Shown here piece after piece: positions 1-64,000 of a stretch of DNA of 64,000 nucleotides. Within the stretch, counting starts at the first letter, position 1; every line of letters starts with the position of its first letter. Source of the stretch: Thermococcus sp. 21S7 (lineage in GTDB: Archaea > Methanobacteriota_B > Thermococci > Thermococcales > Thermococcaceae); assembly GCF_012027615.1 (NCBI RefSeq), contig NZ_SNUT01000002.1:248001-312000 (forward strand), given 5' to 3'. The position numbers were made by a program, and so were the translations under genes. The notes under the pieces are model-generated. The model ran no database searches. It saw nothing but the letters and a program-made list of their open reading frames with translations, and was not told where the DNA came from.

Positions 1-255
1 CACGCTGATGGCTTCTTCCCCGTTAAGGTCCTGCTTCTTGTCCACAATGAGGCACTCAGCGGCCAGAACTTTGGACCTGTCGAGGAGTACGGTAAAGTAG
101 TACTTACCGCCCGAATCCTTGGCGAATATCTTTAGAAACGCCCCGTTGCCCTTCGAGATAATCTCTTCAACGAGAGCCCTCAGCTCCCCCGCCGAGGTCA
201 CTACCACGTTCTCCATGAGCGGTTGCTTGTCCGGCAGCTGCATTCTCATCACCAT
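1..255 (-). CDS. DUF2226-like protein, N-terminal part (cut by window edge)
   Basis: Only the first 85 codons are inside the window; the frame is open to base 1. ATG at 255, GTG at 252 and ATG at 249 are all possible starts, followed by the sequence MRMQLPDKQPLMENVVV. The visible part has an alternating pattern (FLKIFAKDSGGKYYFTVLLD) that resembles the start of Thermococcales DUF2226 proteins, whose function is unknown. The family name is from memory and moderately sure. It is transcribed away from the DHH gene, and the roughly 100 bases between them hold both promoters. Confidence 0.55.
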   Translation of the reverse strand, partial: MVMRMQLPDKQPLMENVVVTSAGELRALVEEIISKGNGAFLKIFAKDSGGKYYFTVLLDRSKVLAAECLIVDKKQDLNGEEAISV

Positions 256-357
256 TAGCTATATATATCCTTTTCATCAAAGAAATCCCGAAAGGAATCA
301 CCGTCTTAGTATATCGGCGCTTGTATTTAAACATTATTGTGCAAAAGGGTGAGAAAC

Positions 358-1821
358 ATGCGGGTGCTCATACTCGGAGGTGGCGCAATCGGCCGTTCGG
401 TGGCAGACTCCCTCAGAGGGGAGTTTGAGGTTATAATCATCGAGAAGAATCAACTCCGTGCAAAGGCCCTTGAAGACAGCGGTTTTCAGGTTGTTCAAGG
501 TGATTTTTCCTACACCGCGACCCTGCTGAAGGCGGGTATTGACAAGGCCGAGCTTGTTATAATTGCCACGATGGACGTTGACACCATAAAGAAGACCGTC
601 TACGTTATAAGAACCAACAATAAGGAGGTTCCCATTCTAACGGTTCTCCCCGATGAGGTAAGCCTCGATGACCTCGTCTCGCAGATAAACGAGGAGTTTG
701 AGGCCGATGTCAAGGTTGACTACGCGATTTCTCCGAGGAGCGCCCTTAAGGATGCTATGGTAAAGACCGTTATGATGCTTGGAGAAAAGAAGAACGCCAA
801 CCTTCTAGTGAGAAAGCTCAAGGAGCTTAAGTCCAAGAACGACTCCCTCCTCATCGTCATGCACGACAATCCCGACCCAGATGCCATAGCCAGCGCAACT
901 GCCCTCAGCGTCATAGCGCAGGCCCTTGGTTTTAGAACCCAGATCGTCTACGGGGGAGACGTAACCCACCACGAGAACAGGGCCTTCGTCAACCTCCTCG
1001 GCGTTGACATAAGGAAGATTTCTCGCGGCTCCTACGAGCTCAAGCGCTACCCGGTGATAGCCCTCGTGGACTGCCAGCCCAACGGGAACCTGACGGTACT
1101 GGAAGGCAGCGACTACGAGAAAATAAAAATACTCATTGATCACCACCAGATACTTCAGCACCTGCAGGATCTCCTGCCGAAGGATGCGTTTCTTGACATA
1201 CGGCCCGAGGTGAATTCTTCATCCGCCATACTGGCCGAATACCTCCGCACCCTCAACATATCAGTCACACCGGTTCTCGGAACGGCCCTCTTCTACGGCA
1301 TCTACATAGACACCAAGAAGTTCTCCAAGCTGAGCCACGTTGACCTCAAGGCCATCGAGTTCCTGGCGGGCAAGGTTGACTACGAACTCCTTGACAAGAT
1401 AGAGCACCCCGACATAAGCACTGAGACGGCCGAGATACTGGCCAAGGCCATAATGAACCGCCGCATATACAAGAACGTCGTCGTCAGCAACGTCGGCTTC
1501 ATCACGAACCGCGACGCCATAGCCGAGTCTGCTGACTTCCTCCTCCGGCTGGAGGGCATAACGACGGTTCTGGTGTTTGGAATCGTTGACGATAGGATAG
1601 AGATATCCGCGAGAACCCGTGATGTCAGGGTCAACATCGGAACAGTTCTCAGGGAGGCGTTCGGCGACATAGGCAGCGGCGGAGGACACGCGCAATCCGG
1701 CGGCGCCAGAATCCCGCTTGGAATCTTCAAGCTCGCGAAGGACAAGAGCTCGCTGCTGAGACTGGCGGAGGAGGCCATAACAGAAAAGTTCCTTGAGGCT
1801 TTAAAAGTTAAAGAGGGTTGA
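358..1821 (+). CDS. TrkA-N / DHH-DHHA1 phosphoesterase fusion protein
   Basis: A 487-residue two-part protein. Residues about 1-120 are a Rossmann TrkA-N domain with the dinucleotide-binding loop GGGAIG near residue 7, as in potassium-channel RCK subunits. Residues about 160-487 are a DHH phosphoesterase with DNPDPDA near 170, the DHH triplet at 261-263 and the DHHA1 loop GSGGGHAQSGG near 439. DHH enzymes cut phosphodiesters such as cyclic dinucleotides or short oligonucleotides. The fusion suggests the nuclease is gated by NAD(H) or another nucleotide, which is inference. ATG 358 is chosen over TTG 337 and GTG 349 because GGGTGA lies 7 bases before it. A TATA-like GTATTTAAAC lies at about 322-331. 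Confidence 0.85.
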   Translation: MRVLILGGGAIGRSVADSLRGEFEVIIIEKNQLRAKALEDSGFQVVQGDFSYTATLLKAGIDKAELVIIATMDVDTIKKTVYVIRTNNKEVPILTVLPDEVSLDDLVSQINEEFEADVKVDYAISPRSALKDAMVKTVMMLGEKKNANLLVRKLKELKSKNDSLLIVMHDNPDPDAIASATALSVIAQALGFRTQIVYGGDVTHHENRAFVNLLGVDIRKISRGSYELKRYPVIALVDCQPNGNLTVLEGSDYEKIKILIDHHQILQHLQDLLPKDAFLDIRPEVNSSSAILAEYLRTLNISVTPVLGTALFYGIYIDTKKFSKLSHVDLKAIEFLAGKVDYELLDKIEHPDISTETAEILAKAIMNRRIYKNVVVSNVGFITNRDAIAESADFLLRLEGITTVLVFGIVDDRIEISARTRDVRVNIGTVLREAFGDIGSGGGHAQSGGARIPLGIFKLAKDKSSLLRLAEEAITEKFLEALKVKEG

Positions 1822-2031
1822 TCATTCTTCCCTGGCCTTTACCAGTATTATATCCCCAATAGCGGTGACCCTGTCGTAGGGCACGCCCACCTTCTCCCCG
1901 GGAAGTCCCAGGGCGAGTATCTTGGCATGTCCCCTGTCAATCTCGATCAGTATCTCGTCAACGTAGCCGATGTAGTAGCCCTTGGTGTTGTATATCTGCT
2001 TTCCGTAGAGCCTTGAGAGGCGCATCACCAT
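1822..2031 (-). CDS. PRC-barrel domain protein
   Basis: A small protein of about 67-70 residues that is a single PRC-barrel: LYGKQIYNTKGYYIGYVDEI, then VGVPYDRVTAIGDIILV. Archaeal stand-alone PRC-barrels are small beta proteins thought to bind partners in RNA processing or cell division; the exact role is unknown. Possible starts are GTG 2040, ATG 2031 and ATG 2025. The ribosome site GGTGATT at 2035-2041 sits best for ATG 2025, so the true start may be two codons inside the given one. TATA GTTTAAATACG lies at about 2058-2068. It ends base-to-base with the convergent DHH gene. Confidence 0.8.
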   Translation of the reverse strand: MVMRLSRLYGKQIYNTKGYYIGYVDEILIEIDRGHAKILALGLPGEKVGVPYDRVTAIGDIILVKAREE

Positions 2032-2072
2032 TTTAATCACCGGATTAGGTTATTGGTGAACGTATTTAAACG

Positions 2073-2591
2073 TTACCTCCTTGGAATGTTTCTGGCCGCA
2101 GTGAAGGCCCACCTTCCGAAGACCGCGAAGAACGCCAGTATCGCCCCCATGACCCCGAGGGTGAACAGGCCGACGACGGCCCCCTCCGTCCCCTGAAGCG
2201 GCTGATAGCCCTTGAATGTCAGCATGGCGACTGCAAAGCCGCCGAAGTACGTCAAGGGTACGAGGAACATGTCGAAGAATCCACCGGCGCCGACGAGTAT
2301 CATGGCCGCCATCACGACGGCGAGGAACGCGTACACATCGTTGGACGCCACCGGTTTCACCATCCACAGCCCGGCGAGGAGGGACGTGACGGCGAAGCCC
2401 AGCGGAAAAGCGTACGCCGATGCTCTGCTCTCGATGGGGTATCTCACCCCGAGAAGGGCGCCTAGGAGCATGCCCGCATATATCAGGTACACGAGGTTTT
2501 CGTTTCCCCCGCGGGAGTAGGCAGCAACCGCCATTATGAACCCGAGGAAGGAGCCAACCCCCGCCCAGGTGAGGACTGACTTCCAGTTCAT
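2073..2591 (-). CDS. Multi-pass membrane protein, unknown function
   Basis: 172 residues with about five hydrophobic segments (near 8-25, 35-50, 58-75, 85-105, 110-125 and 135-160) and a short basic tail ending RRIPRR-like. No catalytic motif is recognised. Its ATG overlaps the stop of the riboflavin kinase gene by four bases (ATGA), so it is the last gene of the endonuclease V - riboflavin kinase operon. The coupling suggests, but does not show, a link to flavin or precursor transport. Confidence 0.75.
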
Positions 2592-3226
2592 CCTTTCACG
2601 ACCCTGATAGTTATCCTGTCTCCGTCCCTCAGTCCAAGGGCTTCCCTCAGACAGACCGGGGCAACTATCTCGGCTATCCTGGGGGGGTGGACCGTCCGTG
2701 ATGGAATTACTATCGCTCCCTCAACGTCACCCATCTGAACACGATAGGCTTTGACGTCACCGAAGGTCCTCCCCTCCTTCACGAAACCCGGAAGGATTAC
2801 GGGTCTAACGCCGCAGAAAGCATCGAACACGGTCTTTGGAAACAGCACCCTGACGTTGAGCGTTCCGGGGTACGGCTCGAATCCCAGGTACTCCCTTATC
2901 AGATGGGCGTACTGCCTAACGTAGTACGCGCCCTCGCCTATTCCAGAGATTACCTCGCCGATTATTATGCCGTTGTAAAGGGCCTCCGAAATGGCATCGC
3001 AGAGACTCTCAAGGAAGGTCAGGCCCTCGTGGCTGATCTCCACGTACGTTTTCCTCCCGATTACCTCCTTTTCCACGAGCCCCTCTTCCTCCATTTCCTC
3101 CAGGAGCCTGAGAACCGACTGGGGAGAGATTCCCAGCTCGTTGGCAAGTTCCCTAAGGGTGATTTTTATCTTTTTTCCAAGCGCTCCCTTTCTGGCGAGC
3201 AGTATGAGCATTTCTATCCTCTTCAT
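2588..3226 (-). CDS. ribK: CTP-dependent riboflavin kinase with N-terminal HTH (RbkR type)
   Basis: 212 residues. Residues about 1-85 form a winged helix-turn-helix ([22 protein letters not shown]). Residues about 90-212 are the archaeal DUF120 riboflavin kinase, with [20 protein letters not shown] near 136, an [11 protein letters not shown] stretch and LGLRDGDRI. The family makes FMN from riboflavin with CTP. Enzymes that carry this HTH are known as RbkR, a combined enzyme and repressor of riboflavin genes, so this protein probably controls the rib cluster near 61-64 kb; that link is inference. Its ATG overlaps the endonuclease V stop by four bases, and the next gene overlaps it in the same way. 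Confidence 0.93.
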
Positions 3227-3798
3227 AGGCCTCCCCTCTTCGATAGCCTGTCGGCGAGCCTGAGCGGCTTTGGATAGCCTCCCTCAAGCAGGGGCTCGAT
3301 GAGCCTCACCGCAGATTCTAAATCGAGTAAATGGCCGACGCTTACATAAGCTTTTCCCACCTTTCGGAAGTCTTTCTCCGAGACCCCCAGCAGGGGCCTC
3401 TTGGCGACCCCTACCACGGGCTTTCCGATAAGCAGACCGATGTGGCAGGCCAGTCCGTATCCCCTGGGATGCGCCTTTCCGTGCCCTTCCACCAGGAGGA
3501 GGTCGAATTCCTCCCCTCTGAGGGCCAGCAGGACGGGTCGGGTCTCGCGCAGGAAAAAGAAGGTGGGTATGTAGGGGAAAGGAACCTCAGTTTCAATGAC
3601 CCTCGTCCTCAAAACTTCGCAGTCTGGGTAAGAACAGAGAACGAAGGCCGCCCTGGCACCCTCCCCTCGGTAGGCAACATCGACCGCCGCGACGGTTTTT
3701 ACATCCTCCAGTCTGAGCGGTCTTTCCTCTATCCTCGATGCCAGCTTTTCTTGGACTCGTTCGATTTTCCTGAGTTTTCCCTTGAATTCATTAATCAC
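3223..3798 (-). CDS. nfi: Endonuclease V
   Basis: 191 residues. Endonuclease V nicks DNA one base 3' of deaminated adenine (inosine), which matters at high temperature. Family signatures are AAVDVAYRG near 36 (first catalytic Asp), [14 protein letters not shown] near 95, [20 protein letters not shown] near 118 and the [10 protein letters not shown] segment. The length is normal for the compact archaeal form. The frame begins at GTG 3798, just after GGTGATT (3801-3807), a rather short spacing. It is the first gene of an operon with riboflavin kinase and a membrane protein. Confidence 0.92.
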
Positions 3799-3816
3799 AT
3801 AATCACCGAATTATGT
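3797..3816. promoter_or_regulatory. Inverted repeat over the endonuclease V start
   Basis: ACATAAT and ATTATGT form perfect 7-base arms with a 6-base spacer, covering the ribosome site and start codon of the endonuclease V operon. On the minus strand it contains TAATTCGGTGATT, similar to TAATTCACTAATT in the larger palindrome in front of ribH (61387-61414). Because this operon encodes the HTH-riboflavin kinase, it could be an autoregulatory operator. This is inference from shape and similarity. Confidence 0.4.
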
Positions 3817-3826
3817 AATTGTATCA

Positions 3827-4447
3827 TTATTTGTCGGCAATCGCGGTCTCCAGCTTCTCTTCCAGCTTCCTGCTCAGCTTTGCCCTCGTCAAATCCTCAA
3901 GGGTTCTCTCAAGGATGTGCCTGGCCTGATCCTGCTTGCCCCTGATGTTCACGAGCCCCTTTGGATACTCAAGCGTCATGAGTTCCTCGTAGATAGCCTC
4001 CATGAAACGGTAGACCTCCTCGGCGCCCTCCATATCTCCCTCCAGGAGCAGTATCAGGAAGCGCCTCCGCAGCTCTCCGATGAAGTCGCCTATCCCCAGA
4101 GCGTAGTCCGCATGCGGAACCCCCAGCTCGGAGGGGGAGGGGAACCTCCCGTCCGTAATGTATGCAAAGAACAGGCTGGCCTCAACGAACTCCTGATGGG
4201 CGCTCTGGACGTAGCCCGTGAAGTATATGTCTGGATGCTCCATGAGCTTTTTCCTCAGGCTCTTTACCTTCTCGCCGGCAAGTTTGAGGCGATGGGAGGC
4301 TTTATCGGCTTCGCCGCGATGGAGGGCCTTTATGGCATCCCCGCTCAGGCGAACTATCTCCCTCGTTAGTCTCAGCGCTTCCTCCCTCAGCGCGTCCTTC
4401 TCATCCAGCACTGTTCTTATCTCCTCTATGATGGTCTTCAGCTCCAT
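3827..4447 (-). CDS. Archaeal translin family protein
   Basis: 206 residues, almost wholly helical and rich in charged residues. The pattern matches archaeal translin: EALRLTREIVRLSGDAIKAL, a conserved YVQSAHQEFVEASLFFAY segment near 95-113, YALGIGDFIGELRRR near 128, and YPKGLVNIRGKQDQAR near 170. Translins form octameric shells that bind single-stranded nucleic acid and may act as RNases with TRAX-like partners; the archaeal role is unclear. ATG 4447 is chosen because GGTGAGG lies just before it. The reading frame is also open far upstream, but that part crosses the GC-rich RNA and metK on the other strand and is not coding. Confidence 0.85.
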   Translation of the reverse strand: MELKTIIEEIRTVLDEKDALREEALRLTREIVRLSGDAIKALHRGEADKASHRLKLAGEKVKSLRKKLMEHPDIYFTGYVQSAHQEFVEASLFFAYITDGRFPSPSELGVPHADYALGIGDFIGELRRRFLILLLEGDMEGAEEVYRFMEAIYEELMTLEYPKGLVNIRGKQDQARHILERTLEDLTRAKLSRKLEEKLETAIADK

Positions 4448-4481
4448 GCCCTCACCGGGGAATGTTAGGAAGAACCGGTTA

Positions 4482-4636
4482 AAAATGTGGGCCTGGCCAT
4501 CCCCCACCATCATCGGCAGCCGACGGCACCCTCCGGTGGTCCGGAGACCAGGCCCTGTCCGCCCGGCATCGTCGCACCCCTTCACCGCCGCCCGAACGCT
4601 CCGGGGCCCGGGCCACCGGGCGTCGTCGGATGCCGT
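4482..4636 (-). ncRNA. GC-rich structured RNA, possibly H/ACA guide RNA
   Basis: A roughly 155-base GC-rich block between translin and metK that codes for nothing plausible. On the minus strand it can form a perfect GGGCCTGG/CCAGGCCC stem, a CTCCGG-ACCA-CCGGAG hairpin and a CGGCATC/GATGCCG pairing. It is preceded by CCTTAAAATTTTT at 4653-4665, a TATA box about 26 bases before the first helix, and followed by a T tract (4481-4485). ACA directly follows the last stem, and a second ACA follows the 5' domain, as in H/ACA RNAs. Hyperthermophile RNAs found by GC content (Hgc RNAs of Pyrococcus) look like this. The family is not identified. Confidence 0.65.
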
Positions 4637-4652
4637 ATGGAGAATTTTCGGG

Positions 4653-4665
4653 AAAAATTTTAAGG
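4653..4665 (-). promoter_or_regulatory. TATA box of the GC-rich RNA
   Basis: CCTTAAAATTTTT read on the minus strand. Its centre lies about 25 bases before the first base of the predicted RNA helix, the usual archaeal spacing. No protein start lies downstream on this strand until translin at 4447, about 210 bases away, which supports a separate RNA transcript. Confidence 0.5.
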
Positions 4666-4720
4666 ATTTTGGCGTTGATAACCCACGGGAATATTCGGCT
4701 CCCGAATTCATGCCGAAAAA

Positions 4721-4728
4721 TATATAAA
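4721..4728 (+). promoter_or_regulatory. TATA box of metK
   Basis: TATATAAA preceded by an A-rich BRE-like stretch. Transcription would begin near 4750, leaving a leader of about 23 bases with the ribosome site GGGGTGA before the metK start. This box lies downstream of the GC-rich block, so that block is not part of the metK leader. Confidence 0.7.
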
Positions 4729-4772
4729 CTGATGAACAGAGCCGTCCATACAGGCCTTGAGGGGTGACGATC

Positions 4773-5990
4773 ATGGCTGAGAAGGTTAGGAACATAGTTG
4801 TTGAGGAACTCATGAGGACTCCGGTTGAGATGCAGAAGGTTGAGCTCGTCGAGAGGAAGGGAATCGGCCACCCGGACAGCATTGCCGACGGCATAGCCGA
4901 AGCCGTCAGCAGGGCGCTCAGCAGGGAGTACATCAAGAGGTACGGCATCATACTCCACCACAACACCGACCAGGTCGAGGTCGTCGGTGGAAGGGCCTAC
5001 CCGAAGTTTGGGGGCGGTGAGGTCATCAAGCCGATATACATCCTCCTCTCCGGAAGGGCCGTCGAGATGGTTGATAGGGAGTTCTTCCCCGTTCACGAGG
5101 TTGCCATAACGGCGGCGAAGGACTATCTCAGGAAGGCGGTTAGACACCTCGACATCGAGAACCACGTCGTCATTGACTCCCGCATAGGCCAGGGAAGCGT
5201 TGACCTCGTTGGAGTCTTCAACAAGGCCAAGGAGAACCCGATTCCGCTCGCCAACGACACCAGCTTTGGAGTCGGCTACGCCCCCCTCAGCGAGACGGAG
5301 AGGATAGTCCTCGAAACCGAGAGGCTCCTCAACAGCGACGAGTTTAAGAGGAAGTACCCGGCGGTCGGTGAGGACATCAAGGTTATGGGTCTCAGGAAGG
5401 GCAATGAGATAGACATCACCATCGCGGCCGCCATGGTGGACAGCGAGGTTGCCAACCCGGACGAGTACATGGCAGTGAAGGAGGCCATCTACGAGGCCGC
5501 CAAGGGCGTCGCCGAGGCCCACACCGAGAGGAAGGTCAACATCTACGTCAACACCGCCGACGACCCGGAGAAGGGCATCTACTACATAACCGTCACTGGA
5601 ACCAGTGCGGAAGCTGGAGACGACGGTAGCGTTGGTAGGGGCAACCGCGTCAACGGCCTCATCACCCCGAACAGACACATGAGCATGGAGGCCGCCGCTG
5701 GAAAGAACCCGGTCAGCCACGTTGGAAAGATTTACAACCTCCTCTCGATGCTCATCGCCAACGACATCGCCGAGCAGGTTGAGGGCGTCGAGGAGGTCTA
5801 CGTCAGGATACTCAGCCAGATAGGCAAGCCCATCGACGAGCCGCTCGTCGCGAGCGTTCAGGTTATCCCGAAGAAGGGATACCACCTTGAGACCATTCAG
5901 AAGCCGGCCTACGAGATAGCGGATGCATGGCTCGCGGACATAACGAAGATACAGAAGATGATACTGGAGGACAAGCTCAGCGTCTTCTGA
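4773..5990 (+). CDS. metK: S-adenosylmethionine synthetase, archaeal type
   Basis: 405 residues, the usual size for the archaeal methionine adenosyltransferase, which has little similarity to bacterial MetK. It joins methionine and ATP to make S-adenosylmethionine. Family segments seen are [19 protein letters not shown] near 30-48, [12 protein letters not shown] near 65, [10 protein letters not shown] near 135, [20 protein letters not shown] near 280 and [11 protein letters not shown] near 315. ATG 4773 follows GGGGTGACG with normal spacing; the GTG at 4764 is part of that site. It has its own strong TATA box and seems to be a single-gene transcript. Confidence 0.97.
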
Positions 5991-6023
5991 GCTTCTCCCC
6001 TCTTTTAAAAATCTTTGAAAAAC

Positions 6024-6239
6024 TCAGACTGCAGTGTAGCCGTTCTGCTTGAGAACCCTGACGAGCCTCGCCTCTTCGAGGGCAAGGGCGACCTTTTCCT
6101 TCTTGACCTTGGCGAGTTTCTTGGCGGCCTCCTTCTTCTGACGGGTCACCCTTATGAGTTTGGCCTCCTCAAGCATGAGGAGCTCCTTCTGCTTCTTCAC
6201 AACGTGCAACTTCCTCTGGAGTAATTTTAACCTCTCCAT
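6024..6239 (-). CDS. Small charged coiled-coil protein
   Basis: 71 residues, almost entirely helical and rich in Lys, Glu and Leu (KKQKELLMLEEAKLIRV, then LALEEARLVRVLKQ). The EEA(K/R)L(I/V)RV phrase occurs twice, so it looks like an internal repeat of a helical unit. No enzyme motif is present. The intergenic flanks, a TATA-like TCTATATAG just upstream and Thermococcus-like codon use support a real gene. Function unknown. Confidence 0.6.
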   Translation of the reverse strand: MERLKLLQRKLHVVKKQKELLMLEEAKLIRVTRQKKEAAKKLAKVKKEKVALALEEARLVRVLKQNGYTAV

Positions 6240-6368
6240 TTCGTGTCACCTGTGTCTATATAGAAACTATAGTCCTTAAAAGGTTTTCGCTGAATGCTAC
6301 ATCAGTATTCGACAATTGACGGAAGACAAGGATATAAGCCCATGCGCGTACCAGTTCCGGTGGATGGA

Positions 6369-6932
6369 ATGATAATCGCGGTGAGCGGTACCCCCGGCGT
6401 TGGCAAAACCACGGTCTCCAGAATCCTGAGCGAAAGGCTCGGCTACGAATACGTAAGCATAAAGGACTTCGCCCTAGCGAGGGGCATCGGGGAGAGGGTG
6501 GGGGACGAAATCGAGATAGACGTTGATGAGCTCTCCCGCGCCGTTGGGGAGGAGTTCTCCGGGAGGGACGTTGTGATAGACGGTCATCTGAGTCACCTGG
6601 TTCCTGCCGACGTTGTCGTCGTTCTCCGCCTGCACCCAAGGATAGTTGCCGAAAGGCTCGAATCCAGAGGCTACCCCCGCAAAAAGCTTGCGGAGAACGT
6701 TGAGGCCGAACTTGTTGACGTTATCCTCATCGAGGCCCTCGAAGAGAAAGAAAACGTCATAGAGGTGGACACGACCGGCAAAACTCCTGACGAAGTGGCT
6801 GACGAGATTCTGTCCCTCCTGAATGGGGGAGTGAGGAAGAGGGTTGGGATGGTTGACTGGAGCGACGCGTACGATGAAGTTCTCCCATATCTGAATCTGG
6901 GCGGTGAGGCGGTATGGAAATACTTGCGGTGA
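6369..6932 (+). CDS. Putative adenylate kinase (AK6/Fap7 type)
   Basis: 187 residues. It opens directly with a P-loop, [10 protein letters not shown] (residues 6-15), followed by an NMP-kinase pattern: [16 protein letters not shown], then VDELSRAV and [10 protein letters not shown], then a lid-like [19 protein letters not shown] near 98-116. This is the Fap7/AK6 family, which acts as a nucleotide kinase and as an ATPase in small-subunit ribosome maturation in other organisms. ATG 6369 is chosen because GGTGG lies six bases before it and the P-loop must be N-terminal; the upstream ATG 6294 is too far. TATA GGATATAAG lies at about 6329. The next gene overlaps its end by 19 bases. Confidence 0.9.
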
Positions 6933-7570
6933 CAGATATTCACGGCAACGCGAGAATCGTTAGAAAGCTCGCAGAGCTTATCGCTAAAGAGAAACCCGAC
7001 GCCCTCTTAATAGCGGGCGACATAACCCACTTTTCGAGCGCTGAAACCGCCAGAAAAGTCCTTGAGCCCCTCCTGAATGCGGGCGTTCCAATCCTGGCCG
7101 TCCACGGCAACTGCGACGGGAGGGACGTCCCGGAGCTCCTGACGGAACTGGGCATAAACGCCCACAACAGACGGGCTGAGGTCAGAGGAACCGGCATAGT
7201 TGGAATCGGAGGCTCCAACATCACGCCGTTCCACACCATATGGGAACTGACGGAGGATGAGATTCGGGGAATACTTGATCGGAACTATCGGGAGGGCGAC
7301 GTAATCCTCTCCCACGTTCCACCCCACGGAACCGTCGCCGACAGGGTTCATCTCGGCCATCACGTTGGCAGCGGAGCGCTCAGGGAGTTTATAGAGAAGA
7401 GGCAGCCCCCGCTGGTTGTCTGCGGTCACATACACGAGGGGAGGGGAATCGACAGGGTTGGGGAGACCATGGTGGTGAACCCCGGCCCGCTCTTCAGAAA
7501 GCACTATGCGGTTATAGATTTCGATGAAAAGAGGGGAAAAGCTGAAAACGTTGAGCTTAACAAGCTTTAA
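6914..7570 (+). CDS. Metallophosphoesterase (YfcE-like)
   Basis: 218 residues with the full set of calcineurin-like metal motifs: DIHGN near 8, GDITH near 37, HGNCD near 66, SHVPPHG near 137 and CGHIHEGRG near 172. These bind two metal ions and hydrolyse phosphodiesters or phosphomonoesters; the substrate is unknown. The ATG lies inside the end of the kinase gene (19-base overlap), so the two are co-transcribed and probably translationally coupled. Confidence 0.9.
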
Positions 7571-8736
7571 ACGAGCTTCTTCTCCTTCAGCACTTTCTCC
7601 ATCCGGTTCATGGCCTCTTCGAGCTGCTCGTAGGCCGTCGCGTAGCTTATCCTGATGTAGCCCTCCCCGGCGCTTCCAAAGGCGGAACCCGGAACGACCG
7701 CGACTTTGGCCTCCAGGAGCATCAGCTCGCTGAACTCCTTGCTGCTCAGGCCGGTGTCTTTCACGCGCGGGAAGATGTAGAACGCCCCTTTGGGCTTGAC
7801 CGTTGGAAGCCCCATCTCGTTCAGGCGCTTCCAGACGAGGTGCCTTCTCCTGTCGTACTCGTTCCTCATCTCCTCGACGGCCTTCCAGCTGCGCTCGTCC
7901 TTCAGGGCCTTCGCCGCGGCGTACTGTGCGAACGTAACCGGACAGGTGGCGTTGTACATCTGGAAGCGGGTCATCTTCTCGATTATCCACTCCGGGGCGG
8001 CCACAAAGCCAAGGCGCCAGCCGGTCATGGCAAAGGTCTTGGAGAAACCGTTGATGGTGAGGGTCCTCTCGAACATGCCGTCGAGGGAGGCTATGCTGTG
8101 GTTCTTGACGCCGTCGTAGACGAAGTGCTCGTAGACCTCGTCGCTGAAGACGATAAGGTCGTGCTCAACGGCGAAGTCCGCTATCTCCTCGATGTCCTTC
8201 TTGGTAAGAACCGCACCGGTCGGGTTGTTCGGGGTGTTTATTATGAGGGCTCTTGTTTTGTCCGTAACGTGCTTCTCAAGGTCGTCAACGCTAAGCCTGA
8301 ACTCGTTCTCCTCGTAGGTTGGAACCTCGACCGGCTTTCCGCCCGCAAGGAGAACCGTTGGGGCATAGCTGACGAACATCGGGCTCGGGATGAGAACCTC
8401 CTCCCCCTCCTTCAAAAAGGCCGCGAATCCCATCAGAAAAGCCTGGTTCGCCCCGACGGTCACCATGACCTGGGTCTTTGGGTCAACTTCGATGCCGTTC
8501 TGTTCCTTCAGCTTCCACGCGAGGGCTTCCCTGAGCATCATCAAACCCGCGTTCGGCCCGTAGTGGGTCATTCCCTTGTCGAGGGCTTCCTTCGCATACT
8601 CCTTGATATGCTCCGGGGTGTCGAAGTCCGGTTCACCGATTCCGAGTGAGATAAGGCCCTCAACACCCTGAGCAAGGTCGAAGAGCTTCCTAATCTCAGA
8701 AGGGTTGACGAGTTCCAGCCTGTCGCTCAGCGCCAT
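7567..8736 (-). CDS. Aromatic / aspartate aminotransferase, class I-II
   Basis: 389 residues. Strongly like the Pyrococcus horikoshii aromatic aminotransferase, a PLP enzyme moving amino groups between aromatic amino acids and 2-oxoglutarate. Landmarks are LGIGEPDFDTPEHIKEYA near 31, NTPNNPTGAVL near 165, SDEVYEHFVYD near 198, the PLP lysine in GFSKTFAMTGWRLGF near 231 and RISYATA near 364. ATG 8736 (MALSDR) is chosen: GGTGATG lies just before it. The 2-oxoacids it makes could feed the ferredoxin oxidoreductases at 22.7-28.8 kb. It overlaps the convergent phosphoesterase by four bases. Confidence 0.93.
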   Translation of the reverse strand: MALSDRLELVNPSEIRKLFDLAQGVEGLISLGIGEPDFDTPEHIKEYAKEALDKGMTHYGPNAGLMMLREALAWKLKEQNGIEVDPKTQVMVTVGANQAFLMGFAAFLKEGEEVLIPSPMFVSYAPTVLLAGGKPVEVPTYEENEFRLSVDDLEKHVTDKTRALIINTPNNPTGAVLTKKDIEEIADFAVEHDLIVFSDEVYEHFVYDGVKNHSIASLDGMFERTLTINGFSKTFAMTGWRLGFVAAPEWIIEKMTRFQMYNATCPVTFAQYAAAKALKDERSWKAVEEMRNEYDRRRHLVWKRLNEMGLPTVKPKGAFYIFPRVKDTGLSSKEFSELMLLEAKVAVVPGSAFGSAGEGYIRISYATAYEQLEEAMNRMEKVLKEKKLV

Positions 8737-8815
8737 AAGCATCACCAAAGGATTTTGGGAACAATGTTTATAACTTTACCTCAACGAAAAGATGTTCATC
8801 GAAGTGCTTAACGGT

Positions 8816-10426
8816 TCATTGGTGAACAGCAAATCGTCCGAGGATCAGCAGGTCAAGCTTTGCCTTTCTGAACGTCCTCAGTGCGTCCTCCGGCGAGCAT
8901 ACTATGGGTTCGCCGTGCATGTTGAAGCTCGTGTTCAGCACCGCGCCCAGGCCCGTCTCCCGCTCGAAGGCTTTGATTACGTCGTAATAAGCCGGATTGA
9001 CTTCCTTCCTTACGGCCTGAGGTCTGGTCGTCCCATCCACGTGAACGACGGCTGGAGCGGCTTCTCTGAACTCCTCACTCGCCGTGTAGCTCATCGTCAT
9101 AAACTCGTTGGGCATTCCATTGAGGTCTTCGAGGTACCCTTCGGCTTTCTCCCACAGCAGGGAAGGCGCGAACGGCTGGAAGACGTCGCGCTTCAGGGCA
9201 ACGTTGAGCCTCTCTTTGATCCCCTCGTTCCTCGGGTCGGCTAAAATCGAGCGGTTGCCCAGGGCCCTCGGTCCGAACTCCATCGCCCCCTGGAAGAATC
9301 CGACCAGCCTGCCCTCAGCGAGGGCGTCCGCGACGAGGCCCGGGACGTCATCCACCTCCTCGAACTCAACGCCCTCCCTCTTCAGGAATCCTTCAACTCC
9401 TTCCCTTCCGTAGGATGGGCCGAGATAGACGTGCTCAAGTTTGAAGGGCCTCCACTTCCCGTCGAGCCTCTCGAACTGGGCCTTCACAAAAACCGCGGCG
9501 CCGAAGGCCAGACCGCCGTCGTCCATCGCCGGAAAAACCCACAGGTTATCGTCCCCGAGGATATGCCTCAGCACAGCGTTGGCCTTTACGTTCTGGGCGA
9601 CTCCGCCCGCGTAGGCAACGGGGAGTCCCTGCCCGTTAAGCCCGAGACCGAGCTCCTCAATCAGCCTTTCCAGATGCGCCTGGGCGCTGGCGGCTATCTC
9701 TATGGCCTTCCTCTGGAGCTTACCCTCAAGCTTTCCGAGCTTCATCTGGAGGGCGATATCCCTGGCGTGTCTGAGAGGATAATCAAAGAGCTCTGCGAGC
9801 TTCCTCGTCGCTTCAACCCCGATTACCCCGAGATGGTTGTCGAAGCTCAGTCCGTTCAGTTCTATTATTGAGCTCAGGTCGTAGACTGGTCTCCCATATG
9901 CCGCGAGGCTCATGACCTTGCCCTCGTGCCGCATGGGCTTGAATCCCAAAAGCTCGGTAACGGAGGCGTAGAAATCCCCGAGGGAGTCGATGTAGGTGCT
10001 CTGGGCTATCCTTACCATCTCCCCGTCTCTCGCCACGTATATCGAAGAGCTCAGTCCGTCCCCCGCGGCATCAATGCTCACGGCGAGGGCATCACGCCAC
10101 CCGGAGGTGTAGTAGGCCGATGCCGAATGGGCAAGGTGATGCTCGACAAAGAGGACCTTCCTCTTAAACTCGGGGCCGAAGAGCGCACGGAGGTTCTCTT
10201 CAAGCTCAAAAAGGCGTTTCTGCTTTCGGAATATACCCGCCACGGCTATGATTTCAACGTCCTCTGGTCCGGCCCCCGCCATCTCTAGGACTTTCCGCAC
10301 GCTCAGGACCGGGAAGCCCCTGTACTTCTTGATCCTGTTGAGTCTTTCCTCGTTAACGGCGAATACTCTGTCCCCGTCAATGAGTACTGCACCCGCATCG
10401 TGACCGTCGTGGATTCCGAGTATCAT
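8816..10426 (-). CDS. Carbamoyltransferase (NodU/CmcH/TobZ family)
   Basis: 536 residues. The N-terminal part has the Kae1-like fold: GIHDGHDAGAVLIDG near 3, then VEHHLAHSASAYYTSG near 115 and SIDAAGDGLSS near 139. The C-terminal domain has FQGAMEFGPRALGNRSIL near 372 and LNTSFNMHGEPIVCSPEDA near 495. Characterised members use carbamoyl phosphate and ATP to carbamoylate sugars or antibiotics. The substrate here is unknown, and no sugar or antibiotic genes are adjacent. A TATA box about 25 bases before the ATG, with no ribosome site between, suggests a leaderless transcript. Confidence 0.9.
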   Translation of the reverse strand: MILGIHDGHDAGAVLIDGDRVFAVNEERLNRIKKYRGFPVLSVRKVLEMAGAGPEDVEIIAVAGIFRKQKRLFELEENLRALFGPEFKRKVLFVEHHLAHSASAYYTSGWRDALAVSIDAAGDGLSSSIYVARDGEMVRIAQSTYIDSLGDFYASVTELLGFKPMRHEGKVMSLAAYGRPVYDLSSIIELNGLSFDNHLGVIGVEATRKLAELFDYPLRHARDIALQMKLGKLEGKLQRKAIEIAASAQAHLERLIEELGLGLNGQGLPVAYAGGVAQNVKANAVLRHILGDDNLWVFPAMDDGGLAFGAAVFVKAQFERLDGKWRPFKLEHVYLGPSYGREGVEGFLKREGVEFEEVDDVPGLVADALAEGRLVGFFQGAMEFGPRALGNRSILADPRNEGIKERLNVALKRDVFQPFAPSLLWEKAEGYLEDLNGMPNEFMTMSYTASEEFREAAPAVVHVDGTTRPQAVRKEVNPAYYDVIKAFERETGLGAVLNTSFNMHGEPIVCSPEDALRTFRKAKLDLLILGRFAVHQ

Positions 10427-10444
10427 GATGGCTTGTTGGAGGCC

Positions 10445-10482
10445 GGTTTTTTAAACGTTGGGAAGGGAAGGATTTAAAAATC
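10445..10482. promoter_or_regulatory. Back-to-back promoters for carbamoyltransferase and secreted protein
   Basis: On the minus strand GTTTAAAAAACC (about 10445-10457) lies some 25 bases before the carbamoyltransferase ATG (10426), so that message looks leaderless. On the plus strand GATTTAAAAATC (10471-10482) lies about 25 bases before a start near 10500, leaving a short leader with GGAGGTGAT for the gene at 10514. Confidence 0.55.
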
Positions 10483-10513
10483 CCGGGGGTTAACGTGCAT
10501 TGGAGGTGATAAC

Positions 10514-10903
10514 ATGAGGAAAGTACTGGCGGTGTTAGCGGCCTTAATGGTAGCCCTCCTCCCCCTTGCCGGAACAGTTAGTGCATCGGGAGGGGGCATC
10601 ACCTCCGCGACTATAGCGTGGTACTACCTGTACCTCCACCAGCAGGACAAGTTCAACGAGCTCTACAACCTCAGCGTTCAGATGAACGTCAGCAACGAGA
10701 CCCTCCAGGAAGTGTGGAGCCTCTACGAAAACGCAACCGCCGAGTACAGCAATGCCACTGCGTTCGGGCTTGCCCCAGGAAAGTCCGCAGGAGTCAGGTG
10801 GCTTTCCGCAATGGTTCACATAAGGAAGGCTTATCTTTACATGAGCCAGGCCGTTGAGCTCCTTGAAGAGGCGCTCGCACCCTTTGAGAACCAGACCGCC
10901 TGA
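10514..10903 (+). CDS. Small secreted helical protein, unknown
   Basis: 129 residues. A clear signal peptide (MRKVLAVLAALMVALLPLAG, cleavage near VSAS, residues 22-25) is followed by a short Gly/Ser stretch and an alpha-helical mature protein with many Asn-X-Ser/Thr sites (NLS, NVS, NET, NAT, NQT), typical of archaeal surface glycoproteins. The ribosome site GGAGGTGAT is strong. It resembles in style, not in recognisable sequence, the secreted helical protein at 17058-18266. Function unknown. Confidence 0.75.
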   Translation: MRKVLAVLAALMVALLPLAGTVSASGGGITSATIAWYYLYLHQQDKFNELYNLSVQMNVSNETLQEVWSLYENATAEYSNATAFGLAPGKSAGVRWLSAMVHIRKAYLYMSQAVELLEEALAPFENQTA

Positions 10904-10915
10904 TTTTCTTTTTTA
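10904..10915 (+). terminator. T-rich terminator after the secreted protein gene
   Basis: TTTTCTTTTTTA directly after the stop codon of the gene ending at 10903, the usual archaeal termination signal. The convergent proS gene ends about 40 bases further on. Confidence 0.55.
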
Positions 10916-10953
10916 TAATTCTTTGATTTTGATAAAGTGTTAAAGAAAAGGTC

Positions 10954-12402
10954 TCAGTAGGTTCTGGCGAACCTCGCCACGAATTTTGCCTCCCTGCCGC
11001 AGATCGGGCACTTTTTGCCTTCGGGAGCTTTGGCCTTCTCCTCGGGGTATGGCGTTCCAAGCATCTTGGCGTCGAGTATCTCCTCCATCTCAAGTCCACA
11101 GCTCTCCTCGCCGCACCATGCTATCTCAACTATTCCGCGCCTGTCCTCGAAGACGGCCTTGGCCTCCTCGATGGTCTCAACGCGCTTTATGTGGCTCTCA
11201 AGGAACTCCCTGGCGCGGAGGTACAGGTTCTCATGGATTGCATCGAGGGTTTTTCTGACTTCATCAACGATGGCATCACGCTCAACCGTGATCTTCTCAA
11301 GGGTGTCGCGCCTCGCAAGAACTGCCTTCCTGCCGGCAACGTCCCTCGGGCCGACCTCTATGCGGAGGGGAACCCCCTTGAGCTCCCAGTCGTAGAACTT
11401 CCTGCCCGGTCTTATGTCGCGCTCGTCAACGTGGACTCTGAGACCTGCAGTCCTCAGTTCCTCCGCTATCTCCCTTGCGTAGGCGAAGACGTCAGCCTCG
11501 GCGTCCTTCTTGGGAATCGGCACGACAACGACCTGTATCGGGGCCACCGTTGGGGGCAGAACCATCCCCCTGTCGTCGCCGTGTATGGCTATAACCGCTG
11601 CTAGAAGGCGCTCGCTCATTCCGAACGTCGTCTGGTGGGCGTACTCGTGGTCCCCGCTCTCAGTCTCGTACTGGATGTTGTACGCCTTCGCGAAGTTCTG
11701 GCGGTAGTTGTGCATGGTTCCTATCTGGAGAGTCCTGCCATCGGGCATCATGACCTCTGCTCCGAGGGAGTAGTAAGCGCCTGGGAACTTGTCCCAGTCG
11801 GGCCTCTTGGAAACGATGTATGGAATGGCGAGGAACTTTGCGAGCCTGTCGAATATCTCAAGGTCTTCCCTTATCTGCCTCTCAGCATCCTCAAAGCTGT
11901 CATGGGCCGTGTGGGATTCGAAAAAGCGGCTTATCTCCCTGACACGGATTAAGGGCCTCGTGTGCTTGGTCTCGTAGCGATAAACGTTAACTATCTGGTA
12001 GATTTTGAAGGGCAAATCTGCGTGTGAGCGGATCCACAGAGAGAACATTGAGTACATAGCGGTTTCGCTCGTCGGGCGAAGGATGAGCCTGACGTCGAGG
12101 GGGTCGTGGCCGGCGTGGGTAACCCAGAAAACCTCACCCTCAAAGCCCGCTATGTGCTCGGCCTCCTTCTGGAACTCGGTCTCGGGAATGAGCGCCGGGA
12201 AGAGAACCTCCTCGTGTCCGGTTCTCTCCATCTCGGAATGTATGAACCTCTCAATACTCCGCATGATTTTCAGCCCGTACGGGAGCCAGATGTTCATTCC
12301 CTTGACCGGATAGCGCTTGTCCTGGATTCCAGCCGTTTCAATCAGCTCGTTGTACCACTCGCTGAACTCCTCGCTCCACTTCTTCCTCTCCACCTTACCC
12401 AT
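10954..12402 (-). CDS. proS: Prolyl-tRNA synthetase, archaeal/eukaryotic type
   Basis: 482 residues, class II synthetase. Seen are the class II motif segments [16 protein letters not shown] near 44, [11 protein letters not shown] and [19 protein letters not shown] near 111, [13 protein letters not shown] near 147, and the anticodon-binding domain from about 285 ([17 protein letters not shown]). The C-terminal domain carries two CxxC-like pairs (ACGEESC-like and CPICG) and ends in the conserved tyrosine (FARTY). This domain order and terminal Tyr mark the archaeal form. TATA AACTTAAAAAC lies at about 12434-12444. Confidence 0.96.
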
Positions 12403-12459
12403 CTACACCACCTAAAGGGAGAAACCGGAAAAGTTTTTAAGTTTTCCCGGTGCCGGGCT

Positions 12460-12477
12460 GAAATTTTGACAAATTTC
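12460..12477. promoter_or_regulatory. Perfect inverted repeat between proS and a dehydrogenase gene
   Basis: GAAATTT-TGAC-AAATTTC, seven-base perfect arms with a four-base spacer, just before the TATA-like CCTTATTA of the hydroxyacid dehydrogenase gene at 12528. A second, imperfect dyad (CCGGAAAA ... TTTTCCCGG, about 12425-12450) covers the proS promoter. Either could be an operator; no regulator is known from the sequence. Confidence 0.35.
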
Positions 12478-12527
12478 ATGCAAAAACCTTATTAGGGTCG
12501 TTTCGATAACCATCTTAAGGTGATACC

Positions 12528-13529
12528 ATGAGGCCGAGGGTGGCCGTTCTCTTTAAGATGAAGAGCAAACCGGTTGAGGAGCTAAGAAAATACGCGGACG
12601 TCGAATTCATTCTGTATCCCGACGTTGATGAACTGAAGGAACGAATAGGAGAATTCGACGCGGTGATACTCTCTCCCCTGAACCCGTTCCCCTGTGAGGT
12701 CATCGAGAGGGCCGATAGGCTGAGGGTGATAAGCTGCCATTCAGCAGGCTACGACCACGTTGACGTTAAAGCGGCAACGGAGAGGGGGATATACGTCACT
12801 AAAGTTGCGGGCGTTCTCAGCGAGGCCGTTGCGGAGTTCGCGGTCGGCCTCACGATAGCGCTCCTCCGGAAGATAGCCTACTCCGACAGGTTCATCCGTG
12901 CCGGAAAGTGGGACTCCCACAGGACGATATGGGGCGGCTTCAGGGGGATAGAGACAGTCTATGGAAAGAAAGTTGGAGTCCTCGGGATGGGCGCCATCGG
13001 GAAGGCCATAGCGCGGAGAATGAAGGCGATGGGCACGGAGATACTCTACTGGTCCCGCTCTCAGAAGCCCGATATCGAAAAAGAAGTTGGGGCCAGATAC
13101 ATGCCGCTCGAAGACGTCCTGAAGGAGAGCGATATCGTGATTTTGGCCCTTCCCGCCCTGCCCGAGACATACCACATCATAAACGCGGAGAGGCTGAGGC
13201 TATTGGAGGGCAAATACCTCGTGAATATCGGCCGCGGAACGCTCGTGGACGAAAAGGCCCTCGCGAGGGCCATCGAGGAGGGAAAGCTGAAGGGCTACGC
13301 GAGCGACGTCTTCGAGAACGAGCCGGTTCAGGAGCACGAGCTGTTCAAGCACGAGTGGGAGACCGTCCTAACGCCCCACTACGCCGGCCTTTCGAAGGAG
13401 GCCATGGAGGACATGGGATTCCAGGCGGTTAAGAATCTCCTCGCGATTCTCCGCGGCGAGGTTCCGGACACCCTGGTGAACCGTGAGGTGGTCGAAATTC
13501 GCCCTCCTGAGAGGGTGAGGATGCTCTGA
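12528..13529 (+). CDS. D-isomer specific 2-hydroxyacid dehydrogenase
   Basis: 333 residues. The NAD-binding domain has GKKVGVLGMGAIGKAIARRM near 145. The catalytic triad of the family is visible: Arg in VNIGRGTLVDE near 232, Glu in SDVFENEPV near 262 and His in LTPHYAGLS near 283. Substrates in this family include glyoxylate, hydroxypyruvate, phosphoglycerate and phosphite; the sequence alone does not choose, although the length and lack of an ACT domain argue against SerA. It is followed ten bases later by the M42 peptidase gene, so the two form an operon. Confidence 0.88.
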   Translation: MRPRVAVLFKMKSKPVEELRKYADVEFILYPDVDELKERIGEFDAVILSPLNPFPCEVIERADRLRVISCHSAGYDHVDVKAATERGIYVTKVAGVLSEAVAEFAVGLTIALLRKIAYSDRFIRAGKWDSHRTIWGGFRGIETVYGKKVGVLGMGAIGKAIARRMKAMGTEILYWSRSQKPDIEKEVGARYMPLEDVLKESDIVILALPALPETYHIINAERLRLLEGKYLVNIGRGTLVDEKALARAIEEGKLKGYASDVFENEPVQEHELFKHEWETVLTPHYAGLSKEAMEDMGFQAVKNLLAILRGEVPDTLVNREVVEIRPPERVRML

Positions 13530-13539
13530 GGTGATTGTG

Positions 13540-14535
13540 ATGCTCGTTGAGGAACTGAGGGAAATAACCGGGATTCCCGGTATTTCCGGCTATGAGGAAA
13601 GGATACGGGAAAAGATAGCTGAGTGGCTTGAACCCTACGCCGACTACACGGTTGACACCATTGGAAACCTCGTCGTTGAGCTCGGCGAGGGCGAACTCAA
13701 GGGCATCTTCATGGCCCACATGGACGAAATAGGACTTTTGATTACCGGGATAAGGCCGGACGGAAAGCTCACCTTCAGAAAAATCGGTGGAATAGACGAT
13801 AGACTTCTCTACGGCAGGCACCTCGACGTTATAACCGAGAACGGAAAGCTCGACGGCGTCATCGGGGCACTTCCGGTGCACCTCAACCTTGAAAGGAAGT
13901 TCGACACGGTTCCCTGGAGCAAGCTGGTCATCGATATCGGCGCCGGGAGCAGGGGGGAGGCGGAAGCACTTGGAGTCAGGGTGCTGGATTACGCGGTCTT
14001 TAAGAAGCACTTTGCCGTTCTCAACAACCGCTACGTTTCAACCCGTTCTCTGGACGACCGCTTCGGTGTCGTCGCACTGGTTGAGGCAATAAAAGACCTC
14101 GTTGACCACGACCTCGATGGAAGGTGGATTTTCGCCTTCACAGTGCAGGAGGAAATAGGTCTCAAGGGAGCGAAGTTTCTGGCCGAGCATTACACTCCAA
14201 AGTACGCCTTTGCTGTAGACTCCTTTGCCTGCTGCGGTGATATAACCGGAGACGTAAGGCTCGGCGGGGGTGCTGTGATAAGGGCCGTCGATAACTCCGC
14301 GATCTATACAAGGAAGCTCGCCAGAAAGGTTGCCGGGATAGCGTCGAGGAACGAGATTCCCCTTCAGGTGGGCGTCACAGGCGGCGGAACGGATGCATCC
14401 GTGTTCCAGGGTAAGAGTGAGGTCCTCGCCCTGAGCGTTCCGATAAGGTACCTCCACAGCGAGGTCGAGACCCTCCACCTAGCGGACCTTGAGGCATTGA
14501 TAAAGCTTATGGAGGCGATAGCCTTCGAACTGTGA
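13540..14535 (+). CDS. M42 family aminopeptidase
   Basis: 331 residues, a two-metal aminopeptidase of the TET/glutamyl aminopeptidase type that forms dodecamers. The metal and catalytic residues are all seen: His and Asp in FMAHMDEIG near 64, Asp in STRSLDDRFG near 172, the Glu pair in TVQEEIGLKG near 202, Asp in FAVDSF near 224 and His in RYLHSEVETLH near 305. ATG 13540 is chosen over GTG 13531 because GGTGAT (13530-13535) is the ribosome site. It probably completes digestion of peptides inside the cell. Confidence 0.92.
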   Translation: MLVEELREITGIPGISGYEERIREKIAEWLEPYADYTVDTIGNLVVELGEGELKGIFMAHMDEIGLLITGIRPDGKLTFRKIGGIDDRLLYGRHLDVITENGKLDGVIGALPVHLNLERKFDTVPWSKLVIDIGAGSRGEAEALGVRVLDYAVFKKHFAVLNNRYVSTRSLDDRFGVVALVEAIKDLVDHDLDGRWIFAFTVQEEIGLKGAKFLAEHYTPKYAFAVDSFACCGDITGDVRLGGGAVIRAVDNSAIYTRKLARKVAGIASRNEIPLQVGVTGGGTDASVFQGKSEVLALSVPIRYLHSEVETLHLADLEALIKLMEAIAFEL

Positions 14536-14563
14536 GCGTTCAATCAATGACGGAGGTGATCCC

Positions 14564-15328
14564 TTGCTCAAATACGTTGGCTACTTTGCGGTTGGAGTAT
14601 TCATCGGCATCCTTGCGGCCCTCTTTGGTCTCGGAGGTGGATTCTTGATAGTCCCAACGCTGAACTTCCTCGGCGTCGAGATACACCACGCCGTCGGAAC
14701 TTCCAGTGCGGCAGTCGTCTTTACCTCCCTCAGCTCCGCGATAGCGTACTCAAGACAGAAGAGAATACACTACAAGGTCGGCCTCCTGCTGGCCTCAACG
14801 GCCGTAGTTGGTGCATACATCGGCGCGTGGATGACTTCCTTTATAAGCGCCGCCCAGCTGAAGGTCATCTTCGGTCTCGCCCTCGTTATAGTTGCCGTCA
14901 GGATATACCGCAAGAAAACCGCAGAGCCGAGTGAGGTTAAGCTTGAGGAAGTGAAGGTCAACTACAAGCTTGTGCCGGTTGGTGGCTTCTTCGCCGGAAT
15001 TGCCAGCGGTCTCCTCGGCGTCGGTGGGGGAATAATCAACGTGCCCTTCCTGACGTACCTCGGCCTGCCCATACACTACGCGGTGGCTACTTCAAGCTTT
15101 GCAATAGTCTTCACCGCAACCGCTGGAGCGCTCAAGCACTACGCCATGGGCAACGTGGAGACCCAGTGGCTGGTCCTCCTCGTCCCGGGCCTCATCATCG
15201 GTGCCCAGCTCGGTGCGAGGATAGCGAAGAGGACGAGGGCGAGCAGCCTTAAGAAGGCCTTCGCGGTCCTCATGGCCCTCTTGGCTCTGAGGATGATACT
15301 GAAAGGTCTCGGTCTTCCGGTTCCGTGA
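14564..15328 (+). CDS. TauE/SafE family anion transporter, copy 1
   Basis: 254 residues, about eight membrane segments arranged as two homologous halves. Both halves carry the family signature: GLGGGFLIVPTL with the following HHAVGTSSAAVVFTS near 20-50, and GVGGGIINVPFL followed by HYAVATSSFAIVFT near 150-180. The family exports or imports sulfite, sulfoacetate or other small organic anions. The start is TTG, after a good GGAGGTGAT. It runs 59 bases into the convergent membrane protein gene. A paralogue lies at 15932-16684. Confidence 0.9.
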   Translation: MLKYVGYFAVGVFIGILAALFGLGGGFLIVPTLNFLGVEIHHAVGTSSAAVVFTSLSSAIAYSRQKRIHYKVGLLLASTAVVGAYIGAWMTSFISAAQLKVIFGLALVIVAVRIYRKKTAEPSEVKLEEVKVNYKLVPVGGFFAGIASGLLGVGGGIINVPFLTYLGLPIHYAVATSSFAIVFTATAGALKHYAMGNVETQWLVLLVPGLIIGAQLGARIAKRTRASSLKKAFAVLMALLALRMILKGLGLPVP

Positions 15329-15830
15329 GTTCTCCTCTCCTTCTTTCCTTCAGATAAGCCGCCCCAAGGAGGAGCGTTGCAACCATCATGACCAGCCACG
15401 CAATCACCAGAGGCCTATCATAGGGATAATAGAGCTCTCCCGTCAGGATGTGCAGTAGAGAGACTATAAGCAGCATTACGGACAATGTGAACCCAATGAG
15501 CCCACCAATAACAAAAAGCACTATGTTCCCGCTTCCGTAGCCCATCTCACCCCCGAGCGCAAGCTCGGCGCGATAACCGATTACGGCCGCTGAGATGAGG
15601 ACAACCCCAGTCAGAAGAAGGTTCACGGGGCTAAGTTTTCCCCTCCCCCACTCATACAAGCCGTAGGCAAGCACCAGCAGCAATCCTCCAGCGGCGGAGC
15701 CGAGCCAGACCGAAAGGTCCTTGTAAAAGCCGTAGGGTGCGTCCCAGTTGGCGAAGGTTATCGAGCCCGGCTGGGTTATCACAAAGACGAGAAGCACCAT
15801 CAGCCAGTACTTTTTCCACCCCATTTTCAT
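15270..15830 (-). CDS. Membrane protein, unknown function
   Basis: About 186 residues with four to five hydrophobic segments (near 8-25, 40-58, 70-88, 105-130 and 145-160) and a charged tail rich in Glu, Asp and Ser that is encoded antisense to the end of the first TauE gene. ATG 15830 and ATG 15824 are possible starts; TTG 15857 is less likely. It is set between the two TauE/SafE paralogues and shares a divergent promoter region with the second. No family recognised. Confidence 0.65.
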   Translation of the reverse strand: MKMGWKKYWLMVLLVFVITQPGSITFANWDAPYGFYKDLSVWLGSAAGGLLLVLAYGLYEWGRGKLSPVNLLLTGVVLISAAVIGYRAELALGGEMGYGSGNIVLFVIGGLIGFTLSVMLLIVSLLHILTGELYYPYDRPLVIAWLVMMVATLLLGAAYLKERRRGELTEPEDRDLSVSSSEPRGP

Positions 15831-15891
15831 CCATATTCCTACGGCTTCAAAGTTCAAAAATTTTTTGGCTGAAGTTGTAATCGCCCGGCTA

Positions 15892-15903
15892 AATTATATA
15901 AAC
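15892..15903. promoter_or_regulatory. Shared two-way TATA element
   Basis: AATTATATAAAC reads as a TATA box on both strands. On the plus strand it would start transcription near 15918 for the second TauE gene (ATG 15932), on the minus strand near 15870 for the membrane protein. One element may therefore drive both genes. Confidence 0.5.
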
Positions 15904-15931
15904 CTTCCCGGGGATACGGGGCCGATGCGGA

Positions 15932-16684
15932 ATGCTTAACCCAGTGATGGCCGTTTTAATCGGTGTCCTCATAGGAACGATAGCGGGTCTGTTTGGTGTT
16001 GGGGGCGGGTTCCTCATCGTTCCCTCGCTGGTGTTCCTTGGACTGCCCGTTCACGTGGCCATTGGAACCAGCCTCGCGTGCATAACGATAAGCTCTCTAG
16101 CCTCAGCCTCCGCCCACATCCGAGCAGGCAGGGTTCTCTATCGGGTGGCCTTCCTGAAGGAGGTTTTCTCAATTCCCGCCGCGGTAATGGGCGCGTACCT
16201 CTCGGGGATACTGAACTCAAACGTTCTGGAGGCGGTGTTTGGCCTTCTCCTAATCTACGTTGCCTACGTCTTCGTCAGGAGAAGCGATGTACGAAACCGT
16301 GGGGAGGCTCTGAGGATAAACTATAGAAAGGTTCCGCTGATCGGTGCCCTCTCCGGCCTGACCTCCGGACTTCTGGGGGTCAGCGGGGGCGTACTGAACG
16401 TCCCCCTCTTCCACACCCTCGCGGGCCTCCCAGTAAACTACGCGGTCGGAACGTCCAGCCTCGCCCTGTTCTTCACGGCCCTGGTAGGAACGGCCACCCA
16501 CCTCACACTGGGCCAGGTGGACCTTCAAACGGCGCTCCTGCTGTCTCCGGGTCTCATAATAGGGGCCGCAGCTGGGGCCAGGTTGGTTCCGAGGCTTCAT
16601 CCAAGGCGGTTCAAGATACTGTTCTCCGTGCTTCTGATAATGGTCGCGGTGAGGCTCCTCCTCAGGGCACTCAAAGGTTTTTAA
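15932..16684 (+). CDS. TauE/SafE family anion transporter, copy 2
   Basis: 250 residues, eight predicted membrane segments in two halves, with the paired signatures GVGGGFLIVPSLVFLGLPVH near 23 and GVSGGVLNVPLFHTLAGLPV near 151. It is clearly related to the gene at 14564-15328 but not a recent duplicate, since the two differ at many positions. The substrate is unknown, sulfur-containing anions being typical. The start ATG 15932 has only a weak ribosome site; the leader is short. Confidence 0.9.
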   Translation: MLNPVMAVLIGVLIGTIAGLFGVGGGFLIVPSLVFLGLPVHVAIGTSLACITISSLASASAHIRAGRVLYRVAFLKEVFSIPAAVMGAYLSGILNSNVLEAVFGLLLIYVAYVFVRRSDVRNRGEALRINYRKVPLIGALSGLTSGLLGVSGGVLNVPLFHTLAGLPVNYAVGTSSLALFFTALVGTATHLTLGQVDLQTALLLSPGLIIGAAAGARLVPRLHPRRFKILFSVLLIMVAVRLLLRALKGF

Positions 16685-16714
16685 TCTCCTCGACTAGTTC
16701 CTCTGGGGAAGGAC

Positions 16715-16996
16715 ATGAAAGAAGTGTTCGAGAAAATCAGGGCCGAGTACGGGGTCGAGATAGAGGATGAAAACGACATGACGAACGCGTGGAAGCTCGT
16801 TGAGACCCTCAAGGATAGGGGGTGGGTGGTGTACATCATCACCGCCAGGGGACGCGAGCAGGTCGATGCGTGGCACCCGAACTACGGAAGCCTATACGCC
16901 CAGTTCGGTGAGATTCCGCATTTTAGGAACGTGGTGGAGGGGATATGTGCCACAGCCCTCTATATAAGGGAGCTTGAGAAGAATGGAACGCTCTGA
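16715..16996 (+). CDS. Small conserved-looking protein, unknown
   Basis: 93 residues, soluble, with an acidic N-terminal half (AEYGVEIEDENDMTNAWKLV) followed by a beta-rich middle (GWVVYIITARGREQVDAWHP). No family recognised. The ribosome site GGGGAAGGA before the ATG, the gene-like codon use and fit between neighbours support it. It follows the second TauE gene by 30 bases and may be co-transcribed. Confidence 0.65.
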   Translation: MKEVFEKIRAEYGVEIEDENDMTNAWKLVETLKDRGWVVYIITARGREQVDAWHPNYGSLYAQFGEIPHFRNVVEGICATALYIRELEKNGTL

Positions 16997-17057
16997 AACG
17001 TTCGTTCCATCGGAGTCCTCAAATAGGTTGGGCGCCTAGCGTTCATCGGTGATGCCC

Positions 17058-18266
17058 ATGAAGGGGATGAAGGGCTTTGCACTGGCTCTGGCAACCCTGC
17101 TCCTTGGCAGCGTAATACCGCTGGGCCTGGCTGAGAGCAACAACACCACCGGATCGTACACCGAAGTGGCAGTGGACAACGGCACCAGGGAGATGGTGAT
17201 AGCGGGTCAGCTGATTGACCAGCTTCAGAGGCTGAGCAAGTTCGCCGAGGACAAGATAGAACCTATAAAGGACAGGCTGCCCGAGAACTCGACGATACTA
17301 ACCCACTACGAGCTAGCAGAAGACTACAAGAAAAAGGCGGTGAGTGAATACGAGGCCGGCGACTACTACAACTCGATACTCGACAGCCTCACTGCCATGC
17401 ACCACTATAAGGTTGCCCTCTCAGCTCTCAAGGAGGGTAAAGAGAAGGTTCAGGATGTAAGGGAACGCATCAAAATGGAAATCGAGCGCATGACGGAGTA
17501 CTTCAGGTTCGTTGAAAAGACCATACGGCTGGCGGAGAACCAGGGGATAGACGTGAGCAACCTCACCGCACTCTACAACGAGACCAAGGATGCCTACAAA
17601 GTTGTGCTAGATGACCTTAAGGCAGGGGACTACGAAAAGGCGAGGGCAGACTATGAAGTCGCCAAAGAGAAGAAAGCCCTCCTCGACGAGGAGCTGAGAA
17701 AGGTCCGCGAGGAGCTCGCCTACGCAAACGCTGAGAAGATTGTCAGGGACTTCCTGATCAAGGGTGAGAAGGGAATGGAGATAGCTCAGAAGGCAATCGA
17801 AGTCGGGGAGAGGAACGGCTACAATGTGACGGAGCTTCAGGAGAGGCTCGATGCTTTCTCGGAGGTTTACAGCCAGGTCAAGGCTCTCGCCGACGAGGGG
17901 GAGTGGGAGGACGCTCTGACCGTCATGAAGGATAACCGGGGAACCATAGCTGAGTTCCACAACGCCGTTGAGTTCATACTCAGGAAGGTTCGCGAGAGGG
18001 AGCTCGATGAAAAGCTGAAGGACGTCCGCGCTTTCCTCAGGGAGATGAACGACAGGATTCAGAAGGACGCGAAGGCGCTCCGCGAACTCAAGAGCAGGGG
18101 CGTCGACACCACCCGGGCAGAGGTTGGGCTGAAGGTGGCCGCCCGGGAGCTCAGGATAGGCGTCGGGCTTCTCAAGGCAAAGAAGCCCCTCCAAGCCAAG
18201 GCCCACTTCGCGATAGCACTGGACATGCTCCACAGGGTGGATGAGTTCATACTCGCCCACTCCTGA
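17058..18266 (+). CDS. Secreted coiled-coil protein
   Basis: 402 residues. A signal peptide (MKGMKGFALALATLLLGSVI, cleavage near GLAES, residue 26) is followed by an almost continuous run of charged helices with heptad-like spacing. An YxxAKxxYExGDYY-type phrase recurs near residues 90 and 195 (EYEAGDYYNSILDSL, DLKAGDYEKARADYE), so it may be built of TPR-like repeats. ATG 17058 follows GGTGATG; the GTG 17049 is part of that site. The next gene encodes a membrane-tethered HTH protein and starts 33 bases later, so the two may act together at the cell surface. Function unknown. Confidence 0.75.
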   Translation: MKGMKGFALALATLLLGSVIPLGLAESNNTTGSYTEVAVDNGTREMVIAGQLIDQLQRLSKFAEDKIEPIKDRLPENSTILTHYELAEDYKKKAVSEYEAGDYYNSILDSLTAMHHYKVALSALKEGKEKVQDVRERIKMEIERMTEYFRFVEKTIRLAENQGIDVSNLTALYNETKDAYKVVLDDLKAGDYEKARADYEVAKEKKALLDEELRKVREELAYANAEKIVRDFLIKGEKGMEIAQKAIEVGERNGYNVTELQERLDAFSEVYSQVKALADEGEWEDALTVMKDNRGTIAEFHNAVEFILRKVRERELDEKLKDVRAFLREMNDRIQKDAKALRELKSRGVDTTRAEVGLKVAARELRIGVGLLKAKKPLQAKAHFAIALDMLHRVDEFILAHS

Positions 18267-18298
18267 CCTTTCCTTTTTAGTTATGGAGGGATGCTTAA

Positions 18299-19144
18299 AT
18301 GAGACTAAAATGGGCCCCAATCCTCATGCTGATAACGCTCATCCTCCTGCACGGGGTTAGTGCCTATACCGTCTCATCCCTGGTTTTGACGGTTTACAAT
18401 GACGGCTACGTCAAGGTTGAATACGAAATCCTGCCCGCGGAGTATTCCTCCCAGATTGAACTTCCCCTCCTCGGCGACCATTACGAAAACGTTATCGTTG
18501 AAGATGGGAACGGAAACCCCGTAAACTTCCGACTTGAGAACGGAAGCCTCCTCATATATTCCGGGGACGCCGGCATAGTCAAGGTCTCCTACTATACCCC
18601 CGACCTGACCGCGAAGGAAGGCATGGTGTGGACGCTTCACATCGCGACCAACGATTCCTTCACTGTAGTACTGCCTGAGAACGCCATAGTGGTCGACCTG
18701 AGCGATATACCGCTTGAGATAGCGGGGAACTCGATAACCATGCCCCCCGGAAACCAGAGCGTCTCCTACACGCTCAACGGCAGAGGTAGAGGGGCTGGCA
18801 GTGAAGGTGGAACGGAGAGTTCGGCGTATCTGCTAATCCTGGCCGGTCTTGGAGTGCTCGGAGGTTTCGCCTACGCGCTCTGGAGAAGGAAAGGTGGAGG
18901 AAAGTCAATGCCGACCCGCGAGGAGTTCCAGGCCAGGCTTGAGAACCTCGACCTCAACGATGAGGAGAAGCGCGCGTTGCTCTACATCTTCGACAAGGGC
19001 GGAAAGGCCAGTCAGGCGGAGGTTCGTGAAGCGATAGGCCTGCCCAAAACCACCGCATGGAGGATGTTCAAGCGCCTTGAGAGGAAGGGTCTGGTGAAGG
19101 TTCTTAAGGGCAGGAAGGAAAACTGGGTGGAGCTCAGGTTCTGA
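18299..19144 (+). CDS. Membrane-tethered winged-helix regulator
   Basis: 281 residues in three parts. Residues 1-22 are a signal peptide or signal anchor. Residues about 23-160 are a beta-rich outside domain. After a Gly/Ser-rich linker, residues about 176-194 (SAYLLILAGLGVLGGFAYAL) cross the membrane, with positive WRRKGGGK on the inside. Residues about 205-281 are a winged helix: QAEVREAIGLPKTTAWRMFK with a wing ending in LKGRKENWVELRF. This is a one-protein sensor and DNA-binding layout. Target genes are unknown; the secreted protein just upstream is the nearest candidate for signal or target. Confidence 0.8.
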   Translation: MRLKWAPILMLITLILLHGVSAYTVSSLVLTVYNDGYVKVEYEILPAEYSSQIELPLLGDHYENVIVEDGNGNPVNFRLENGSLLIYSGDAGIVKVSYYTPDLTAKEGMVWTLHIATNDSFTVVLPENAIVVDLSDIPLEIAGNSITMPPGNQSVSYTLNGRGRGAGSEGGTESSAYLLILAGLGVLGGFAYALWRRKGGGKSMPTREEFQARLENLDLNDEEKRALLYIFDKGGKASQAEVREAIGLPKTTAWRMFKRLERKGLVKVLKGRKENWVELRF

Positions 19145-19155
19145 GCTCCCCTTGG

Positions 19156-21390
19156 TCACCTTATCCCTGCTCCCAGCTTTATCTCCTTGTCAGGCATCAG
19201 CAGAGCCACGTTCTCGCCGTCGTCGGCTGCTAAGAGCATTCCCTGGCTCTCTACTCCCCTGAGCTTCTTGGGTTCAAGGTTCGCTATGATGACCACGTAG
19301 TGGTTGAGCAGCTCTTCCGGCTTGTAGTACTTCTTCAGCCCCGCCACGAGCTGCCTGACTTCGTCCCCAAGGTCAACCTTGACCACGTAGAGCCTGTCGG
19401 CGTTGGGGTGGTCGCTGACCTCGATTATCTTTCCAACCCTCAGGTCGACCTTCATGAAGTCATCAAAGCTTATGTACCCCATGCTTTCACCACCTTTCTC
19501 CTTTTTCTTCGCCTCCTCCTTCTTCGAAGCTTTTCCGGGCTTTTCAGTTTTAGGCCCGATTTCATCCCCGTAGATGCTCTTAAGGATTGCCATCGCCTCT
19601 TCCCGCTTGGCATCTCCAAAGCGCTCGAATGCAACCTTCACTACATCGTCCCGCTTGTAGTATTTGTCAAGGAGCAGCTTGGCGCTCTTGGGATTGCCCC
19701 GTGCTATGTAGTTCACGATGAAGTAGATGATGTCCTCGTCGGTCACCTTCTTGAACATCGGGCTGGCCTTTCTAACGCGGTGTCCGGCTGGAATCTCGGT
19801 GAACTCCCAGCGCTTGAGCTCCTCAAGGTTGAGGAGGTGCCATATCTTCTCGCTCGCGTCCGGCAGGAACGGCTCAAGGAGGATTCCGAGGGCCTTGACT
19901 ATCTGGAGGGATATGTTCACTGTGGTTGCCGTCCTTACGCGGTCGGTCTTGGCGGTCTTCCACGGCTTCTGGTAGTCGAAATAGCGGTTGCCGAAGATTG
20001 CTAACTCCATGACCCGCTTTAACGCGTCCTTGAACTTATACTTGGCTATCAGCTCCCCGGTCTCATCGAAGGCCCTCTCGATTTCCTCTAGGGCCTGCCT
20101 GTCGAGGTCGTCCAGCTCGCCTCTCTCCGGCACAATTCCATCGAAGTAGCGGTTGGCGAAGGTCATCGCCCTGTGGACGAAGTTTCCGAGGTTGTTCACC
20201 AGCTCCTCGTTTATCTTGCTCTTGAAGTCGGCGAAGCTGAAGTCGCTGTCGCGAGTTTCAGGCATTATGGCGGTGAGGTAGTAGCGCAGATAATCCGCCG
20301 GGAAGGCGTCGAGGAACTCGTGGACCCAGATGGCCCAGTTCCTGCTTGTTGAGAACTTCTTGCCCTCAAGGTTCAGGTACTCGTTGGCGGGAATGTCGTA
20401 GGGGAGCAGCCACTCCGCCTGGACTTCCTCATCTCTATACTCGCCGTAGGCCATCAGGAAGGCCGGCCAGAATATGGCGTGGAAGGGCACGTTGTCCTTG
20501 CCGATGAAGTGAATAATCTTCGTCTCACCGTCGAGGTTGAGCCAGAACTTCTTCCACTCTCCTTCCTTCCCGGCGCGCCTGAGGGCCTCGATGGTTATGG
20601 AGATGTAACCGATTGGCGCCTCGAACCAGACGTAGAGCACCTTTCCTTTAACGTCCTCATCGTCGAGGGGGACGGGTATTCCCCAGTTGAGGTCCCTCGT
20701 CATGGCCCTCTCTTCAAGGCCCTCGTTAATCCAGCCGAGAACGGTGTTCCTGACGTTCGGCTTCCAGTGTTTCTGACCTTCCACCCACTCCCTCAGCCTT
20801 TCCTCGAAGTTCTGCATGCGGATGTAGTAGTGGGCGGAGTCTTTTGTGGTGATGGGATTGCTGCACAGGTTGCAGCGTGGGTTTATGAGTATCTCCGGGG
20901 TCAGCGGGTGGCCGCAGACCTCACACTGGTCGCCGCGCTGGTTTTCGGCGCCGCAGTAGGGGCAGGTGCCTATCACAAACCTGTCGGGGAGGAACATTTT
21001 ATCGTGCTCGCAGTAGGCCTGCTTGGTGACCTTCTTGACGAGGTGGCCGTTCTCAAGTGCCTTGAGGAAGAATTCCTGGCTCAGGCGGTAGTGCACCGGT
21101 AGCTCGGTCCTGCCGAAGTAGTCAAAGCTTATCTTGGCCCTCTCGAAGGTTGTCTTTATGTGCTCGTGGAACTCGTCAACTATCTCCCTCGGGCTTCTTC
21201 CCTCCTTCAGGGCGCGGAAGGTTATCGGGGTCCCGTGTTCGTCGGTTCCGCAGATGAATAAGACTTCCTCTTCCCTGAGCCTTAGATAGCGCACAAAGAT
21301 GTCCGCTGGAAGGTACGCTCCTGCCAGGTGTCCCGCGTGAATCGGACCGTTAGCGTAAGGAAGAGCAGACGTTACCATGTACCTGACCAT
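19156..21390 (-). CDS. metG: Methionyl-tRNA synthetase with C-terminal tRNA-binding domain
   Basis: 744 residues, class I synthetase. HIGH-type motif HAGH near 18, zinc knuckles CPYCG and CEVCG with a second pair CNLC near 142-180, and KFSTS as the KMSKS motif near 338. The last roughly 105 residues form an EMAP/Trbp111-like OB fold (FDDFMKVDLRVGKIIEVSDH) joined by a Lys/Glu-rich linker, which strengthens tRNA binding. ATG 21390 (MVRYMVTSALPYANG) is preferred over the GTG at 21399 that belongs to the GGTGG ribosome site. It is convergent with the HTH gene. Confidence 0.97.
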   Translation of the reverse strand: MVRYMVTSALPYANGPIHAGHLAGAYLPADIFVRYLRLREEEVLFICGTDEHGTPITFRALKEGRSPREIVDEFHEHIKTTFERAKISFDYFGRTELPVHYRLSQEFFLKALENGHLVKKVTKQAYCEHDKMFLPDRFVIGTCPYCGAENQRGDQCEVCGHPLTPEILINPRCNLCSNPITTKDSAHYYIRMQNFEERLREWVEGQKHWKPNVRNTVLGWINEGLEERAMTRDLNWGIPVPLDDEDVKGKVLYVWFEAPIGYISITIEALRRAGKEGEWKKFWLNLDGETKIIHFIGKDNVPFHAIFWPAFLMAYGEYRDEEVQAEWLLPYDIPANEYLNLEGKKFSTSRNWAIWVHEFLDAFPADYLRYYLTAIMPETRDSDFSFADFKSKINEELVNNLGNFVHRAMTFANRYFDGIVPERGELDDLDRQALEEIERAFDETGELIAKYKFKDALKRVMELAIFGNRYFDYQKPWKTAKTDRVRTATTVNISLQIVKALGILLEPFLPDASEKIWHLLNLEELKRWEFTEIPAGHRVRKASPMFKKVTDEDIIYFIVNYIARGNPKSAKLLLDKYYKRDDVVKVAFERFGDAKREEAMAILKSIYGDEIGPKTEKPGKASKKEEAKKKEKGGESMGYISFDDFMKVDLRVGKIIEVSDHPNADRLYVVKVDLGDEVRQLVAGLKKYYKPEELLNHYVVIIANLEPKKLRGVESQGMLLAADDGENVALLMPDKEIKLGAGIR

Positions 21391-21550
21391 TTTAACCACC
21401 GTCCCGGCAATGGGTCTAGAGCCTTATAAGACCTGCGGGTTTTAAACATTACGGTGGGTTATTTTTAAATGGTTGAAATATGTTGAGTTATGCATAAGCA
21501 CGAACCAAAGGTTTTAGTTTGGAGGGCATCCATGATCAGTGGTGAATATT

Positions 21551-21898
21551 ATGAGATCCAGAATCATCGAGCGCTTCAAATTTGAAGCTGCACATGCCGT
21601 TCTGATCAACGGAAAGCCGGAGGAGATACACGGCCATACATTCAGGCTTGAGGTGGCCGTGGAAGGCCCTCTGAAGAACGGCTACGTGATGGACTTCCTT
21701 GAACTGAGGAGAATCGTGAATGAAATCATCGGGAAGCTCGACCACAGGAATCTAAACACTCTCTTCGAGAACCCGACGACCGAGAACGTGGCTCTGTGGA
21801 TTGCAGAAGAGGTGGAGAAAAAACTGCCCGATGGTGTCAGGCTCAGGAGGGTAGCCCTCTGGGAGGGCGAGGAAAACGGGGTGGAGTTTGAGTTCTGA
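21551..21898 (+). CDS. PTPS/QueD-fold pterin enzyme, PTPS-III type
   Basis: 115 residues, the 6-pyruvoyl-tetrahydropterin synthase fold. Zinc ligands are His15 (FEAAHAV) and His27 and His29 (IHGHTF). KLDHRNLN near 64 and NPTTENVALW near 76 are family segments. The catalytic Cys of QueD (C-x3-HGH) is absent; instead there is Glu24-Glu25-Ile26-HGH, matching the ExxHGH of PTPS-III. PTPS-III makes 6-hydroxymethyl-dihydropterin for folates, so this is more likely a pterin enzyme than a queuosine/archaeosine enzyme. ATG 21551 follows GGTGAAT. Confidence 0.85.
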   Translation: MRSRIIERFKFEAAHAVLINGKPEEIHGHTFRLEVAVEGPLKNGYVMDFLELRRIVNEIIGKLDHRNLNTLFENPTTENVALWIAEEVEKKLPDGVRLRRVALWEGEENGVEFEF

Positions 21899-21931
21899 GA
21901 AACTTTTTTATTCATGTACCCCTAAGAACCA

Positions 21932-22126
21932 TTGGTGAGGGTAGTGGAGAACGTTGCTGAGAATCCCCCTTCAGCCCTCAAAGAAAGGCTTTTACGCGAA
22001 TTACTGGCTGAAGAGGAGTTCCTAATGATGGTGGAAGAGGCCAAAAAAACCGCGCATATTGGAATGTTTGGAAAGGGTAAGGCTGAGGACTTTTTTAAGG
22101 CGAAGCTTGAGGTGTATGAGGGTTGA
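21932..22126 (+). CDS. Short charged protein with open frame beyond its stop
   Basis: 64 codons from GTG 21932 (an antitoxin-sized acidic helical protein, LKERLLRELLAEEEFLMMVE), ending at TGA 22124-22126. The same frame goes on without a break for 24 more codons (reading FDPVRGVIKSVPVEFWQ) to TAA at 22199-22201. The tail reads like protein, so this may be a gene broken by a nonsense mutation, or a short gene followed by a relic. No TATA box or ribosome site is convincing. Function unknown. Confidence 0.4.
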   Translation: MVRVVENVAENPPSALKERLLRELLAEEEFLMMVEEAKKTAHIGMFGKGKAEDFFKAKLEVYEG

Positions 22127-22210
22127 CTCGACAAAGATTTTGACCCTGTGAGAGGCGTCATTAAGTCTGTCCCAGTGGAGTTCTGGCAGGAGAACCGTTA
22201 AAATGCATGG

Positions 22211-22684
22211 CTAATTTCCCTTCACCTTCACTTCCCGCACACTCTCTGTGAGCGCCATTCCGTTGGTTCCCTTCTCGAAGGAGAGGCCATCGGGCAGCGA
22301 CACCTTCACCGGCACGGCCCTTTCTTTCTCCTCGCTGGGGGTCCAGTTTATCAAATCGCCCTCCTCAACGTCGAGCGTTTTTATCAGCCCCACCGGTCCC
22401 TCTATTATGTACTTGGCCGGCTCCTTCGGAGCGTAGAGCCGCCATTTCCGGGCGGTCTTAAAGTCCACCACCCGTCTCGCGGAGTCCAGCCAGATTACGT
22501 CTATGTCGCTCAGCATGAAGAAGGTGTGGATTGAGGCGTTGGCCTTTGTCTCGGCGGGAAGAACGAAGACAAGGGCATAGTTGATATTCCTGAGGAGCAT
22601 TAATCCCCTAAACCGTTTGAAGAAGCTGTCGGCAAGCTTGACTCTCCCGTGCCATGTTCTGCCTTTGGTCTCGTTGATGAGCAT
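22211..22684 (-). CDS. DUF192 family protein
   Basis: 157 residues. The DUF192 core is seen in residues 1-105: [18 protein letters not shown] near 17, [20 protein letters not shown] near 38, [13 protein letters not shown] near 62 and ALDVEEG-type ending [12 protein letters not shown] near 103. The last 50 residues are a charged extension not in the core family. DUF192 proteins are small beta proteins often linked to the envelope, but no signal peptide is present here. Function unknown. Confidence 0.85.
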
Positions 22685-22735
22685 AGTAGAAGATAGAAAT
22701 GCGGATTGATAAGTTTTTGGGAAAAGAAACGGGGA

Positions 22736-23296
22736 TCAGAGTTCCCCGGCCTTGGCCTTCTCTCCAAGTTCGAAGCCTTTGTGGAGGGCTTTCAGGTTTA
22801 TCTCCTCCGTTCCCTTCGGCACGGCGTCCAAAACGGCTTTCTCTATGGCCTCCCTGCTCACAACCCCTGTCCATGCCGTCAGGATTCCGAGGGTGAGGAT
22901 GTTCATGGTGAGGCTGAGGCCGGTTGTTTCCTCGGCTATCTCCGTGAGGGGAAGCGAGAGCACCTCAAGTCCCTTTTCGAACTCAGTGTCCCGATGTGGA
23001 ACGAGCTCCTCCTCGACTATTATCTTGGCGCCCTCCCTCACCGTGTGGAGGTACTTGTTGTAGGCCTCCTGGGAGAAGAAGACCGCACAGTCCGGCTTGA
23101 GGGTCTTGGGGTAGTCTATCGGCTCGTCGCTGATGACTACTTCCGCCTTGCTCGCTCCTCCTCTCGACTCCGGCCCGTAGGCCTGGGTCTGGACGGCGTA
23201 GAGGTTCTCGTAAACAGCTGCTGCCCTTCCGAGGATGACGCTCGCTAAAATGACTCCCTGGCCGCCGAAGCCGCTGAAGAGTATCTCCTTCCTCAT
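22736..23296 (-). CDS. 2-oxoacid:ferredoxin oxidoreductase, gamma subunit (set 2)
   Basis: 186 residues. The gamma domain pattern FSGFGGQGVILASVILGRAA near 8 and TQAYGPESRGGASKAEVVIS near 38 bind cofactor loops of the oxidoreductase. It is the last gene of an alpha-beta-gamma set (24139-25287, 23293-24138 and this). Its ATG 23296 overlaps the beta stop by four bases, with GGGAGG before it. The four-gene set upstream (25.3-28.8 kb) resembles it. It probably oxidises a 2-oxoacid to acyl-CoA using ferredoxin. Confidence 0.88.
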   Translation of the reverse strand: MRKEILFSGFGGQGVILASVILGRAAAVYENLYAVQTQAYGPESRGGASKAEVVISDEPIDYPKTLKPDCAVFFSQEAYNKYLHTVREGAKIIVEEELVPHRDTEFEKGLEVLSLPLTEIAEETTGLSLTMNILTLGILTAWTGVVSREAIEKAVLDAVPKGTEEINLKALHKGFELGEKAKAGEL

Positions 23297-24138
23297 TCCT
23301 CCCACCCCATCATCTTCTTGGCGCGCTTCTTGTAGGCCTCGTATTCCCTCACGAGACCGGGCCTGTCCCTGTCCGCAAACTCCCCGATGACTATCTTGCC
23401 CTCAAGCTCCTCTGGAGGCATTTTCTTGGCCTTCGCGAGCGGGACGGTTATCTTCTGATACCAGCGGAGAAGCTCGGGGGCGGTCTTCATCCTGTTCCTC
23501 CTTCCGAAGCTTATCGGGCACGGTGAGAGGAACTCCACCAGAGTGAAGCCCTCCTTCTGCAGGGCCTTCTTGATGCTGTTGATTCCCTGGAGGTAGTTGA
23601 AGACGCTCCACCTGGCCACGTAGTTGGCCCCTGCCGAGACCGCAAGGTCGGCTATGTCGAAGGGGTTCTCGAACTGGCCGTACGGTGCTGTGGTTCCGCG
23701 CAGGCCCTTCAGAGCGGTCGGCGCGACCTGTCCGCCGGTCATTCCGTAGGTGAAGTTGTTTATGAGTATCACAGTCACGTCGAGGTTCCTTCTGATGGCG
23801 TGAATGAAGTGGTTCCCACCGATGGCCGCGGCATCTCCGTCGCCCATGAAGGCGATTATCTTGAGGTCAGGATTGGCGAGCTTTATGCCGGTGGCAAAGG
23901 CAAGTGCCCTTCCGTGGGTCGTGTGGAGGCCGTCGAAGTTGACAAAGCCCGGAACACGGGAGGAACAGCCGATTCCGCTGACCCAGACTATCTCGTCAGG
24001 GTTTAGCTTCAAGTCGTCTATCGCGCGGAGCGTGTACTGGAGCGCCGAGCCTATTCCACAGCCCGGGCAGAATATCGTCGGGAGCATGTCCTTTCTCAGG
24101 TACTTGTCACGAATCTCGTAAGCGGATTTCAGGTACAT
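23293..24138 (-). CDS. 2-oxoacid:ferredoxin oxidoreductase, beta subunit (set 2)
   Basis: 281 residues. Thiamin diphosphate-binding subunit: CPGCGIGSALQYTLRAID near 24 supplies cluster and cofactor ligands, IGCSSRVPGFV near 55, and the ThDP motif GDGDAAAIGGNHFIHA near 97. The TPP Mg2+ motif continues to NNFTYGMTGGQVAPT near 127. ATG 24138 directly follows the alpha stop. It is the second gene of the three-gene set and is closely similar to the beta subunit of set 1. Confidence 0.9.
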   Translation of the reverse strand: MYLKSAYEIRDKYLRKDMLPTIFCPGCGIGSALQYTLRAIDDLKLNPDEIVWVSGIGCSSRVPGFVNFDGLHTTHGRALAFATGIKLANPDLKIIAFMGDGDAAAIGGNHFIHAIRRNLDVTVILINNFTYGMTGGQVAPTALKGLRGTTAPYGQFENPFDIADLAVSAGANYVARWSVFNYLQGINSIKKALQKEGFTLVEFLSPCPISFGRRNRMKTAPELLRWYQKITVPLAKAKKMPPEELEGKIVIGEFADRDRPGLVREYEAYKKRAKKMMGWEE

Positions 24139-25287
24139 TCAGCCCACCACCCTCTCGGCTATTTCCATCGGAGTGTGAACCTCGCCGCCTATCTTCGCTA
24201 TCAGCTCGACCTCAGCTTTTCCGTTGGCGCCTTCCTTGACGAGGTGGTAGAGCTGTCCAAGGTTCATCTCCGGGACGTATATCTTTCTCACGCGCTCTGC
24301 GAGCTCTTCGATCATCTCGAAGTCAAAGGGCCATATCGTGTTGAGCTTGAGCATGCCTGCCCTAACGCCCCTCTCGCGGAGTATCTTTACGGCCCTGACG
24401 GCGGAGCGCGAGACTATGCCCGTGCTTATTATCGCTATCTCGGCGTCGTCGAGCTCGAAGGTTTCGTAGCTAATGATGTCCTTACCGTTGCGTTCGAGCT
24501 TCTCAATTATCCTCCTAACGAGCTTTTCGTGAACCTCCGCATCGACAGTCCTGGGTCTTCCGCGCTCGTCGTGGGTGAGGCCTGTGACGTAGGTTCTGTA
24601 CCCCTTGCCGAATATCGGCATCGGCGGCACTCCGTCGCCGTGTATGTCGCCGAACGGGAACTTCGCCTCCTCCTCGCTGGCCGGGAGCTTGCGGTCGATT
24701 ATCTCAATTTCTCCCGGCTGGGGAACGTAAACGCGCTCGCGCATGTGGGCTATCTCCGCGTCGGTGAGAAGAACCACCGGCGTCCTGTACTTCTCGGCCA
24801 GATTGAAGGCCCTTATTGTGAAGTCAAAGGCTTCCTGGACGGTTGAGGGGCTGAGGACTATGAGCGAATGGTCGCCATGGGTTCCCCAGATGGCCTGCAT
24901 TATGTCGCCCTGGGCCGCGAGGGTTGGCTGACCGGTTGACGGGCCTCCACGCTGGACGTCGACCAGAACGAGAGGAGTCTCAGTCATTATCGCGTAGCCG
25001 AGGTTCTCCATCATGAGGCTGAATCCCGGGCCGCTCGTTGCAGTCATGGCCTTGGCCCCTGCCCACGAGGCACCTATTATCGCCGCCATGCTCGCCAGCT
25101 CGTCCTCCATCTGTATGCTCACGCCGTCCACCAGAGGCATGTAGAGGGCCATGGCCTCGAATATCTCGCTGGCCGGTGTGATTGGATAGCCAGCATAGAA
25201 GCGGCATCCTGCGAGGATCGCCGCCCTTGCTATCGCCTCATCACCTTGAATGAAATCGCTTCTGCCAACCGGAAACGGATATCTCAT
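24139..25287 (-). CDS. 2-oxoacid:ferredoxin oxidoreductase, alpha subunit (set 2)
   Basis: 382 residues. The alpha pyrimidine-binding domain starts with FIQGDEAIARAAILAGCRFYAGYPITPASEI-type sequence near 13-43, then ATSGPGFSLMMENLGYA near 83 and VDVQRGGPSTGQPT near 110. The C-terminal domain has IISTGIVSRSAVRAV near 290. Of two near starts, ATG 25287 is chosen: it overlaps the gamma stop by ATGA and has GGAGGG six bases before. The substrate is not decided; in Pyrococcus the second set is thought to use an unknown 2-oxoacid. Confidence 0.9.
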   Translation of the reverse strand: MRYPFPVGRSDFIQGDEAIARAAILAGCRFYAGYPITPASEIFEAMALYMPLVDGVSIQMEDELASMAAIIGASWAGAKAMTATSGPGFSLMMENLGYAIMTETPLVLVDVQRGGPSTGQPTLAAQGDIMQAIWGTHGDHSLIVLSPSTVQEAFDFTIRAFNLAEKYRTPVVLLTDAEIAHMRERVYVPQPGEIEIIDRKLPASEEEAKFPFGDIHGDGVPPMPIFGKGYRTYVTGLTHDERGRPRTVDAEVHEKLVRRIIEKLERNGKDIISYETFELDDAEIAIISTGIVSRSAVRAVKILRERGVRAGMLKLNTIWPFDFEMIEELAERVRKIYVPEMNLGQLYHLVKEGANGKAEVELIAKIGGEVHTPMEIAERVVG

Positions 25288-25796
25288 CCACATCCCTCCT
25301 CGTAACCGACCCTGAAGGCTTTGATGTTTATATCCTCGGTTCCCTTGGGAACCCTCCTCCTTATGGCCTCCTCGACGTTTTCCTTCTTCACAACGCCGGT
25401 TTTCGCCACGAGGTAGCCGAGGGCGACCATGTTAACGGTGAGTGCCAGACCGGTGCTCTCCTCAGCCAGGCGCGTGAACGGGGCACCGATGTAGTCCCTG
25501 TCGGGCTTAACCAGGTCTGTGTCTATAATCAGCAGCCCGTCCTTCCTCAGCTCGTCCTTTACGGTGTCGTAGCCGAGCTGGGCGAGTGCGACGAGAACGT
25601 CCGCCTCGGTGACTATGACGTCGTAAATCGGCTCCTTGGATATTATCACGTCCGCTATGGAGTGGCCGCCCCTGCTTGCGGAGCTGTAGTCCTGGGTCTG
25701 GACGACGTTCAGCCCCTCTATGGCGGCGGCCTCGCCGAGTATGACACCGGCCAGGACAACGCCCTGGCCGCCTATGCCTGCGAACCTAACCTGCAT
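25284..25796 (-). CDS. korC: 2-oxoglutarate-type ferredoxin oxidoreductase, gamma subunit (set 1)
   Basis: 170 residues, same gamma fold: VRFAGIGGQGVVLAGVILGEAA near 3 and TQDYSSASRGGHSIADVIIS near 39. In other Thermococcales this gene directly follows the beta gene; here the MNT/HEPN pair lies between. Its ATG at 25796 is inside the last codons of the HEPN gene (11-base overlap), and GGAGGTGTGAT within the HEPN gene is its ribosome site. So it is still translated as part of the set-1 operon. Confidence 0.88.
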   Translation of the reverse strand: MQVRFAGIGGQGVVLAGVILGEAAAIEGLNVVQTQDYSSASRGGHSIADVIISKEPIYDVIVTEADVLVALAQLGYDTVKDELRKDGLLIIDTDLVKPDRDYIGAPFTRLAEESTGLALTVNMVALGYLVAKTGVVKKENVEEAIRRRVPKGTEDINIKAFRVGYEEGCG

Positions 25797-26178
25797 CTAT
25801 CACACCTCCAAGATAATCAGCGGTGAACATCAAAAACTCCTCTGCGCCTTTCAAAACCTCCCGGGCTTCCCTTTCGCTGTATTCAACGAAGACGTCATAG
25901 TCCGCGGTATGTCTCATGTTCAGAGCCTTTGAGTAGAGCGTGTAGAGCCTCGCAGGTAATTCTCCGGATTTGACGAGCTCCTTTCCGAGCTGGGCGTGAA
26001 CACCCGCGTGGCTTTTGGGATTTACGCCCTTTAAGAGGAGCAGTGCTCTTGCGCAGTAAAACATTGAATAGTAGGCGCTGGATATTGCAAAGCCGTAGTA
26101 GCCCTTGTTGTAGAGCTCTCTGGATGCTTCGAGCCGCTCCCGCGCCTTTCTTAGTAGGGCGGGGATTTCTTCGTTCAT
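25786..26178 (-). CDS. HEPN domain toxin-like protein
   Basis: 130 residues, all helical. HEPN family of the COG1895 kind: AISSAYYSMFYCARALLLLKG near 30-50, SHAGVHAQLGKELV near 58, then the conserved RHTADYDVF near 92 with Arg and the ADYD acidic patch. HEPN proteins of TA pairs are RNases or are AMPylated by the paired MNT protein. It overlaps the MNT gene by ATGA and the downstream gamma subunit gene by 11 bases, so it is nested in the oxidoreductase operon. Confidence 0.82.
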   Translation of the reverse strand: MNEEIPALLRKARERLEASRELYNKGYYGFAISSAYYSMFYCARALLLLKGVNPKSHAGVHAQLGKELVKSGELPARLYTLYSKALNMRHTADYDVFVEYSEREAREVLKGAEEFLMFTADYLGGVIDAG

Positions 26179-26450
26179 ACCGCAATCCCCTCCATCACTG
26201 CGGTTCTGTAGAGGCTGTCTTTCTTTGAATGGAGCACTATCATGACGGAAACACCGAGTTCGAGGGTCAGTCCGGCGCTGAGTTCTCCTACCCTGTCCCA
26301 GTCTTCTGGTTTTATTTCGTCGAGCATGACGAGGACGTCGAGGTCGCTCTCTTCTTTCCAGTCCCCCCTAACCCGGGAGCCAAAGACTATAACCTCCTCA
26401 ACCCTGTCTCCGAAGACCTCCCTGACCCGCCTTCCAACGGATTCAAACAT
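26175..26450 (-). CDS. MNT nucleotidyltransferase, antitoxin-like
   Basis: 91 residues, minimal nucleotidyltransferase fold. The motif VFGSRVRGDWKEESDLDVLV (residues 20-39) carries the GS and DxD catalytic elements intact. MNT proteins of this size pair with HEPN toxins and detoxify them by adding AMP. ATG 26450 is chosen over GTG 26459; it overlaps the end of the beta subunit gene by eight bases, with GGTGACGGGG before it. It is co-transcribed with the oxidoreductase. Confidence 0.82.
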   Translation of the reverse strand: MFESVGRRVREVFGDRVEEVIVFGSRVRGDWKEESDLDVLVMLDEIKPEDWDRVGELSAGLTLELGVSVMIVLHSKKDSLYRTAVMEGIAV

Positions 26451-27306
26451 CCCCGTCACCCTTAAGGCCGAAATGCTCCTGAACCTCGTCTATGAGCTTG
26501 TTAAGCTCCGTGGTGAACTCCGGCCTCTCCCTGTTGACTATCTCTCCTATGACGAACTTGCCCTCAAGCTCCTCCGGGCTCATGTTTCTCGCCCTGCTGA
26601 CCGGGACCGAGTTCTTGAGGAACCATCTGAGCATTTCGGCCGGCTCCTTCATCCTGTTCCTCCTTCCGAACTGGACAGGGCACTGGGAGATGACCTCAAC
26701 GAGCGAGAAGCCCTTAACCTGGAGGGCTTTCTTTATGCTCCCGATGAGCTGGTAGACGTGGGCGGTGGTCCACCTGGCAACGTAGCTCGCTCCTGCGGCA
26801 GCAACAGTCTCAGAAATCTGGAGCGGGTGCTCTATGTTCCTGTACGGGCTGGTGGTGGTTTTCGCGCCGAAGGGCGTCGTAGGGGCGACCTGCCCACCGG
26901 TCATTCCGTAGATGAAGTTGTTCACGAGGATGACCGTTATGTCTATGTTCCTCCTCGCGGCGTGGAGCAGGTGGTTGCCGCCTATGCTCGCCAGATCACC
27001 GTCACCGCTTATGACGACGACCTTCTTGTCGGGAAGGCCCACCTTGACGCCGGTGGCGAAGGCTATCGCCCTCCCGTGGGTCGTGTGGAGGGTGTCGGCG
27101 AGGAAGTACGGTGAGGCTATCCAGGCGGAGCAGCCTATACCGCTAACGACGACGAGGTCCTTGGGGTCAATCTTGAGACCGTCGATCGCGTTCGCGAAGG
27201 CGTTGAGGACCGTTCCACCGCCGCAGCCGGGACAGAGAGCGGTGGGAAGGGCCTCCTTGCGGAGGTACTTAACCATCGGGTAGGTGGAGTATATCTTCTT
27301 CGCCAT
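26443..27306 (-). CDS. korB: 2-oxoglutarate-type ferredoxin oxidoreductase, beta subunit (set 1)
   Basis: 287 residues. CPGCGGGTVLNAFANAID near 22, IGCSAWIASPYF near 55, and the thiamin diphosphate motif GDGDLASIGGNHLLHA near 97, followed by NNFIYGMTGGQVAPT near 128. The last codons read LKGDGDV and are overlapped by the MNT gene. Its ATG overlaps the alpha stop by one base. Together with delta, alpha and gamma it forms a four-subunit enzyme oxidising 2-oxoglutarate or a similar 2-oxoacid. Confidence 0.9.
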   Translation of the reverse strand: MAKKIYSTYPMVKYLRKEALPTALCPGCGGGTVLNAFANAIDGLKIDPKDLVVVSGIGCSAWIASPYFLADTLHTTHGRAIAFATGVKVGLPDKKVVVISGDGDLASIGGNHLLHAARRNIDITVILVNNFIYGMTGGQVAPTTPFGAKTTTSPYRNIEHPLQISETVAAAGASYVARWTTAHVYQLIGSIKKALQVKGFSLVEVISQCPVQFGRRNRMKEPAEMLRWFLKNSVPVSRARNMSPEELEGKFVIGEIVNRERPEFTTELNKLIDEVQEHFGLKGDGDV

Positions 27307-28496
27307 CAGGCAACACCCCTTATCTCGCGGAGGATCTCCTCAACGGTCAGAGGCACTCCGCCGATTTTGTTCACGCCCTTGAGGAGGACGTCGTCGTTAA
27401 CGTAGCGCTCGACCTCAATTATCATCTGGCCGAGGTTCATCTCGGCGACGAGTATCGTTCTTGCTTTTTTCGCCAGCCCCCTCATCCTCTCAGCTGGGAA
27501 CGGGTGGACGGTCTTCGGTACGAAGAGGCCGACCTTTATTCCTTCCTCCCTGGCCCTGAGAACCGCTCCGAGGGCAGGCCTGGCCGTTACTCCCCAGCTG
27601 ACGACGAGTATCTCTGCATCCTCCGTGAAGTGCTCCTCGTACTTCTCGTAAACCTCGCGGTTCTTCTCGATCTTGCGGTGGATTCTCCTCACGAGCCTGT
27701 CGTGGACCTCCGGCGTGTAAACGTCCCTCAGTCCGGTTTCCTTGTGAGTCGAACCGGTGACGTGAGTGAAGTAGCCGTGGCCGAAGAGCGGCATCGGCGG
27801 AACGCCGTCCCCGTGGGGATCGCCGAAGGGGAGTCTTGCCTCCTCCTCGTTCTCCGGAAGCTTGCGGTAGGTTATTTCAACCTCAGAAACGTCCGGAATC
27901 TTTATCTGCTCCCTCGTGTGGGCCAGAACTCCATCGAAGAGCACCACAACGGGGGTTCTCAGCTTTTCGGCGATGTTAAAGGCCCTTATAGTCTCCCAAA
28001 AGGCGTCCTGCCCGCTCGTCGGAGAAACGGCAACGATCGGATGGTCTCCATGCGTTCCCCACCTGGCCTGGAAGAAGTCGCCCTGAGCTCCCTTTGTGGC
28101 CTGTCCGGTTGATGGGCCGCTCCTCTGGACGTCGACCAGAACGAGCGGGGTCTCAGTCATCACGGCGTAGCCGAGGTTTTCCTGCATGAGGCTGAACCCC
28201 GGTCCAGCTGTGGCGGTCATAACCTTGAAGCCAGTCCAGGAGGCACCCACCATCGCGGCTATGCTCCCAATCTCGTCCTCCATCTGGAGGTAGTAGCCGC
28301 CGAGCTTCGGCAGTTCGCGAGCCATCGTCTCTGCTATCTCGCTGGATGGGGTTATCGGATAGCCCGCGTAGAAGCGGCATCCGGCGAAGAGGGCGCCATA
28401 GGCTACCGCCTCGTTGCCCTGCATGAAGTAGTTGCCCGGTTCGTAGAGCTTTCTGAGGAGCCTGAGCTGTTCAGGCTCGTTTCCACGAATGATCAT
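27306..28496 (-). CDS. korA: 2-oxoglutarate-type ferredoxin oxidoreductase, alpha subunit (set 1)
   Basis: 396 residues. GNYFMQGNEAVAYGALFAGC near 22, the YPITPSSEIAETMA segment near 44, ATAGPGFSLMQENLGYAVMT near 94 and VDVQRSGPSTGQATKGAQGD near 122. The C-terminal half includes VVSWGVTARPALGAV near 305. ATG 28496 is chosen; GGTGGTG precedes it and the GTG at 28505 is part of that site. It follows the delta gene within three bases. Confidence 0.9.
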   Translation of the reverse strand: MIIRGNEPEQLRLLRKLYEPGNYFMQGNEAVAYGALFAGCRFYAGYPITPSSEIAETMARELPKLGGYYLQMEDEIGSIAAMVGASWTGFKVMTATAGPGFSLMQENLGYAVMTETPLVLVDVQRSGPSTGQATKGAQGDFFQARWGTHGDHPIVAVSPTSGQDAFWETIRAFNIAEKLRTPVVVLFDGVLAHTREQIKIPDVSEVEITYRKLPENEEEARLPFGDPHGDGVPPMPLFGHGYFTHVTGSTHKETGLRDVYTPEVHDRLVRRIHRKIEKNREVYEKYEEHFTEDAEILVVSWGVTARPALGAVLRAREEGIKVGLFVPKTVHPFPAERMRGLAKKARTILVAEMNLGQMIIEVERYVNDDVLLKGVNKIGGVPLTVEEILREIRGVA

Positions 28497-28498
28497 GG

Positions 28499-28771
28499 TC
28501 ACCACCTAACCGCGATGGCGAAGTCCGGGCAGAGAAGCTCGCAGAGCTTGCACTTGACGCACTTCTCGGCGTGAACCGGAACCGGGTAGTGAACGCCCTT
28601 TTCACTCAGCTCCTTACTCCACTCAAAGACCTTTCTCGGGCACATTTCGACGCAGATACCGCAGCCCTTGCACAGAAAAGTGTCCACGTCAATTTCAACG
28701 ACGCCTTCGGCCTTGCCGGTAACGAGGTAGTCCGACCTTTCAACCACGGTTTTCCCTTCGACATCTGCCAT
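28499..28771 (-). CDS. korD: 2-oxoglutarate-type ferredoxin oxidoreductase, delta subunit (ferredoxin)
   Basis: 90 residues. Two full 4Fe-4S motifs: CKGCGICVEMCP near 40 and CVKCKLCELLCP near 72. It is the electron-carrying subunit that passes electrons from the alpha-beta core to free ferredoxin. ATG 28771 (MADVEGK) is chosen because GGTGATG lies just before it; the frame runs further upstream to 28816 but without a better site. It is the first gene of the operon. Confidence 0.9.
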   Translation of the reverse strand: MADVEGKTVVERSDYLVTGKAEGVVEIDVDTFLCKGCGICVEMCPRKVFEWSKELSEKGVHYPVPVHAEKCVKCKLCELLCPDFAIAVRW

Positions 28772-28829
28772 AAGCATCACCCGCGATTTGCTAAGCCCTT
28801 TTACGTTTGTCAACATTTAAAGCTTTCGT

Positions 28830-28847
28830 GGACGCTCATAAGTGTCC
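28830..28847. promoter_or_regulatory. Dyad upstream of the oxidoreductase operon
   Basis: GGACGC-TCATAA-GTGTCC, six-base arms with one mismatch, located just before the TATA-like GCTTTAAATG (about 28813-28823) of the operon on the minus strand. Its position before the TATA box would suit an activator or a repressor site. No known Thermococcales motif was matched. Confidence 0.3.
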
Positions 28848-28921
28848 ATCAAAGAATCACGAGTGGCGTTATAAGGAGAACGAAAAGAAGGCATGAAAAT
28901 TCTTTCAAAAGCGAAATACAT

Positions 28922-29896
28922 TCACCACGTCACCAGCTGCCAGTCGAGGAGGCCGTTCTCAGCTATGTACTCCCACCTCTCGCGGCACTCTGGCTTGAGG
29001 TTCTCGATGTGGCTTAGGTCCTGAGTTGCCGAGAACTTCTTTATCGCCCTTCCTATGGTCCGGTCGTAGTCGGTGAGGCAGTTGTGCGGTCCGCGCTTCG
29101 AGCCGGCCCCAACCGGGTCGCTCAGGATTCTCTTGTCCGGGAAGCGCTTCTTCGCCCAGACCAGAACCTCAACGGCACTCCAGAGCCACGGAGGACGGTA
29201 CTCCTTCTTCTCCCAGAGCCTTTCGTAGAGCGTTCCCTTCTGGATGTCCGTGATGTTTATCGAGAAGGTGTCAGTGTAGGGCGCGGCCCTGATTATGCTT
29301 TCCTTGGCGTCCTCTATGCCCTCGCGTTCGCTCAGGAAAATGGGCTTCAGCAGGAGGTAAGTCTTGACCTTTGCCCCGGCCTCGTGCGTTATCTCCGCGG
29401 CCTTAACAAAGTCCTCGAAGGTGTTGCCTTTGTTGATTGAAACATCGGCTATATCGTCGTTGGCCGTTTCAAGGCCTATGGCAACTTCGAAGTGCTTATC
29501 AGGAACTATCTCGGCCAGCTCCTTCACGGCATCGTAGCGAACCAGCTCACTCCGGCTTTCGATGACTATTTCCCTGACCTCATCCAGAGCGGCCAGAATC
29601 TCAAAGATTTTTCTCCTCGTCTCCGGTTTGAGCTCTCCGTTGTCCAGGAACGAGCCGGAGGTGAACATTCGCACCGCGAAGGGTCCTTTCTTGCCCTCAA
29701 TTTTCTTAAGGGCCTCTCTCACGTAGTCTACTATAGCTTCCTGGCTCCACCTGACCTTCGGCGCGGCGGTGGGGTATGCGCACATGTAACAGGCCTGGTT
29801 GATCCTGAAGCGGTAGCAGCCTATCGTGGGCAGGATTATGAAAAGTGCCGTTCCGGGCTTTCCAGCGACGTTGTCCTCACTCGTCCAGTATGTCAT
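28922..29896 (-). CDS. Archaeosine biosynthesis radical SAM enzyme (RaSEA type)
   Basis: 324 residues. A three-Cys cluster motif of radical SAM type is seen as GCYRFRINQACYMCAYP near 26-42 (C-x8-CxxC). MFTSGSFLDNGELKPETRRK near 77 and VIESRSELVRYD near 111 follow the family. C-terminal SDPVGAGSKRGPHNC near 260 is conserved. RaSEA converts a lysine-modified preQ0 base to archaeosine at tRNA position 15 together with ArcS. ArcS and arcTGT are not in this window. The gene stands alone with its own promoter. Confidence 0.88.
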   Translation of the reverse strand: MTYWTSEDNVAGKPGTALFIILPTIGCYRFRINQACYMCAYPTAAPKVRWSQEAIVDYVREALKKIEGKKGPFAVRMFTSGSFLDNGELKPETRRKIFEILAALDEVREIVIESRSELVRYDAVKELAEIVPDKHFEVAIGLETANDDIADVSINKGNTFEDFVKAAEITHEAGAKVKTYLLLKPIFLSEREGIEDAKESIIRAAPYTDTFSINITDIQKGTLYERLWEKKEYRPPWLWSAVEVLVWAKKRFPDKRILSDPVGAGSKRGPHNCLTDYDRTIGRAIKKFSATQDLSHIENLKPECRERWEYIAENGLLDWQLVTW

Positions 29897-29985
29897 TCTC
29901 TCACCTGAACCCGGCTGGGAGTTAGGGTTTTTAAAGGTGAGGGAAGGTTTAAATCTTCTTGGGCGGAGTACAAGTTGGTGGGATT

Positions 29986-30180
29986 ATGGAAGATGTTACT
30001 GAAGTTCACATCGTGATTAGGACTTCCCAGAAAAATGCCGAAAGACTCAAGATTGAGCTGGCAATGCTTCAAGGCAGACTAAACGTTGAGGAGGCACTTA
30101 AACGCGCTAAGGGAGTCATGAAGGGAGCAAAGCCGTGGCAGGAGTTGGAGGCAGAGATGTATGATGAGCTTGTTCCTTGA
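29986..30180 (+). CDS. VapB-like antitoxin
   Basis: 64 residues: a beta strand at the N-terminus (TEVHIVIRTSQ) followed by helices and an acidic tail (ELEAEMYDELVP). This layout, a DNA-binding strand plus a toxin-binding tail, is that of antitoxins paired with PIN proteins. ATG 29986 follows GGTGGGATT. The PIN gene starts inside its last seven codons, a 20-base overlap, so translation is coupled. A TATA-like AGGTTTAAATC lies about 35 bases upstream. Confidence 0.65.
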   Translation: MEDVTEVHIVIRTSQKNAERLKIELAMLQGRLNVEEALKRAKGVMKGAKPWQELEAEMYDELVP

Positions 30181-30631
30181 CAGCAACGTGTTTATTGAGC
30201 ACTTCCGGGGAAATCCCAGGGCGAACCAGCTGGTCGAGACGCTGTTCCCAGGGAGTTATTCCCTGTTTATAAATGATGTCGTTTACAATGAGGTTCTTTT
30301 TATGTACCTTAAACACAGAACCGGCAAGGGATACTGGGGCTTGAAAAAGCATCCAGAACTTGTTAAAAGGGTAGGTAACGAGTTTGTGGATTCCATACTG
30401 CCCCTCCTTGCGTTTCCAAAGTTTCTGGACACGACAAATGAGATAATCGTGGAGACACTCACGTTCGTGACCACTTACGGCCTTCTCCCAAGTGGCGCCC
30501 TAATCCTTGCAACCGCGAAATACTACGGTCTTGATGGCATCGTCAGCCTTGACTCCGACCTCCTCCGCGCTGCACCCAAGGAGGGACTGCTCGCCATTTC
30601 GAAGGTGGAAGACTTGGAGGGGAAGGAATGA
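30161..30631 (+). CDS. PIN domain VapC-like protein with a lost catalytic Asp
   Basis: 156 residues. PIN nuclease landmarks are Asp7 in SLFLDSNVF, Glu44 in YNEVLF and SLDSDL near 130-134. The third acidic position, normally Asp in the phrase P-x-D-A-L-I-L-A-T-A, is Gly112 here (PSGALILATA, codon GGC at 30494-30496), a one-base change from GAC. Without it the RNase may be weak or dead. VapC toxins cut tRNA or rRNA. It overlaps its antitoxin gene by 20 bases and surE by 4, so the pair sits at the front of the surE operon. Confidence 0.8.
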   Translation: MMSLFLDSNVFIEHFRGNPRANQLVETLFPGSYSLFINDVVYNEVLFMYLKHRTGKGYWGLKKHPELVKRVGNEFVDSILPLLAFPKFLDTTNEIIVETLTFVTTYGLLPSGALILATAKYYGLDGIVSLDSDLLRAAPKEGLLAISKVEDLEGKE

Positions 30632-31407
30632 GGATTCTAATCACGAACGACGATGGAATTTATTCAAAGGGCATCCGTGCCGCCGTTGAGGCCGTCCAAG
30701 ACCTCGGCGAGGTGTATGTGGTTGCCCCGCTCTTCCAGAGGAGTGCCAGCGGCCGCGCTATGACCCTTCACAGGCCCCTTAGGGCAAAGCTCGTTGACGT
30801 CCCCGGCGCAAAGATTGCCTACGGTCTCGATGGAATGCCCGTGGACTGTGTAATCTTCGCCCTCGCACGCTTCACCGATTTTGACCTCGCTATAAGCGGA
30901 ATAAACCTCGGTGAGAACCTCAGCACAGAGATAACCGTTTCCGGAACTGCATCTGCCGCCATTGAGACCGCCACGCACGGCATTCCCAGCATAGCCGTGA
31001 GTCTCGAAGTCGACTGGAGAAAGACCCTCAGCGAGGGGGAGGGAATAGACTTCTCCGTTGCGTCGCATTTCCTGAGGAGGATAGCCAAGGCGGTCCTTGA
31101 AAGGGGCTTTCCCAAAGGCGTTGACATGCTCAACGTGAACGTGCCGAGCGATGCGACGCCTGAGACTGAGATAGTGGTAACGAGACTCGCCAGGAGGAGA
31201 TACCGCCCGACCATAGAGGAGCGCATCGACCCGAGGGGACATCCATACTACTGGATAGTCGGAAGGAAGTGTGAGAAGTTCGAGCCCGGAACGGACGCCT
31301 ACGCCCTGAAGGTGGAGAAAAAGATCAGCGTGACCCCGATAAACATAGATATGACCGCACGGGTGGACTTTGAGAGCCTTCACACCCTTTTTAGTTCCTC
31401 TCTCTGA
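30628..31407 (+). CDS. surE: 5'-nucleotidase SurE
   Basis: 259 residues. The family start MRILITNDDGIYSKGI gives the metal-binding Asp-Asp pair, followed by VVAPLFQRSASGRAMT near 35, GTPVDCV-type GMPVDCVIFAL near 70 and SGINLGENLSTEITVSGTAS near 89. SurE is a metal-dependent phosphatase acting on nucleoside monophosphates. Its ATG overlaps the PIN gene stop by four bases (ATGA). Co-transcription with a TA pair is odd for this housekeeping gene. Confidence 0.95.
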   Translation: MRILITNDDGIYSKGIRAAVEAVQDLGEVYVVAPLFQRSASGRAMTLHRPLRAKLVDVPGAKIAYGLDGMPVDCVIFALARFTDFDLAISGINLGENLSTEITVSGTASAAIETATHGIPSIAVSLEVDWRKTLSEGEGIDFSVASHFLRRIAKAVLERGFPKGVDMLNVNVPSDATPETEIVVTRLARRRYRPTIEERIDPRGHPYYWIVGRKCEKFEPGTDAYALKVEKKISVTPINIDMTARVDFESLHTLFSSSL

Positions 31408-31460
31408 TGTGCGGCTGTATTCACTATGTTAAGTTTAAAAGGAAGTAATGAGTCGTTTAT

Positions 31461-31484
31461 AAAATTTGTGTCCACACAAAATTT
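31461..31484. promoter_or_regulatory. Long inverted repeat before the broken peptidase copy
   Basis: AAAATTTGTGT-CC-ACACAAAATTT, eleven-base arms with one mismatch and a two-base centre, lying just before the TATA-like AATTTATAAG (31480-31489) of the pseudogene. The following intact copy has no such repeat. It could be an operator or the end signal of surE. Confidence 0.4.
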
Positions 31485-31509
31485 ATAAGAATTCCGGATA
31501 ATATGTCCA

Positions 31510-32009
31510 ATGGTGACCCCCTTGAAGAAGTGGATGGCTGGGGTATTTGCGGCCGTTTTTGCAGTTTTGGTTTTGAGCAGCCTCACTGGGGCTTTGAGCA
31601 TAATCCAGCCGAAGGGCAACGCTGGCTCCATGATGCCGGCTGAAGCCATGCTTGTTGCCCAGAGACACCTGCAGTGGGCATCTTCAAACCTGCCAGGATT
31701 TGAAGACTGGAAGAACGCAAAGCTCTCCCAGCCTGTAGTGTACTACTTCCCCAACGGGACAAAGAGTGCCTATGAGTTGAAGGTAAGCCCGATGGTTTTG
31801 TACTGGCTGCAACGCAGAGGCACGTCTCCCCTACTCTTGAGTTTGGGAAAGGGGAGACGCCGGGCGGGAGGCTGATTGTTTCAGCTGGATAGTGGCAATC
31901 TTCGTGTCTTGCCCCCGCATTTTCTCGGGGAAAAGGGGTGGATGTTGATATTTGGGTCTCTTTCGTTAAGTCTCTTTGCGGTTTATCTTGCGGTGAAATG
32001 GCTGAGATG
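31510..32009 (+). pseudogene. Broken copy of the C39-like secreted peptidase
   Basis: The first roughly 90 codons match the start of the intact gene at 32130 (MVTPLKKW start, signal peptide, RHLQWASSN-PGFEDWK, YYFPNGTKSAYE). At about 31783 thirteen bases present in the intact copy (after the ggt of its acggt) are missing and the frame shifts. After the shift the homology goes on in another frame (KPDGFVLAATQRHVS, then LEFGKGETP) until about 31872. A stop soon follows, and a run reading FLGEKGWMLIFGSLSLSLFA to TGA at 32009 looks like the tail of an unrelated membrane protein. The frame-shifted product would be 121 residues and lack the catalytic Cys and His. Confidence 0.8.
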
Positions 32010-32129
32010 ATAACGACCTCGCTGCACTGTGCATACCATGACAAAAACGAAATCTGCCTTGTGTCGGATAACTAAATGTTTAACATTCATATTTGCGTAA
32101 AAGTTATAACTGACAAGAATAATATATCA

Positions 32130-33470
32130 ATGGTGACCCCCTTGAAGAAGTGGGAAACCGGAGCGTTTGTAGTTTTTTTCGCGGTTTTGATATTGAGTAG
32201 TTTCGCAGGAGCTTTAAGTTTGGTTCCCCCGAAGGGCCACGACGGTCCCGTGACGCCAACTGAAGCCATGTCTGTCGCTCAGAGACACCTGCAGTGGGCA
32301 TCATCAAATATTCCTGGATTCGAGGATTGGAAGAGGGCAAAGCTTTCCCAGCCCGTGGTGTACTACTTCCCTAACGGAACCAAGAGCGCCTACGAGTTTA
32401 CGGTGCTTGTGAATGGAAAGCCCAACGGATTCATACTTGTGGCGGCTCAGAGATACATGCCTCCGGTTCTTGAGTTCAGCAAAGGCGAGGCACCAAGCGA
32501 GAGGCTGGGAAGAATAGGCATGGCTAGATTCAGAGGATTCTCAGTAGAGAAACACAGACTGCTTTATTACGGTGCATTGAGCTATAGCATAGAGCTGGAT
32601 AATGGAAAGGCCATGAACATTTACGGAAAGGTTTCTTCAGTCCCCAAAACTGTCAAACTCTCATTCTCTCCAGAGCATATGGCAGACATATGGAGAGCCC
32701 TTGAGACTTCTTCGGCAGGCGAACCTACGATCGGGATTCTCTCATCAGGAGACATTTATACCAAGATCATACCCAACGTTCCAGTATGGACAGAGGATTC
32801 ATACTTTGGAGACCCTGGAAATGGATATATTAGCTATCCAAACAATGTCGGGCCAAGCGCTGACCCCTGGGACGCATGGGACGGGTGCACTCCCATTGCC
32901 GCGGCCCAGATTATAGCGTATTATGAGCATCCGGAAATCTATGAAAACGGTTATTACACTCAGGAATACAAGGAGTACATGACGTCTTTGGTTGATATCC
33001 TTCACCATACCATGGGAACGTTTGATAAGGAGAATGATCCCGGACAGACGTACGTGTGTGGTTGGCCTGGTTCCGACGCATGCGACGGCATTGAAGCCTT
33101 TGCAGACGAATATCAGAAACTAAAAGAGAAAGGAATAGTTTCATGGTCTCTCGTCCACAGCTACGATGCACAGCCTACTTGTACATTGGGATTGTGCTGG
33201 GTACATGGCTACATAAATACAGGTGATGTAATTAGTGAAGTTGACAACAACCGTCCTATCCTCCTTCAACTTCACAATGGCGGAAGCGCGGTGGGCAGAC
33301 AACAATCATATAATAACCATAGTGTTGTCATAGTTGGATACGTTGGGAACAGCCGCACCATAGACTATCTGGTGATTCATGATGGATGGGACATGTACGA
33401 GCATTATCTGGCGTGGGGGAACTGGGAGTCTGGAACGCACCTCGTGAAGATAGTCCCCAAGAGGAGGTGA
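32130..33470 (+). CDS. Secreted C39-like cysteine peptidase
   Basis: 446 residues. A signal peptide (VFFAVLILSSFAGALS, cut near residue 32) is followed by a propeptide-like stretch and a papain-like domain. Cys253 in WDGCTPIAAAQIIAYYEHPE-type sequence, His397 in NNHSVVIVGYVG and the following IHDGWD segment look like a Cys/His/Asp catalytic set as in C39-like peptidases. ATG 32130 is used; the frame runs to 32076 but the pseudogene copy also begins at this point. The TATA box AAGTTATAAC at about 32101-32110 leaves almost no leader. Five genes for small membrane or secreted proteins follow on the same strand. Confidence 0.8.
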   Translation: MVTPLKKWETGAFVVFFAVLILSSFAGALSLVPPKGHDGPVTPTEAMSVAQRHLQWASSNIPGFEDWKRAKLSQPVVYYFPNGTKSAYEFTVLVNGKPNGFILVAAQRYMPPVLEFSKGEAPSERLGRIGMARFRGFSVEKHRLLYYGALSYSIELDNGKAMNIYGKVSSVPKTVKLSFSPEHMADIWRALETSSAGEPTIGILSSGDIYTKIIPNVPVWTEDSYFGDPGNGYISYPNNVGPSADPWDAWDGCTPIAAAQIIAYYEHPEIYENGYYTQEYKEYMTSLVDILHHTMGTFDKENDPGQTYVCGWPGSDACDGIEAFADEYQKLKEKGIVSWSLVHSYDAQPTCTLGLCWVHGYINTGDVISEVDNNRPILLQLHNGGSAVGRQQSYNNHSVVIVGYVGNSRTIDYLVIHDGWDMYEHYLAWGNWESGTHLVKIVPKRR

Positions 33471-33474
33471 GTTT

Positions 33475-33936
33475 GTGAACCGTAGGGAATTCATTCTCTA
33501 TGCTCTTTCCATTATTTTTGCAACAGTTTGGGAGCTTGTACTCGCCTATAACGGTCGAGCTATCATTGAATATTATGTTGATTGGGTAGTTGTATCGGAG
33601 AGTCCTCCCATTTCTTGGAGCAAATACTCTCCTTCGCTGGAGTTTGTTCTTCTCGTTTTACTCCCTGCGCTTGTCCTATTCGGCTTGTACCTTTGGTTCA
33701 GGGAGTCTGCCCTAAAGAAGTCAGCACTCTCAATAAGCTTGCCTATTCTGTCAGTGATTATTGCGTGTTTTAAAACTACGGGACCGGGTGTTTTATTGGT
33801 TCTGATTGTTGTCTCGGCTGTGGTTGGTGGGGTAGTTGGGAAAGACAAGTGGGAAAAAGCAATACTTGGCATTGCAGGCTTCCTATCAGGGTTTATGGTG
33901 GCGATGATAATAATGGGCGGACTCTCCGCCCGGTGA
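33475..33936 (+). CDS. Small membrane protein, island family member 1
   Basis: 153 residues with about four hydrophobic segments: an N-terminal one containing TVWELVLAYN near 16, a short outside loop with SWSKYSPSLEFVLLVLLPAL near 45, a membrane segment ending in a short KKSALS stretch, then two more segments ending GFLSGFMVAMIIMGG. No known family recognised. It starts at GTG 33475 five bases after the peptidase stop, with GAGGAGGTGAG as ribosome site, so it is in the peptidase operon. Tandem duplicate of the next gene. Confidence 0.72.
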   Translation: MNRREFILYALSIIFATVWELVLAYNGRAIIEYYVDWVVVSESPPISWSKYSPSLEFVLLVLLPALVLFGLYLWFRESALKKSALSISLPILSVIIACFKTTGPGVLLVLIVVSAVVGGVVGKDKWEKAILGIAGFLSGFMVAMIIMGGLSAR

Positions 33937-33956
33937 TGTTGAGTGGGGGTGTTTTT

Positions 33957-34448
33957 ATGAATCGTAGGGAATTCATTCTACATGTTCTTTCTATTATTTT
34001 TGCAACAGTTTGGGAGCTTGTACTTGCCTATAATAGTCGGGCCATCAGTGAGTATTATGTTGAGAAAGGCACAATTTTTTTTGAGAACTGGACGGGTGGG
34101 ACAGGGGGACCCTGTGTTTCTTGGAGCAAATACTCCCCCTCCTTGGAGTTTGTTCTTTTAGTCCTTCTCCCTACACTCGTCCTTCTCATCTTATACCTCT
34201 GGTTTAAGGAGCCCACCCTAAAGAAATCAGCACTTTCAATAGGGTTGCCTGTTTTGTCAGTGATTGTTATCTATTTTAAAACTACAGGACCGGGTGTTTT
34301 ATTGGCTCTGATTGTAGTGTCGGCTGTGGTCGGTGGGGTAGTTGGGAAAGACAAGTGGGAAAAAGTGCTACTCAGTATTGCGGGCTTTCTACCAGGCCTT
34401 ATAATAGGAATGATAATAGCGGCTGAACTCACAGCTGTATGGTGTTAA
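33957..34448 (+). CDS. Small membrane protein, island family member 2
   Basis: 163 residues, nearly identical in layout to the preceding gene: MNRREFILHVLSIIFATVWE, then a longer outside loop (FENWTGGTGGPCVSWSK) with one Cys, then SPSLEFVLLVLLPTLVLLI and two more hydrophobic segments. The start ATG 33957 follows GGGGGTG; a longer frame upstream overlaps the previous gene and is not used. The outside loop is the most variable part between the copies, which might reflect partner binding. Confidence 0.72.
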   Translation: MNRREFILHVLSIIFATVWELVLAYNSRAISEYYVEKGTIFFENWTGGTGGPCVSWSKYSPSLEFVLLVLLPTLVLLILYLWFKEPTLKKSALSIGLPVLSVIVIYFKTTGPGVLLALIVVSAVVGGVVGKDKWEKVLLSIAGFLPGLIIGMIIAAELTAVWC

Positions 34449-34466
34449 TAAGTGGTGAGTGAACCC

Positions 34467-34937
34467 ATGAAGCTCCGCTCGCTCCTCTATCTTTTCCTCT
34501 TCCCTGCATGGGAGTTCCTGCTCATGATTTTACTCCCTTCGGAATACTACGTTGGGGCTTCTTGCCTTCAGACTCATCCCTATCCAATCTGCGGCTTTCA
34601 CTTTAGCCCATCGGCAACTTTTGTCCTCCTCGTGACGGCACCGTTCTTAATCTCAATTATCCTTGGCCTCTGGAAGGAATGGAGTGAACTCGTAGCATTT
34701 GGGATCCCTTCGCTCGCTGTTGTCTTGGTAACGCTTCTTCTCCTGTACCTCTTCGAAAAGTCATGGATTTCTTTTTTCGTGCCTGTAATAGTCTCGGTGG
34801 TTCTGTATAGCCTCCCATGTATAAGACTGGACGGCCCTATAAAAAGAGCGGAAAGGCTGGTATGGATAGCCACGTCACTCATAGTCTCGTTTATCCTCTG
34901 CATTATGGTGTGGAGTGGCATATCAATAATGGTATGA
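34467..34937 (+). CDS. Small membrane protein, island family member 3 (divergent)
   Basis: 156 residues. It shares the layout of the previous two: PAWEFLLMILLPSEYY near 14, then FHFSPSATFVLLVTAPFLIS near 45 and two later hydrophobic segments, but few identical residues otherwise. The outside loop has two Cys (SCLQTHPYPICGF). ATG 34467 follows GGTGAG; the GTG at 34452 is part of the leader. It may belong to the same operon as the peptidase. Confidence 0.68.
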   Translation: MKLRSLLYLFLFPAWEFLLMILLPSEYYVGASCLQTHPYPICGFHFSPSATFVLLVTAPFLISIILGLWKEWSELVAFGIPSLAVVLVTLLLLYLFEKSWISFFVPVIVSVVLYSLPCIRLDGPIKRAERLVWIATSLIVSFILCIMVWSGISIMV

Positions 34938-34987
34938 AAAATTTTATAACAAAGGATGTCGTATTTACTGCAGATGGAGGGGGCTTA

Positions 34988-35719
34988 ATGAGGAAATCCC
35001 ACATTGTCTTCCTGTTGTTGGTTGTCACATTGGCATTGATTGCCGCGAAAGTCTCTCAACATCCAGAAAAAAGTCAGTGTTTCTCGACGGTGCCGGTGAA
35101 CGTCAGCGATGTTAAGCCACCAATCGTCAGCGGGCCGGGCTTTCCTCCCCAAGCAGGATTCCAGGGTATAACACTCGACGAGGTTGTAAACGGAAGTCCG
35201 AGGCACGTGCTCGTCGGGTTTTTTGGCTTTGAAAACGTGTCATGGTCCCTTGAAAAGCCATCCTGCTATTTTAAATCCCTGGAAGGCGTTTCCGAGAACT
35301 GGACTGGTATCGTCCTACCGGGGGCCTTTCTCTCAAACGTAACCCTCTCGGAAAGAGTTTATCTGGCCGTTTATGTGTATCCTTTGGAGGGAACAGCAAT
35401 AGTATCTGAGGTGGACTACGGAGAAACGCCAGAGAAGTCAAAGATAACCGAAGCATTTCGGCTCAAGTACACGGAGCATCCCAACGAGATTGTGGAAGCC
35501 TACGTCTCTAAGCTTGAGCACTCGGGCTATACTGCAATCAGGGAGCTTTCCGGCGGTCTTTTCAAGGGTTGGGTGCTCAGGAAGGGAAATAATTACCTGC
35601 TCGTGCTTAAGGTTAGGGACAAGGGCAACCTGTACCTGCTCCTTGCCAGTGGTAATGAGAGGGACATCAAAAAACTCACCGACGTCCTTCCTTTGAGTGG
35701 GAGTGGTGAGTCTCAGTGA
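34988..35719 (+). CDS. Secreted protein, unknown
   Basis: 243 residues. A signal peptide or anchor (IVFLLLVVTLALIAAKVS, residues 6-23) is followed by an outside domain with alternating beta strands, two Cys in the first 100 residues and several Asn-X-Ser/Thr sites. No family recognised. ATG 34988 follows GGAGGGGG. A TATA-like TTTTATAAC lies about 45 bases upstream, so it may start a second transcript. Its stop overlaps the start of the next gene by four bases (GTGA). Confidence 0.68.
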   Translation: MRKSHIVFLLLVVTLALIAAKVSQHPEKSQCFSTVPVNVSDVKPPIVSGPGFPPQAGFQGITLDEVVNGSPRHVLVGFFGFENVSWSLEKPSCYFKSLEGVSENWTGIVLPGAFLSNVTLSERVYLAVYVYPLEGTAIVSEVDYGETPEKSKITEAFRLKYTEHPNEIVEAYVSKLEHSGYTAIRELSGGLFKGWVLRKGNNYLLVLKVRDKGNLYLLLASGNERDIKKLTDVLPLSGSGESQ

Positions 35720-36183
35720 GATTTCCAAAACATTTTCCCCACTTTCTCACTCTCACCTCGGCAACGGCATGGGAGCTCCTTCTCCTCTACAACATGACTT
35801 GGCTAAGGAGCTACTACATCGAAAGCGGGAGGGTTTACGTTCGGGACGGAATTCCCGCCTGCTGGTTCAGGTATTCGCCCTCTCTCCCCTTCGTCCTCCT
35901 CGTTCTCCTTCCGGCGATTGTTCTCCCTGCCCTTTACGTTCGCTTCAAAGAACCCCTCCTGAGGAAATCGGGCCTCGCTATTGGATTACCCGTCCTGTCA
36001 GTGGTTCTCGTCTCCCTCCGAAATCCCAAGGGTTCCTTCTCGGTCCTGCTCGCCATTTCGGTCGGCGTTGGTGTCATACTGGGAGAGGGCAGAGAAGAAA
36101 AGGCATTGCTCTTCCTCGAAGGCTTTTTGCCGGGATTTATCGTGTTTATGATAATACTCGGCGGGCTCGCGGTCAGTTGCTGA
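35716..36183 (+). CDS. Small membrane protein, island family member 4
   Basis: 155 residues, same family as 33475-34448: SATAWELLLLYN near 14, CWFRYSPSLPFVLLVLLPAI near 49, a KEPLLRKSGLAIGLPVLSVV segment near 78, and GFLPGFIVFMIILGGLA near the end. It begins at GTG 35716 inside the stop region of the previous gene. The conserved YSPSLxFVLLVLLP and LPVLSVV phrases define the family. Base composition is closer to the host average than in the tandem pair. Confidence 0.72.
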   Translation: MRFPKHFPHFLTLTSATAWELLLLYNMTWLRSYYIESGRVYVRDGIPACWFRYSPSLPFVLLVLLPAIVLPALYVRFKEPLLRKSGLAIGLPVLSVVLVSLRNPKGSFSVLLAISVGVGVILGEGREEKALLFLEGFLPGFIVFMIILGGLAVSC

Positions 36184-36281
36184 TGGAAGAGAGGGGATTT
36201 TAAAAATGCTGGAATGAGAACGGGCTATATGTAGTGGCTCGCATGGGACTCGCGGTTAGCCTGTAAGAAAAGGGGAAAGAC

Positions 36282-37187
36282 TCAATCCTCCCCGAAAATC
36301 CTGTCCACGAACCACTTCTCGTCGAACGGCTTTAAATCGTCGTAGCCCTGGCCGACGCCAACGAAGAGTATCGGCGCGCCGATGGCGTGGCTTATGCTCA
36401 GAGCGGCACCGCCCCTCGCATCTGCGTCCAGCTTGGTGAGGATTACGCCGTCGATCTTCACCGCCTCGTTGAACTGCTTCGCCTGCTCGACGACGGAGTT
36501 GCCGGCTAAACTGTCGCCAACGAATATCACCAGGTCAGGCTTGGTTACGCGCGCTATCTTCTTCATCTCGTCCATAAGGTTTCTGTTCAGCTCGTTCCTT
36601 CCTGCGGTGTCTATGAGGACGACGTCCAGTCCCCTGGCCTTTGCGTGCTGGATCGCGTCGTAGGCGACGGCGGCGGGGTCGGCACCGTAGGAGTGCTTGA
36701 TGACCTTAACCCCGACGCGCTTTGCGTGCTCCTCGACCTGCTCTATCGCCCCTGCACGGAAGGTATCGCTGGCGGCTATGACAACGCTTAAACCGTTCTT
36801 CTTGAGCCAGTGGGCGAGCTTGGCTATAGTCGTTGTTTTCCCGGAGCCGTTGAAGCCCACAAAGGCTATAACGAAGGGCTTCTCCTCCTTAGACCTTATC
36901 AGCTCAAGAAGGTCTATCTTTTTCTCCGGTGTCAGGACCTCAAGAACGGCCTCCCTAACGGCCTTCTCGACCAGAGCTTTCTTGTTGGTGCCTATCTTTA
37001 CTTTCTGACCGACGAGCTTTTTCTTTATCCTCTCTCTGAGCTCCTCGACGGTTTCGAGGGCAACGTCCGCCTCAAGAAGCTCTATCTCCAGGTCCCAGAG
37101 TGCATTTTCCACGTCCTTCTCGCTTATTTCAGTCTGCGAGACCCTGTCCACGAATGAGCTTAACTTCTCCTTGAGTTTTCCCAGCAT
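36282..37187 (-). CDS. ftsY: Signal recognition particle receptor FtsY
   Basis: 301 residues, a short archaeal FtsY made of N and G domains only. P-loop [17 protein letters not shown] near 108, [12 protein letters not shown] near 138, DTAGR near 195 and the TKLD box near 252. The N domain (residues 1-95) has no long acidic extension. The receptor docks SRP-ribosome complexes at the membrane through paired GTPase domains. ATG 37187 is chosen because GGGGTGG precedes it; GTG 37196 belongs to that site. TATA AATTATATAGG lies at about 37216-37226. Confidence 0.96.
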
Positions 37188-37238
37188 CTTTACCACCCCA
37201 TGAGCGAGCGACTTATGCCTATATAATTATTATGAAGT

Positions 37239-37296
37239 GCCCTCGGCGATAGCTGGTGTCATCACACCTCAGACCCGAAACCGCTCGTCATCGGGC
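37239..37296 (-). ncRNA. C/D box guide RNA for 23S rRNA methylation
   Basis: A 58-base minus-strand RNA with terminal GCCC/GGGC pairing. C box CGATGA (37288-37293), D' box CTGA (37269-37272), C' box GTGATGA (37259-37265) and a variant D box CCGA (37243-37246) are in order with normal spacing. The guide before D' is complementary to ACCCGAAACC, and the guide before D to GATAGCTGGT, two strongly conserved 23S rRNA segments. A TATA box at 37318-37326 lies 26 bases before its first base. Both guides matching rRNA strongly supports it; exact rRNA numbering was not computed. Confidence 0.8.
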
Positions 37297-37317
37297 GGGT
37301 TTAACTCTGCTCTCCCT

Positions 37318-37326
37318 CTTATAAAC
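37318..37326 (-). promoter_or_regulatory. TATA box of the C/D guide RNA
   Basis: GTTTATAAG on the minus strand, directly after the stop codon of the gene at 37327-37776 and 26 bases before the first base of the guide RNA. Confidence 0.6.
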
Positions 37327-37776
37327 TCAGTACCTCCTGACGTAGGTCCTGCTCTCCACCACCTTCCCGTTCTCAAGGCGCATGACGTCCAGTCTTTCAA
37401 AGCCGACGGTTTCCCTCTTGTACGCGATTAGATAATCGATGGATTCCCGTATCCCATAGCGGGTTATGGAGTCCTTCACGTACTTGTGCTCGTAGAGCAG
37501 AACGAGCTTGTCCCTGTGCTCCCCCAGCCACTCCGTCAGCTTTTCCCTCTCCGCCCTGGAGCGTGAGAGCGGGTTGACTATGAGGTACACGTCGAAGTCG
37601 TCGCTCTCGAAGGGGGAGCCTATGTAGACGTCACCGTCGACCTGGAACGGCAGATACTCAGCAAGTATGCGCCTCCCTGCCTTCCCCCATGCGTTCAGGT
37701 ATATTCTCGCAAGTCTCTTCCCGTCTCCTGTAATTAAAACCGCTCCCGAATTTAATTCGGCTATTTTCTTCAGCAT
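37327..37776 (-). CDS. Conserved-looking protein, unknown
   Basis: 149 residues, soluble, mixed alpha/beta. It has an N-terminal GAVLITGDGKRLARIYLN stretch, then GDVYIGSPFESDDFDVYLIV near 47 and a basic helical half rich in Lys and Arg (KYVKDSITRYGIRESIDYLI). No family recognised. ATG 37776 is preferred; ATG 37782 lies two codons further out. It ends directly at the TATA box of the guide RNA. Confidence 0.7.
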   Translation of the reverse strand: MLKKIAELNSGAVLITGDGKRLARIYLNAWGKAGRRILAEYLPFQVDGDVYIGSPFESDDFDVYLIVNPLSRSRAEREKLTEWLGEHRDKLVLLYEHKYVKDSITRYGIRESIDYLIAYKRETVGFERLDVMRLENGKVVESRTYVRRY

Positions 37777-37899
37777 GGTCATCACAAAAAACTTTTACTC
37801 TGAGGTTAAAATTCTTTCTCAAATTTTCGGCTTCCTGAGGACCATAAAGTATATATTGCGCTTTACGGGTATACCTTTGAAAACTCGCGGGGTGTTAGC

Positions 37900-39186
37900 A
37901 TGAAGAAGCTGTTTAGCTTGTTTTTAATTGGCATCTTGGCTCTCGGTGTAGTGGCCAGCGGCTGCATAAGCGGCGGGGAAGAAAAAACCGGAATAAACAT
38001 CCTCTACACGTACACCGGTTCATTCGGTGACCCTGCTAAAGGGAAGCAGGCGGCACAGGCTCAGCTCCAGCAGGGCGCTTGGGTCATCTACCAGGTCGCG
38101 GGTGGCACTGGTCTTGGTGTCTTCGAGGCCGTGGGGGACTACTTGGACGCCAACGACAAGAAGATGGGACCTCCGTTCGCGATAGGTGTTGACTCCGCCC
38201 AGGACTGGATTAAACCGGGTGTTATAATAGCGAGCATGATGAAACGTGTTGACGTTGGTGTTTACAATGCCGTCAAGCAGGCGGAGGAGAACCAGTTCCA
38301 GGGCGGCGTCGTTGAGCTCGGCCTCAAGGAGGGCGGTGTCAAGCTCTCAACCATAGAAGACGTCAAGGCCATGTTTGACTCCCTTCCTGCGGACGTCAAG
38401 GAGAAGAAGCTCAAGGATCTCGGCTTTGAGAGTGAGGACGAGCTTATACAGTTCCTTGAACAGACCAGGAACCAGGTTCCGGACTGGATTTGGGATGCCG
38501 TTGACGACCTTCAGAACCAGATAATCAACGGACAGATAATCGTTCCAAAAGCCACGTCTAAGGACCAGATTGAACTTCTCAGAAAGGCCGACGAGTGGAA
38601 GACCATGGAGGACTATGCCAAGAACTGGAGTGCGAACGAACCCAAGCCCGAAACGTACTTCAATGAGAGCCTCAACAGTAGACAGAACACGAAGAAGATA
38701 GCCATCGTCTACGACGTCGGCGGCAGGGGCGACCTGAGCTTCAACGACATGGCTTATTTGGGTGCCGAGAAGGCCGCCAAGGAGTTCGGCCTCCAGCTCG
38801 ATGAGCTCCAGAGCAACAGCGAGAACGACTACCTTCCGAACCTCAGGAGCCTTGCCAAGAGCGGTGAGTACGACATCATCATTGCGGTCGGCTTTATGAT
38901 GACCAACGCCGTCAAGCAGGTCGCCACGGAGTACCCGAACCAGAGGTTCGTTATCATCGATGGCTACGACCCGGAGATGCCGCACAACGTCCAGATGGTT
39001 CTCTTCAAGGAGAACGAGGGTTCAACCCTTGCTGGTGCCCTCGCGGCGCTCATAGCGCTCAACGACAACAAGGACACCATCGGCATCGTCCTCGGTATGG
39101 AGATTCCGGTTCTCTACAAGTTCGAAGGTGGCTACCGCTTCGGCGCCTACTGGGCCCTCGACTACTACAAGAACCACAAGCAGTGA
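37900..39186 (+). CDS. BMP/PnrA-family nucleoside-binding lipoprotein, circularly permuted
   Basis: 428 residues: signal peptide, lipobox VVASGC with Cys22, then the binding protein. In known members (TmpC, PnrA/Med) the order is xVxDxGGxxDxSFN first, then GMExPxxxxFExGF, then the SFxDPxKGK half with AGGTGxGV and SMxKRxD. Here the second half comes first: YTYTGSFGDPAKGK at 36-49, VAGGTGLGV near 68, GVDSAQDWIKPG near 100 and MMKRVDVGVY near 117. The first half follows: KIAIVYDVGGRGDLSFND at 266-283, then GMEIPVLYKFEGGYRFGAYW at the end, stopping at NHKQ. The new ends lie at the hinge between the two lobes. It heads a nucleoside-type ABC transporter operon. Confidence 0.88.
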   Translation: MKKLFSLFLIGILALGVVASGCISGGEEKTGINILYTYTGSFGDPAKGKQAAQAQLQQGAWVIYQVAGGTGLGVFEAVGDYLDANDKKMGPPFAIGVDSAQDWIKPGVIIASMMKRVDVGVYNAVKQAEENQFQGGVVELGLKEGGVKLSTIEDVKAMFDSLPADVKEKKLKDLGFESEDELIQFLEQTRNQVPDWIWDAVDDLQNQIINGQIIVPKATSKDQIELLRKADEWKTMEDYAKNWSANEPKPETYFNESLNSRQNTKKIAIVYDVGGRGDLSFNDMAYLGAEKAAKEFGLQLDELQSNSENDYLPNLRSLAKSGEYDIIIAVGFMMTNAVKQVATEYPNQRFVIIDGYDPEMPHNVQMVLFKENEGSTLAGALAALIALNDNKDTIGIVLGMEIPVLYKFEGGYRFGAYWALDYYKNHKQ

Positions 39187-39232
39187 TTCTTCTTCCCCTT
39201 TTGTTTCCGTTTTGAGATTCGGAGGTGGAAGG

Positions 39233-40768
39233 ATGGAAGAGCAAACCCCAGTGCTTGAGATGCGGGAGATTGTCAAGGTTTACCCAGACGGGACAAGGGC
39301 CCTCAAGGGGGTTACCCTTAAGGTCTACGAGGGCGAAATCCTCGGCCTCCTTGGTGAGAATGGTGCAGGAAAAACGACGCTGATGAAGGTTCTCTTCGGA
39401 ATGCTGAAGCCAACAAAGGGCAAAATCTTTCTTCGTGGCAATGAGGTCCGCTTCAAGAGCCCCGCAGATGCCATAGCAAACGGAATCGGAATGGTCCACC
39501 AGCACTTCACGCTCGTCGAGGTCTTCAACGCCCTTGAGAACATAATCCTCGGCATGGAGGGCCATGAGCTTCTGTCCAAGATTGACGTCGAGAACGCGAG
39601 GAAAAAACTCCAGAGGCTCATGGACGAGCTGAACTTCCAGGTTCCGCTTGACGTCCCCGTGGAGAACCTGCCGGTTGGTGTGCAGCAGAGGATAGAAATC
39701 CTCAAGATGCTCTACCGCGACGTTGACATACTCATCCTTGACGAGCCCACTGCGGTTTTAACCCCAATCGAGGTCAAGGAACTCTTTGCGGTTCTCAGGA
39801 AGCTCAGGGAGCAGGGGAAGACGATAATCTTCATCAGCCACAAGCTCAACGAGGTCATGGAGCTCACCGACCGCGTCACCGTCATCAGGAAAGGTGAGGT
39901 CGTTGGAACCGTTAAGACGAGCGAGGCAACGCCCCAGCTCCTCGCGAGGATGATGGTTGGAAGGGACGTCGTTTTGAGGATTGAGAAGCCCCCGAAGGAG
40001 CCCGGCGAGGTTATCTTCCGCGTTGAGGATCTGTGGGTGAAGGGAGACAGGGGAGAGGATGCCGTCAGGGGGCTTACCTTCGAGGTTAGGGCTGGTGAGA
40101 TATTTGGAATAGCCGGTGTCGAGGGCAACGGTCAGAGCGAGCTCATAGAGGCTATAACCGGCCTCAGAAAGGTCGAGAGGGGCAAAGTTTACCTTAAAGG
40201 GGCGGACATCACCGGCAAAAAACCGAGAGAACTCTACGACATGGGAATGGCACACGTCCCGGAGGATAGGACTCACATGGGCTTAATCCTTGAGATGAGC
40301 GTGATGGAGAACTCGATACTCGGAATGCACTGGCGGAAGGAGTTCTCGAAGGGTTTTCTGCTCGACTGGGACAAGGTTGAGGCGCACGCTAAGAGGCTGA
40401 TTGAGGAGTTCGAGGTCAGCGCGCCTGGAACCAAGGCTCCCGTGAAGAGCCTGAGCGGTGGAAACCAGCAGAAGCTGATCGTTGCGAGGGAGGTCAGCAA
40501 GAAGCCGGAGTTCATCATAGCGGCCCAGCCGACGCGCGGTGTTGACGTTGCATCGACCGAGTACATCAGGAACTACCTCGTTAAGCTCAGGAACGAGAAC
40601 AAGGCCGTTCTGCTCGTTTCTGCCGACTTGGACGAGGTTCTCCAGCTCAGTGACAGGATGGCGATAATGTACGAAGGTCAGTTCATGGGAATAGTCAAGC
40701 CCGACGAGGTTACCGAGGAGCAGATAGGACTCATGATGGGAGGTGTTAAGGGTGAACCTCAAAAATGA
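39233..40768 (+). CDS. Nucleoside-type ABC transporter, double ATPase (YufO-like)
   Basis: 511 residues, two ABC domains. First half: GENGAGKTT near 41 and LILDEPTAVLT near 169, with a degenerate signature LPVGVQQR. Second half: a non-standard Walker A, GVEGNGQSE near 300, intact LSGGNQQK near 405 and AAQPTRGVD in the Walker B region near 427. Such an asymmetric pair is normal for this family and for sugar ATPases of RbsA type. It energises the two permeases that follow. ATG 39233 follows GGAGGTGGAAGG. A gap of 46 bases with T-rich stretches separates it from the binding-protein gene. Confidence 0.92.
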   Translation: MEEQTPVLEMREIVKVYPDGTRALKGVTLKVYEGEILGLLGENGAGKTTLMKVLFGMLKPTKGKIFLRGNEVRFKSPADAIANGIGMVHQHFTLVEVFNALENIILGMEGHELLSKIDVENARKKLQRLMDELNFQVPLDVPVENLPVGVQQRIEILKMLYRDVDILILDEPTAVLTPIEVKELFAVLRKLREQGKTIIFISHKLNEVMELTDRVTVIRKGEVVGTVKTSEATPQLLARMMVGRDVVLRIEKPPKEPGEVIFRVEDLWVKGDRGEDAVRGLTFEVRAGEIFGIAGVEGNGQSELIEAITGLRKVERGKVYLKGADITGKKPRELYDMGMAHVPEDRTHMGLILEMSVMENSILGMHWRKEFSKGFLLDWDKVEAHAKRLIEEFEVSAPGTKAPVKSLSGGNQQKLIVAREVSKKPEFIIAAQPTRGVDVASTEYIRNYLVKLRNENKAVLLVSADLDEVLQLSDRMAIMYEGQFMGIVKPDEVTEEQIGLMMGGVKGEPQK

Positions 40769-41798
40769 GCTCAGGGGTTACGTTAAACCCGTAGCGGAGA
40801 GCGTTCTTGCGATACTCATTGGGGCCTTCATCGGGGCCCTCGTCCTCTGGTTCAGCGGTTACAGCCCCGGCTCAGCCTACTACTGGCTCATCAAGGGCTC
40901 CCTCGGCTCAACCGATGGTATAGCCGAAACCCTCAGCAAATCGGCCCCGCTTATCCTAACGGCGATAACCTTCGCGATAGGCGCGAGGACGGGTCTCTTC
41001 AACATCGGTGCCGAGGGAACGGTTTACTTCGGCGCGATAGCGGCGATAATCGTCACTCAGTACCTCCAGAATCCCCTGGCGGGCATCCTCGCGGGCCTCT
41101 TCATCGGAGCCCTCTGGGCCCTTCCAGCGGCAGTCCTCAAGGTTTACAGAGGGGTGCACGAGGTCATCTCCACAATCATGTTCAACTGGATTGCCTTTTT
41201 CCTCGTCAGCTGGCTCGCGGTCAGCGTCTACTACAACCCTAAGGACCCCAACAGCACCCTGCCGATTCCGCCCGGCGCGAGGTTGCCCCTTCTCGTGAAG
41301 GGAACCAGCCTGTCCTGGGCGTTCATCATAGCCATCCTCTCGGCGGTGGTCGTTTTCGTGGTGATGTGGCACACCAAGCTCGGATACGAGCTGAGAACCA
41401 GCGGTCAGAACCCGCGGGCGGCAGAGTACGGGGGAATAAATCCCAAGCGCTCGGCCATCTGGTCCTTTGTCATCGGTGGAATGACGGCCGGTCTGGCCGG
41501 AGCGGGAATCGTCATGGGAACCCCACCGAGCTACGCCATAACCCAGGGATTGGCCAACGTCTACGGCTACGGCTTTGACGGAATAGGAGTCTCGCTCGTT
41601 GGCAGGAATCACCCGCTCGGCATAATCTTCTCGGGAATCCTCTTCGGAGCGCTGAGCGCTGGAGCAACGGCAATGCAGCAGCACGCCCACGTTCCGCTTG
41701 AGATGATTAAGGTCATCGAGGGAATAATCATCATAGCCGTCGCCGTTCCGGGACTGCTCGACCTCTTCGCCAGGCTCTTCAGGAGGGGTGAGGCATGA
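40752..41798 (+). CDS. Nucleoside-type ABC transporter permease 1 (YufP-like)
   Basis: 348 residues, about eight to nine membrane segments. Family segments are FNIGAEGTVYFGAIA near 89, GVHEVISTIMFNWIAFF near 134 and GQNPRAAEYGGINPK near 217, the coupling helix that contacts the ATPase. GTG 40752 lies 17 bases inside the ATPase gene, with GGAGGTG as ribosome site. It carries a longer N-terminal segment than permease 2. Confidence 0.9.
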   Translation: MNLKNELRGYVKPVAESVLAILIGAFIGALVLWFSGYSPGSAYYWLIKGSLGSTDGIAETLSKSAPLILTAITFAIGARTGLFNIGAEGTVYFGAIAAIIVTQYLQNPLAGILAGLFIGALWALPAAVLKVYRGVHEVISTIMFNWIAFFLVSWLAVSVYYNPKDPNSTLPIPPGARLPLLVKGTSLSWAFIIAILSAVVVFVVMWHTKLGYELRTSGQNPRAAEYGGINPKRSAIWSFVIGGMTAGLAGAGIVMGTPPSYAITQGLANVYGYGFDGIGVSLVGRNHPLGIIFSGILFGALSAGATAMQQHAHVPLEMIKVIEGIIIIAVAVPGLLDLFARLFRRGEA

Positions 41799-42706
41799 AT
41801 GAGGCGATGGTGATCAGCCTTCTCCTCGGTTCACTCGCGGCGATGGTTCCAATAGCGCTCACGAGCATAGGTGCGGTGATAAGCGAGAGAGCCGGTGTCG
41901 TCAACATCGGCTACGAGGGAATACTGATGTTCTCGGCGTTCTTCGGGGCAATGTTCGCGGAGCTTGCCGGAAACGGCTGGGTTGGCATCCTCGGCGGAGC
42001 TTTTATAGGCCTGCTCTTCGGCGTCCTTCACGGCATCCTGACGGTGTACCTCAAGGGCGACCACGTTATTCCGGGCATAGGCCTCAACCTCCTCGGCTAC
42101 GGTGCGGTGGCCTTCGGAATCAGGGCCTACTGGGGAACCGCCGGTCAGCACCAGGTTCCGAGCAACGCCCAGATTAGCCCGCTGTGGATGGACGCCTTTG
42201 GAAACTCGCTCAGTCCAATGGTGCCCATAACGATAGCCGTCGCGATAATAGCCTGGTGGGTGCTGTTCAAGACCCCCTTCGGACTGAGGATAAGGGCCGT
42301 CGGTGAGAACCCTGAGGCGGCCGATGCGCTCGGAATCAACGTCGAGCTCTACCGCTTCACGGCGGTCTTGATAGCGAGCGCCTTGGCAGGAGTCGCTGGG
42401 GCCTACCTAAGCGTCGACTGGCTCGGAACCGTTACCAAGCAGATTGCCGCCGGAAGGGGCTTCATAGCACTGGCCAACATGGTCTTCAGCGGCTGGAACC
42501 CAATAATAGCCCTGGGAGGAGCGTTTCTCTTCGGATTCTTCGACAACTTCGCCATCTACATCCAGAACAACCCCTGGCTCGCGGGAACGATACCCTGGCA
42601 GTTCATAGCGACCCTTCCGTACGTCGTGACCCTGATAGTGGTCGCGGGCATCATCGGCAAGGCAAGGCCACCGAAGTGGGACGGAAGGCCCTACAAGAGG
42701 GAGTGA
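41795..42706 (+). CDS. Nucleoside-type ABC transporter permease 2 (YufQ-like)
   Basis: 303 residues, about eight to nine membrane segments. ERAGVVNIGYEGILMFSAFF near 29, GDHVIPGIGLNLLGYG near 88 and GENPEAADALGINVELYR near 169 match the partner permease of this family. Its ATG overlaps the previous stop (ATGA). With the permuted lipoprotein and the ATPase it forms a complete importer. The cargo is probably a purine nucleoside or a related compound, by family. Confidence 0.9.
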   Translation: MNEAMVISLLLGSLAAMVPIALTSIGAVISERAGVVNIGYEGILMFSAFFGAMFAELAGNGWVGILGGAFIGLLFGVLHGILTVYLKGDHVIPGIGLNLLGYGAVAFGIRAYWGTAGQHQVPSNAQISPLWMDAFGNSLSPMVPITIAVAIIAWWVLFKTPFGLRIRAVGENPEAADALGINVELYRFTAVLIASALAGVAGAYLSVDWLGTVTKQIAAGRGFIALANMVFSGWNPIIALGGAFLFGFFDNFAIYIQNNPWLAGTIPWQFIATLPYVVTLIVVAGIIGKARPPKWDGRPYKRE

Positions 42707-42715
42707 TTCCCTATT

Positions 42716-42746
42716 CTTTCTTTTTGGATTTCGCAAAAAAAGAAAG
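42716..42746. terminator. Two-way terminator between transporter operon and metal-binding gene
   Basis: CTTTCTTTTTGG and CAAAAAAAGAAAG face each other with a short centre, giving a T tract on each strand. It serves the plus-strand permease ending at 42706 and the minus-strand gene ending at 42750. Confidence 0.6.
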
Positions 42747-42749
42747 GCA

Positions 42750-43730
42750 TCACTTCTTGAGAACGACGCCCAACGCCGTTCCCAGAACGAGTCCAACCAT
42801 GAGGGAGACCGCAACGTACCGGCTCACGTCGGTCTTCGCCGCCGGCCCCTCCGCGGACGCATTCCCCCCAAGGGCCCGGATTACCGCGGCGCTGTTCTCG
42901 ATGAGGATTTTGGTGTACGGCTCGTCCTTCCAGAAGACCCTTATCTCCGCGGATGGCTTTCCGCTCTTGGCGGACAGCTCCTCCGCCGCGTCCTTGAGCT
43001 GGTCGGGGCTGTCCACGGCGTAGACCACTACATCCGCCTTGGTTGCGGTGGGGACGAGATCATCCACGCCTATGGCGGGCATCTCTTCCTCCGGCTTTAT
43101 CGAGGCGATTGCCTTGATTCCAAGCCATTCAATGGCGTACTGGTCGGGGGGCATCTGAATCACCGCGGTGCGGTTTTCATCAACGAGGGCGCGGTACGCC
43201 TCCATTATCGTCCTTACCCTCACCTCGAAATCCCGGTATTCCGCCCGGTACACCTCGGCGTTGACCGGGTCCGCGCCCTCAAGGGCTTTTTCGGCGGCCC
43301 GTGCGATCGCCAGCGCGTTTGTGGGGTCGAGCCAGACCCCGTGGGGGTTGTCCTTGCCGTTGTACCAGTGTTCCGGGAGGTACCTGAAGCCCTCGCGCTT
43401 GTAGTCTTCGAGAAAGAGCGTCTCGCCCGTTACCGTGCCTTCATCCTTAAGTTCGGATATTCTCTTCTCCACTGGGAGATGACCGCCGGTGGTTACTATC
43501 ACGTCGGCTTTCCCCAGGAGTTCAATCTGGCTTGCCGTGAGCTGATACTCGTGTGGGTCAGCGCCCGGCGGGATTAGGTAGACGACGTCCACCGAATCGC
43601 CGAATGCATCCTGGATTATTGCCGCCAGGGGGTTTATGCTGGTCACAACTAGGGGTTTCTCACTCGCCGCGCCCACAAAAGGTGCAACCATACCCGCGAT
43701 GAGCATTACGATTAACAGCAGCCTCTTCAT
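42750..43730 (-). CDS. Metal-binding ABC solute-binding protein with C-terminal anchor
   Basis: 326 residues. A signal peptide (LLLIVMLIAGMVAPFVGA, residues 4-21) is followed by a TroA/ZnuA-like domain: PPGADPHEYQLTASQIELL near 53-71, TTGGHLPVEKRI near 80, NPHGVWLDPTNA near 127 and a second lobe from about 180. Metal ligands are probably His58, His83 or His130, and a Glu/Asp in the second lobe. Unlike usual binding proteins it ends in a membrane segment (YVAVSLMVGLVLGTALGVVL) and a short basic tail. No metal permease or ATPase is adjacent. Confidence 0.85.
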   Translation of the reverse strand: MKRLLLIVMLIAGMVAPFVGAASEKPLVVTSINPLAAIIQDAFGDSVDVVYLIPPGADPHEYQLTASQIELLGKADVIVTTGGHLPVEKRISELKDEGTVTGETLFLEDYKREGFRYLPEHWYNGKDNPHGVWLDPTNALAIARAAEKALEGADPVNAEVYRAEYRDFEVRVRTIMEAYRALVDENRTAVIQMPPDQYAIEWLGIKAIASIKPEEEMPAIGVDDLVPTATKADVVVYAVDSPDQLKDAAEELSAKSGKPSAEIRVFWKDEPYTKILIENSAAVIRALGGNASAEGPAAKTDVSRYVAVSLMVGLVLGTALGVVLKK

Positions 43731-43821
43731 TTTCGGTCACCCTAATTCCTCTTGACGTTAGCCTTTTAAAGCTCTCCGCAAATTTTATAACCCATTCCAC
43801 TAACTACTACCTGGTGATGTT

Positions 43822-45600
43822 ATGAAGAGCCTCCTAACGTGGGTAACAATCCTCATCCTCCTGCTCGTCCCCCTGACCATCCCCGAAACGTCGGCGGTTA
43901 AGATTGACACCAACGTGAGCGTCGAAATAAATCCCAACGCAGAGCTTCTTGGAATCGTTTACTACCTCGCCTTCGGAAAGGATCCCTTCGTCGTCGACAG
44001 GGGGAGCTATCTGACGGAGGTCGAGGACCACTTCGGAAAGTTCAGGGACTCCAAGGCCGTGCTCCTCCTGAAATCCTACATTTCCCGGGGGAGGAGCGTG
44101 CCGGAGAAGGACTACCTGTTGATGGGCATTGAGTATTATCTGCTCCTCTGTTCGGATCCGCCAGAACTGGAGCCTATGACAACCCTGGGCTATCCTTGGT
44201 TCGAGAACGAATTCCTCCCGGCGCTGAGGGAGTTCGCTAGGGAGAGCGACTTTATGGGGTTCTACGATAGCCACATGGATTACTACCGCGAGGACCTGAG
44301 AATCTATGAGAACGCCCTCAAAATGCTCCCGCCCGACGAGTTCATGGCCAGAAACGCCGGGGTTCGCAACGTCACCTATGAGTTCCTTCATCCCTACCTC
44401 GTCGCGGTTCACGGTCACAGCTTCAGCCCGGCCATCAACGGCACTGAAATCTGGGGGGCCGGTGGAATGCTACCCCTCGTCAGGAGAACTCCTCAGAGAA
44501 CCCTCTGGAGCTGCAAAACCGCCAGGGACACGATGTTCGGACTTCCGCTGAACAGAGATTATCTCGTGAACGAAGGGCTTAACGAGCTCCTCTACCTGGC
44601 TTTCGTTTATCACGAGCTTGGTCACGACGTTACCGTTCCCGCCCTCAACTCTTACAGAAACCTTTCAAGCCTTCCCTACCTCACTGATGTCATAAGACGA
44701 GACATGCCCTACCTGGCCGTTTACGACATTCACTTCTGGGACGACTACGGGATGATATACGAGGGCTTTGCGGACGGCTGGGAGGATTTTGCTATGGGGC
44801 ACGTTGACCCGGAGTACGCGGAGGTTGAGATGTGGATGCAGCGGGGTTGGGGAGAGTTCTGGATCGACGAGATGGTGGAACTCTACGGGAAATACGCGAA
44901 TAAGTCCGTTCACTACGGCGTTGACATTCAGAGGTATATTCCCAACATGGCCAAAGAACTCAGGGAGAGAGTCCCAGAGGAGAACGCCTCGCTTCTCTAT
45001 CAGCAACGCGTTCCCGTGACTCCCCTGAGGGCTTTTGATAGAGGCGCGGTTACTGGAAAAGTCGTGGTGGTTTACGGAACGCAAAATCCTGACCCCAAGG
45101 GGGCGGAATACGATAGAGAAACCGCCGAACTTATAGCGGACAACCTTAGAACCTTCTACTCTCAGTGGAACGGAAGCGTGGAGATAGTTGTTAAAGCTGA
45201 TGTGAACGTGACGGAGGATGAGCTTGGAGAGAACCTTGTTCTTGTCGGAGGCCCCGCGGCGAACTCGGTTGTCGCTGAGATGCAGGAGCACTTCCCGCTG
45301 CGCTTTGTGAAGGAAGGGAACTACTGGGTGATTGAGCACAGCCCCAACTGGAGCGCTGATTCATTCATAATAACGGAGAACGAGAGCGATCCTGTGGTGA
45401 AAGGGCAGCTTAATCTGTCAGATTCCCCCACCGCGACGCTCCTGCTTGCGGTGAGGAACCCCAACAACCCCGAGAATTACATTGTCTGGATAGCCGGGGC
45501 GGACCGCTACGGCACCAGGCTCTTCAGAAACCCGACATACTACCTCTCAAGCTACGAGATATTTACAGGAAAAGGGATAGAGATGGGCTTTTATGTTTAG
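43822..45600 (+). CDS. Secreted DUF4932-type zinc protease-like protein
   Basis: 592 residues. A signal peptide (residues 1-26, VPLTIPETSA) is followed by a large alpha/beta domain. A zinc-peptidase motif is seen as VYHELGHDV near residue 256 (HExxH), with a downstream EGFADGWEDFA near 315 that supplies an acidic third ligand. The last 200 residues carry a GKVVVVYGTQNPDPKG segment and a VLVGGPAANSVVAEM segment like those of archaeal S-layer or surface proteins. The family DUF4932 fits by memory. The convergent next gene overlaps by four bases. Confidence 0.78.
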   Translation: MKSLLTWVTILILLLVPLTIPETSAVKIDTNVSVEINPNAELLGIVYYLAFGKDPFVVDRGSYLTEVEDHFGKFRDSKAVLLLKSYISRGRSVPEKDYLLMGIEYYLLLCSDPPELEPMTTLGYPWFENEFLPALREFARESDFMGFYDSHMDYYREDLRIYENALKMLPPDEFMARNAGVRNVTYEFLHPYLVAVHGHSFSPAINGTEIWGAGGMLPLVRRTPQRTLWSCKTARDTMFGLPLNRDYLVNEGLNELLYLAFVYHELGHDVTVPALNSYRNLSSLPYLTDVIRRDMPYLAVYDIHFWDDYGMIYEGFADGWEDFAMGHVDPEYAEVEMWMQRGWGEFWIDEMVELYGKYANKSVHYGVDIQRYIPNMAKELRERVPEENASLLYQQRVPVTPLRAFDRGAVTGKVVVVYGTQNPDPKGAEYDRETAELIADNLRTFYSQWNGSVEIVVKADVNVTEDELGENLVLVGGPAANSVVAEMQEHFPLRFVKEGNYWVIEHSPNWSADSFIITENESDPVVKGQLNLSDSPTATLLLAVRNPNNPENYIVWIAGADRYGTRLFRNPTYYLSSYEIFTGKGIEMGFYV

Positions 45601-45914
45601 CCGTTGGCCTCTTCTTGAGGGGCCTTCTTCCCTTTTCCGTTCCCGTTGCTCTTGATGTGGGGCTTGCCGATGGCTATCGTGAACCCCTTGAAGCTGTCAT
45701 CCTTTCTGTTGAACTCTATCGCCAGCGGGAGGCCGTTGTCCTCGTTGAAGACTATGCGCACTATCCTCGCCCGCGAGTGGTCGTTCAGGTAGTCCTCCTT
45801 CAGGTCGTCGTAGTCTTCGAGAACCCTGTCTATGCTGTCGCTGTGCATATCGTAGATTTCCCTGGCGTAAACGCTGTGGCTCTTGATCTCCTCGACCTTC
45901 TTCTCCTTATTCAA
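45597..45914 (-). CDS. Acidic/basic small protein, unknown
   Basis: 105 residues, soluble. Helical N-terminal half with many Asp and Tyr (YDMHSDSIDRVLEDYDDLKEDY) and a beta-rich second half (ARIVRIVFNEDNGLPLAIEF), ending in a Lys/Asn/Gly-rich tail. The likely start is TTG 45914. It is read towards the DUF4932 gene, overlapping its stop by four bases. Function unknown. Confidence 0.65.
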   Translation of the reverse strand: MNKEKKVEEIKSHSVYAREIYDMHSDSIDRVLEDYDDLKEDYLNDHSRARIVRIVFNEDNGLPLAIEFNRKDDSFKGFTIAIGKPHIKSNGNGKGKKAPQEEANG

Positions 45915-45935
45915 GCTATCACTTCCCGGACTTCA

Positions 45936-46583
45936 TCATGCCCTGCGCCAGGCACCCTCCCGGAATTTAAAAACTTTCCTCCGTTCGGCCATGCGGAGGG
46001 CTTCCTCAAGCCTGCCCTTCGGCACTTCCATGCCGTGGAGCTCCTTGAACAGCTCGATGATTTCATCCGTGGTTAAAGCATCCTTCTCCTCGAAGAGGTT
46101 GCCAACGAGGTTTATCATATCCTCGACGAAGTTCCACGGGAAGACTATCCAAATCCAGTCGATTTCCTCACCGTAGTAGTCTGGCTTGAAGCGTGAGCCC
46201 TTTATGGTGAGGAGCGTCGCAACCCGTACCTCTGCCGGTTTCTGCTCCTCTACGTAGTTCTTTGCGAGCGTTAGGCTCTCGCCGGTGTCGCTGATGTCGT
46301 CCACTATGAGAACCTTCTTGCCGCCTAGGTCGTAGTTGCTGCCGTACTTGAGCTTGGCCTTTCCGTCTGGGGTTGCCGTAACGCCCCAGTGCTCGACCTT
46401 GAGGCTGACGAGGTCTTTGACCCCCAGGTAGTCGCAGTAAAGCCTTGCCGCAATCCAGCCGCCCCTCGCGAGGCCGACTATAACGTCTGGCCTCCATCCG
46501 TCCTCCAGAACCTTCCAGGCGCCTTCCTTTGCCCACCTTTCTATATCGTCCCAAGAAGCGAGATAAGCCGGAAACTTCTTCAT
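45936..46583 (-). CDS. Purine-type phosphoribosyltransferase
   Basis: 215 residues. The PRPP-binding loop VLIVDDISDTGESLTLAK near 92 is intact. GLARGGWIAARLYCDYLGV near 37, RFKPDYYGEEIDWIWIVFPW near 131 and the C-terminal helical tail match archaeal hypoxanthine/xanthine/guanine phosphoribosyltransferases. It would salvage purine bases to nucleotides; the permuted transporter nearby would bring in purine nucleosides. The exact base is not decided by the sequence. TATA CTTAAATATAACC lies just upstream of the start. Confidence 0.85.
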   Translation of the reverse strand: MKKFPAYLASWDDIERWAKEGAWKVLEDGWRPDVIVGLARGGWIAARLYCDYLGVKDLVSLKVEHWGVTATPDGKAKLKYGSNYDLGGKKVLIVDDISDTGESLTLAKNYVEEQKPAEVRVATLLTIKGSRFKPDYYGEEIDWIWIVFPWNFVEDMINLVGNLFEEKDALTTDEIIELFKELHGMEVPKGRLEEALRMAERRKVFKFREGAWRRA

Positions 46584-46673
46584 CGCATTTCCCTTAACGG
46601 AGCAAGGGGAAGGTTATATTTAAGCGTTACGCTCTAGTATTTGACTGGAATGTGGCAAAAGAAGGTGGGAAAA

Positions 46674-48104
46674 TCAGAGCCTGGCCCGCTTCCAAACCGT
46701 TCCCTGCGGGGTGTCCTCAAGCTGGATGCCCATCTCCCTGAGCTCGGCCCTTATCTTGTCGGCTAGGGCAAAGTTGCGCTCCTTCCTGAGCTGGGCACGG
46801 ACGTCTATCAGCAGCTGGATGAGTGCCTCCTCCTCACCGGCCCTCTGTTCCCTGAAGTAGTCCTCAAAGATGCCGAAGACCTCGCTTACGATCCTGAAGA
46901 ACTCCATTGCCTTGCGGAGGATGCTTTCCTTCGGCTTCTCGACCTTTGTCAGATACTTGTTGACGGCGTTGCTGGCCTCGAAGAGGGCCTTCATGGCCTC
47001 AGCCGTGTTGAAGTCGTCGTCCATCGCCTCGTAGAACTTCTCCCTCGCGTTCCTTATCGCCTCGTAGGCCTCGAACTCTTCCTGACCCCACTTGAAGGAA
47101 ATCTCTGCCCTCTCCATGGCCACGCGGATGTTCTCAAGGGTGTTGTAGAGCCTCTCAAGGTTGTTCTTGGCGTGCTCCATGCCCTCCTCCGTGTAGTCGA
47201 GCGGCGAGCGGTAGTGCCTCTGGAGGACGAAGAGCCTTATGACCTCGGGGTCGTAGCGTTCGAGCATCTCCCTTATGGTCACGAAGTTGCCGAGGCTCTT
47301 GCTCATCTTCTCCCCGTTCACCATCAGGAAGCCGGTGTGGAGCCAGTAGCGAACCCACTCGTGCCCTGTGCAGGCTTCCGTCTGGGCTATCTCGTTCTCG
47401 TGGTGCGGGAAGATGAGGTCGTTGCCGCCGCCGTGGATGTCAAAGCTCTCACCGAGGTACTTGGTGCTCATCGTGGAGCACTCTATGTGCCAGCCGGGCC
47501 TTCCCTCGCCCCAGGGGCTTTCCCATTTCGGCTCTCCGGGCTTTGCCTTCTTCCAGAGGGCGAAATCCTCGGGATTTTTCTTGCCCTCGCCCGGCTCGAC
47601 GCGCGCGCCCTTCACGAGGTCCTCCAGCTTTATCTTGCTCAGCTTTCCGTAGTCCTTAAATCTCCTGACCTCAAAGTAAACACCGTCGCTTCCCTCGTAG
47701 GCGTAGCCCCTCTCCTGGAGCTTCCTCACGAAGTCTATGATGTCCTCGATGTGTTCGGTAACGCGCGGATAGATGTCTGCCGGCTTGACCTTGAGAGCTT
47801 TCATGTCCTCACGGAAGTAGCGGAGGAACCTCTCGGCCAGCTCCCTCGGATCTTCGCCGGTCTCGTTGGCGCGCCGGATTATCTTGTCATCTATGTCCGT
47901 GAAGTTCATCACCAGGAGAACGGTGTAACCGCGGTGCTCCAGGTATCTCCTGATAACGTCGAAGGCTATGTATGTCCTAGCGTGACCTAGGTGAGTGTAA
48001 TCGTAAACCGTCGGCCCACAGACGTACATCCTGACCTCGCCTTCCCTAAGGGGCCTGAACTCCTCCTTCTGCTTTGTCAGGGTGTTGTACACTCTTATGG
48101 CCAT
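46674..48104 (-). CDS. cysS: Cysteinyl-tRNA synthetase
   Basis: 476 residues, class I synthetase. Zn-binding Cys in YVCGPTVYDYTHLGHARTYI near 25, whose HLGH is the HIGH motif, PGWHIECSTMSTKYLG near 205 and HHENEIAQTEACTG near 235 hold the zinc site, and GEKMSKSLGNFVTI near 265 the KMSKS motif. C-terminal anticodon region ends AELREMGIQLEDTPQGTVWK. ATG 48104 (MAIRVYNTL) follows GGTGAGGAG, so the longer frame to 48131 is not used. Confidence 0.96.
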   Translation of the reverse strand: MAIRVYNTLTKQKEEFRPLREGEVRMYVCGPTVYDYTHLGHARTYIAFDVIRRYLEHRGYTVLLVMNFTDIDDKIIRRANETGEDPRELAERFLRYFREDMKALKVKPADIYPRVTEHIEDIIDFVRKLQERGYAYEGSDGVYFEVRRFKDYGKLSKIKLEDLVKGARVEPGEGKKNPEDFALWKKAKPGEPKWESPWGEGRPGWHIECSTMSTKYLGESFDIHGGGNDLIFPHHENEIAQTEACTGHEWVRYWLHTGFLMVNGEKMSKSLGNFVTIREMLERYDPEVIRLFVLQRHYRSPLDYTEEGMEHAKNNLERLYNTLENIRVAMERAEISFKWGQEEFEAYEAIRNAREKFYEAMDDDFNTAEAMKALFEASNAVNKYLTKVEKPKESILRKAMEFFRIVSEVFGIFEDYFREQRAGEEEALIQLLIDVRAQLRKERNFALADKIRAELREMGIQLEDTPQGTVWKRARL

Positions 48105-48278
48105 CTCCTCACCACCGGGGGAACTTTGCAAAGCCCTTTTATTAGGTTATCGCCTTCGCTCTGGGCAGATTTGGGCATGCTTTCGATTGTTTCGGAACCC
48201 TTTGCCGCGCCAGTACCTCGGCAAAAGCTTAAAAACCGACCCCGTCAATCGGGGTTAGAGCAGTGAAAGGAGGTTACG

Positions 48279-49307
48279 ATGATGAAGGTTCAGAAGGGAG
48301 ACGTCATAAGGCTTCACTACACCGGAAAGGTCGAGGAGACCGGTGAGATATTTGACACCACCTTTGAGGATGTCGCCAAGGCGGCCGGAATATACTCGGA
48401 GAAGGGAATCTACGGCCCGGTTCCGATAGCCGTTGGGGCGGGCCACGTTCTCGGAGGCCTCGACGAGCAGCTTGAAGGACTGGAAGTCGGTGAGAAGTAC
48501 GAGATAACCGTTCCGCCCGAGAAAGGCTTCGGAAAGCGCGACCCCAAGCTCATCAAGACCTTCACCCTCGGCCAGTTCAGGAGGCAGGGCATCTACCCGT
48601 TCCCGGGGATGCCCGTTGAGATAGAGACAGAGGGCGGAAGGAAGCTCAAAGGTAAGGTCATGACCGTCAGCGGCGGCCGTGTTAGGGTTGACTTTAACCA
48701 CCCCTACGCAGGCAAGCACCTCGTCTACGAGGTGGAGATAGTCGAGAAGATTGAAGACCCGATCGAGAAGGTGAAGGCCCTCATAGAGCTCCGCATGCCG
48801 CGGGTTAACACCGAAAAGGTCATCATCGAGGTCGGCGAAAAGGACGTCACCGTTGACTTTGGGGGACTCGTTAATGAGGTCGACAAGAACACCCTCGTTC
48901 TCGGCGAGATACTCCTTGAGAGCGACCTCAAGTTCATAGGCTACGAAGAGGTCAAGTTCAAACCGAGCGTTGAAGAGCTCCTCAGACCGCCGGAGGAGGT
49001 CGAAGAGGCCACCGAAACGGTGGAAGAGCAGGAGGGCGTTGAAACCCCCAAAGAGACCGCAGAAAAAGCTGAGGAGGCCAAGGAAGAAGCCGATACGGAG
49101 GAAAAGCCCGAAGAAGCCGCTGAGGAGAAGACCGAGGAGCCGAAGGAGACCGAGAAGGCTGACGAGGCAGAGAAGGAAAAGAAGCCCAAGAGAAAAACCA
49201 CCAGGAAGAGCACCAAGGGCAGAAAGACCCGGAGGACTACCACCAAGAAGACCACCAGCAAGAAGAAGGTCAAGGCCGCCGAGGAAGCCGGCGAAAAGAA
49301 GGAGTGA
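48279..49307 (+). CDS. FKBP peptidyl-prolyl isomerase with charged C-terminal tail
   Basis: 342 residues. Residues 1-150 are an FKBP domain with an inserted flap of SlyD type: VIRLHYTGKVEETGEIFDTT near 10, GAGHVLGGLDEQLEGLEVGE near 48. Residues 150-230 are a second ordered domain. Residues about 235-342 are low-complexity: first Glu-rich (EEATETVEEQEG), then Lys/Arg/Thr-rich (KRKTTRKSTKGRKTRR). The basic end could bind nucleic acid or ribosomes, which is inference. Start ATG 48279 or ATG 48282, both after AAAGGAGGT. TATA GCTTAAAAAC lies about 25 bases before a start near 48256. Confidence 0.88.
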   Translation: MMKVQKGDVIRLHYTGKVEETGEIFDTTFEDVAKAAGIYSEKGIYGPVPIAVGAGHVLGGLDEQLEGLEVGEKYEITVPPEKGFGKRDPKLIKTFTLGQFRRQGIYPFPGMPVEIETEGGRKLKGKVMTVSGGRVRVDFNHPYAGKHLVYEVEIVEKIEDPIEKVKALIELRMPRVNTEKVIIEVGEKDVTVDFGGLVNEVDKNTLVLGEILLESDLKFIGYEEVKFKPSVEELLRPPEEVEEATETVEEQEGVETPKETAEKAEEAKEEADTEEKPEEAAEEKTEEPKETEKADEAEKEKKPKRKTTRKSTKGRKTRRTTTKKTTSKKKVKAAEEAGEKKE

Positions 49308-49349
49308 GTTTTTAACCCCTCTTTTTGATACTTAATTTTGGTGTGGGCT

Positions 49350-50258
49350 ATGGTGAGTGAGGAGAGGCTGAGGATACTCCTTGAGGATCTAGGTTCCAGG
49401 TTTACCCGTGAGGATATTCCTCAAATAAGGAACGCCCTTCTGGCCCTTCGGGCCGTTGCGGATATACCGGTATCCAGGATAAACCCTTCGAACGGGTATC
49501 ATCCCGTAGTGGTGTTTAAGAAGCGCTTTGGGAGGATTCAAAAGGAAGTGCCTGTTTCTATCACTGAACTTAAGATACTCAACAGATACAACATGCCCGG
49601 GTGGCGGCGTGAGGTCAATTTTTGGCTTGACAACGATGTCGCAGTTATGGACACCATAAACGGCATTGAAACGCTCATGATAGGGGACCCCAGGGGACTC
49701 AACAGACTCGGGGACATTATACGGCGGCTGCTCCAATACATGAGGTTCAGGCCAAGAAAGCTCGTCCTGTTCTACAACACTATATACATGGACTTTGGGG
49801 CCAACAGGTACGTTGAACTGCTCATCAAGGGAAGCGATGTTGAGGTGAGACTTATAAACATGAAGGTTGGGGAGGCCGTTAACTACTTTGGAAAGGCAAT
49901 GGAGCACATTGACTCCGCCTTTGGGAACAAAAACCTGGAATTTTACAGGCTCCTGTTCGCCTATGCCACCGAGACGAGGAGCTCATTCGACTGGTTCTTC
50001 CACAGGTACGTGTACCCGGGACTGAACCCGGAGCAGAAGGAGTTCTTTGAGGAGATGCAGGACTACCGGAACTTCCTAACCCTGCTCTACAGCCACGTCA
50101 GCCGCCTTAACAAGGACAGGATAGGCAACGAGGTTGGAATCAGGGTGATAAGAAGGGCGAATCCCAAGAGACCCCTGGAAATCGGCATTGTCTTTACGAA
50201 CCGGGGTATTGAGATTCGCCGCTATGCAAACAACGTTCAGATCAGCTTCATGGTGTGA
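49350..50258 (+). CDS. Protein of unknown function
   Basis: 302 residues, soluble. It begins with a helical segment (ERLRILLEDLGSRFTREDIP), then alternating strands and helices. NTIYMDFGANRYVELLIKG near 145 and FYRLLFAYATETRSSFDWFF near 202 are the most patterned parts. No family recognised and no signal peptide. ATG 49350 is used because GGTG precedes it. It follows the FKBP gene by about 40 bases and may share its transcript. Confidence 0.7.
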   Translation: MVSEERLRILLEDLGSRFTREDIPQIRNALLALRAVADIPVSRINPSNGYHPVVVFKKRFGRIQKEVPVSITELKILNRYNMPGWRREVNFWLDNDVAVMDTINGIETLMIGDPRGLNRLGDIIRRLLQYMRFRPRKLVLFYNTIYMDFGANRYVELLIKGSDVEVRLINMKVGEAVNYFGKAMEHIDSAFGNKNLEFYRLLFAYATETRSSFDWFFHRYVYPGLNPEQKEFFEEMQDYRNFLTLLYSHVSRLNKDRIGNEVGIRVIRRANPKRPLEIGIVFTNRGIEIRRYANNVQISFMV

Positions 50259-50264
50259 GCCCCC

Positions 50265-50867
50265 ATGAGGCTCAGAAGAAACCCGTGGGTTCTCTACGTC
50301 GCACTGCTTCCCTTTATCCTCCTCGTCCGCTACAGCGGGGGTGGAATTTTCCGATGGGCGGGCTATAACTTTCTCTGCTACTTCGCCGTGCCCCTGCTCC
50401 TCGCGAGGTTCCTTGGTTTTAGACCTGAGGATATGGGGATGGGAATTGGAAAGAAGACGGGATACAAATGGGCCCTCATGCTCTTTCTGGCGGCCATACC
50501 GCTGAGCCTCTACGGCGTAACCGTGCCCTCGATGAAGGAGTACTACCCGATATTCGAGTACTCCGGCTGGGGCGACTTCTTCCTCAAGGAACTGGCCGTT
50601 GGGGTGATAATGTTCTCCCACGAGGCGTTCTACAGGGGAATCCTCCTCTTTCCGCTCGCCAGGAAGAACGAATGGCTAGGCATACTCGCCCAGGACATTC
50701 CCTACGCGCTCGCGCACATTGGCAAACCTGGCATAGAGGTTCCTTACTCTTTTGTGGCGGGGATAATCTTCGCCAAGCTCGACCTCAAGGGTGAGAGCTT
50801 CCTCCCCAGCTTCCTGCTCCACTGGTTCGGGTCGGTTCTCTTTGACCTGCTCTGCGTCCTCCTCTGA
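50265..50867 (+). CDS. CPBP-family membrane protease
   Basis: 200 residues, about six membrane segments. The CPBP (CAAX protease and bacteriocin-processing) motifs are HEAFYRGILLFPLARKNEW near 126-144, ALAHIGKPG near 154 and HWFGSVLFD near 185, giving Glu and His residues of a glutamic-type membrane protease. The usual EExxxR is HEAFYR here, so the first Glu is replaced by His. The substrate is unknown. It follows the previous gene by six bases. Confidence 0.82.
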   Translation: MRLRRNPWVLYVALLPFILLVRYSGGGIFRWAGYNFLCYFAVPLLLARFLGFRPEDMGMGIGKKTGYKWALMLFLAAIPLSLYGVTVPSMKEYYPIFEYSGWGDFFLKELAVGVIMFSHEAFYRGILLFPLARKNEWLGILAQDIPYALAHIGKPGIEVPYSFVAGIIFAKLDLKGESFLPSFLLHWFGSVLFDLLCVLL

Positions 50868-50904
50868 GCGAAAGTTCTATTTAGTAGGAGGTCGAGACAC
50901 TCCT

Positions 50905-51651
50905 ATGTTTGGCTCCGATGTATACACCGACCGCCGCTACTGGGAGATAGACCTGCTGCGCGGCGTTGGAATAACGATGATGGTGGTCTCTAACTTCATT
51001 ACAGACCTTCAGCTCTTTCTAGGGTACTCCTCCCACCGGGATTTCTGGATGGTGTTTGCCATCACCACGGCCACGATATTCGTCTTCGCCTCGGGTCTCT
51101 CCATGTGGATAAGCTACTCCAGAACACTGGGGAAAAAGCCCGGCCCCCATCTGAAGTACCTCCGGCGCTTTTTCAAGCTCTTTGGCATGGGATTGCTGAT
51201 TACGGCCACCACGCACTCACTGGGGATGACGGTACATTTTGGAATCCTCCATCTCCTCGCGGTCGCCACCCTCCTTGGAATGTTTTTTCACAGGTTTGGG
51301 AGCCTCAATGCACTCTGGGCCGCGTTCTTTATTCTCGGGTATCTCGTCATCAGAAACTTCCACGATGGGCCCTGGCTTCTGCCCGTGGGAATCATGCCTG
51401 AGAACTACTTCGCCCCCGATTACTTCCCGGTATTCCCCTGGTTCGGGGTCTTCCTCCTTGGAATGGCCGCCGGGAGCGTTTTCTACCCGGACGGAAGGAG
51501 AAAACAGGAGATATTCCTCCCATCGAATCCGCTGGTTCACTTCGCCGCCTTCGCAGGGAGGCACACCCTTCTGATTTACGTGATTCATCAGCCAATACTC
51601 GTGGGCCTGCTGAGGCTCATTCACGGCCCCCTCCCAGGCCTTCCGGTTTAG
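50905..51651 (+). CDS. Membrane acyltransferase-like protein (DUF1624/HGSNAT type)
   Basis: 248 residues, about seven to eight membrane segments. YWEIDLLRGVGITMMVVSNF near 12-31 is the family start, with the RG pair, and FMVFAITTATIFVFASGLSM near 47 follows. HFGILHLLAVATLLG near 111 holds the conserved His, and PVFPWFGVFLLGMAAG near 173 follows. The end HTLLIYVIHQPILVGLL near 222 is typical. Members move acetyl groups across membranes onto sugars. The substrate is unknown. ATG 50905 follows GTAGGAGGTCG. Its end overlaps the convergent ABC ATPase by 35 bases. Confidence 0.8.
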   Translation: MFGSDVYTDRRYWEIDLLRGVGITMMVVSNFITDLQLFLGYSSHRDFWMVFAITTATIFVFASGLSMWISYSRTLGKKPGPHLKYLRRFFKLFGMGLLITATTHSLGMTVHFGILHLLAVATLLGMFFHRFGSLNALWAAFFILGYLVIRNFHDGPWLLPVGIMPENYFAPDYFPVFPWFGVFLLGMAAGSVFYPDGRRKQEIFLPSNPLVHFAAFAGRHTLLIYVIHQPILVGLLRLIHGPLPGLPV

Positions 51652-53539
51652 TTTGAAGCCTCGCCGTCCCGTAGCCGACGAAGAGCACCCTGTCAGGGTC
51701 AAGGGCCTTTAACACCTCTGGCCGGTGGGTGATTATGAGCGCTGTTATGCCTGCCTCCCTGATTATCTCGGCGACCTTCTTGGCAACGCGCATTGCGGTG
51801 AGCGTATCGAGGTGGGCCGCAAATTCATCCATTAGAAGCAGATTCGGCTTCTCAGCCAAAAGTGACGCTATCCTCGCCCTCTCCTTCTGACCCGTGCTCA
51901 GCTCACCGTACTTGGCGCGGTAAAGAACGGCATCGCTCAGGCCGGCCCTGTTGAGTATCTCCACCGCGGCATTGAGGTCGCCTATCTTCCTGTAAACGTG
52001 CTCCAAGATGGCCTCCGTGCCAAAAGTCGGCTCGAACTCGCCGGGAATCATGACGGAAACCTTGGCATTATCGGGGACCTCGATCCTGCCCTCGGTCGGC
52101 CTAAAACGCTCTTCCCACCATCCGTTGGCGGAGCCGAGAATCAGTCTCAGCAGGGTCGTCTTTCCGGAACCGCTCGCGCCTACAACTGCCACAAGCTCGC
52201 CCGGCTGGATATCAAAGCTGAGGTTTCTCAGGACGGGCCTCTGGATAACGCGGTGCCTAACCCCGAAGGCCTTCAGCAGTTCCTGAATTTCGTCCGGCAA
52301 TCCCTTGATGTTAAGCTCGCTCTCGAAGACCTTGGAGACGTTCACGAAGCGTATCGAGCCGTTCAAAGGCTCAACCTTTCCGTAGCTGGGTTTCCAGAGC
52401 CTTCCGTCCTCCGGTGCGTGTGGGTCTTCTCTCAGGAACCTCTCGATGTATTCCCGGGCCTCTTCACTCAGCGGATAGAAGAGGACCGGTCTTCCGCTCG
52501 CGGTCTCCCAGAGGAACTTGAAGCCAACCTTCTCGAAGAACGGGTTGTAGCGGGCCATCTGCGCTATGGTTTCAACGACCTGCTTTCTCTTCCTCATCTC
52601 CGGAACCCTGCGCTCGGCTATCCACTCAAGGGCGGCTTTAACGCTCAGCTGGCCGAGTCCGTCGGAGCGGTAGTCGGGGTGAACGACGACGCGCGCAATC
52701 CTCGCTCCGGCGGTGTTCGTCTCGGCCAGGGCCCTCCACTTTGCCCGCTCCCAGAGGTAGGAGCGGGCTATTCTTCTCTTTCCGTACTTCCTCTTCAGCT
52801 CCTCGTAGAGTTCCTTCATTATGCGCTCCGGCCAGAAGGCTGGATGGAACCAGTTCTCCGGAAAGACCTTCTCGCGGATGTTTCTCTCAACCTCACCGTT
52901 GGGCAGTCTGCGGTGCATCAGCGGTATCGGCGGGTCAACGCGGACGTAGCTCAGAATCCTCGGCTCGTACTCCTCCCTCTCGACGAGCTCCAATATTAGA
53001 AAGCGCGACGCCGGGGTTGAGCCTTTGATTTCGAGGATGTGGCTCTCAGCGCCGCAGATTGGGCACTTCTCCTTCGTATTGGCCTCGAAGATGTGCCCGT
53101 TCTCGCAGCGCCATAAAGCCACCTTGTCCTTCTGGCTCGCGTAGTGGTACTGCTCAAGCTCCGCTATGGCTTCAAAATCGCTCTCGTACTTTGCTTCCCT
53201 CGCCCGGATTTTGTAGGCGTAGAGAAGCCCGCCGGTTAAAGGCGAGTAGCGCTTGGCCTCGACTTCATTCTCGAAGAGGGGCCACACTGGAATCCTGTCA
53301 CCATCGTGAAACTTCCAGAGCTTGTATCCGTCGAAATCGAGGATCTTGCCATTTTCTTTCTCTCTCGGCTTCTGAAGGATTTCAACCTCGACTTCATCCC
53401 CGCTGAGAAACCACTGGGCAACGTTGCCCGTCATGTAGAGCGAATACTTCTCCCCATCTGTCTCGACCTCAAGAACCCCAAACCAGCGGTGCCTGAAGCG
53501 AGGGATTTCGCTACCGACAACCCTTCCCCGTATGGGCAT
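51617..53539 (-). CDS. Zinc-finger / GNAT-like / ABC ATPase fusion (COG2401 type)
   Basis: 640 residues. Residues about 1-130 are beta-rich, followed by a zinc ribbon with CENGHIF and CPICG near 144-165. A GNAT-like acetyltransferase domain spans about 250-365 (ARVVVHPDYRSDGLGQLSVK near 281). The ABC ATPase covers about 395-630, with GASGSGKTT near 456, signature LSTGQKERARI near 556, LLLMDEFAAHLD near 577 and a switch His in IITHRPEV near 610. No membrane part exists, so it is not a normal transporter. The domain order matches COG2401, of unknown function, perhaps in RNA or ribosome modification. Confidence 0.85.
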   Translation of the reverse strand: MPIRGRVVGSEIPRFRHRWFGVLEVETDGEKYSLYMTGNVAQWFLSGDEVEVEILQKPREKENGKILDFDGYKLWKFHDGDRIPVWPLFENEVEAKRYSPLTGGLLYAYKIRAREAKYESDFEAIAELEQYHYASQKDKVALWRCENGHIFEANTKEKCPICGAESHILEIKGSTPASRFLILELVEREEYEPRILSYVRVDPPIPLMHRRLPNGEVERNIREKVFPENWFHPAFWPERIMKELYEELKRKYGKRRIARSYLWERAKWRALAETNTAGARIARVVVHPDYRSDGLGQLSVKAALEWIAERRVPEMRKRKQVVETIAQMARYNPFFEKVGFKFLWETASGRPVLFYPLSEEAREYIERFLREDPHAPEDGRLWKPSYGKVEPLNGSIRFVNVSKVFESELNIKGLPDEIQELLKAFGVRHRVIQRPVLRNLSFDIQPGELVAVVGASGSGKTTLLRLILGSANGWWEERFRPTEGRIEVPDNAKVSVMIPGEFEPTFGTEAILEHVYRKIGDLNAAVEILNRAGLSDAVLYRAKYGELSTGQKERARIASLLAEKPNLLLMDEFAAHLDTLTAMRVAKKVAEIIREAGITALIITHRPEVLKALDPDRVLFVGYGTARLQTKPEGLGGGRE

Positions 53540-53600
53540 GGAATCACCGAGGGAGTATGGGCGTTAGGTTTAATAACCATTGCTTCCAACGGCTGGTGGT

Positions 53601-54224
53601 ATGGAAGTGAGAATCGAGGCGTTTATGGAGCTTCCATCCATTGAGGAGTGCATAAAGCGGGCCGCACTGGAGGCCATCGTGGACGAAATGGTCAGGCGCA
53701 AGGGCAGTTTCGTGAGCGAACTCTTCCACCCGGGACCATGGGAGCGGTTTAGGGAGTGCACCCGGCCAAAGGCAAGGGTTGAGCTCTCCGCAGGGGGACT
53801 TTTCATCGCGAGGGGAGACGAAGATTACCTGAACTTCGCCGAGGCCATTCTGAGTATTGGAGCCCTCATCAGAGGGGAGTCCAGAAGGGCCGCTAAGCTG
53901 GCGGAGCTGACTGGGATGCGCCTCCTAGCAGAGCCCAGAGACGGGGGGATAAGGCTATCGTTTGCCGGCTTCTACGGTGTGGTAAAGCTCTCCAAAGACA
54001 GAATAGTGTTCTCAACCGACGGCTCAACTCTGACTGTCCCCATCGGGAGTTTTCTCGAGGCTGAGGGGCACTTCTTGAATTCCCTCGCCTTCGACCTCGA
54101 AGAGCTTTTTGAGGCCTGCTCAAGGCACGGGCTTGGGAGGGCTTTCCTTGAGAACACCGGGCCCATAAGGCTCCTCCTCAAGGTGATTGGGTATGAGAAC
54201 GGGCTGGGACGTTGGGGTGAGTGA
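53601..54224 (+). CDS. Protein of unknown function
   Basis: 207 residues, soluble, mixed alpha/beta. A helical first half (EECIKRAALEAIVDEMVRRK) then a beta-rich middle (GIRLSFAGFYGVVKLSKDRIVF). No family recognised. ATG 53601 lies after GGTGGT; the frame extends seven codons further upstream to an earlier start at 53580 that has no ribosome site. Its end overlaps the next gene by 32 bases, so the pair is probably coupled. Confidence 0.65.
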   Translation: MEVRIEAFMELPSIEECIKRAALEAIVDEMVRRKGSFVSELFHPGPWERFRECTRPKARVELSAGGLFIARGDEDYLNFAEAILSIGALIRGESRRAAKLAELTGMRLLAEPRDGGIRLSFAGFYGVVKLSKDRIVFSTDGSTLTVPIGSFLEAEGHFLNSLAFDLEELFEACSRHGLGRAFLENTGPIRLLLKVIGYENGLGRWGE

Positions 54225-55326
54225 AGGGTCGCTCCTTGAACGCCTCGCGGAGCTGGCCAAAACTGGAGACGTTCTTGGATACCTCGGTTTCGAGTGGGAC
54301 GACTACGGGATTCTGAGCCTCTGGAAGGATGAACTCCTCGTCTTTGGCGCCGATGTATTTCTCGGAAGTGCCCTCGAGGAGCTTGCGTTGCTGAACTTTC
54401 ACCTTCTCGAAGTCACGCCACCCCTTGACCTCGGCGAGCTGAGGACCGGAAAGCTGATGGACGACCCCTACCGGAGGGCCCTCGCGGGAGAAAATTTTGA
54501 CGCCTTCATGGAGGAGCACGTTATCGTTAGCCTCGGCTCCTACGACCCATGGATTGACCTCCACATCGCTAAAGAGGGCGAAACTCTGAAGGTCCTCTCC
54601 CTCGAATGGTACGGGAGGAGTCAGGAGCTGTACTTTGAAGTTCCCCTCGACGAGTGGCTCGACTCGACTGTGAGACTTTTCGCGATGGTTGTCAGGGACT
54701 TCGAGAGAATGAAAGAGACTCTCCTGAGATACGGCTTTTCAGATGCTCCGCGGAGAATCGGAAAGTACCGGGCCCTGCTGCGCCTCCTGCTCGATGCCCA
54801 CCCGATTGACGTTGACGCACTCCCGCCGGCCTACGCCCCCTGGGAGGTTGAAGGAGTCGCCAGAACGGCCTCGGAGCTGTTGTTCATGGGGGGCGCTGAA
54901 GGGGCAAGGTGCGTCCTCGACACGCTCAGGAACCCCAACCACTACAGGCTGACCCTGTTCAGAATTTACGGCAAGCTGGAAGTCCTTGAGGGACTCTACC
55001 GCGCCCTTGATGAGCCCTACCGCTCCGAAATGCTCGCCCACCTGAGCTACCTCTACGCCGTCGAGGGAAAGCCCGATGAGGGCCTGAAGATAGCCAGGGA
55101 AATCGGGAGCGACAGCGGCTTCCGCGCCCTTGCACTGGGTCTAATCCGGGCGGAGGATTACGAAACCGCCCTGGAAGTCGCCGGAAGAATCAAAAGCCCG
55201 TGGCTGAAAGGGGAGGTCCTCATGCGGCTCTACTCCGAGAGGCCGGAGCTCGAAGAAAGGATAAAGGAGATTGCCCCCGAGCATGCGAGGGTCTTCATCG
55301 AAGGGCGGAAGAAACGAGCGCTCTAA
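54193..55326 (+). CDS. Protein of unknown function with helical repeats
   Basis: 377 residues. The first half is mixed alpha/beta with an acidic surface (GFEWDDYGILSLWKDELLVF). The second half from about 195 is a string of helices resembling TPR or similar repeats: AYLYAVEGKPDEGLKIAREI and then DYETALEVAGRIKSPWLKGE. Such repeats bind other proteins. ATG 54193 follows AGGTGAT inside the previous gene. The convergent thiD gene overlaps its end by 32 bases. Function unknown. Confidence 0.68.
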   Translation: MRTGWDVGVSEGSLLERLAELAKTGDVLGYLGFEWDDYGILSLWKDELLVFGADVFLGSALEELALLNFHLLEVTPPLDLGELRTGKLMDDPYRRALAGENFDAFMEEHVIVSLGSYDPWIDLHIAKEGETLKVLSLEWYGRSQELYFEVPLDEWLDSTVRLFAMVVRDFERMKETLLRYGFSDAPRRIGKYRALLRLLLDAHPIDVDALPPAYAPWEVEGVARTASELLFMGGAEGARCVLDTLRNPNHYRLTLFRIYGKLEVLEGLYRALDEPYRSEMLAHLSYLYAVEGKPDEGLKIAREIGSDSGFRALALGLIRAEDYETALEVAGRIKSPWLKGEVLMRLYSERPELEERIKEIAPEHARVFIEGRKKRAL

Positions 55327-56590
55327 CTCTCTCCACAACCTCTCCCGCGTCCTTCCCAAAGACCAGAACCATCGGCTCCTTGCCCCAGTCGCCGAGGTGA
55401 TAAATCACGTCGGGCCTTTTTCCGGCCCTCTTTACGGCGGTCTCGATGCCCCACTCCATCGTTCCCCTCTCGGCCCTCTTCACCTCCTCCGGCTCTTCAT
55501 GCCTGTCGTAGAAAGAAACCACCAGTTCGAGTTCCCGGGCGCGCTTCACGAGTTCCTCGGAATAGCGAAGGTTGAGCACCGCTCTAATCTCGGGGTAGAA
55601 CTGTCTAATCTTGAGCAGTGCCCTCCTCAGGTGGTCGCTGGCGTTGAGTTCCACCGGACCGACGGGCTTTACCGTTTTTCCGTAGCGGACGATTCTGCCT
55701 TTGACTGCGAAGACCTCCCCTAAGGGCGTCACCAGTGCGAAGTTCGTCCCGACCTCGGGAACGTGGGGGTTGAGCTTTTCTCTAAACCCCATGAGTTCAT
55801 CAATGGCGTTCCTGAGCTCTTCTCTGGCCCCCCAGCGGTAGGCGTCCCTCTGGAGTTCCCAGAGGGGGTTCACTGCCGTTGCCTCGGCCTTCGAGAAGGT
55901 TATGGCACCTTCGACGAAGCGCTTCGCTTTCTCAACCGCGTCGGGAAGCTCAAGGCCCTTGGCAAGGAACGTCGCCAAGGCAGAGGAGAAGACACAGCCC
56001 GTCCCGTGCGCGAAGCCTTCAACCTTCATCCCCGGAAACTCGTAGAACCTTCCCCTCCAGTAGAGGACGTCTGTAATGGTAAGGTGGCCGCCCGTAACCA
56101 CGACCGCCGCAGCGCCGAGGTCTTCGGCGATTGCCTTCGCAGATTCCCTCATGTCGTTCACCGAACGGATTTCGAGGCCGCTAAGTGCTTCCGCCTCCGG
56201 AACGTTCGGGGTGACTATCGAACCCTCCACGAGGATTTTGATGGATTCGATGGAATCTATGAGTTTGGCGCCGGTGCTTGAGGACATCACGGGGTCGAAG
56301 ATCCTCGTCAAGCCGTCGGTTTCTTCCCTCACGACCCTGGCGACTCCACCGCTCCCGAGCATTCCCACCTTAACGGTTCTGATTTTGAAGTGCTCCTTAA
56401 CTGCCCGTATCTGGTTTCTCACGACCTCCGGCGGAATGGGGTGATAGCCCCCGACTCCCAGAGGGTTTTGATATGTGATGGCGGTGAGAATGGGGAGCGG
56501 GTGCTCGCCCAGGGCAGAGACCGTCTCAATGTCGGCCTTTAGACCCGCTCCGCCCCCGGTATCAAGGCCGGCAAGAATCAAAACGGCCAT
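55295..56590 (-). CDS. thiD: Hydroxymethylpyrimidine (phosphate) kinase fused to ThiN
   Basis: 431 residues. Residues 1-255 are ThiD: AGLDTGGGAGLKADIETVSA near 7, VGMLGSGGVARVV near 75, DPVMSSSTGAKLI near 97 and the anion hole GFAHGTGCVFSSALA near 195. ThiD adds two phosphates to HMP. Residues about 260-431 are ThiN, the archaeal thiamin phosphate synthase that replaces ThiE: VAKGR-type AVKGRIVRYGKTVK near 290 and GTMEWGIETAVKRAG near 372 with PDVIYHLGDWGKEPM near 396. Together it makes HMP-PP and joins it to the thiazole. Divergent from thiC with thi4 between. Confidence 0.95.
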   Translation of the reverse strand: MAVLILAGLDTGGGAGLKADIETVSALGEHPLPILTAITYQNPLGVGGYHPIPPEVVRNQIRAVKEHFKIRTVKVGMLGSGGVARVVREETDGLTRIFDPVMSSSTGAKLIDSIESIKILVEGSIVTPNVPEAEALSGLEIRSVNDMRESAKAIAEDLGAAAVVVTGGHLTITDVLYWRGRFYEFPGMKVEGFAHGTGCVFSSALATFLAKGLELPDAVEKAKRFVEGAITFSKAEATAVNPLWELQRDAYRWGAREELRNAIDELMGFREKLNPHVPEVGTNFALVTPLGEVFAVKGRIVRYGKTVKPVGPVELNASDHLRRALLKIRQFYPEIRAVLNLRYSEELVKRARELELVVSFYDRHEEPEEVKRAERGTMEWGIETAVKRAGKRPDVIYHLGDWGKEPMVLVFGKDAGEVVERVRALVSSALR

Positions 56591-56594
56591 TCCA

Positions 56595-57347
56595 TCACCT
56601 CAGCTTTTCGAGAATTTCGAAGGCCGCCTTCCTTCCGCTCAGGAACATGCCGCCGAATATCGGGCCCATCCTTGGGGCACCGGCTATTGCGTTCGCGGCC
56701 ATTCCCGTGACGTAGAGGCCCGGGAAAACCTCCTTCGTGTGCTTAACAGTCAGCTCCTCGCCCTTTTCGGCCCACATCGGCCCCTCTCCGGGAACTTCAA
56801 GAAGACCGCGCTTGACGAGGTGCTGACTTATCTGCGCCCCGTGACCCGTCGAATCGATTACAAACTTCGCCTCGATGGTAAGGGGATCCACGTGGAGGCC
56901 CGTCATGAGGACCGGCGTCCAGTTGATTACAACCCCGGCAACGCGGTCGTCCTTCAGGACCAAATCCTCAACCTCGACCATGTTGAAGAACTTCACTCCG
57001 GCCTTCACAGCTTTGCTTGCTATCGTCGTTGCCGTTTCGATAGAATCGGCGACGTAGAGGCCGTTTTTAAAGGGTCTGTAGCTTATCCCGAACTCGTCAA
57101 GGATTTCTTTGGCCGCATCCTGAACGACTATCCTGTTGAAGCCCATCGCACCGCCCCAGATTCCGCCGCCGATTGAGAGCTTCTTCTCGAATATCGCAAC
57201 CTTTGCCCCGTTCTTGGCGAGGTAGTAGCCGGCGACCATTCCGGAGGGGCCGGCTCCGACTATCGCCACGTCAAGGTTCAGACCCTCAAGAAGTTCGCCC
57301 ATGTAGGCCTCTATTATCGCCCTGCTTATCTCCGTCTCCCTCAGCAT
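56595..57347 (-). CDS. thi4: Sulfide-dependent thiazole synthase (Thi4)
   Basis: 250 residues. FAD/NAD-type loop VAIVGAGPSGMVAGYYLAKNG near 27-47, FEKKLSIGGGIWGGAMGFNR near 50 and MGPIFGGMFLSGRKAA near the end. Yeast Thi4 uses a Cys as suicide sulfur donor; here the matching stretch IDSTGHGAQ near 163 has His in that place, the mark of catalytic archaeal enzymes that use free sulfide. It makes the thiazole part of thiamin from NAD and glycine. ATG 57347 follows GGGTGGTTGTG. thiD lies four bases downstream. Confidence 0.94.
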   Translation of the reverse strand: MLRETEISRAIIEAYMGELLEGLNLDVAIVGAGPSGMVAGYYLAKNGAKVAIFEKKLSIGGGIWGGAMGFNRIVVQDAAKEILDEFGISYRPFKNGLYVADSIETATTIASKAVKAGVKFFNMVEVEDLVLKDDRVAGVVINWTPVLMTGLHVDPLTIEAKFVIDSTGHGAQISQHLVKRGLLEVPGEGPMWAEKGEELTVKHTKEVFPGLYVTGMAANAIAGAPRMGPIFGGMFLSGRKAAFEILEKLR

Positions 57348-57378
57348 CACAACCACCCAAAACCTTTTAAGTTGCGTT

Positions 57379-57393
57379 CAAAACTAAGTTTTG
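57379..57393. promoter_or_regulatory. Palindrome between thi4 and thiC
   Basis: CAAAAC-TAA-GTTTTG, perfect six-base arms. It lies between a TATA-like GTTTTTAAATC (about 57395-57405) and the start region of thi4, and about 15-25 bases before the thiC TATA-like GTTATAAAC. One bound repressor here could close both thiamin transcripts. No riboswitch-like structure was seen. Confidence 0.5.
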
Positions 57394-57441
57394 AGATTTA
57401 AAAACTTTGTTATAAACGGGTTTTAAAACAGGGTGATGGAC

Positions 57442-58731
57442 ATGACCCAGCTTGAGGATGCAAGGAACGGAATAATCACCGAGGATATGAAGTTTATAGC
57501 CGAGAAAGAGGGCATAAACCCCGAAAAGCTCAGGAGGAGCGTCGCCAAAGGCCACACCGTCATATTCCGCAACGTGAGGCACGACTGGGTTAAGCCCGTT
57601 GCGGTTGGTGAAGCCGTCCGCGTCAAGGTCAACGCCAACATAGGCACCTCGCGCGACATAGTGGACGTCGAAGCTGAGATAGAGAAGGCCAAGATCGCGG
57701 TCAAATATGGCGCCGATACCATAATGGACCTCTCAACCGGTGGCGACCTCGATGAAATAAGAAAGCGCATAATGAAGGCGGTGGACGTTCCCATTGGCAC
57801 CGTTCCCATCTACCAGGCCGCCGAGGAGATGCTGGCCAAAGGAAAGGCGATCATCGAGATGACCGAGGACGACATGTGGAAGGCTGTGGAGAAGCACTTC
57901 AGGGACGGCGTTGACTACGCGACGATACACGTTGGAGTTACGAAAGAGGTCGTCGAGAAGATGAAGAGAACCAAGAGGATTGTCGGCATGGTCTCCCGCG
58001 GTGGAACGTTCCTGGCAGCGTGGATACTCCACTGGGGCGAGGAGAACCCCTTCTACAAGAACTACGACTACCTCCTTGAGCTCGCGCGGGAGTACGACGT
58101 CGTCCTAAGCCTTGGCGACGGGTTGAGGCCCGGCGGACTGCCCGATGCCGGCGACGAACTGCAGATAGCCGAGCTTTACACCCTCGGAAGGCTCGTTAGG
58201 AGAGCCAGAGAGGCAGGAGTTCAGACCATGGTTGAAGGACCCGGCCACGTTCCGATAGACCAGATAGGGGCCCAGGTGAAGCTGGCCAAGATCGCCACGG
58301 ATAACGCTCCTTTCTATGTGTTGGGTCCGATAGTTACCGACGTCTTCCCAGGCTACGACCACATCACCTCTGCCATAGGCGGAGCCATAGCCGCCCTAAA
58401 CGGTGCCGACTTCCTCTGCTACGTGACGCCGGCGGAGCACCTTGGACTGCCGACGGTGGAGCACGTTAGAGAAGGGGTTATAGCCGCCAGGATAGCCGCC
58501 CACGCCGTAAACCTGACCCGCTTTGAGGCTGATTTTAAGAAGGACTACCTCATGAGCCTGGCAAGGGGAAGGCTGAACTGGGCGAAGCAGTTCGAGCTCA
58601 GCGAGGACAAGGAGATGTTCGTCGAGATAAGGAAGGATAGGCCGACGAAGACCGAGGCATGCTCCATGTGCGGCGATTTATGCGCGATAAAGCTCATCAA
58701 CGACATGCTGAGAACAGGTGAGGCCGAGTGA
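57442..58731 (+). CDS. thiC: Phosphomethylpyrimidine synthase ThiC
   Basis: 429 residues. A radical SAM enzyme that turns the purine intermediate AIR into HMP-P. The segments ANIGTSRDIVDVEAEIEKAK near 68, GADTIMDLSTGGDLDEIRK near 93, PGHVPIDQIGAQ near 270 and the C-terminal cluster motif ACSMCGDLC (Cys x3) near 412 are seen. Start ATG 57442 or 57436; GGGTGATGG precedes 57442. The next gene, purC, overlaps its end by four bases, so the AIR-consuming enzymes of two pathways share a transcript. Confidence 0.96.
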   Translation: MTQLEDARNGIITEDMKFIAEKEGINPEKLRRSVAKGHTVIFRNVRHDWVKPVAVGEAVRVKVNANIGTSRDIVDVEAEIEKAKIAVKYGADTIMDLSTGGDLDEIRKRIMKAVDVPIGTVPIYQAAEEMLAKGKAIIEMTEDDMWKAVEKHFRDGVDYATIHVGVTKEVVEKMKRTKRIVGMVSRGGTFLAAWILHWGEENPFYKNYDYLLELAREYDVVLSLGDGLRPGGLPDAGDELQIAELYTLGRLVRRAREAGVQTMVEGPGHVPIDQIGAQVKLAKIATDNAPFYVLGPIVTDVFPGYDHITSAIGGAIAALNGADFLCYVTPAEHLGLPTVEHVREGVIAARIAAHAVNLTRFEADFKKDYLMSLARGRLNWAKQFELSEDKEMFVEIRKDRPTKTEACSMCGDLCAIKLINDMLRTGEAE

Positions 58732-59387
58732 GGCTCATCTACCGCGGTAAGACGAAGGACGTTTACGAGGATGGCCCGTATCTAGTCTTTTACTTCAAGG
58801 ACTCCCTGCTGGGCGAAGACGGAAGGGAAGACACGGGCGGCAACGAGGTGATAGGCGAGAGATTGGGCAAGGGGAGTGCGGTTCTCAAGCAGACGGAGTT
58901 CTTCTTCAGCCTGCTGGAAAGGAACGGGATAAGGACCCACTTCATCGAGCGGATTGACGAGAGAAGGGCGCGCTTTCTGAAGGCAGGGAGGATTCCGCTG
59001 GAGACTATATACCGCCTCAAGGCTTACGGAAGCTTCCTCAGGAGATACAGCGGATGGGTGGAGTCTCTCCAAGAGCTGGGAATAGTCGAGTTCACCCTCA
59101 AGGACGACTCGCTCGGCGACCCCCTCATAACCGAAGAAGCAATATCCCGGCTCGGTATAGCGAGCGAAGGGGAGCTGGAGGAAATGAAGGAGGTAACGAA
59201 AAGGGTCGCCGAAATCCTGGCGGGGTTCTTCTCCGCAAAGGGGCTTGAGCTAATAGACTTCAAGCTGGAGTTTGGCAGGCTGAATGGGGAGCTTCTGGTG
59301 ATAGACGAGCTTAGCGGCGACACGATGCGCGTTATGAAGGATGGGAGGCTTTTGAGCCAGGAAGAGCTCCTGGAGGTGGTAGAATGA
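58728..59387 (+). CDS. purC: SAICAR synthetase PurC
   Basis: 219 residues. YRGKTKDVYEDGPYLVFYFKD near 4, GKGSAVLKQTEFFFSLLERNG near 48, PLETIYRLKAYGSFLRRYSG near 88 and DFKLEFGRL near 183 with the end DELSGDTMRV near 198 match PurC. It joins aspartate to CAIR with ATP. The start is GTG inside the thiC stop (GTGA), so translation is coupled. It precedes purP, also coupled. Confidence 0.94.
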   Translation: MRLIYRGKTKDVYEDGPYLVFYFKDSLLGEDGREDTGGNEVIGERLGKGSAVLKQTEFFFSLLERNGIRTHFIERIDERRARFLKAGRIPLETIYRLKAYGSFLRRYSGWVESLQELGIVEFTLKDDSLGDPLITEEAISRLGIASEGELEEMKEVTKRVAEILAGFFSAKGLELIDFKLEFGRLNGELLVIDELSGDTMRVMKDGRLLSQEELLEVVE

Positions 59388-60316
59388 TAATCTCCACCAT
59401 AGCTTCCCACTCCTCCCTTCAGATACTCATGGGGGCAAAGAAAGAGGGCTTCGGAACGAGGCTCTACGTTAAACCGGGTAGAAAGGCTTTCTACTCCTCC
59501 ATCCCGCTCGTCGATGAAATCGTCGTAACGGAAAACATGAGGGAAGTACTCGGTGATGACGGCATCGTCGTACCCCACGGCTCCTTCGTGGCCTACCTTG
59601 GCATAGAGGCCATCGAGAAAGCAAAGGCTAAGTTCTTCGGCAACAGACGTTTCCTCAAGTGGGAAACCAGCTTTGAGCTCCAGGATATGGCCCTTAAAAA
59701 GGCAGGCATTCCGGCGGTTGAAGTCATCGAGCCCGAAGAGGCTAAGCCAGACGAGCTTTACTTTGTTCGCCTTGAGGGACCGAGGGGTGGAAGCGGGCAC
59801 TTCTTGGCCTACGGTCATGAACTGGGGGAGAAGATCAAAGGCCTGGGCGAACCCTACAGGATTGAACGCTTCACAGACGGCGTTTACCTCTACGTCCACT
59901 TCTTCTATTCGCCGATTTTAAACCGATTGGAGCTCTTTGGCGTTGATGAGCGCCTGGTCATCGCGGACGCAAACAAGAGGCGGCCCTTCAGGACCCTCCC
60001 CTACACTATAGCGGGAAACAAGGCCGTGGCGCTGAGGGAGTCGCTCCTGCCGGAGCTGTACGGTTACGGCCTGGCATTCGTCGAGGCCATGGCGGAGCTT
60101 GAACCTCCCGGCATCATAGGTCCCTTCGCCCTCCACTTCGCCTACGATGGTGAATTCCGCTGCATAGGCTTCGCCTCGCGCATAGACGGCGGCAGCAATG
60201 CCAGACACTGGTACCCGGCCCTCTACTGGGAAAGGCCGATGCTCGTGGGCGAGAGGATAGCGCGCGAGATTAGGCTCGCCCTTGAGAAGGACCGCCTTAA
60301 GGAGGTGGTAACTTGA
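59384..60316 (+). CDS. purP: FAICAR synthetase PurP
   Basis: 310 residues, ATP-grasp enzyme of archaeal purine synthesis. It uses formate and ATP to make FAICAR from AICAR, replacing the formyltransferase part of PurH. Seen are SHSSLQILMGAKKEGFGT near 8, VPHGSFVAYLG near 62, GPRGGSGHFLAYG near 133, and GIIGPFALHFAYDGEF near 243 with SRIDGGSNARHWYPALYW near 264. Its start overlaps the purC stop by four bases. The gene set skips purH entirely, which is typical of this order. Confidence 0.94.
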   Translation: MIISTIASHSSLQILMGAKKEGFGTRLYVKPGRKAFYSSIPLVDEIVVTENMREVLGDDGIVVPHGSFVAYLGIEAIEKAKAKFFGNRRFLKWETSFELQDMALKKAGIPAVEVIEPEEAKPDELYFVRLEGPRGGSGHFLAYGHELGEKIKGLGEPYRIERFTDGVYLYVHFFYSPILNRLELFGVDERLVIADANKRRPFRTLPYTIAGNKAVALRESLLPELYGYGLAFVEAMAELEPPGIIGPFALHFAYDGEFRCIGFASRIDGGSNARHWYPALYWERPMLVGERIAREIRLALEKDRLKEVVT

Positions 60317-60903
60317 GGTACGTCGGGAGAATGCTCGGCGTGGGCCTAAACGGCGGCAGGCTCTTCGCCTTCTACCGCCTGAACTCCCGCTCGTTCCCCA
60401 ACAGGCGGGCGGTTATTCTGGGAAACGAAATTTACATAGCCAACCAGACCGAGACCAACAACCCCTACGTGAGCTATCCCGTTGTGAAGCTGCTCGAAAA
60501 CTACGCGGTCGTGAGCAACGGACTGCAGACGGTCTTTATAGCCCAGGCTCTCGAAGAGGAAAGCCCGAGAAAAGCGTTAATCCATGTCCTGGATGCACTC
60601 GATTACGAGCGCGATTCCTACTCAACCCCGAGGATAGCGGGGATAATTGAACGCGGAAACAGCAAAGGCTGGCTCGGCTTCGTTGGCAGAGAAGAGCTCT
60701 GGGTTAAAGCCATTAAGCTGGAAGAAGGAAAGGCCTTCTTTACCGCGACGTACAGCGTGGATGGCATTGAAGAGCTGGAGCTGAGCTTTTCAAATGCCGA
60801 AGAACTGGCTGAGAAAGTCTTAGGGCTGGAGTTCGCCCATCCGGTGCTGGCCATAGGAGTGGTGGAAAAAGAGAGCGGTTGGGGGCTGGCCATCAGCCCT
60901 TGA
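60313..60903 (+). CDS. purO: IMP cyclohydrolase PurO (archaeal type)
   Basis: 196 residues. Archaeal IMP cyclohydrolase closing FAICAR to IMP, unrelated to Pur[21 protein letters not shown] near 7-26, [14 protein letters not shown] near 44 and [20 protein letters not shown] near 92 are the family segments. Start TTG overlaps the purP stop (TTGA). It completes a thiC-purC-purP-purO transcript. Its end overlaps the convergent ribH by 11 bases. Confidence 0.93.
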
Positions 60904-61357
60904 GCTTTTTCATCAGGTCGGCCATCTCAAGAGCTGCCATCGCGTACTCGAAGCCCTTGTTGCTCTTTATTCCCGCCCTGTTGAGGCCCTGAAGCTCATC
61001 CTCAACTGTTATCACGCCAAAAATAACAGGGACGCCCGTCTGGAGCGAAGCGTTTGCAACCCCCTTGGCAACTTCGTTTGCAACGAGATCGAAGTGCTTG
61101 GTTTCTCCTCTAACCACAGCGCCGAGGGCCAAAACAGCGTCGTACTTCCCGCTCTCCGCCATCTTCTTCGCCACGAACGGAATCTCGAAGGAGCCAGGTA
61201 CTTTAACCACGTCAACCTTCTCAACGCCGTGCCTCTCGAAGCAGTCCAAAGCACCGCTCAGGAGCTCGTCCGTGAGGAGGTCGTTGAACCTCGCCACGAC
61301 TACTCCCATCCTCACGTCCTTACCCGTGAAGTCGCCCTCAACGACGCGAACCTCCAT
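60893..61357 (-). CDS. ribH: Lumazine synthase RibH
   Basis: 154 residues, last but one step of riboflavin synthesis. [20 protein letters not shown] near 23, [19 protein letters not shown] near 50 and [19 protein letters not shown] near 83 with catalytic His, then TTDNRAG-type [16 protein letters not shown] near 113. It condenses the pyrimidine with DHBP. It has its own palindrome-containing promoter and is separated from ribBA by about 60 bases. Confidence 0.95.
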
Positions 61358-61386
61358 GCCTTCACCCCCGTAATACCTTTTTATCC

Positions 61387-61414
61387 AATTAGTGAATTAA
61401 ATAATTCAGTAATT
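61387..61414. promoter_or_regulatory. 28-base palindrome in front of ribH
   Basis: A near-perfect palindrome of 28 bases: each arm runs AATTA, one mismatched base, TGAATTA. It lies directly before the TATA-like GATAAAAAGG of ribH, in the short gap after ribBA. A similar TAATTCxxTxATT phrase lies over the endonuclease V - riboflavin kinase/regulator promoter at 3797-3816. The regulator RbkR of archaea acts at such sites, so this is a good candidate operator. Confidence 0.55.
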
Positions 61415-61416
61415 GA

Positions 61417-62577
61417 TTAGACTTCGAAGGGAATCCTGTGGCCGAGCTTCTCGACTTTCACCTTCAGATAAAGCCTGTTGTGCTCGGTAACTTCTCCCGG
61501 AGCAGGGACCATCCCGACGACCTCCATTCCAAGCTCCTCCAGAGCCTCTGCCTTCCGCGGGTTGTTGGTGATGAGCCTAATCCTTGAAACGCCGAGGGCG
61601 CGGAGCATCTGGACGGCCGCCTCGTAGGTTCTCTCGTCCGTCCCGTATCCCAGGGCCTCGTTTGCCTCAACCGTATCCAATCCCTCCTCTTGAAGCTCGT
61701 AGGCCTTTATCTTCTCCTTCAGCCCTATGCCTCGCCCCTCCTGGTCCATGTAGAGGAGTATTCCTCCCTCCTGCGCTATCATCCTGAGGGCGTTGGCCAG
61801 CTGGCTCCCGCAGTCGCACTTGAGGGATGCCAATGCGTCTCCTGTGAGGCACTTGGAGTGCACCCTGACGAGCGGAACGTCGCCGTAGGGCTCTTTAACT
61901 ATGGCAACATGCTCTTTAAAGTCCAGCTCGTTGTCGAAGCTCACTATCCTGAAGTCCCCGTAGCGCGTCGGGAGCCTAGCGCTGGCGTAGACCCTTATCA
62001 GCTGCTTCCTCCTCACGAACTCCTTCCAGAGCTCATCCATCGTAACAACGGGCAGGCCGTGCTCCTCGGCGAATGCCAGAGTGAACTCTCTGTCGTGGGA
62101 GTCGCCTTCATCGTTCAGTATCTCGATAATGAGGGCGTAGCGCCTGAAGCCCAGCATCTCCATAAGCTCCAGCGAGCCTTCGGTGTGGCCCTTTCTCCTG
62201 CTAAAACCAACACCACCTAGCACCTGGAGGTGCCCGGGATAGCGGAAGGCCTCGATGCCCAGCCCCTCGGCGAGCTTTTTAGCTGTTAAAGCCCTCTCCT
62301 CTGCCGTTATGCCCGTGAACGTCTCCCCATAATCGACCGGAATCAGGAAGTTGGTCTCACCCTCCTTGCTCGGGAGAGGGAAGAACCCCCTTTCCAGGGC
62401 CCGGTCCATGTCCATCGTGAGGCATAGCAGCCCCTTGGCCGAGAGCATGAAGCTGACGACCTCAGACGAGGCAATCTCCGCCGGAAAGACGAGGTCTGCC
62501 TCGAACTCCCTCTCATCATCTATCAGGACGATGGGCTTCCCATCGAGCACAGCTTTCCTAATCTCCCCCCAGTTCAT
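61417..62577 (-). CDS. ribBA: Bifunctional DHBP synthase / GTP cyclohydrolase II RibBA
   Basis: 386 residues. Residues 1-200 are DHBP synthase: VLIDDEREFEADLVFPAE near 17, FLIPVDYGETFTGI near 72 and RYPGHLQVLGGVGFSRRKG near 115 and SHDREFTLAF near 161. Residues 205-386 are GTP cyclohydrolase II: VRVHSKCLTGDALASLKCDC near 238 with the zinc Cys residues, YMDQEGRGIGLKEKIKAY near 276 and LGYGTDERTYEAAVQML near 308. It makes both early precursors of riboflavin. Start ATG overlaps the ribE stop. This is the bacterial route; most archaea use other enzymes. Confidence 0.95.
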   Translation of the reverse strand: MNWGEIRKAVLDGKPIVLIDDEREFEADLVFPAEIASSEVVSFMLSAKGLLCLTMDMDRALERGFFPLPSKEGETNFLIPVDYGETFTGITAEERALTAKKLAEGLGIEAFRYPGHLQVLGGVGFSRRKGHTEGSLELMEMLGFRRYALIIEILNDEGDSHDREFTLAFAEEHGLPVVTMDELWKEFVRRKQLIRVYASARLPTRYGDFRIVSFDNELDFKEHVAIVKEPYGDVPLVRVHSKCLTGDALASLKCDCGSQLANALRMIAQEGGILLYMDQEGRGIGLKEKIKAYELQEEGLDTVEANEALGYGTDERTYEAAVQMLRALGVSRIRLITNNPRKAEALEELGMEVVGMVPAPGEVTEHNRLYLKVKVEKLGHRIPFEV

Positions 62578-63131
62578 ATCCCCGCCTCCATGATGCGCTT
62601 TACGTATCTGGCCAGAACGTCAATCTCGTAGTTCACCCTCTCCCCCGGACGGAGAATGCCGAGGTTGGTGTTTTTGAGTGTGTACGGAATTACCTGAACC
62701 CAAAAGCGGCTGGCTTCTACCCTCGCAACGGTGAGGGAAACTCCGTTTAGGGCTATGGAGCCCTTCTCAGCTATTCCCCACCTCTCGGCAGGCATGTCAA
62801 AGACCATCCACGTCGTGTTCCCGCTCCTCCGCGAGGCTATAAAGCGAACCGTCCCGTCAACGTGGCCTGTAACTATGTGGCCGTCCAGACGGTTGCCGAG
62901 CTTCAAAGCCCTTTCGAGATTCACCAGTCTGGCCTCGCGCAGGTTGGTTCTCCTCAGCGTCTCCTCGCCGACGTCGAAAACGGCGGTTTTTCCATCGAAT
63001 TCAACGACCGTTAGACAGGCCCCGTTCACCGCGACGCTGTCGCCCGGTTTGACATCAAAAGGGAGCTCGACGTACAGCTTTCCTGCTGAGTAGTGGGCCC
63101 TTCCGGTCCCCTCAACGATTCCACTGAACAT
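62574..63131 (-). CDS. ribE: Riboflavin synthase alpha, bacterial type
   Basis: 185 residues, two repeats of a beta-barrel. MFSGIVEGTGRAHYSAGKLY at the start, VAVNGACLTVVEFDGKTAVFD near 37, GHIVTGHVDGTVRF near 87 (second repeat) and SIALNGVSLTVARVE near 124. It makes riboflavin from two lumazines. ATG 63131 follows GGTGGTAGAG. Most archaea have an unrelated riboflavin synthase (RibC), so this is a bacterial form. It overlaps ribD by 20 bases. Confidence 0.95.
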   Translation of the reverse strand: MFSGIVEGTGRAHYSAGKLYVELPFDVKPGDSVAVNGACLTVVEFDGKTAVFDVGEETLRRTNLREARLVNLERALKLGNRLDGHIVTGHVDGTVRFIASRRSGNTTWMVFDMPAERWGIAEKGSIALNGVSLTVARVEASRFWVQVIPYTLKNTNLGILRPGERVNYEIDVLARYVKRIMEAGI

Positions 63132-64000
63132 CTCTACCACCGGGGTAAGCTGTTACGAGGAAGCTCTCACCAATCCTCTCAATTGATTCAACCCTCAGGG
63201 GAGGTGCCTTGTTGGCGTCCTCGACTTTCAGGCATTCAAAGGGCTTTATTCCCCTCCCAAAGAGCTTGGGGCCGTAGAAGAGGTAGAACTTGTCCGCAAA
63301 AGCTAGGAATTCACAGGCAATCCTCCCGCCCTCGATGAGGACACTGTCAATTCCGAGCTCCCCAAGCTTCCGGAGTATCCTCCCGGGCTCGATTATCGGG
63401 TAGGCCTCACCTACGCCCTCGAAGAGCCCCGGTCTTTCGGTGAAGAAGATGGCCCTTCCATCATTGAACAGGTTGAACCTCCTTCCCCTCCGTACTTCCT
63501 CCGCCACCCTGCCCGAGCGGTCGAGGACTACCTTAACCCTCTCCGGACAGTTATCGAGCCGGCAGTTGAGCCTCGGATTGTCCCTGAGAACAGTTCCAGA
63601 GCCAACCATAATTGCCATGTGCATCTTTCTAAGCTCCTGAACCCTTGCCCTCGCCGCCTCGCCGGTTATCCACTGGGAGGAACCGGTTTCGGTCGCGATG
63701 AAGCCGTCAAGGGTCAGGGCAAGCTTGATGGAAACGAATGGCATTCCGGTGGTCACGTACTTGATGAAAACCTCGTTGAGCTTTCTCGCCTCCTCCTCAA
63801 GAACGCCGACCTCAACCTCTATTCCTGCACTCCTCAGCTTCTCAATCCCTCTCCCGGAGACGACCGGGTTTGGGTCTACCATCGCGACGACGACGCGCTC
63901 AAGGCCCTCCTTGATAATCCTGTCCGCGCAGGGCGGCTGTTTGCCCCAGTGGGAGCACGGTTCGAGAGTCACGTACATGGTCGCCCCCTTAACGTCGTGT
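63112..64000 (-). CDS. ribD: RibD-type deaminase/reductase, N-terminal end beyond the window
   Basis: 296 codons are visible; the frame is open to base 64000. The zinc site of the deaminase is in YVTLEPCSHWGKQPPCADRII near the visible start (PC-x8-C), so a roughly 50-residue N-terminal piece is missing. The reductase begins near 90 (FVSIKLALTLDGFIATETGSSQWITGE-type) and ends with IEGGRIACEFL near 240. It deaminates and reduces the pyrimidine intermediate. Its end overlaps ribE by 20 bases. Confidence 0.93.
   Translation of the reverse strand, partial: HDVKGATMYVTLEPCSHWGKQPPCADRIIKEGLERVVVAMVDPNPVVSGRGIEKLRSAGIEVEVGVLEEEARKLNEVFIKYVTTGMPFVSIKLALTLDGFIATETGSSQWITGEAARARVQELRKMHMAIMVGSGTVLRDNPRLNCRLDNCPERVKVVLDRSGRVAEEVRRGRRFNLFNDGRAIFFTERPGLFEGVGEAYPIIEPGRILRKLGELGIDSVLIEGGRIACEFLAFADKFYLFYGPKLFGRGIKPFECLKVEDANKAPPLRVESIERIGESFLVTAYPGGRDVQWNR

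Follow-up and report, generated by a model that had tools for sequence, protein, structure and literature searches.

Why does a gene for a secreted peptidase in Thermococcus sp. 21S7 stand at the head of a row of genes for small membrane proteins, and what might these proteins do for the cell? The genes lie in the window analysed here, a stretch of 64,000 nucleotides. A preliminary description, made from the letters alone, suggested a system for either antagonism or peptide maturation. We propose a polymorphic peptidase/partner system, of which this island would be one array in the chromosome; the partners would protect, and secretion of the peptidase is perhaps switchable. We put the probability of this reading at about one half (0.52).

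The island and its peptidase

The features of the island are:

31510..31874, + strand: 5' end left over from another peptidase gene, frameshifted and limited to signal peptide and propeptide (tblastn)
32130..33470, + strand: secreted papain-like cysteine peptidase, type 1, 446 aa (Pfam; conserved Cys and His)
32173..32179, + strand: poly-T tract (T7) in signal-peptide codons V-F-F, in frame
33475..33936, + strand: membrane partner 1, starting 4 nt after the peptidase stop and proposed as the immunity protein that matches this type-1 enzyme
33957..34448, + strand: membrane partner 2, in one subclade with partner 1; orphan immunity candidate
34467..34937, + strand: membrane partner 3, a diverged subclade; orphan in the window, directly behind a peptidase in genome G044
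34988..35719, + strand: membrane-anchored secreted protein, a type-2 peptidase partner elsewhere and an orphan in the window (F12 partner family by profile comparison)
35716..36183, + strand: membrane partner 4; orphan immunity candidate

The island is more AT-rich than its flanks, as had been noticed: G+C is 0.45-0.48 from about 32.0 to 35.5 kb versus 0.51-0.60 in most flanking windows. There is also a broken peptidase gene ahead of the intact one. By tblastn against the intact peptidase, the remnant matches residues 3-101 at 74% identity and then residues 95-129 in a different frame.

Counted from the ATG at 32130, the peptidase consists of a signal peptide, a Spi-like propeptide, and a catalytic domain with Cys253 and His397. 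These two residues, which the preliminary description had pointed out, are invariant in all 22 aligned relatives (positions 256 and 400 in the alignment). PF13529 matches the window peptidase at 24.5 bits (curated cut-off 24), while PF01640 and PF13734 match below their cut-offs; 19 of the 22 relatives match the C39_2 profile at E<=0.01 and six match C10. With a profile match above the cut-off and both catalytic residues, we place the protein among the papain-like C39_2/C10 peptidases, and the closest signals point to an enzyme of the C39_2/C10 kind that is secreted and carries a Spi-like propeptide. Compared to solved structures, the peptidase profile reaches only the papain-like cathepsin S (E 0.006), and a structure predicted from a 3-sequence alignment had a pLDDT of 29, too low to be of use. 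Pfam reports only peptidase and propeptide families, with no CdiA/Rhs repeats, WXG, T6SS adaptors, or Ig-like domain, and none of the fused ABC transporter/membrane domains of bacteriocin C39 ABC exporters; beyond those families, there is only a signal-peptide-like segment. No relative of the peptidase was found among the viral contigs searched.

Two kinds of partner protein

The four small membrane proteins (beginning at 33475, 33957, 34467, and 35716) do form one family, although member 3 was recovered by the family model and is only 27% identical to member 1, versus 45-75% pairwise identity among members 1, 2, and 4. Other parts of the preliminary description of these proteins need correction. 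They had been called four-segment proteins, but at the same threshold this fits member 4 only; members 1-3 each have five hydrophobic segments. Members 1 and 2 are not recent tandem copies: their dS is 0.57, and member 2 is 91% identical to a gene of G044 versus 77% to member 1. Nor do the outside loops differ most. The entropies of the presumed outer loops (1.2-2.6) overlap those of the inner loops (2.3-2.4), so the argument for immunity from variable outer loops is not upheld; the one feature that stands apart is how long loop 1 is. The family does not correspond to a known unrelated one, in that no Pfam, NCBIfam, or PADLOC match was above cut-off. (The PADLOC run covered five island proteins, including three of the four membrane proteins, and none of the five matched.) A search of membrane protein 2 against plasmids gave no match.

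The protein at 34988 has one N-terminal hydrophobic segment, in agreement with its description as secreted, and its profile matches the F12 partner family at 97.3%. An alignment of 16 members of this family had no Pfam match at E<=0.05, and its profile gave nothing below E 0.5 against solved structures. The predicted structure (from two sequences) had a pLDDT of 46; its C-terminal part weakly resembles Mog1/PsbP/DcrB-like structures (VIA Z 7.2 at best; Foldseek E 1.2e-3), and in a model of such confidence this may reflect only a common arrangement. Profile comparison found no relation between the membrane family and the other partner superfamily (at most 3.3%), so a single inhibitory mechanism for both is not implied. 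We also considered whether F31 is a fusion of a membrane protein and a 34988 domain, which profile comparison did not support (3.3%).

Partners match the type of the peptidase

We surveyed 115 genomes from the phylum: 37 carry the membrane family, 36 the 34988 family, and between 37 and 39 the peptidase. The link between peptidase and membrane family is not peculiar to this window and recurs in many genomes. The partner is the very next ORF after 27 of 30 long peptidase genes, and lies behind 29 of 30 if we count two cases with an intervening small ORF or a split-off peptidase tail. (Counts of long peptidases refer to the fetched regions and leave out the peptidase pieces of G040, G057, G084, and G014; some places of partners are also outside the fetched regions.)

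Across the long peptidases with partners, the type of partner tracks the type of catalytic domain. Type-1 peptidases are followed by a membrane protein in six of six cases, each with a gap of 4 nt; long type-2 peptidases are followed by a 34988-family protein (4/4); and the one type-3 peptidase is followed by an F43 protein. All 23 genomes with an intact peptidase carry a partner, and 27 of the 48 partner-bearing genomes lack an intact peptidase. Against the proposal stands one type-2 peptidase (L119) with a frameshifted partner; the peptidase's own signal peptide is out of frame too.

Divergent catalytic halves, remnants, and orphans

The two halves of the peptidase differ in how they diverge. 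Between types 1 and 2, the N-terminal half (secretion and propeptide) is 74-84% identical, versus 72-88% within types, and the catalytic half is 41-46% identical, again versus 72-88% within types. The distance between catalytic domains correlates with the distance between partners (r 0.64 for six pairs and r 0.60 for ten pairs; these are small Mantel samples), whereas N-half distance does not track it (r -0.40). Partner distance is likewise correlated with the distance between SRP-GTPases (r 0.58), but if the latter is partialled out, the catalytic-partner correlation is still 0.56 (P 0.011, eight pairs).

The C-terminus of a type-1 peptidase lies ahead of 19 membrane genes at near-constant spacing, and 11 of these 19 C-termini are truncated remnants. 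In a control with 764 genes, there were 27 C-terminus matches, all of them upstream of partner genes or of ORFs behind peptidases or peptidase fragments. Relatives of the window's orphans have such pieces as well: a C-terminal remnant is directly ahead of the relative of partner 2 in L138; the relatives of partner 3 in L102, L106, and L121 have a peptidase C-terminus in front; and in the broader MEM4-like group, to which partner 4 belongs, remnants precede members in L101, L095, L127, and L128. The F12 family shows the remnant pattern too. Orphan membrane genes, among them a pair taken from two genomes with no peptidase, have dN/dS of 0.21-0.28, so the orphan partners are under purifying selection.

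A homopolymer in the signal peptide

In 18 of the 30 peptidase genes, the signal-peptide codons include a poly-T or poly-G tract. As in a contingency locus, the homopolymer is in the 5' coding part and its length sets the frame. The T7 tract of the window peptidase is in frame, and several relatives are out of frame at the same codons. We consider the tract a candidate phase-variable secretion switch; from these differences between genomes we infer that switching may occur within a population.

A serious alternative for the switch, and for that part of our proposal only, is that errors of assembly, or genes that are already dead, account for the signal peptides found out of frame. We think this possible, if somewhat less probable than not. 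Homopolymers are typical places for sequencing errors, and the seven out-of-frame genes could partly be errors. But frame differences exactly at the tract occur in seven of the 18 genes with a tract and in none of the 12 without (Fisher P 0.024), and three one-contig genomes are among them. Also, the corresponding place holds a T tract in one subfamily and a G tract in another. The bodies behind the out-of-frame tracts stay open, with dN/dS of 0.09-0.27, and the orthologues in G091 and G092 have G9 and G7 tracts at a dS of 0.20.

Proposed mechanism and alternatives

We propose that one gene encodes a papain-like peptidase that is secreted through Sec and has an inhibitory propeptide, and that the next gene encodes a membrane-held partner. 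At the cell surface, this partner would block that type of peptidase or act as a shield against it, and so protect the producer and resistant neighbours. Peptidase genes would be swapped by recombination in the N-terminal half that they share. The old peptidase would be lost and its partner kept, first with a C-terminal stub and later alone, so that cells would accumulate protectors against several types of peptidase. Slippage at the homopolymer may also turn secretion on or off. The observations behind this proposal are the gene order, the type-matched partners, the shared N-terminal and divergent catalytic halves, the remnants, the selection on orphans, and the frame differences at the tract. 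That the peptidase would harm unprotected cells, and that the partner would neutralise it, we infer from these comparisons.

An unlikely alternative is self-protection without warfare: the peptidase would be a nutritional extracellular protease with a dedicated adjacent inhibitor, like SpeB/Spi, staphopain/staphostatin, or Bfp/Bfi, and the orphan inhibitors would be by-products of gene turnover or shields against the digestive proteases of neighbours. The gene order is the same, and the propeptide has a weak Spi-like match (PF13734, below cut-off). According to the available part of one study, C10 proteases of Bacteroides share a transcript with adjacent inhibitors, for which a place in the periplasm and membranes and a role in protecting the cell are proposed, and the proteases of these pairs are, like ours, papain-like and secreted with a protective neighbour gene and a Spi family to which our propeptide is weakly similar (PMC2873492). 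But from self-protection alone one would not expect many orphan partners kept by purifying selection where the genome has no peptidase, nor a switch of type with the N-half in common, nor remnants in order at a single hot spot. Also, our partners are membrane proteins or are anchored in the membrane, and no Pfam family, Inhibitor_I69 included, matches them above its cut-off; the island, unlike those pairs, is a hypervariable array with orphans and a homopolymer in the signal peptide.

It is quite improbable that the peptidase instead matures or releases the partner or another secreted protein, with the partner as its substrate or anchor: a haloarchaeal extracellular protease (halolysin HlyR4) does act in antagonism by cleaving a precursor, as far as the available text of that report goes (PMC12893001), but there is no conserved small precursor gene alongside the peptidase, unrelated partner families fill the same position, and orphan partners persist without a peptidase. 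Of the two functions first suggested, we reject peptide maturation as the main reading, since we saw neither a precursor peptide nor an ABC exporter among the island genes. The comparative data argue strongly for antagonism and immunity because of the type-specific partners, the C-terminal remnants before orphans, the exchangeable catalytic halves, and the purifying selection on orphans.

Comparison with known systems

CDI and Rhs polymorphic toxins also have a shared N-terminal region, an exchangeable C-terminal effector, a type-matched gene directly behind, and effector 3'-end remnants with their own partners, and papain-like and C39-like peptidases are listed as toxin domains of polymorphic toxin systems (PMC3150448, PMC3482391). 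In contrast, the island peptidase is a small Sec-type proprotein, and we saw neither a CdiA/Rhs stalk nor a secretion partner; what is exchangeable is an entire peptidase domain from a single superfamily; the system is archaeal, and the toxin role is only a candidate. The island probably works like CDI or Rhs, but we do not file it as either because the known delivery parts were not found.

VARTIG modules are likewise Thermococcales-specific, hypervariable, and recombining, with an effector-like gene followed by membrane-protein genes, and a role in conflict has been proposed for them (PMC8416519). They are centred on a large Ig-domain protein instead of a peptidase, and the main text of that paper contains neither "peptidase" nor "papain." Halolysin-dependent antagonism in haloarchaea, in the part of the report available, also involves an archaeal extracellular protease and inhibition of other archaea, but halolysin is a serine protease that activates precursors, and no adjacent immunity array is described there (PMC12893001). 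Bacterial phase-variable contingency loci, as presented in the accessible parts of a review (PMC11868660) and a homopolymer survey (PMC2831843), share a 5'-end homopolymer whose length sets the frame of a gene for a surface or secreted protein. Unlike these, the island is archaeal, its tract is in the signal peptide, and two homopolymers occupy the corresponding place in two subfamilies; for the peptidase genes, the frame differences known are those between genome sequences.

Implications

More tentatively, this could be a Thermococcales-wide conflict system with exchangeable peptidase toxins, two unrelated membrane-held immunity families stockpiled at a hot spot, and phase-variable secretion; we view this as possible, with the odds against it. 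To our knowledge, little is known about how archaea compete with close relatives, and we found no description of such a peptidase/partner system in the literature that we searched. If our proposal is correct, culturable hyperthermophiles would offer a compact system open to genetic tests, along with two new candidate families of protease inhibitors held in the membrane; slippage-based phase variation would also have a candidate among archaea. In the accessible part of a recent review on phase variation, archaea are only named for future surveys (PMC11868660); if the phase-variable reading holds, the peptidase gene would be an archaeal contingency locus. A weapon-and-shield system of a peptidase and interchangeable antidote-like partners would be unusual in archaea.

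Content of the island

The island lies between surE (PF01975) and an SRP-type GTPase gene, which we take to be FtsY-like from its motifs, in a draft genome of 2.37 Mb in 48 contigs. The preliminary description had listed four membrane-protein genes and a secreted protein behind a peptidase, with a broken second peptidase gene in front, and all of these are present:

Between surE and the GTPase gene, first of the row, + strand: 5' remnant of a peptidase gene
32130-33470, second of the row, + strand: intact peptidase gene
From 33475 and from 33957, behind the intact peptidase, + strand: two membrane-protein genes
From 34467, next in the row, + strand: third, diverged membrane-protein gene
34988-35719, next in the row, + strand: gene for a membrane-anchored secreted protein (the 34988 protein)
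From 35716, last of the row before the GTPase gene, + strand: fourth membrane-protein gene

The peptidase begins with a signal-peptide-like segment; the propeptide behind it matches the Spi inhibitor family (PF13734), but below the threshold. Its catalytic domain is papain-like (PF13529 is barely over the cut-off and PF01640 is under it), and the proposed catalytic residues, Cys253 and His397, are both invariant in 22 of 22 relatives. In a low-confidence model, the C-terminal part of the 34988 protein (34988-35716) has the order beta-alpha-beta4-alpha, with weak Mog1/PsbP-like matches.

A hot spot between surE and the SRP-GTPase gene

The membrane family is present in 37 of 115 genomes of the phylum. 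Single-sequence searches find the peptidase in 37 genomes (39 with a profile) and the 34988 protein in 16; the wider family of the latter is in 36. We compared gene neighborhoods across 67 regions. The interval between surE and the SRP-GTPase gene is a hot spot, because 23 of 39 membrane-family loci (counting the window) lie in it and nine more fit the same site, with one flank and a contig end or with surE's neighbor gene as a flank; 2 of the 39 have none of these flanks. Before surE, at 29959-30631, is a gene pair that is presumably VapB-like/PIN-domain-like. Several relatives have a different small pair (f24/f29) there, and the surE-side flank seems to exchange modules as well.

A search of plasmids with membrane protein 2 gave no match, and a search of viruses found no relatives of the peptidase. 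L152, a locus from another genus (G094), has a type-1 peptidase, ~76% identical to the window's, with membrane partners in a different genomic context, which suggests transfer between genera. Another contig of the window's own genome carries a second member of the 34988/F12 partner family (G000:C4:36031-36894; L159 and L160), an orphan with no peptidase piece in the surrounding 11 kb.

The partner follows the type of the peptidase

The compared regions contain 30 long peptidase genes (at least 330 amino acids). The next open reading frame belongs to family F12 in 13 cases, to the membrane family in 6 (so the suggested link between this family and the peptidases recurs), to the 34988 family in 4, to F31/F61 in 3, and to F43 in 1. 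At L114, a 75-amino-acid ORF separates the peptidase from the F12 gene, and at L129 a frameshift splits off the peptidase's tail, which is followed by an F61 gene. Peptidases of catalytic types 1, 2, and 3 are paired with the membrane family, the 34988 family, and F43, respectively; for type 1, the membrane partner is 4 nt downstream in 6 of 6 cases.

By profile comparison, the 34988 protein matches F12 at 97.3% and F31 matches F61 at 96.4%; the merged sets match each other at 91.3%, and F31/F61 matches F43 at 83.1%. Because these links are at 83.1-97.3% and control families reached at most 7.1%, we assign most of the partners to one superfamily of membrane-anchored proteins. The window's membrane proteins showed no relation to the other partners in these comparisons and would be a second, separate superfamily. 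The diverged peptidase at L139 (5097-6675) has an unrelated small membrane protein behind it; this 105-amino-acid protein, rich in hydrophobic stretches, is possibly a third kind of partner. At L092 (6952-8532) and L188, the protein behind the peptidase has 526 amino acids and two tandem partner domains.

Types 1 and 2 are 74-84% identical in the N-terminal half (residues 45-180) but only 41-46% identical in the catalytic half; within types, both halves are 72-88% identical. The contrast is weaker for type 3 (62-68% versus 40-52%), and a like contrast is seen in three peptidases from other genera that have F31/F61 partners (79-83% versus 53-54%). Across the six complete type-1 pairs, a small sample, the distance between catalytic domains correlates with that between partners (r = 0.64, P = 0.0016), whereas the N-terminal half does not track the partner (r = -0.40). 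With remnants added, the catalytic correlation is similar (r = 0.60, P = 0.0019; ten pairs, still a small sample). The SRP-GTPase, our marker for strain relatedness, also correlates with partner distance (r = 0.58, P = 0.0096; eight loci), which counts against peptidase-specific tracking. However, with the marker partialled out, the catalytic effect stays (r = 0.56, P = 0.011 for eight pairs and r = 0.74, P = 0.046 for five pairs; small samples).

Peptidase remnants and orphan partner genes

Using a C-terminal profile of type-1 peptidases, we scanned in front of 70 membrane-family genes, whole or fragmentary, whose start could be read. There were 20 matches, or 19 genes with a peptidase C-terminus directly upstream, since one place in L141 was matched twice. 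Of the 19 peptidases, 6 are open, 2 are broken, and 11 are reduced to a C-terminal remnant (22 to ~165 residues, at near-constant spacing from the membrane gene). Among 764 other genes of these regions, the 27 matches were all at partner genes or at ORFs behind peptidase genes or fragments. Remnant-bearing genes are spread over several subclades (13 label changes on the tree; as few in 119 of 500 shuffles), and the F12 family also has peptidase remnants (L161, L165, L174, L185).

One or both partner families occur in 48 genomes, and 27 of these have no peptidase match that covers 370 or more of the 412 profile positions, although some peptidases may be missed in draft contigs. Matches of this length occur in 23 genomes; our searches identified a partner in 21 of them, and the other two have F31 adjoining the peptidase. 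Orphan membrane genes are constrained: dN/dS is 0.24 and 0.21 in two pairs and 0.28 in a third, which comes from genomes where no peptidase was found (G043 and G064). C-terminal remnants with their own partner genes resemble the orphan layout of bacterial CDI loci, where 3' fragments of cdiA, each accompanied by an immunity gene of its own, lie behind the complete system (PMC3150448).

A candidate switch in the signal peptide

The signal-peptide codons Val-Phe-Phe of peptidase genes contain a poly-T tract, and F12-paired peptidases have poly-G at the corresponding place.

Homopolymer tracts in peptidase genes of the window and of compared regions
Window, 32173-32179: T7, in frame
L135, L138: T8, in frame
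L095: T6, in frame
L093 (T7), L109 (T9), L119 (T7), L127 (T9): out of frame
L111, L114, L117, L120, L123, L140, L151: G6-G8, in frame
L094 (G8), L148 and L149 (G9): out of frame

In the four genes with out-of-frame poly-T, the frame that holds the start codon and the charged segment differs from that of the body and runs into a stop after 18-20 codons; the remaining coding sequence is uninterrupted. Seven of 18 tract-bearing genes are out of frame, versus 0 of 12 others (Fisher P = 0.024, uncorrected for kinship). Runs of at least 7 are absent from the bodies of type 1-3 genes (12 kb); flanking coding DNA has 14 in 304 kb. In eight in-frame genes, GGG is used for 11 of 15 glycines in the G tract versus 52 of 246 elsewhere.

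This pattern is what a contingency locus predicts, so the tract is a candidate switch. The out-of-frame genes are constrained: pairs containing them have dN/dS of 0.09-0.27, and the orthologs L148 (G9, out) and L151 (G7, in) have dN/dS of 0.09 at dS of 0.20. Five of the seven are in three one-contig genomes (G035, G046, and G091). Sequencing error, transcriptional slippage, or recoding may instead account for the frame differences. Two separate loci of G091 (L148 and L149), whose bodies are at dS of 1.2, match exactly around the signal peptide, both with G9; this may point to gene conversion in the candidate switch region. Poly-A/T tracts close to 5' ends are reported by a survey that covered 99 genomes, including 18 from archaea (PMC2831843).

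Proposed role

Our literature search found no description of this peptidase/partner system, although a review of archaeal polymorphic toxins may mention it. Among the nearest described systems is VARTIG, which differs in being centered on an Ig protein (PMC8416519). Also near is the C39 peptidase arCOG of a survey of archaeal dark matter, which is linked to pseudomurein-binding domains in PMC4158269. Among the toxin domains described for bacterial polymorphic toxins are papain-like and C39-like ones (PMC3482391).

The main rival explanation is a nutritional protease with self-protection, by analogy to Bfp/Bfi (PMC2873492). The orphan partners speak against this as the whole story. Most likely, the peptidase is exported, its propeptide is removed, and the mature enzyme attacks closely related cells by damaging their surface or membrane proteins, while the membrane-held partner shields the cell against the matching type of peptidase; both the toxicity and the inhibition are putative. 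The shared N-terminal half would let the peptidase gene be replaced, and the previous partner would stay as a useful resistance. This would explain why, besides a 34988-type gene, four membrane genes lie behind a single peptidase here.

Follow-up and report, generated by a model that had tools for sequence, protein, structure and literature searches.

A circularly permuted nucleoside-binding lipoprotein in Thermococcus and the apparent exchange of its operon at a shared locus

The gene at positions 37900–39186 (+ strand) of a 64,000-nucleotide stretch of Thermococcus sp. 21S7 DNA (hereafter the window, to which coordinates refer unless stated otherwise) very probably encodes an ortholog of NupD, a membrane-anchored, predicted nucleoside binder for the importer NupABC, in which a PnrA-type fold is circularly permuted and which belongs to a single clade apparently spread by recombination at a shared locus. 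A permuted nucleoside receptor is not new in kind, one species having already been published (PMC12628685, in its accessible text). The apparent repeated replacement of one operon form by the other at this locus has, as far as we found, no report in the literature, and is the part worth following.

A BMP/PnrA lipoprotein with its halves reversed

The gene is a single intact open reading frame of 428 amino acids with one stop, and its product carries the lipobox VASGC, the Cys of which is residue 22; the first-pass annotation had these coordinates, the complete frame, the single stop and the signal peptide right. PF02608 (Bmp/PnrA) was the sole Pfam family found in NupD (E 8e-51), matching in two stretches of swapped order: the Pfam search aligned residues 268–416 to profile positions 4–149, and a genome-wide profile search aligned an earlier part of the gene to positions 156–282. 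The score of 173 bits, against a curated cut-off of 24.1, places NupD in the family, and the family order of N-half followed by C-half is reversed in it. On these matches we file NupD as a homolog of PF02608 and a circularly permuted variant, not an ordinary member. A phmmer search against solved structures aligned residues 30–215 to the C-terminal half and residues 263–418 to the N-terminal half of 4pev (Aeropyrum), and the same half-by-half swapped alignment was obtained with 2fqw (PnrA), 6y9u (PnrA) and 6shu (BmpD). The swap of halves in a BMP/PnrA lipoprotein, as first proposed, is thus borne out by both Pfam and PDB matches, each half fitting the opposite half of the solved relatives in the alignment to TmpC/PnrA.

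The order of parts along the + strand can be read as follows. A TATA-like element of the nupD promoter is predicted at 37850–37857, and its flanking stretch is near-identical in a normal-order relative. The signal peptide and lipobox Cys22 (37900–37965) are followed by a short tether (residues 23–31; 37966–37992) that differs in sequence and length between species. The first mature part (residues 32–217; 37993–38550) corresponds to the C-terminal part of ordinary BMP/PnrA proteins (Pfam Bmp positions 156–282 and PDB alignments). Next come the old C-terminal tail, with the pattern KDQIE..LR.A..W..ME..AK.W found at the end of ordinary homologs, and a new linker joining the old C-terminus to the old N-terminus (together 38551–38691). 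The second part (residues 265–428 and the stop; 38692–39186) corresponds to the ordinary N-terminal part (Pfam Bmp positions 4–149 and PDB alignments) and ends in the new C-terminus YYKNHKQ.

Downstream lie the ATPase and permease genes that the first-pass annotation had pointed to, which we identify as nupABC: nupA (39233–40768, +), an ABC transporter ATPase of 511 amino acids from the ATG at 39233 that belongs to the permuted-type clade (ortholog TK0658); nupB (40743–41798, +), a permease whose start codon may be later (ortholog TK0659); and nupC (41795–42706, +), a second permease (ortholog TK0660). The combination of a lipoprotein signal with a cognate ABC ATPase and two permeases is that of the BMP/PnrA family, and it recurs in every locus long enough to show the operon. 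Conserved flanks enclose it, with ftsY (SRP54-type GTPase; 36282–37196, −) and a gene for a 152-amino-acid protein of unknown function that has no Pfam match (37327–37785, −) upstream, and a znuA-like zinc-binding protein gene (42750–43730, −) downstream. The locus order ftsY-DUF-nupDABC-znuA is common to permuted and ordinary operons. The window also contains, at 33475–36203, a row of several short, similar membrane-like open reading frames (MNRREFILxxLSIIFATVWELVLAYN...) forming a variable multigene family; the one member tested had no Pfam match, and their number and order vary among relatives.

Our homolog search covered 94 genomes of the family (61 of the Thermococcus genus and 33 others), with the permuted order checked frame by frame in matching genomes. 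It was found in 22 of the 61 genus genomes, five of them single-contig; 20 other species gave full-length permuted-order matches (1–428) at 78–96% identity, extending to close relatives the order first noted in the window, and one more match ends at a contig end. No permuted order was seen in the 33 other genomes, and the remaining readable genomes of the genus and its sister genera have the ordinary order, their halves being separated by just a few residues. Elsewhere in the phylum there was no permuted match among the matches listed, and a scan of genome contigs returned matches only from Thermococcales. The window genome is a 48-contig draft, which might suggest that assembly or annotation had swapped the halves of an ordinary gene; this reading is virtually eliminated by the independent genomes, as the same order occurs in 21 others (finished single-contig ones included), the T. 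kodakarensis gene sits at published base positions, and the junction residues are conserved. Since so many genomes share it, neither chance nor misassembly explains the order, and the window protein is, judged from its sequence, a real and functional-looking circular permutation.

Junctions, origin and position of the new ends

Comparison with ordinary genes shows what happened at each junction. In close genera the ordinary genes terminate in KDQIEAIRNAQTWQEMEELAKQWESS, a tail that permuted proteins keep; a stretch of some 21 new residues (in the window, SANEPKPETYFNESLNSRQNT) then leads directly into KKIAIVYDVGG. The ordinary YYKKKTGKDVNI-LYTYTG is split, giving the C-terminal YYKNHKQ and the N-terminal TGINILYTYTG of the permuted form. 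These junctions fit the route suggested by the first-pass annotation, a tandem duplication followed by loss of the outer halves. Its expected traces were not seen: two adjacent copies occurred in none of 81 loci (0/81), and inspection of the linker by eye revealed no remnant of a signal peptide or lipobox. We consider it plausible from the junctions that the permutation arose by tandem duplication and trimming of the outer halves.

The missing intermediate would also suit a gene assembled by recombination from halves of different BMP paralogs, and a tandem pair of close paralogs would give the same picture. Such a chimera is nevertheless improbable, given that the two halves are about equally distant from normal Thermococcus genes (72% and 69% identity, compared with 49% and 36% to the outgroup type), the pattern that a single gene should give, that the C-half tree gives one permuted clade with support of 96, and that the N-half is compatible with one permuted clade (AU p 0.55). 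Permutation of one gene remains our preferred reading.

The first-pass annotation placed the new ends at the hinge between the lobes, and our mapping overturns this claim. The BmpD chain passes from one lobe to the other at 115/116, 242/243 and 269/270 (PMC7093131). By alignment, the cut in NupD maps between chain positions 199 and 203 of 6shu, or approximately BmpD residues 163–167, with a numbering offset of 36 (from Phe176, the stacking residue, taken as the Phe of the GSF motif) that is good to a few residues; this is well inside the C-lobe. A confident AlphaFold2 prediction for a normal-order homolog (pLDDT 85), whose closest folds were 4pev and PnrA, likewise puts the cut in a loop between helix 175–199 and strand 206–211. 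In Type I binding proteins, such helix-to-strand loops face away from the cleft. Both the BmpD lobe borders and the ordinary-homolog model thus reject ends at the hinge, since the cut falls inside the C-lobe in a loop away from the cleft.

Our AlphaFold2 model of the permuted protein itself (from a six-sequence alignment) had a pLDDT of 54, was unreliable and was not used for a fold search, so the fold assignment rests on sequence and on the AlphaFold3 model of the T. kodakarensis ortholog TK0657, which lies 0.73 A from PnrA (PMC12628685, accessible text). From this map, the NupD chain would begin with the C-lobe strand that in ordinary proteins comes after the second helix of that lobe, pass through the old C-terminus and tail, the linker and the old N-terminus, and end after the same C-lobe helix. 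Both lobes and the cleft would be retained, the lipid anchor would sit on the outer face of the C-lobe instead of on the N-lobe, and the chain would cross between lobes four times versus three in the ordinary form.

A single clade of operons and its apparent repeated replacement of the ordinary form

With the halves put back in order, the receptor tree recovered the permuted proteins as one group requiring one change, at a support of 92 (below 95); the N-half alone does not resolve this clade. The transporter genes are clearer, with NupA, NupB and NupC of the permuted operons forming one clade (support 100), whose sister group is made up of the normal operons from five genera. NupB identity was 70–98% between permuted operons and 55–65% between permuted and normal operons, without overlap, and the flanking gene ftsY shows no permuted/normal identity split.

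The genomes tell a different story from the operons. On the flanking-gene tree the permuted order needs 8 changes and a single permuted clade is rejected (AU p 8e-6); on an independent tree of rpoB/rpoA1/rpoA2, built from 60 genomes, 10 changes are required, every one of them imposed by well-supported branches (AU p 3e-7), these numbers being parsimony counts that include possible reversals. The minimum of 10 switches on the RNA polymerase tree suggests that the permuted operon was repeatedly exchanged in place. Eight species that form a single clade all have the permuted order, consistent with vertical descent, and the other permuted genomes are scattered beside normal-order sisters (the window genome/G031, G033/G019, G020/G072, G024 near G028, and G016/G040).

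The edges of the exchanged segments are visible in the DNA. From 37880 to 37967, across promoter and signal peptide, 87 of 88 bases are identical between the window and the normal-order genome G031; collinear similarity ends directly after the lipobox Cys codon, identity across the operon is about 75%, and it returns to 88–89% past the end of nupC. The left seam in the window, just 3' of the Cys codon, thus appears to keep the promoter and signal peptide of the resident type, and the right seam lies near the end of nupC. The same seam after the lipobox separates G033 from G019. When G016 is compared with its relatives the left seam lies further upstream, and its promoter and signal peptide resemble those of the window; this difference between the seams favours separate events. 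DNA mosaics were found in five pairs, with flanks 79–93% identical to a normal-order genome and operons only about 72–75% identical to it, the same operons being 80–89% alike to those of permuted genomes with dissimilar flanks. The simplest reading is that homologous recombination within the conserved ends replaced the operon that was resident there.

These mosaics also bear on whether permuted and normal operons are instead old paralogs, two copies that the Thermococcus ancestor already had and that were lost in different lineages, not transferred. The position of the permuted operon clade as sister to all normal operons would agree with old paralogy, as would a draft bin (G053) that holds both operons. 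We consider it unlikely: in five cases the flanks resemble a normal-order relative and the operon resembles that of a permuted genome whose own flanks are dissimilar, the seam within the signal peptide is a mark of recombination, and both types occupy the same locus, so that the ancestor would have needed two copies at one place.

We lean instead, with some reserve, towards the two receptor topologies being alleles of one locus. Permuted nupD and its own permeases would have arisen once, and would keep replacing, and possibly be replaced by, the ordinary operon, with seams that keep the receptor with matching, co-adapted permeases. Duplication and trimming would account for the origin of the permuted form, and homologous recombination at the shared locus for its spread. 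The NupABC tree contained no operon mixing a permuted receptor with ordinary-type permeases, which suggests that the receptor and its permeases may function as a matched unit. With one seam in the signal peptide and the other at the nupC end, the receptor would stay with its permeases, and the permuted topology may be maintained together with a co-adapted transporter.

The two nup operons of bin G053, one permuted and one normal, lie on different contigs (loci L054 on C17 and L065 on C27); the bin is 53% complete, may be mixed, and could represent two strains or both operons in one cell. Another genome of the genus (L120; G068:C20) carries a divergent, outgroup-type nup operon of genus g3 that is neither of the Thermococcus types.

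Published NupD, other binding proteins and predicted function

Our literature search for TK0657 returned one paper only, of October 2025, which, in its accessible text, describes TK0657 as NupD of T. kodakarensis, attributes to it a "flipped domain arrangement" and reports a phenotype in growth on nucleosides (PMC12628685). Deletion of nupD stops growth of the evolved strain ALE22 on guanosine, inosine or cytidine; the wild-type T. kodakarensis strain did not grow on nucleosides, and the phenotype was observed in cells that had a mutant NupD together with elevated RuBisCO (same source). The gene is carried by G024, where it starts at 559513, and the second base of codon 39 (ACG; 559628) and the first base of codon 117 (AAG; 559861) coincide exactly with the published mutation positions; the window equivalents of these codons are Thr37 and Lys115. 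TK0657 and the window NupD are 84% identical over the full permuted length and share operon, locus and cut points, so that the window gene shows both features of the NupD type, a full-length permuted match and the operon at the same locus. The accessible text of the TK0657 paper concerns one species and is silent on how the permuted form is distributed, how it arose, where the cut lies and whether operons are exchanged.

PnrA/TmpC of T. pallidum (2FQW), PnrA of S. pneumoniae (6Y9U), BmpD of Borrelia (6SHU) and the Aeropyrum protein 4PEV share PF02608 and the lobes with NupD but, unlike it, have the ordinary order with termini at the old positions. Our search of the open-access literature yielded no further nucleoside-binding protein that is naturally permuted. 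A close parallel is TpMglB-2 (Tp0684) of T. pallidum, reported in 2016 as a natural permutation of a Type I binding lipoprotein and termed 'Type Ic / Cluster Bc' (PMC4990184). Both are naturally permuted Type I lipoproteins with a fourth lobe crossing (in NupD a predicted one), whereas TpMglB-2 belongs to the glucose-binding MglB family, is cut in the N-lobe and has a poorly conserved permuted part (PMC4990184), and NupD belongs to a nucleoside family, is cut in the C-lobe and retains 69–72% identity between orders. We do not assign NupD to Type Ic / Cluster Bc, in which the first N-lobe strands have moved to the C-terminus and the ligand is a sugar, as its cut lies in the C-lobe. Halves are also naturally reordered among betaine/choline binding proteins (OpuAC and ChoX versus ProX), which have a Type II fold and other ligands.

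Natural permutations are usually seen only once both forms have drifted far apart. The permuted and ordinary nup forms are still this similar, occupy the same place in sister species and appear to have been exchanged repeatedly, and T. kodakarensis has a genetic system; the effect of moving the lipid anchor and chain ends should therefore be directly testable. The pair would also allow testing whether the permuted receptor is tied to its own permeases.

By the same binding mechanism as its relatives, NupD in the window species would hand nucleosides to the NupABC importer. That it might be a sensor or storage protein without a transport role could be suggested by the window genome itself, where a normal-order PnrA domain forms the outer part of a putative receptor kinase. 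We find this hardly credible for the permuted protein, considering the ATPase and two permeases that accompany it, the failure of T. kodakarensis ALE22 to grow on nucleosides once nupD is deleted (PMC12628685, accessible text) and the lack of mixing with normal-type permeases; a role in import is what we favour.

The kinase gene lies in the window genome outside the window (L064:6340-9468; G000:C1:58339-61467) and encodes 1042 amino acids in which a normal-order PnrA domain is joined to a transmembrane segment, to DUF7662 and to a Ser/Thr protein kinase domain; the product is a putative archaeal receptor kinase that would sense nucleosides. Adjoining it, L064:1294-5100 encodes a 1268-amino-acid fusion of an SBP_bac_5 solute-binding domain to a protein kinase, and L064:5097-5843 is a PP2C-type phosphatase gene, which with the neighbouring kinases may form a signalling cluster.
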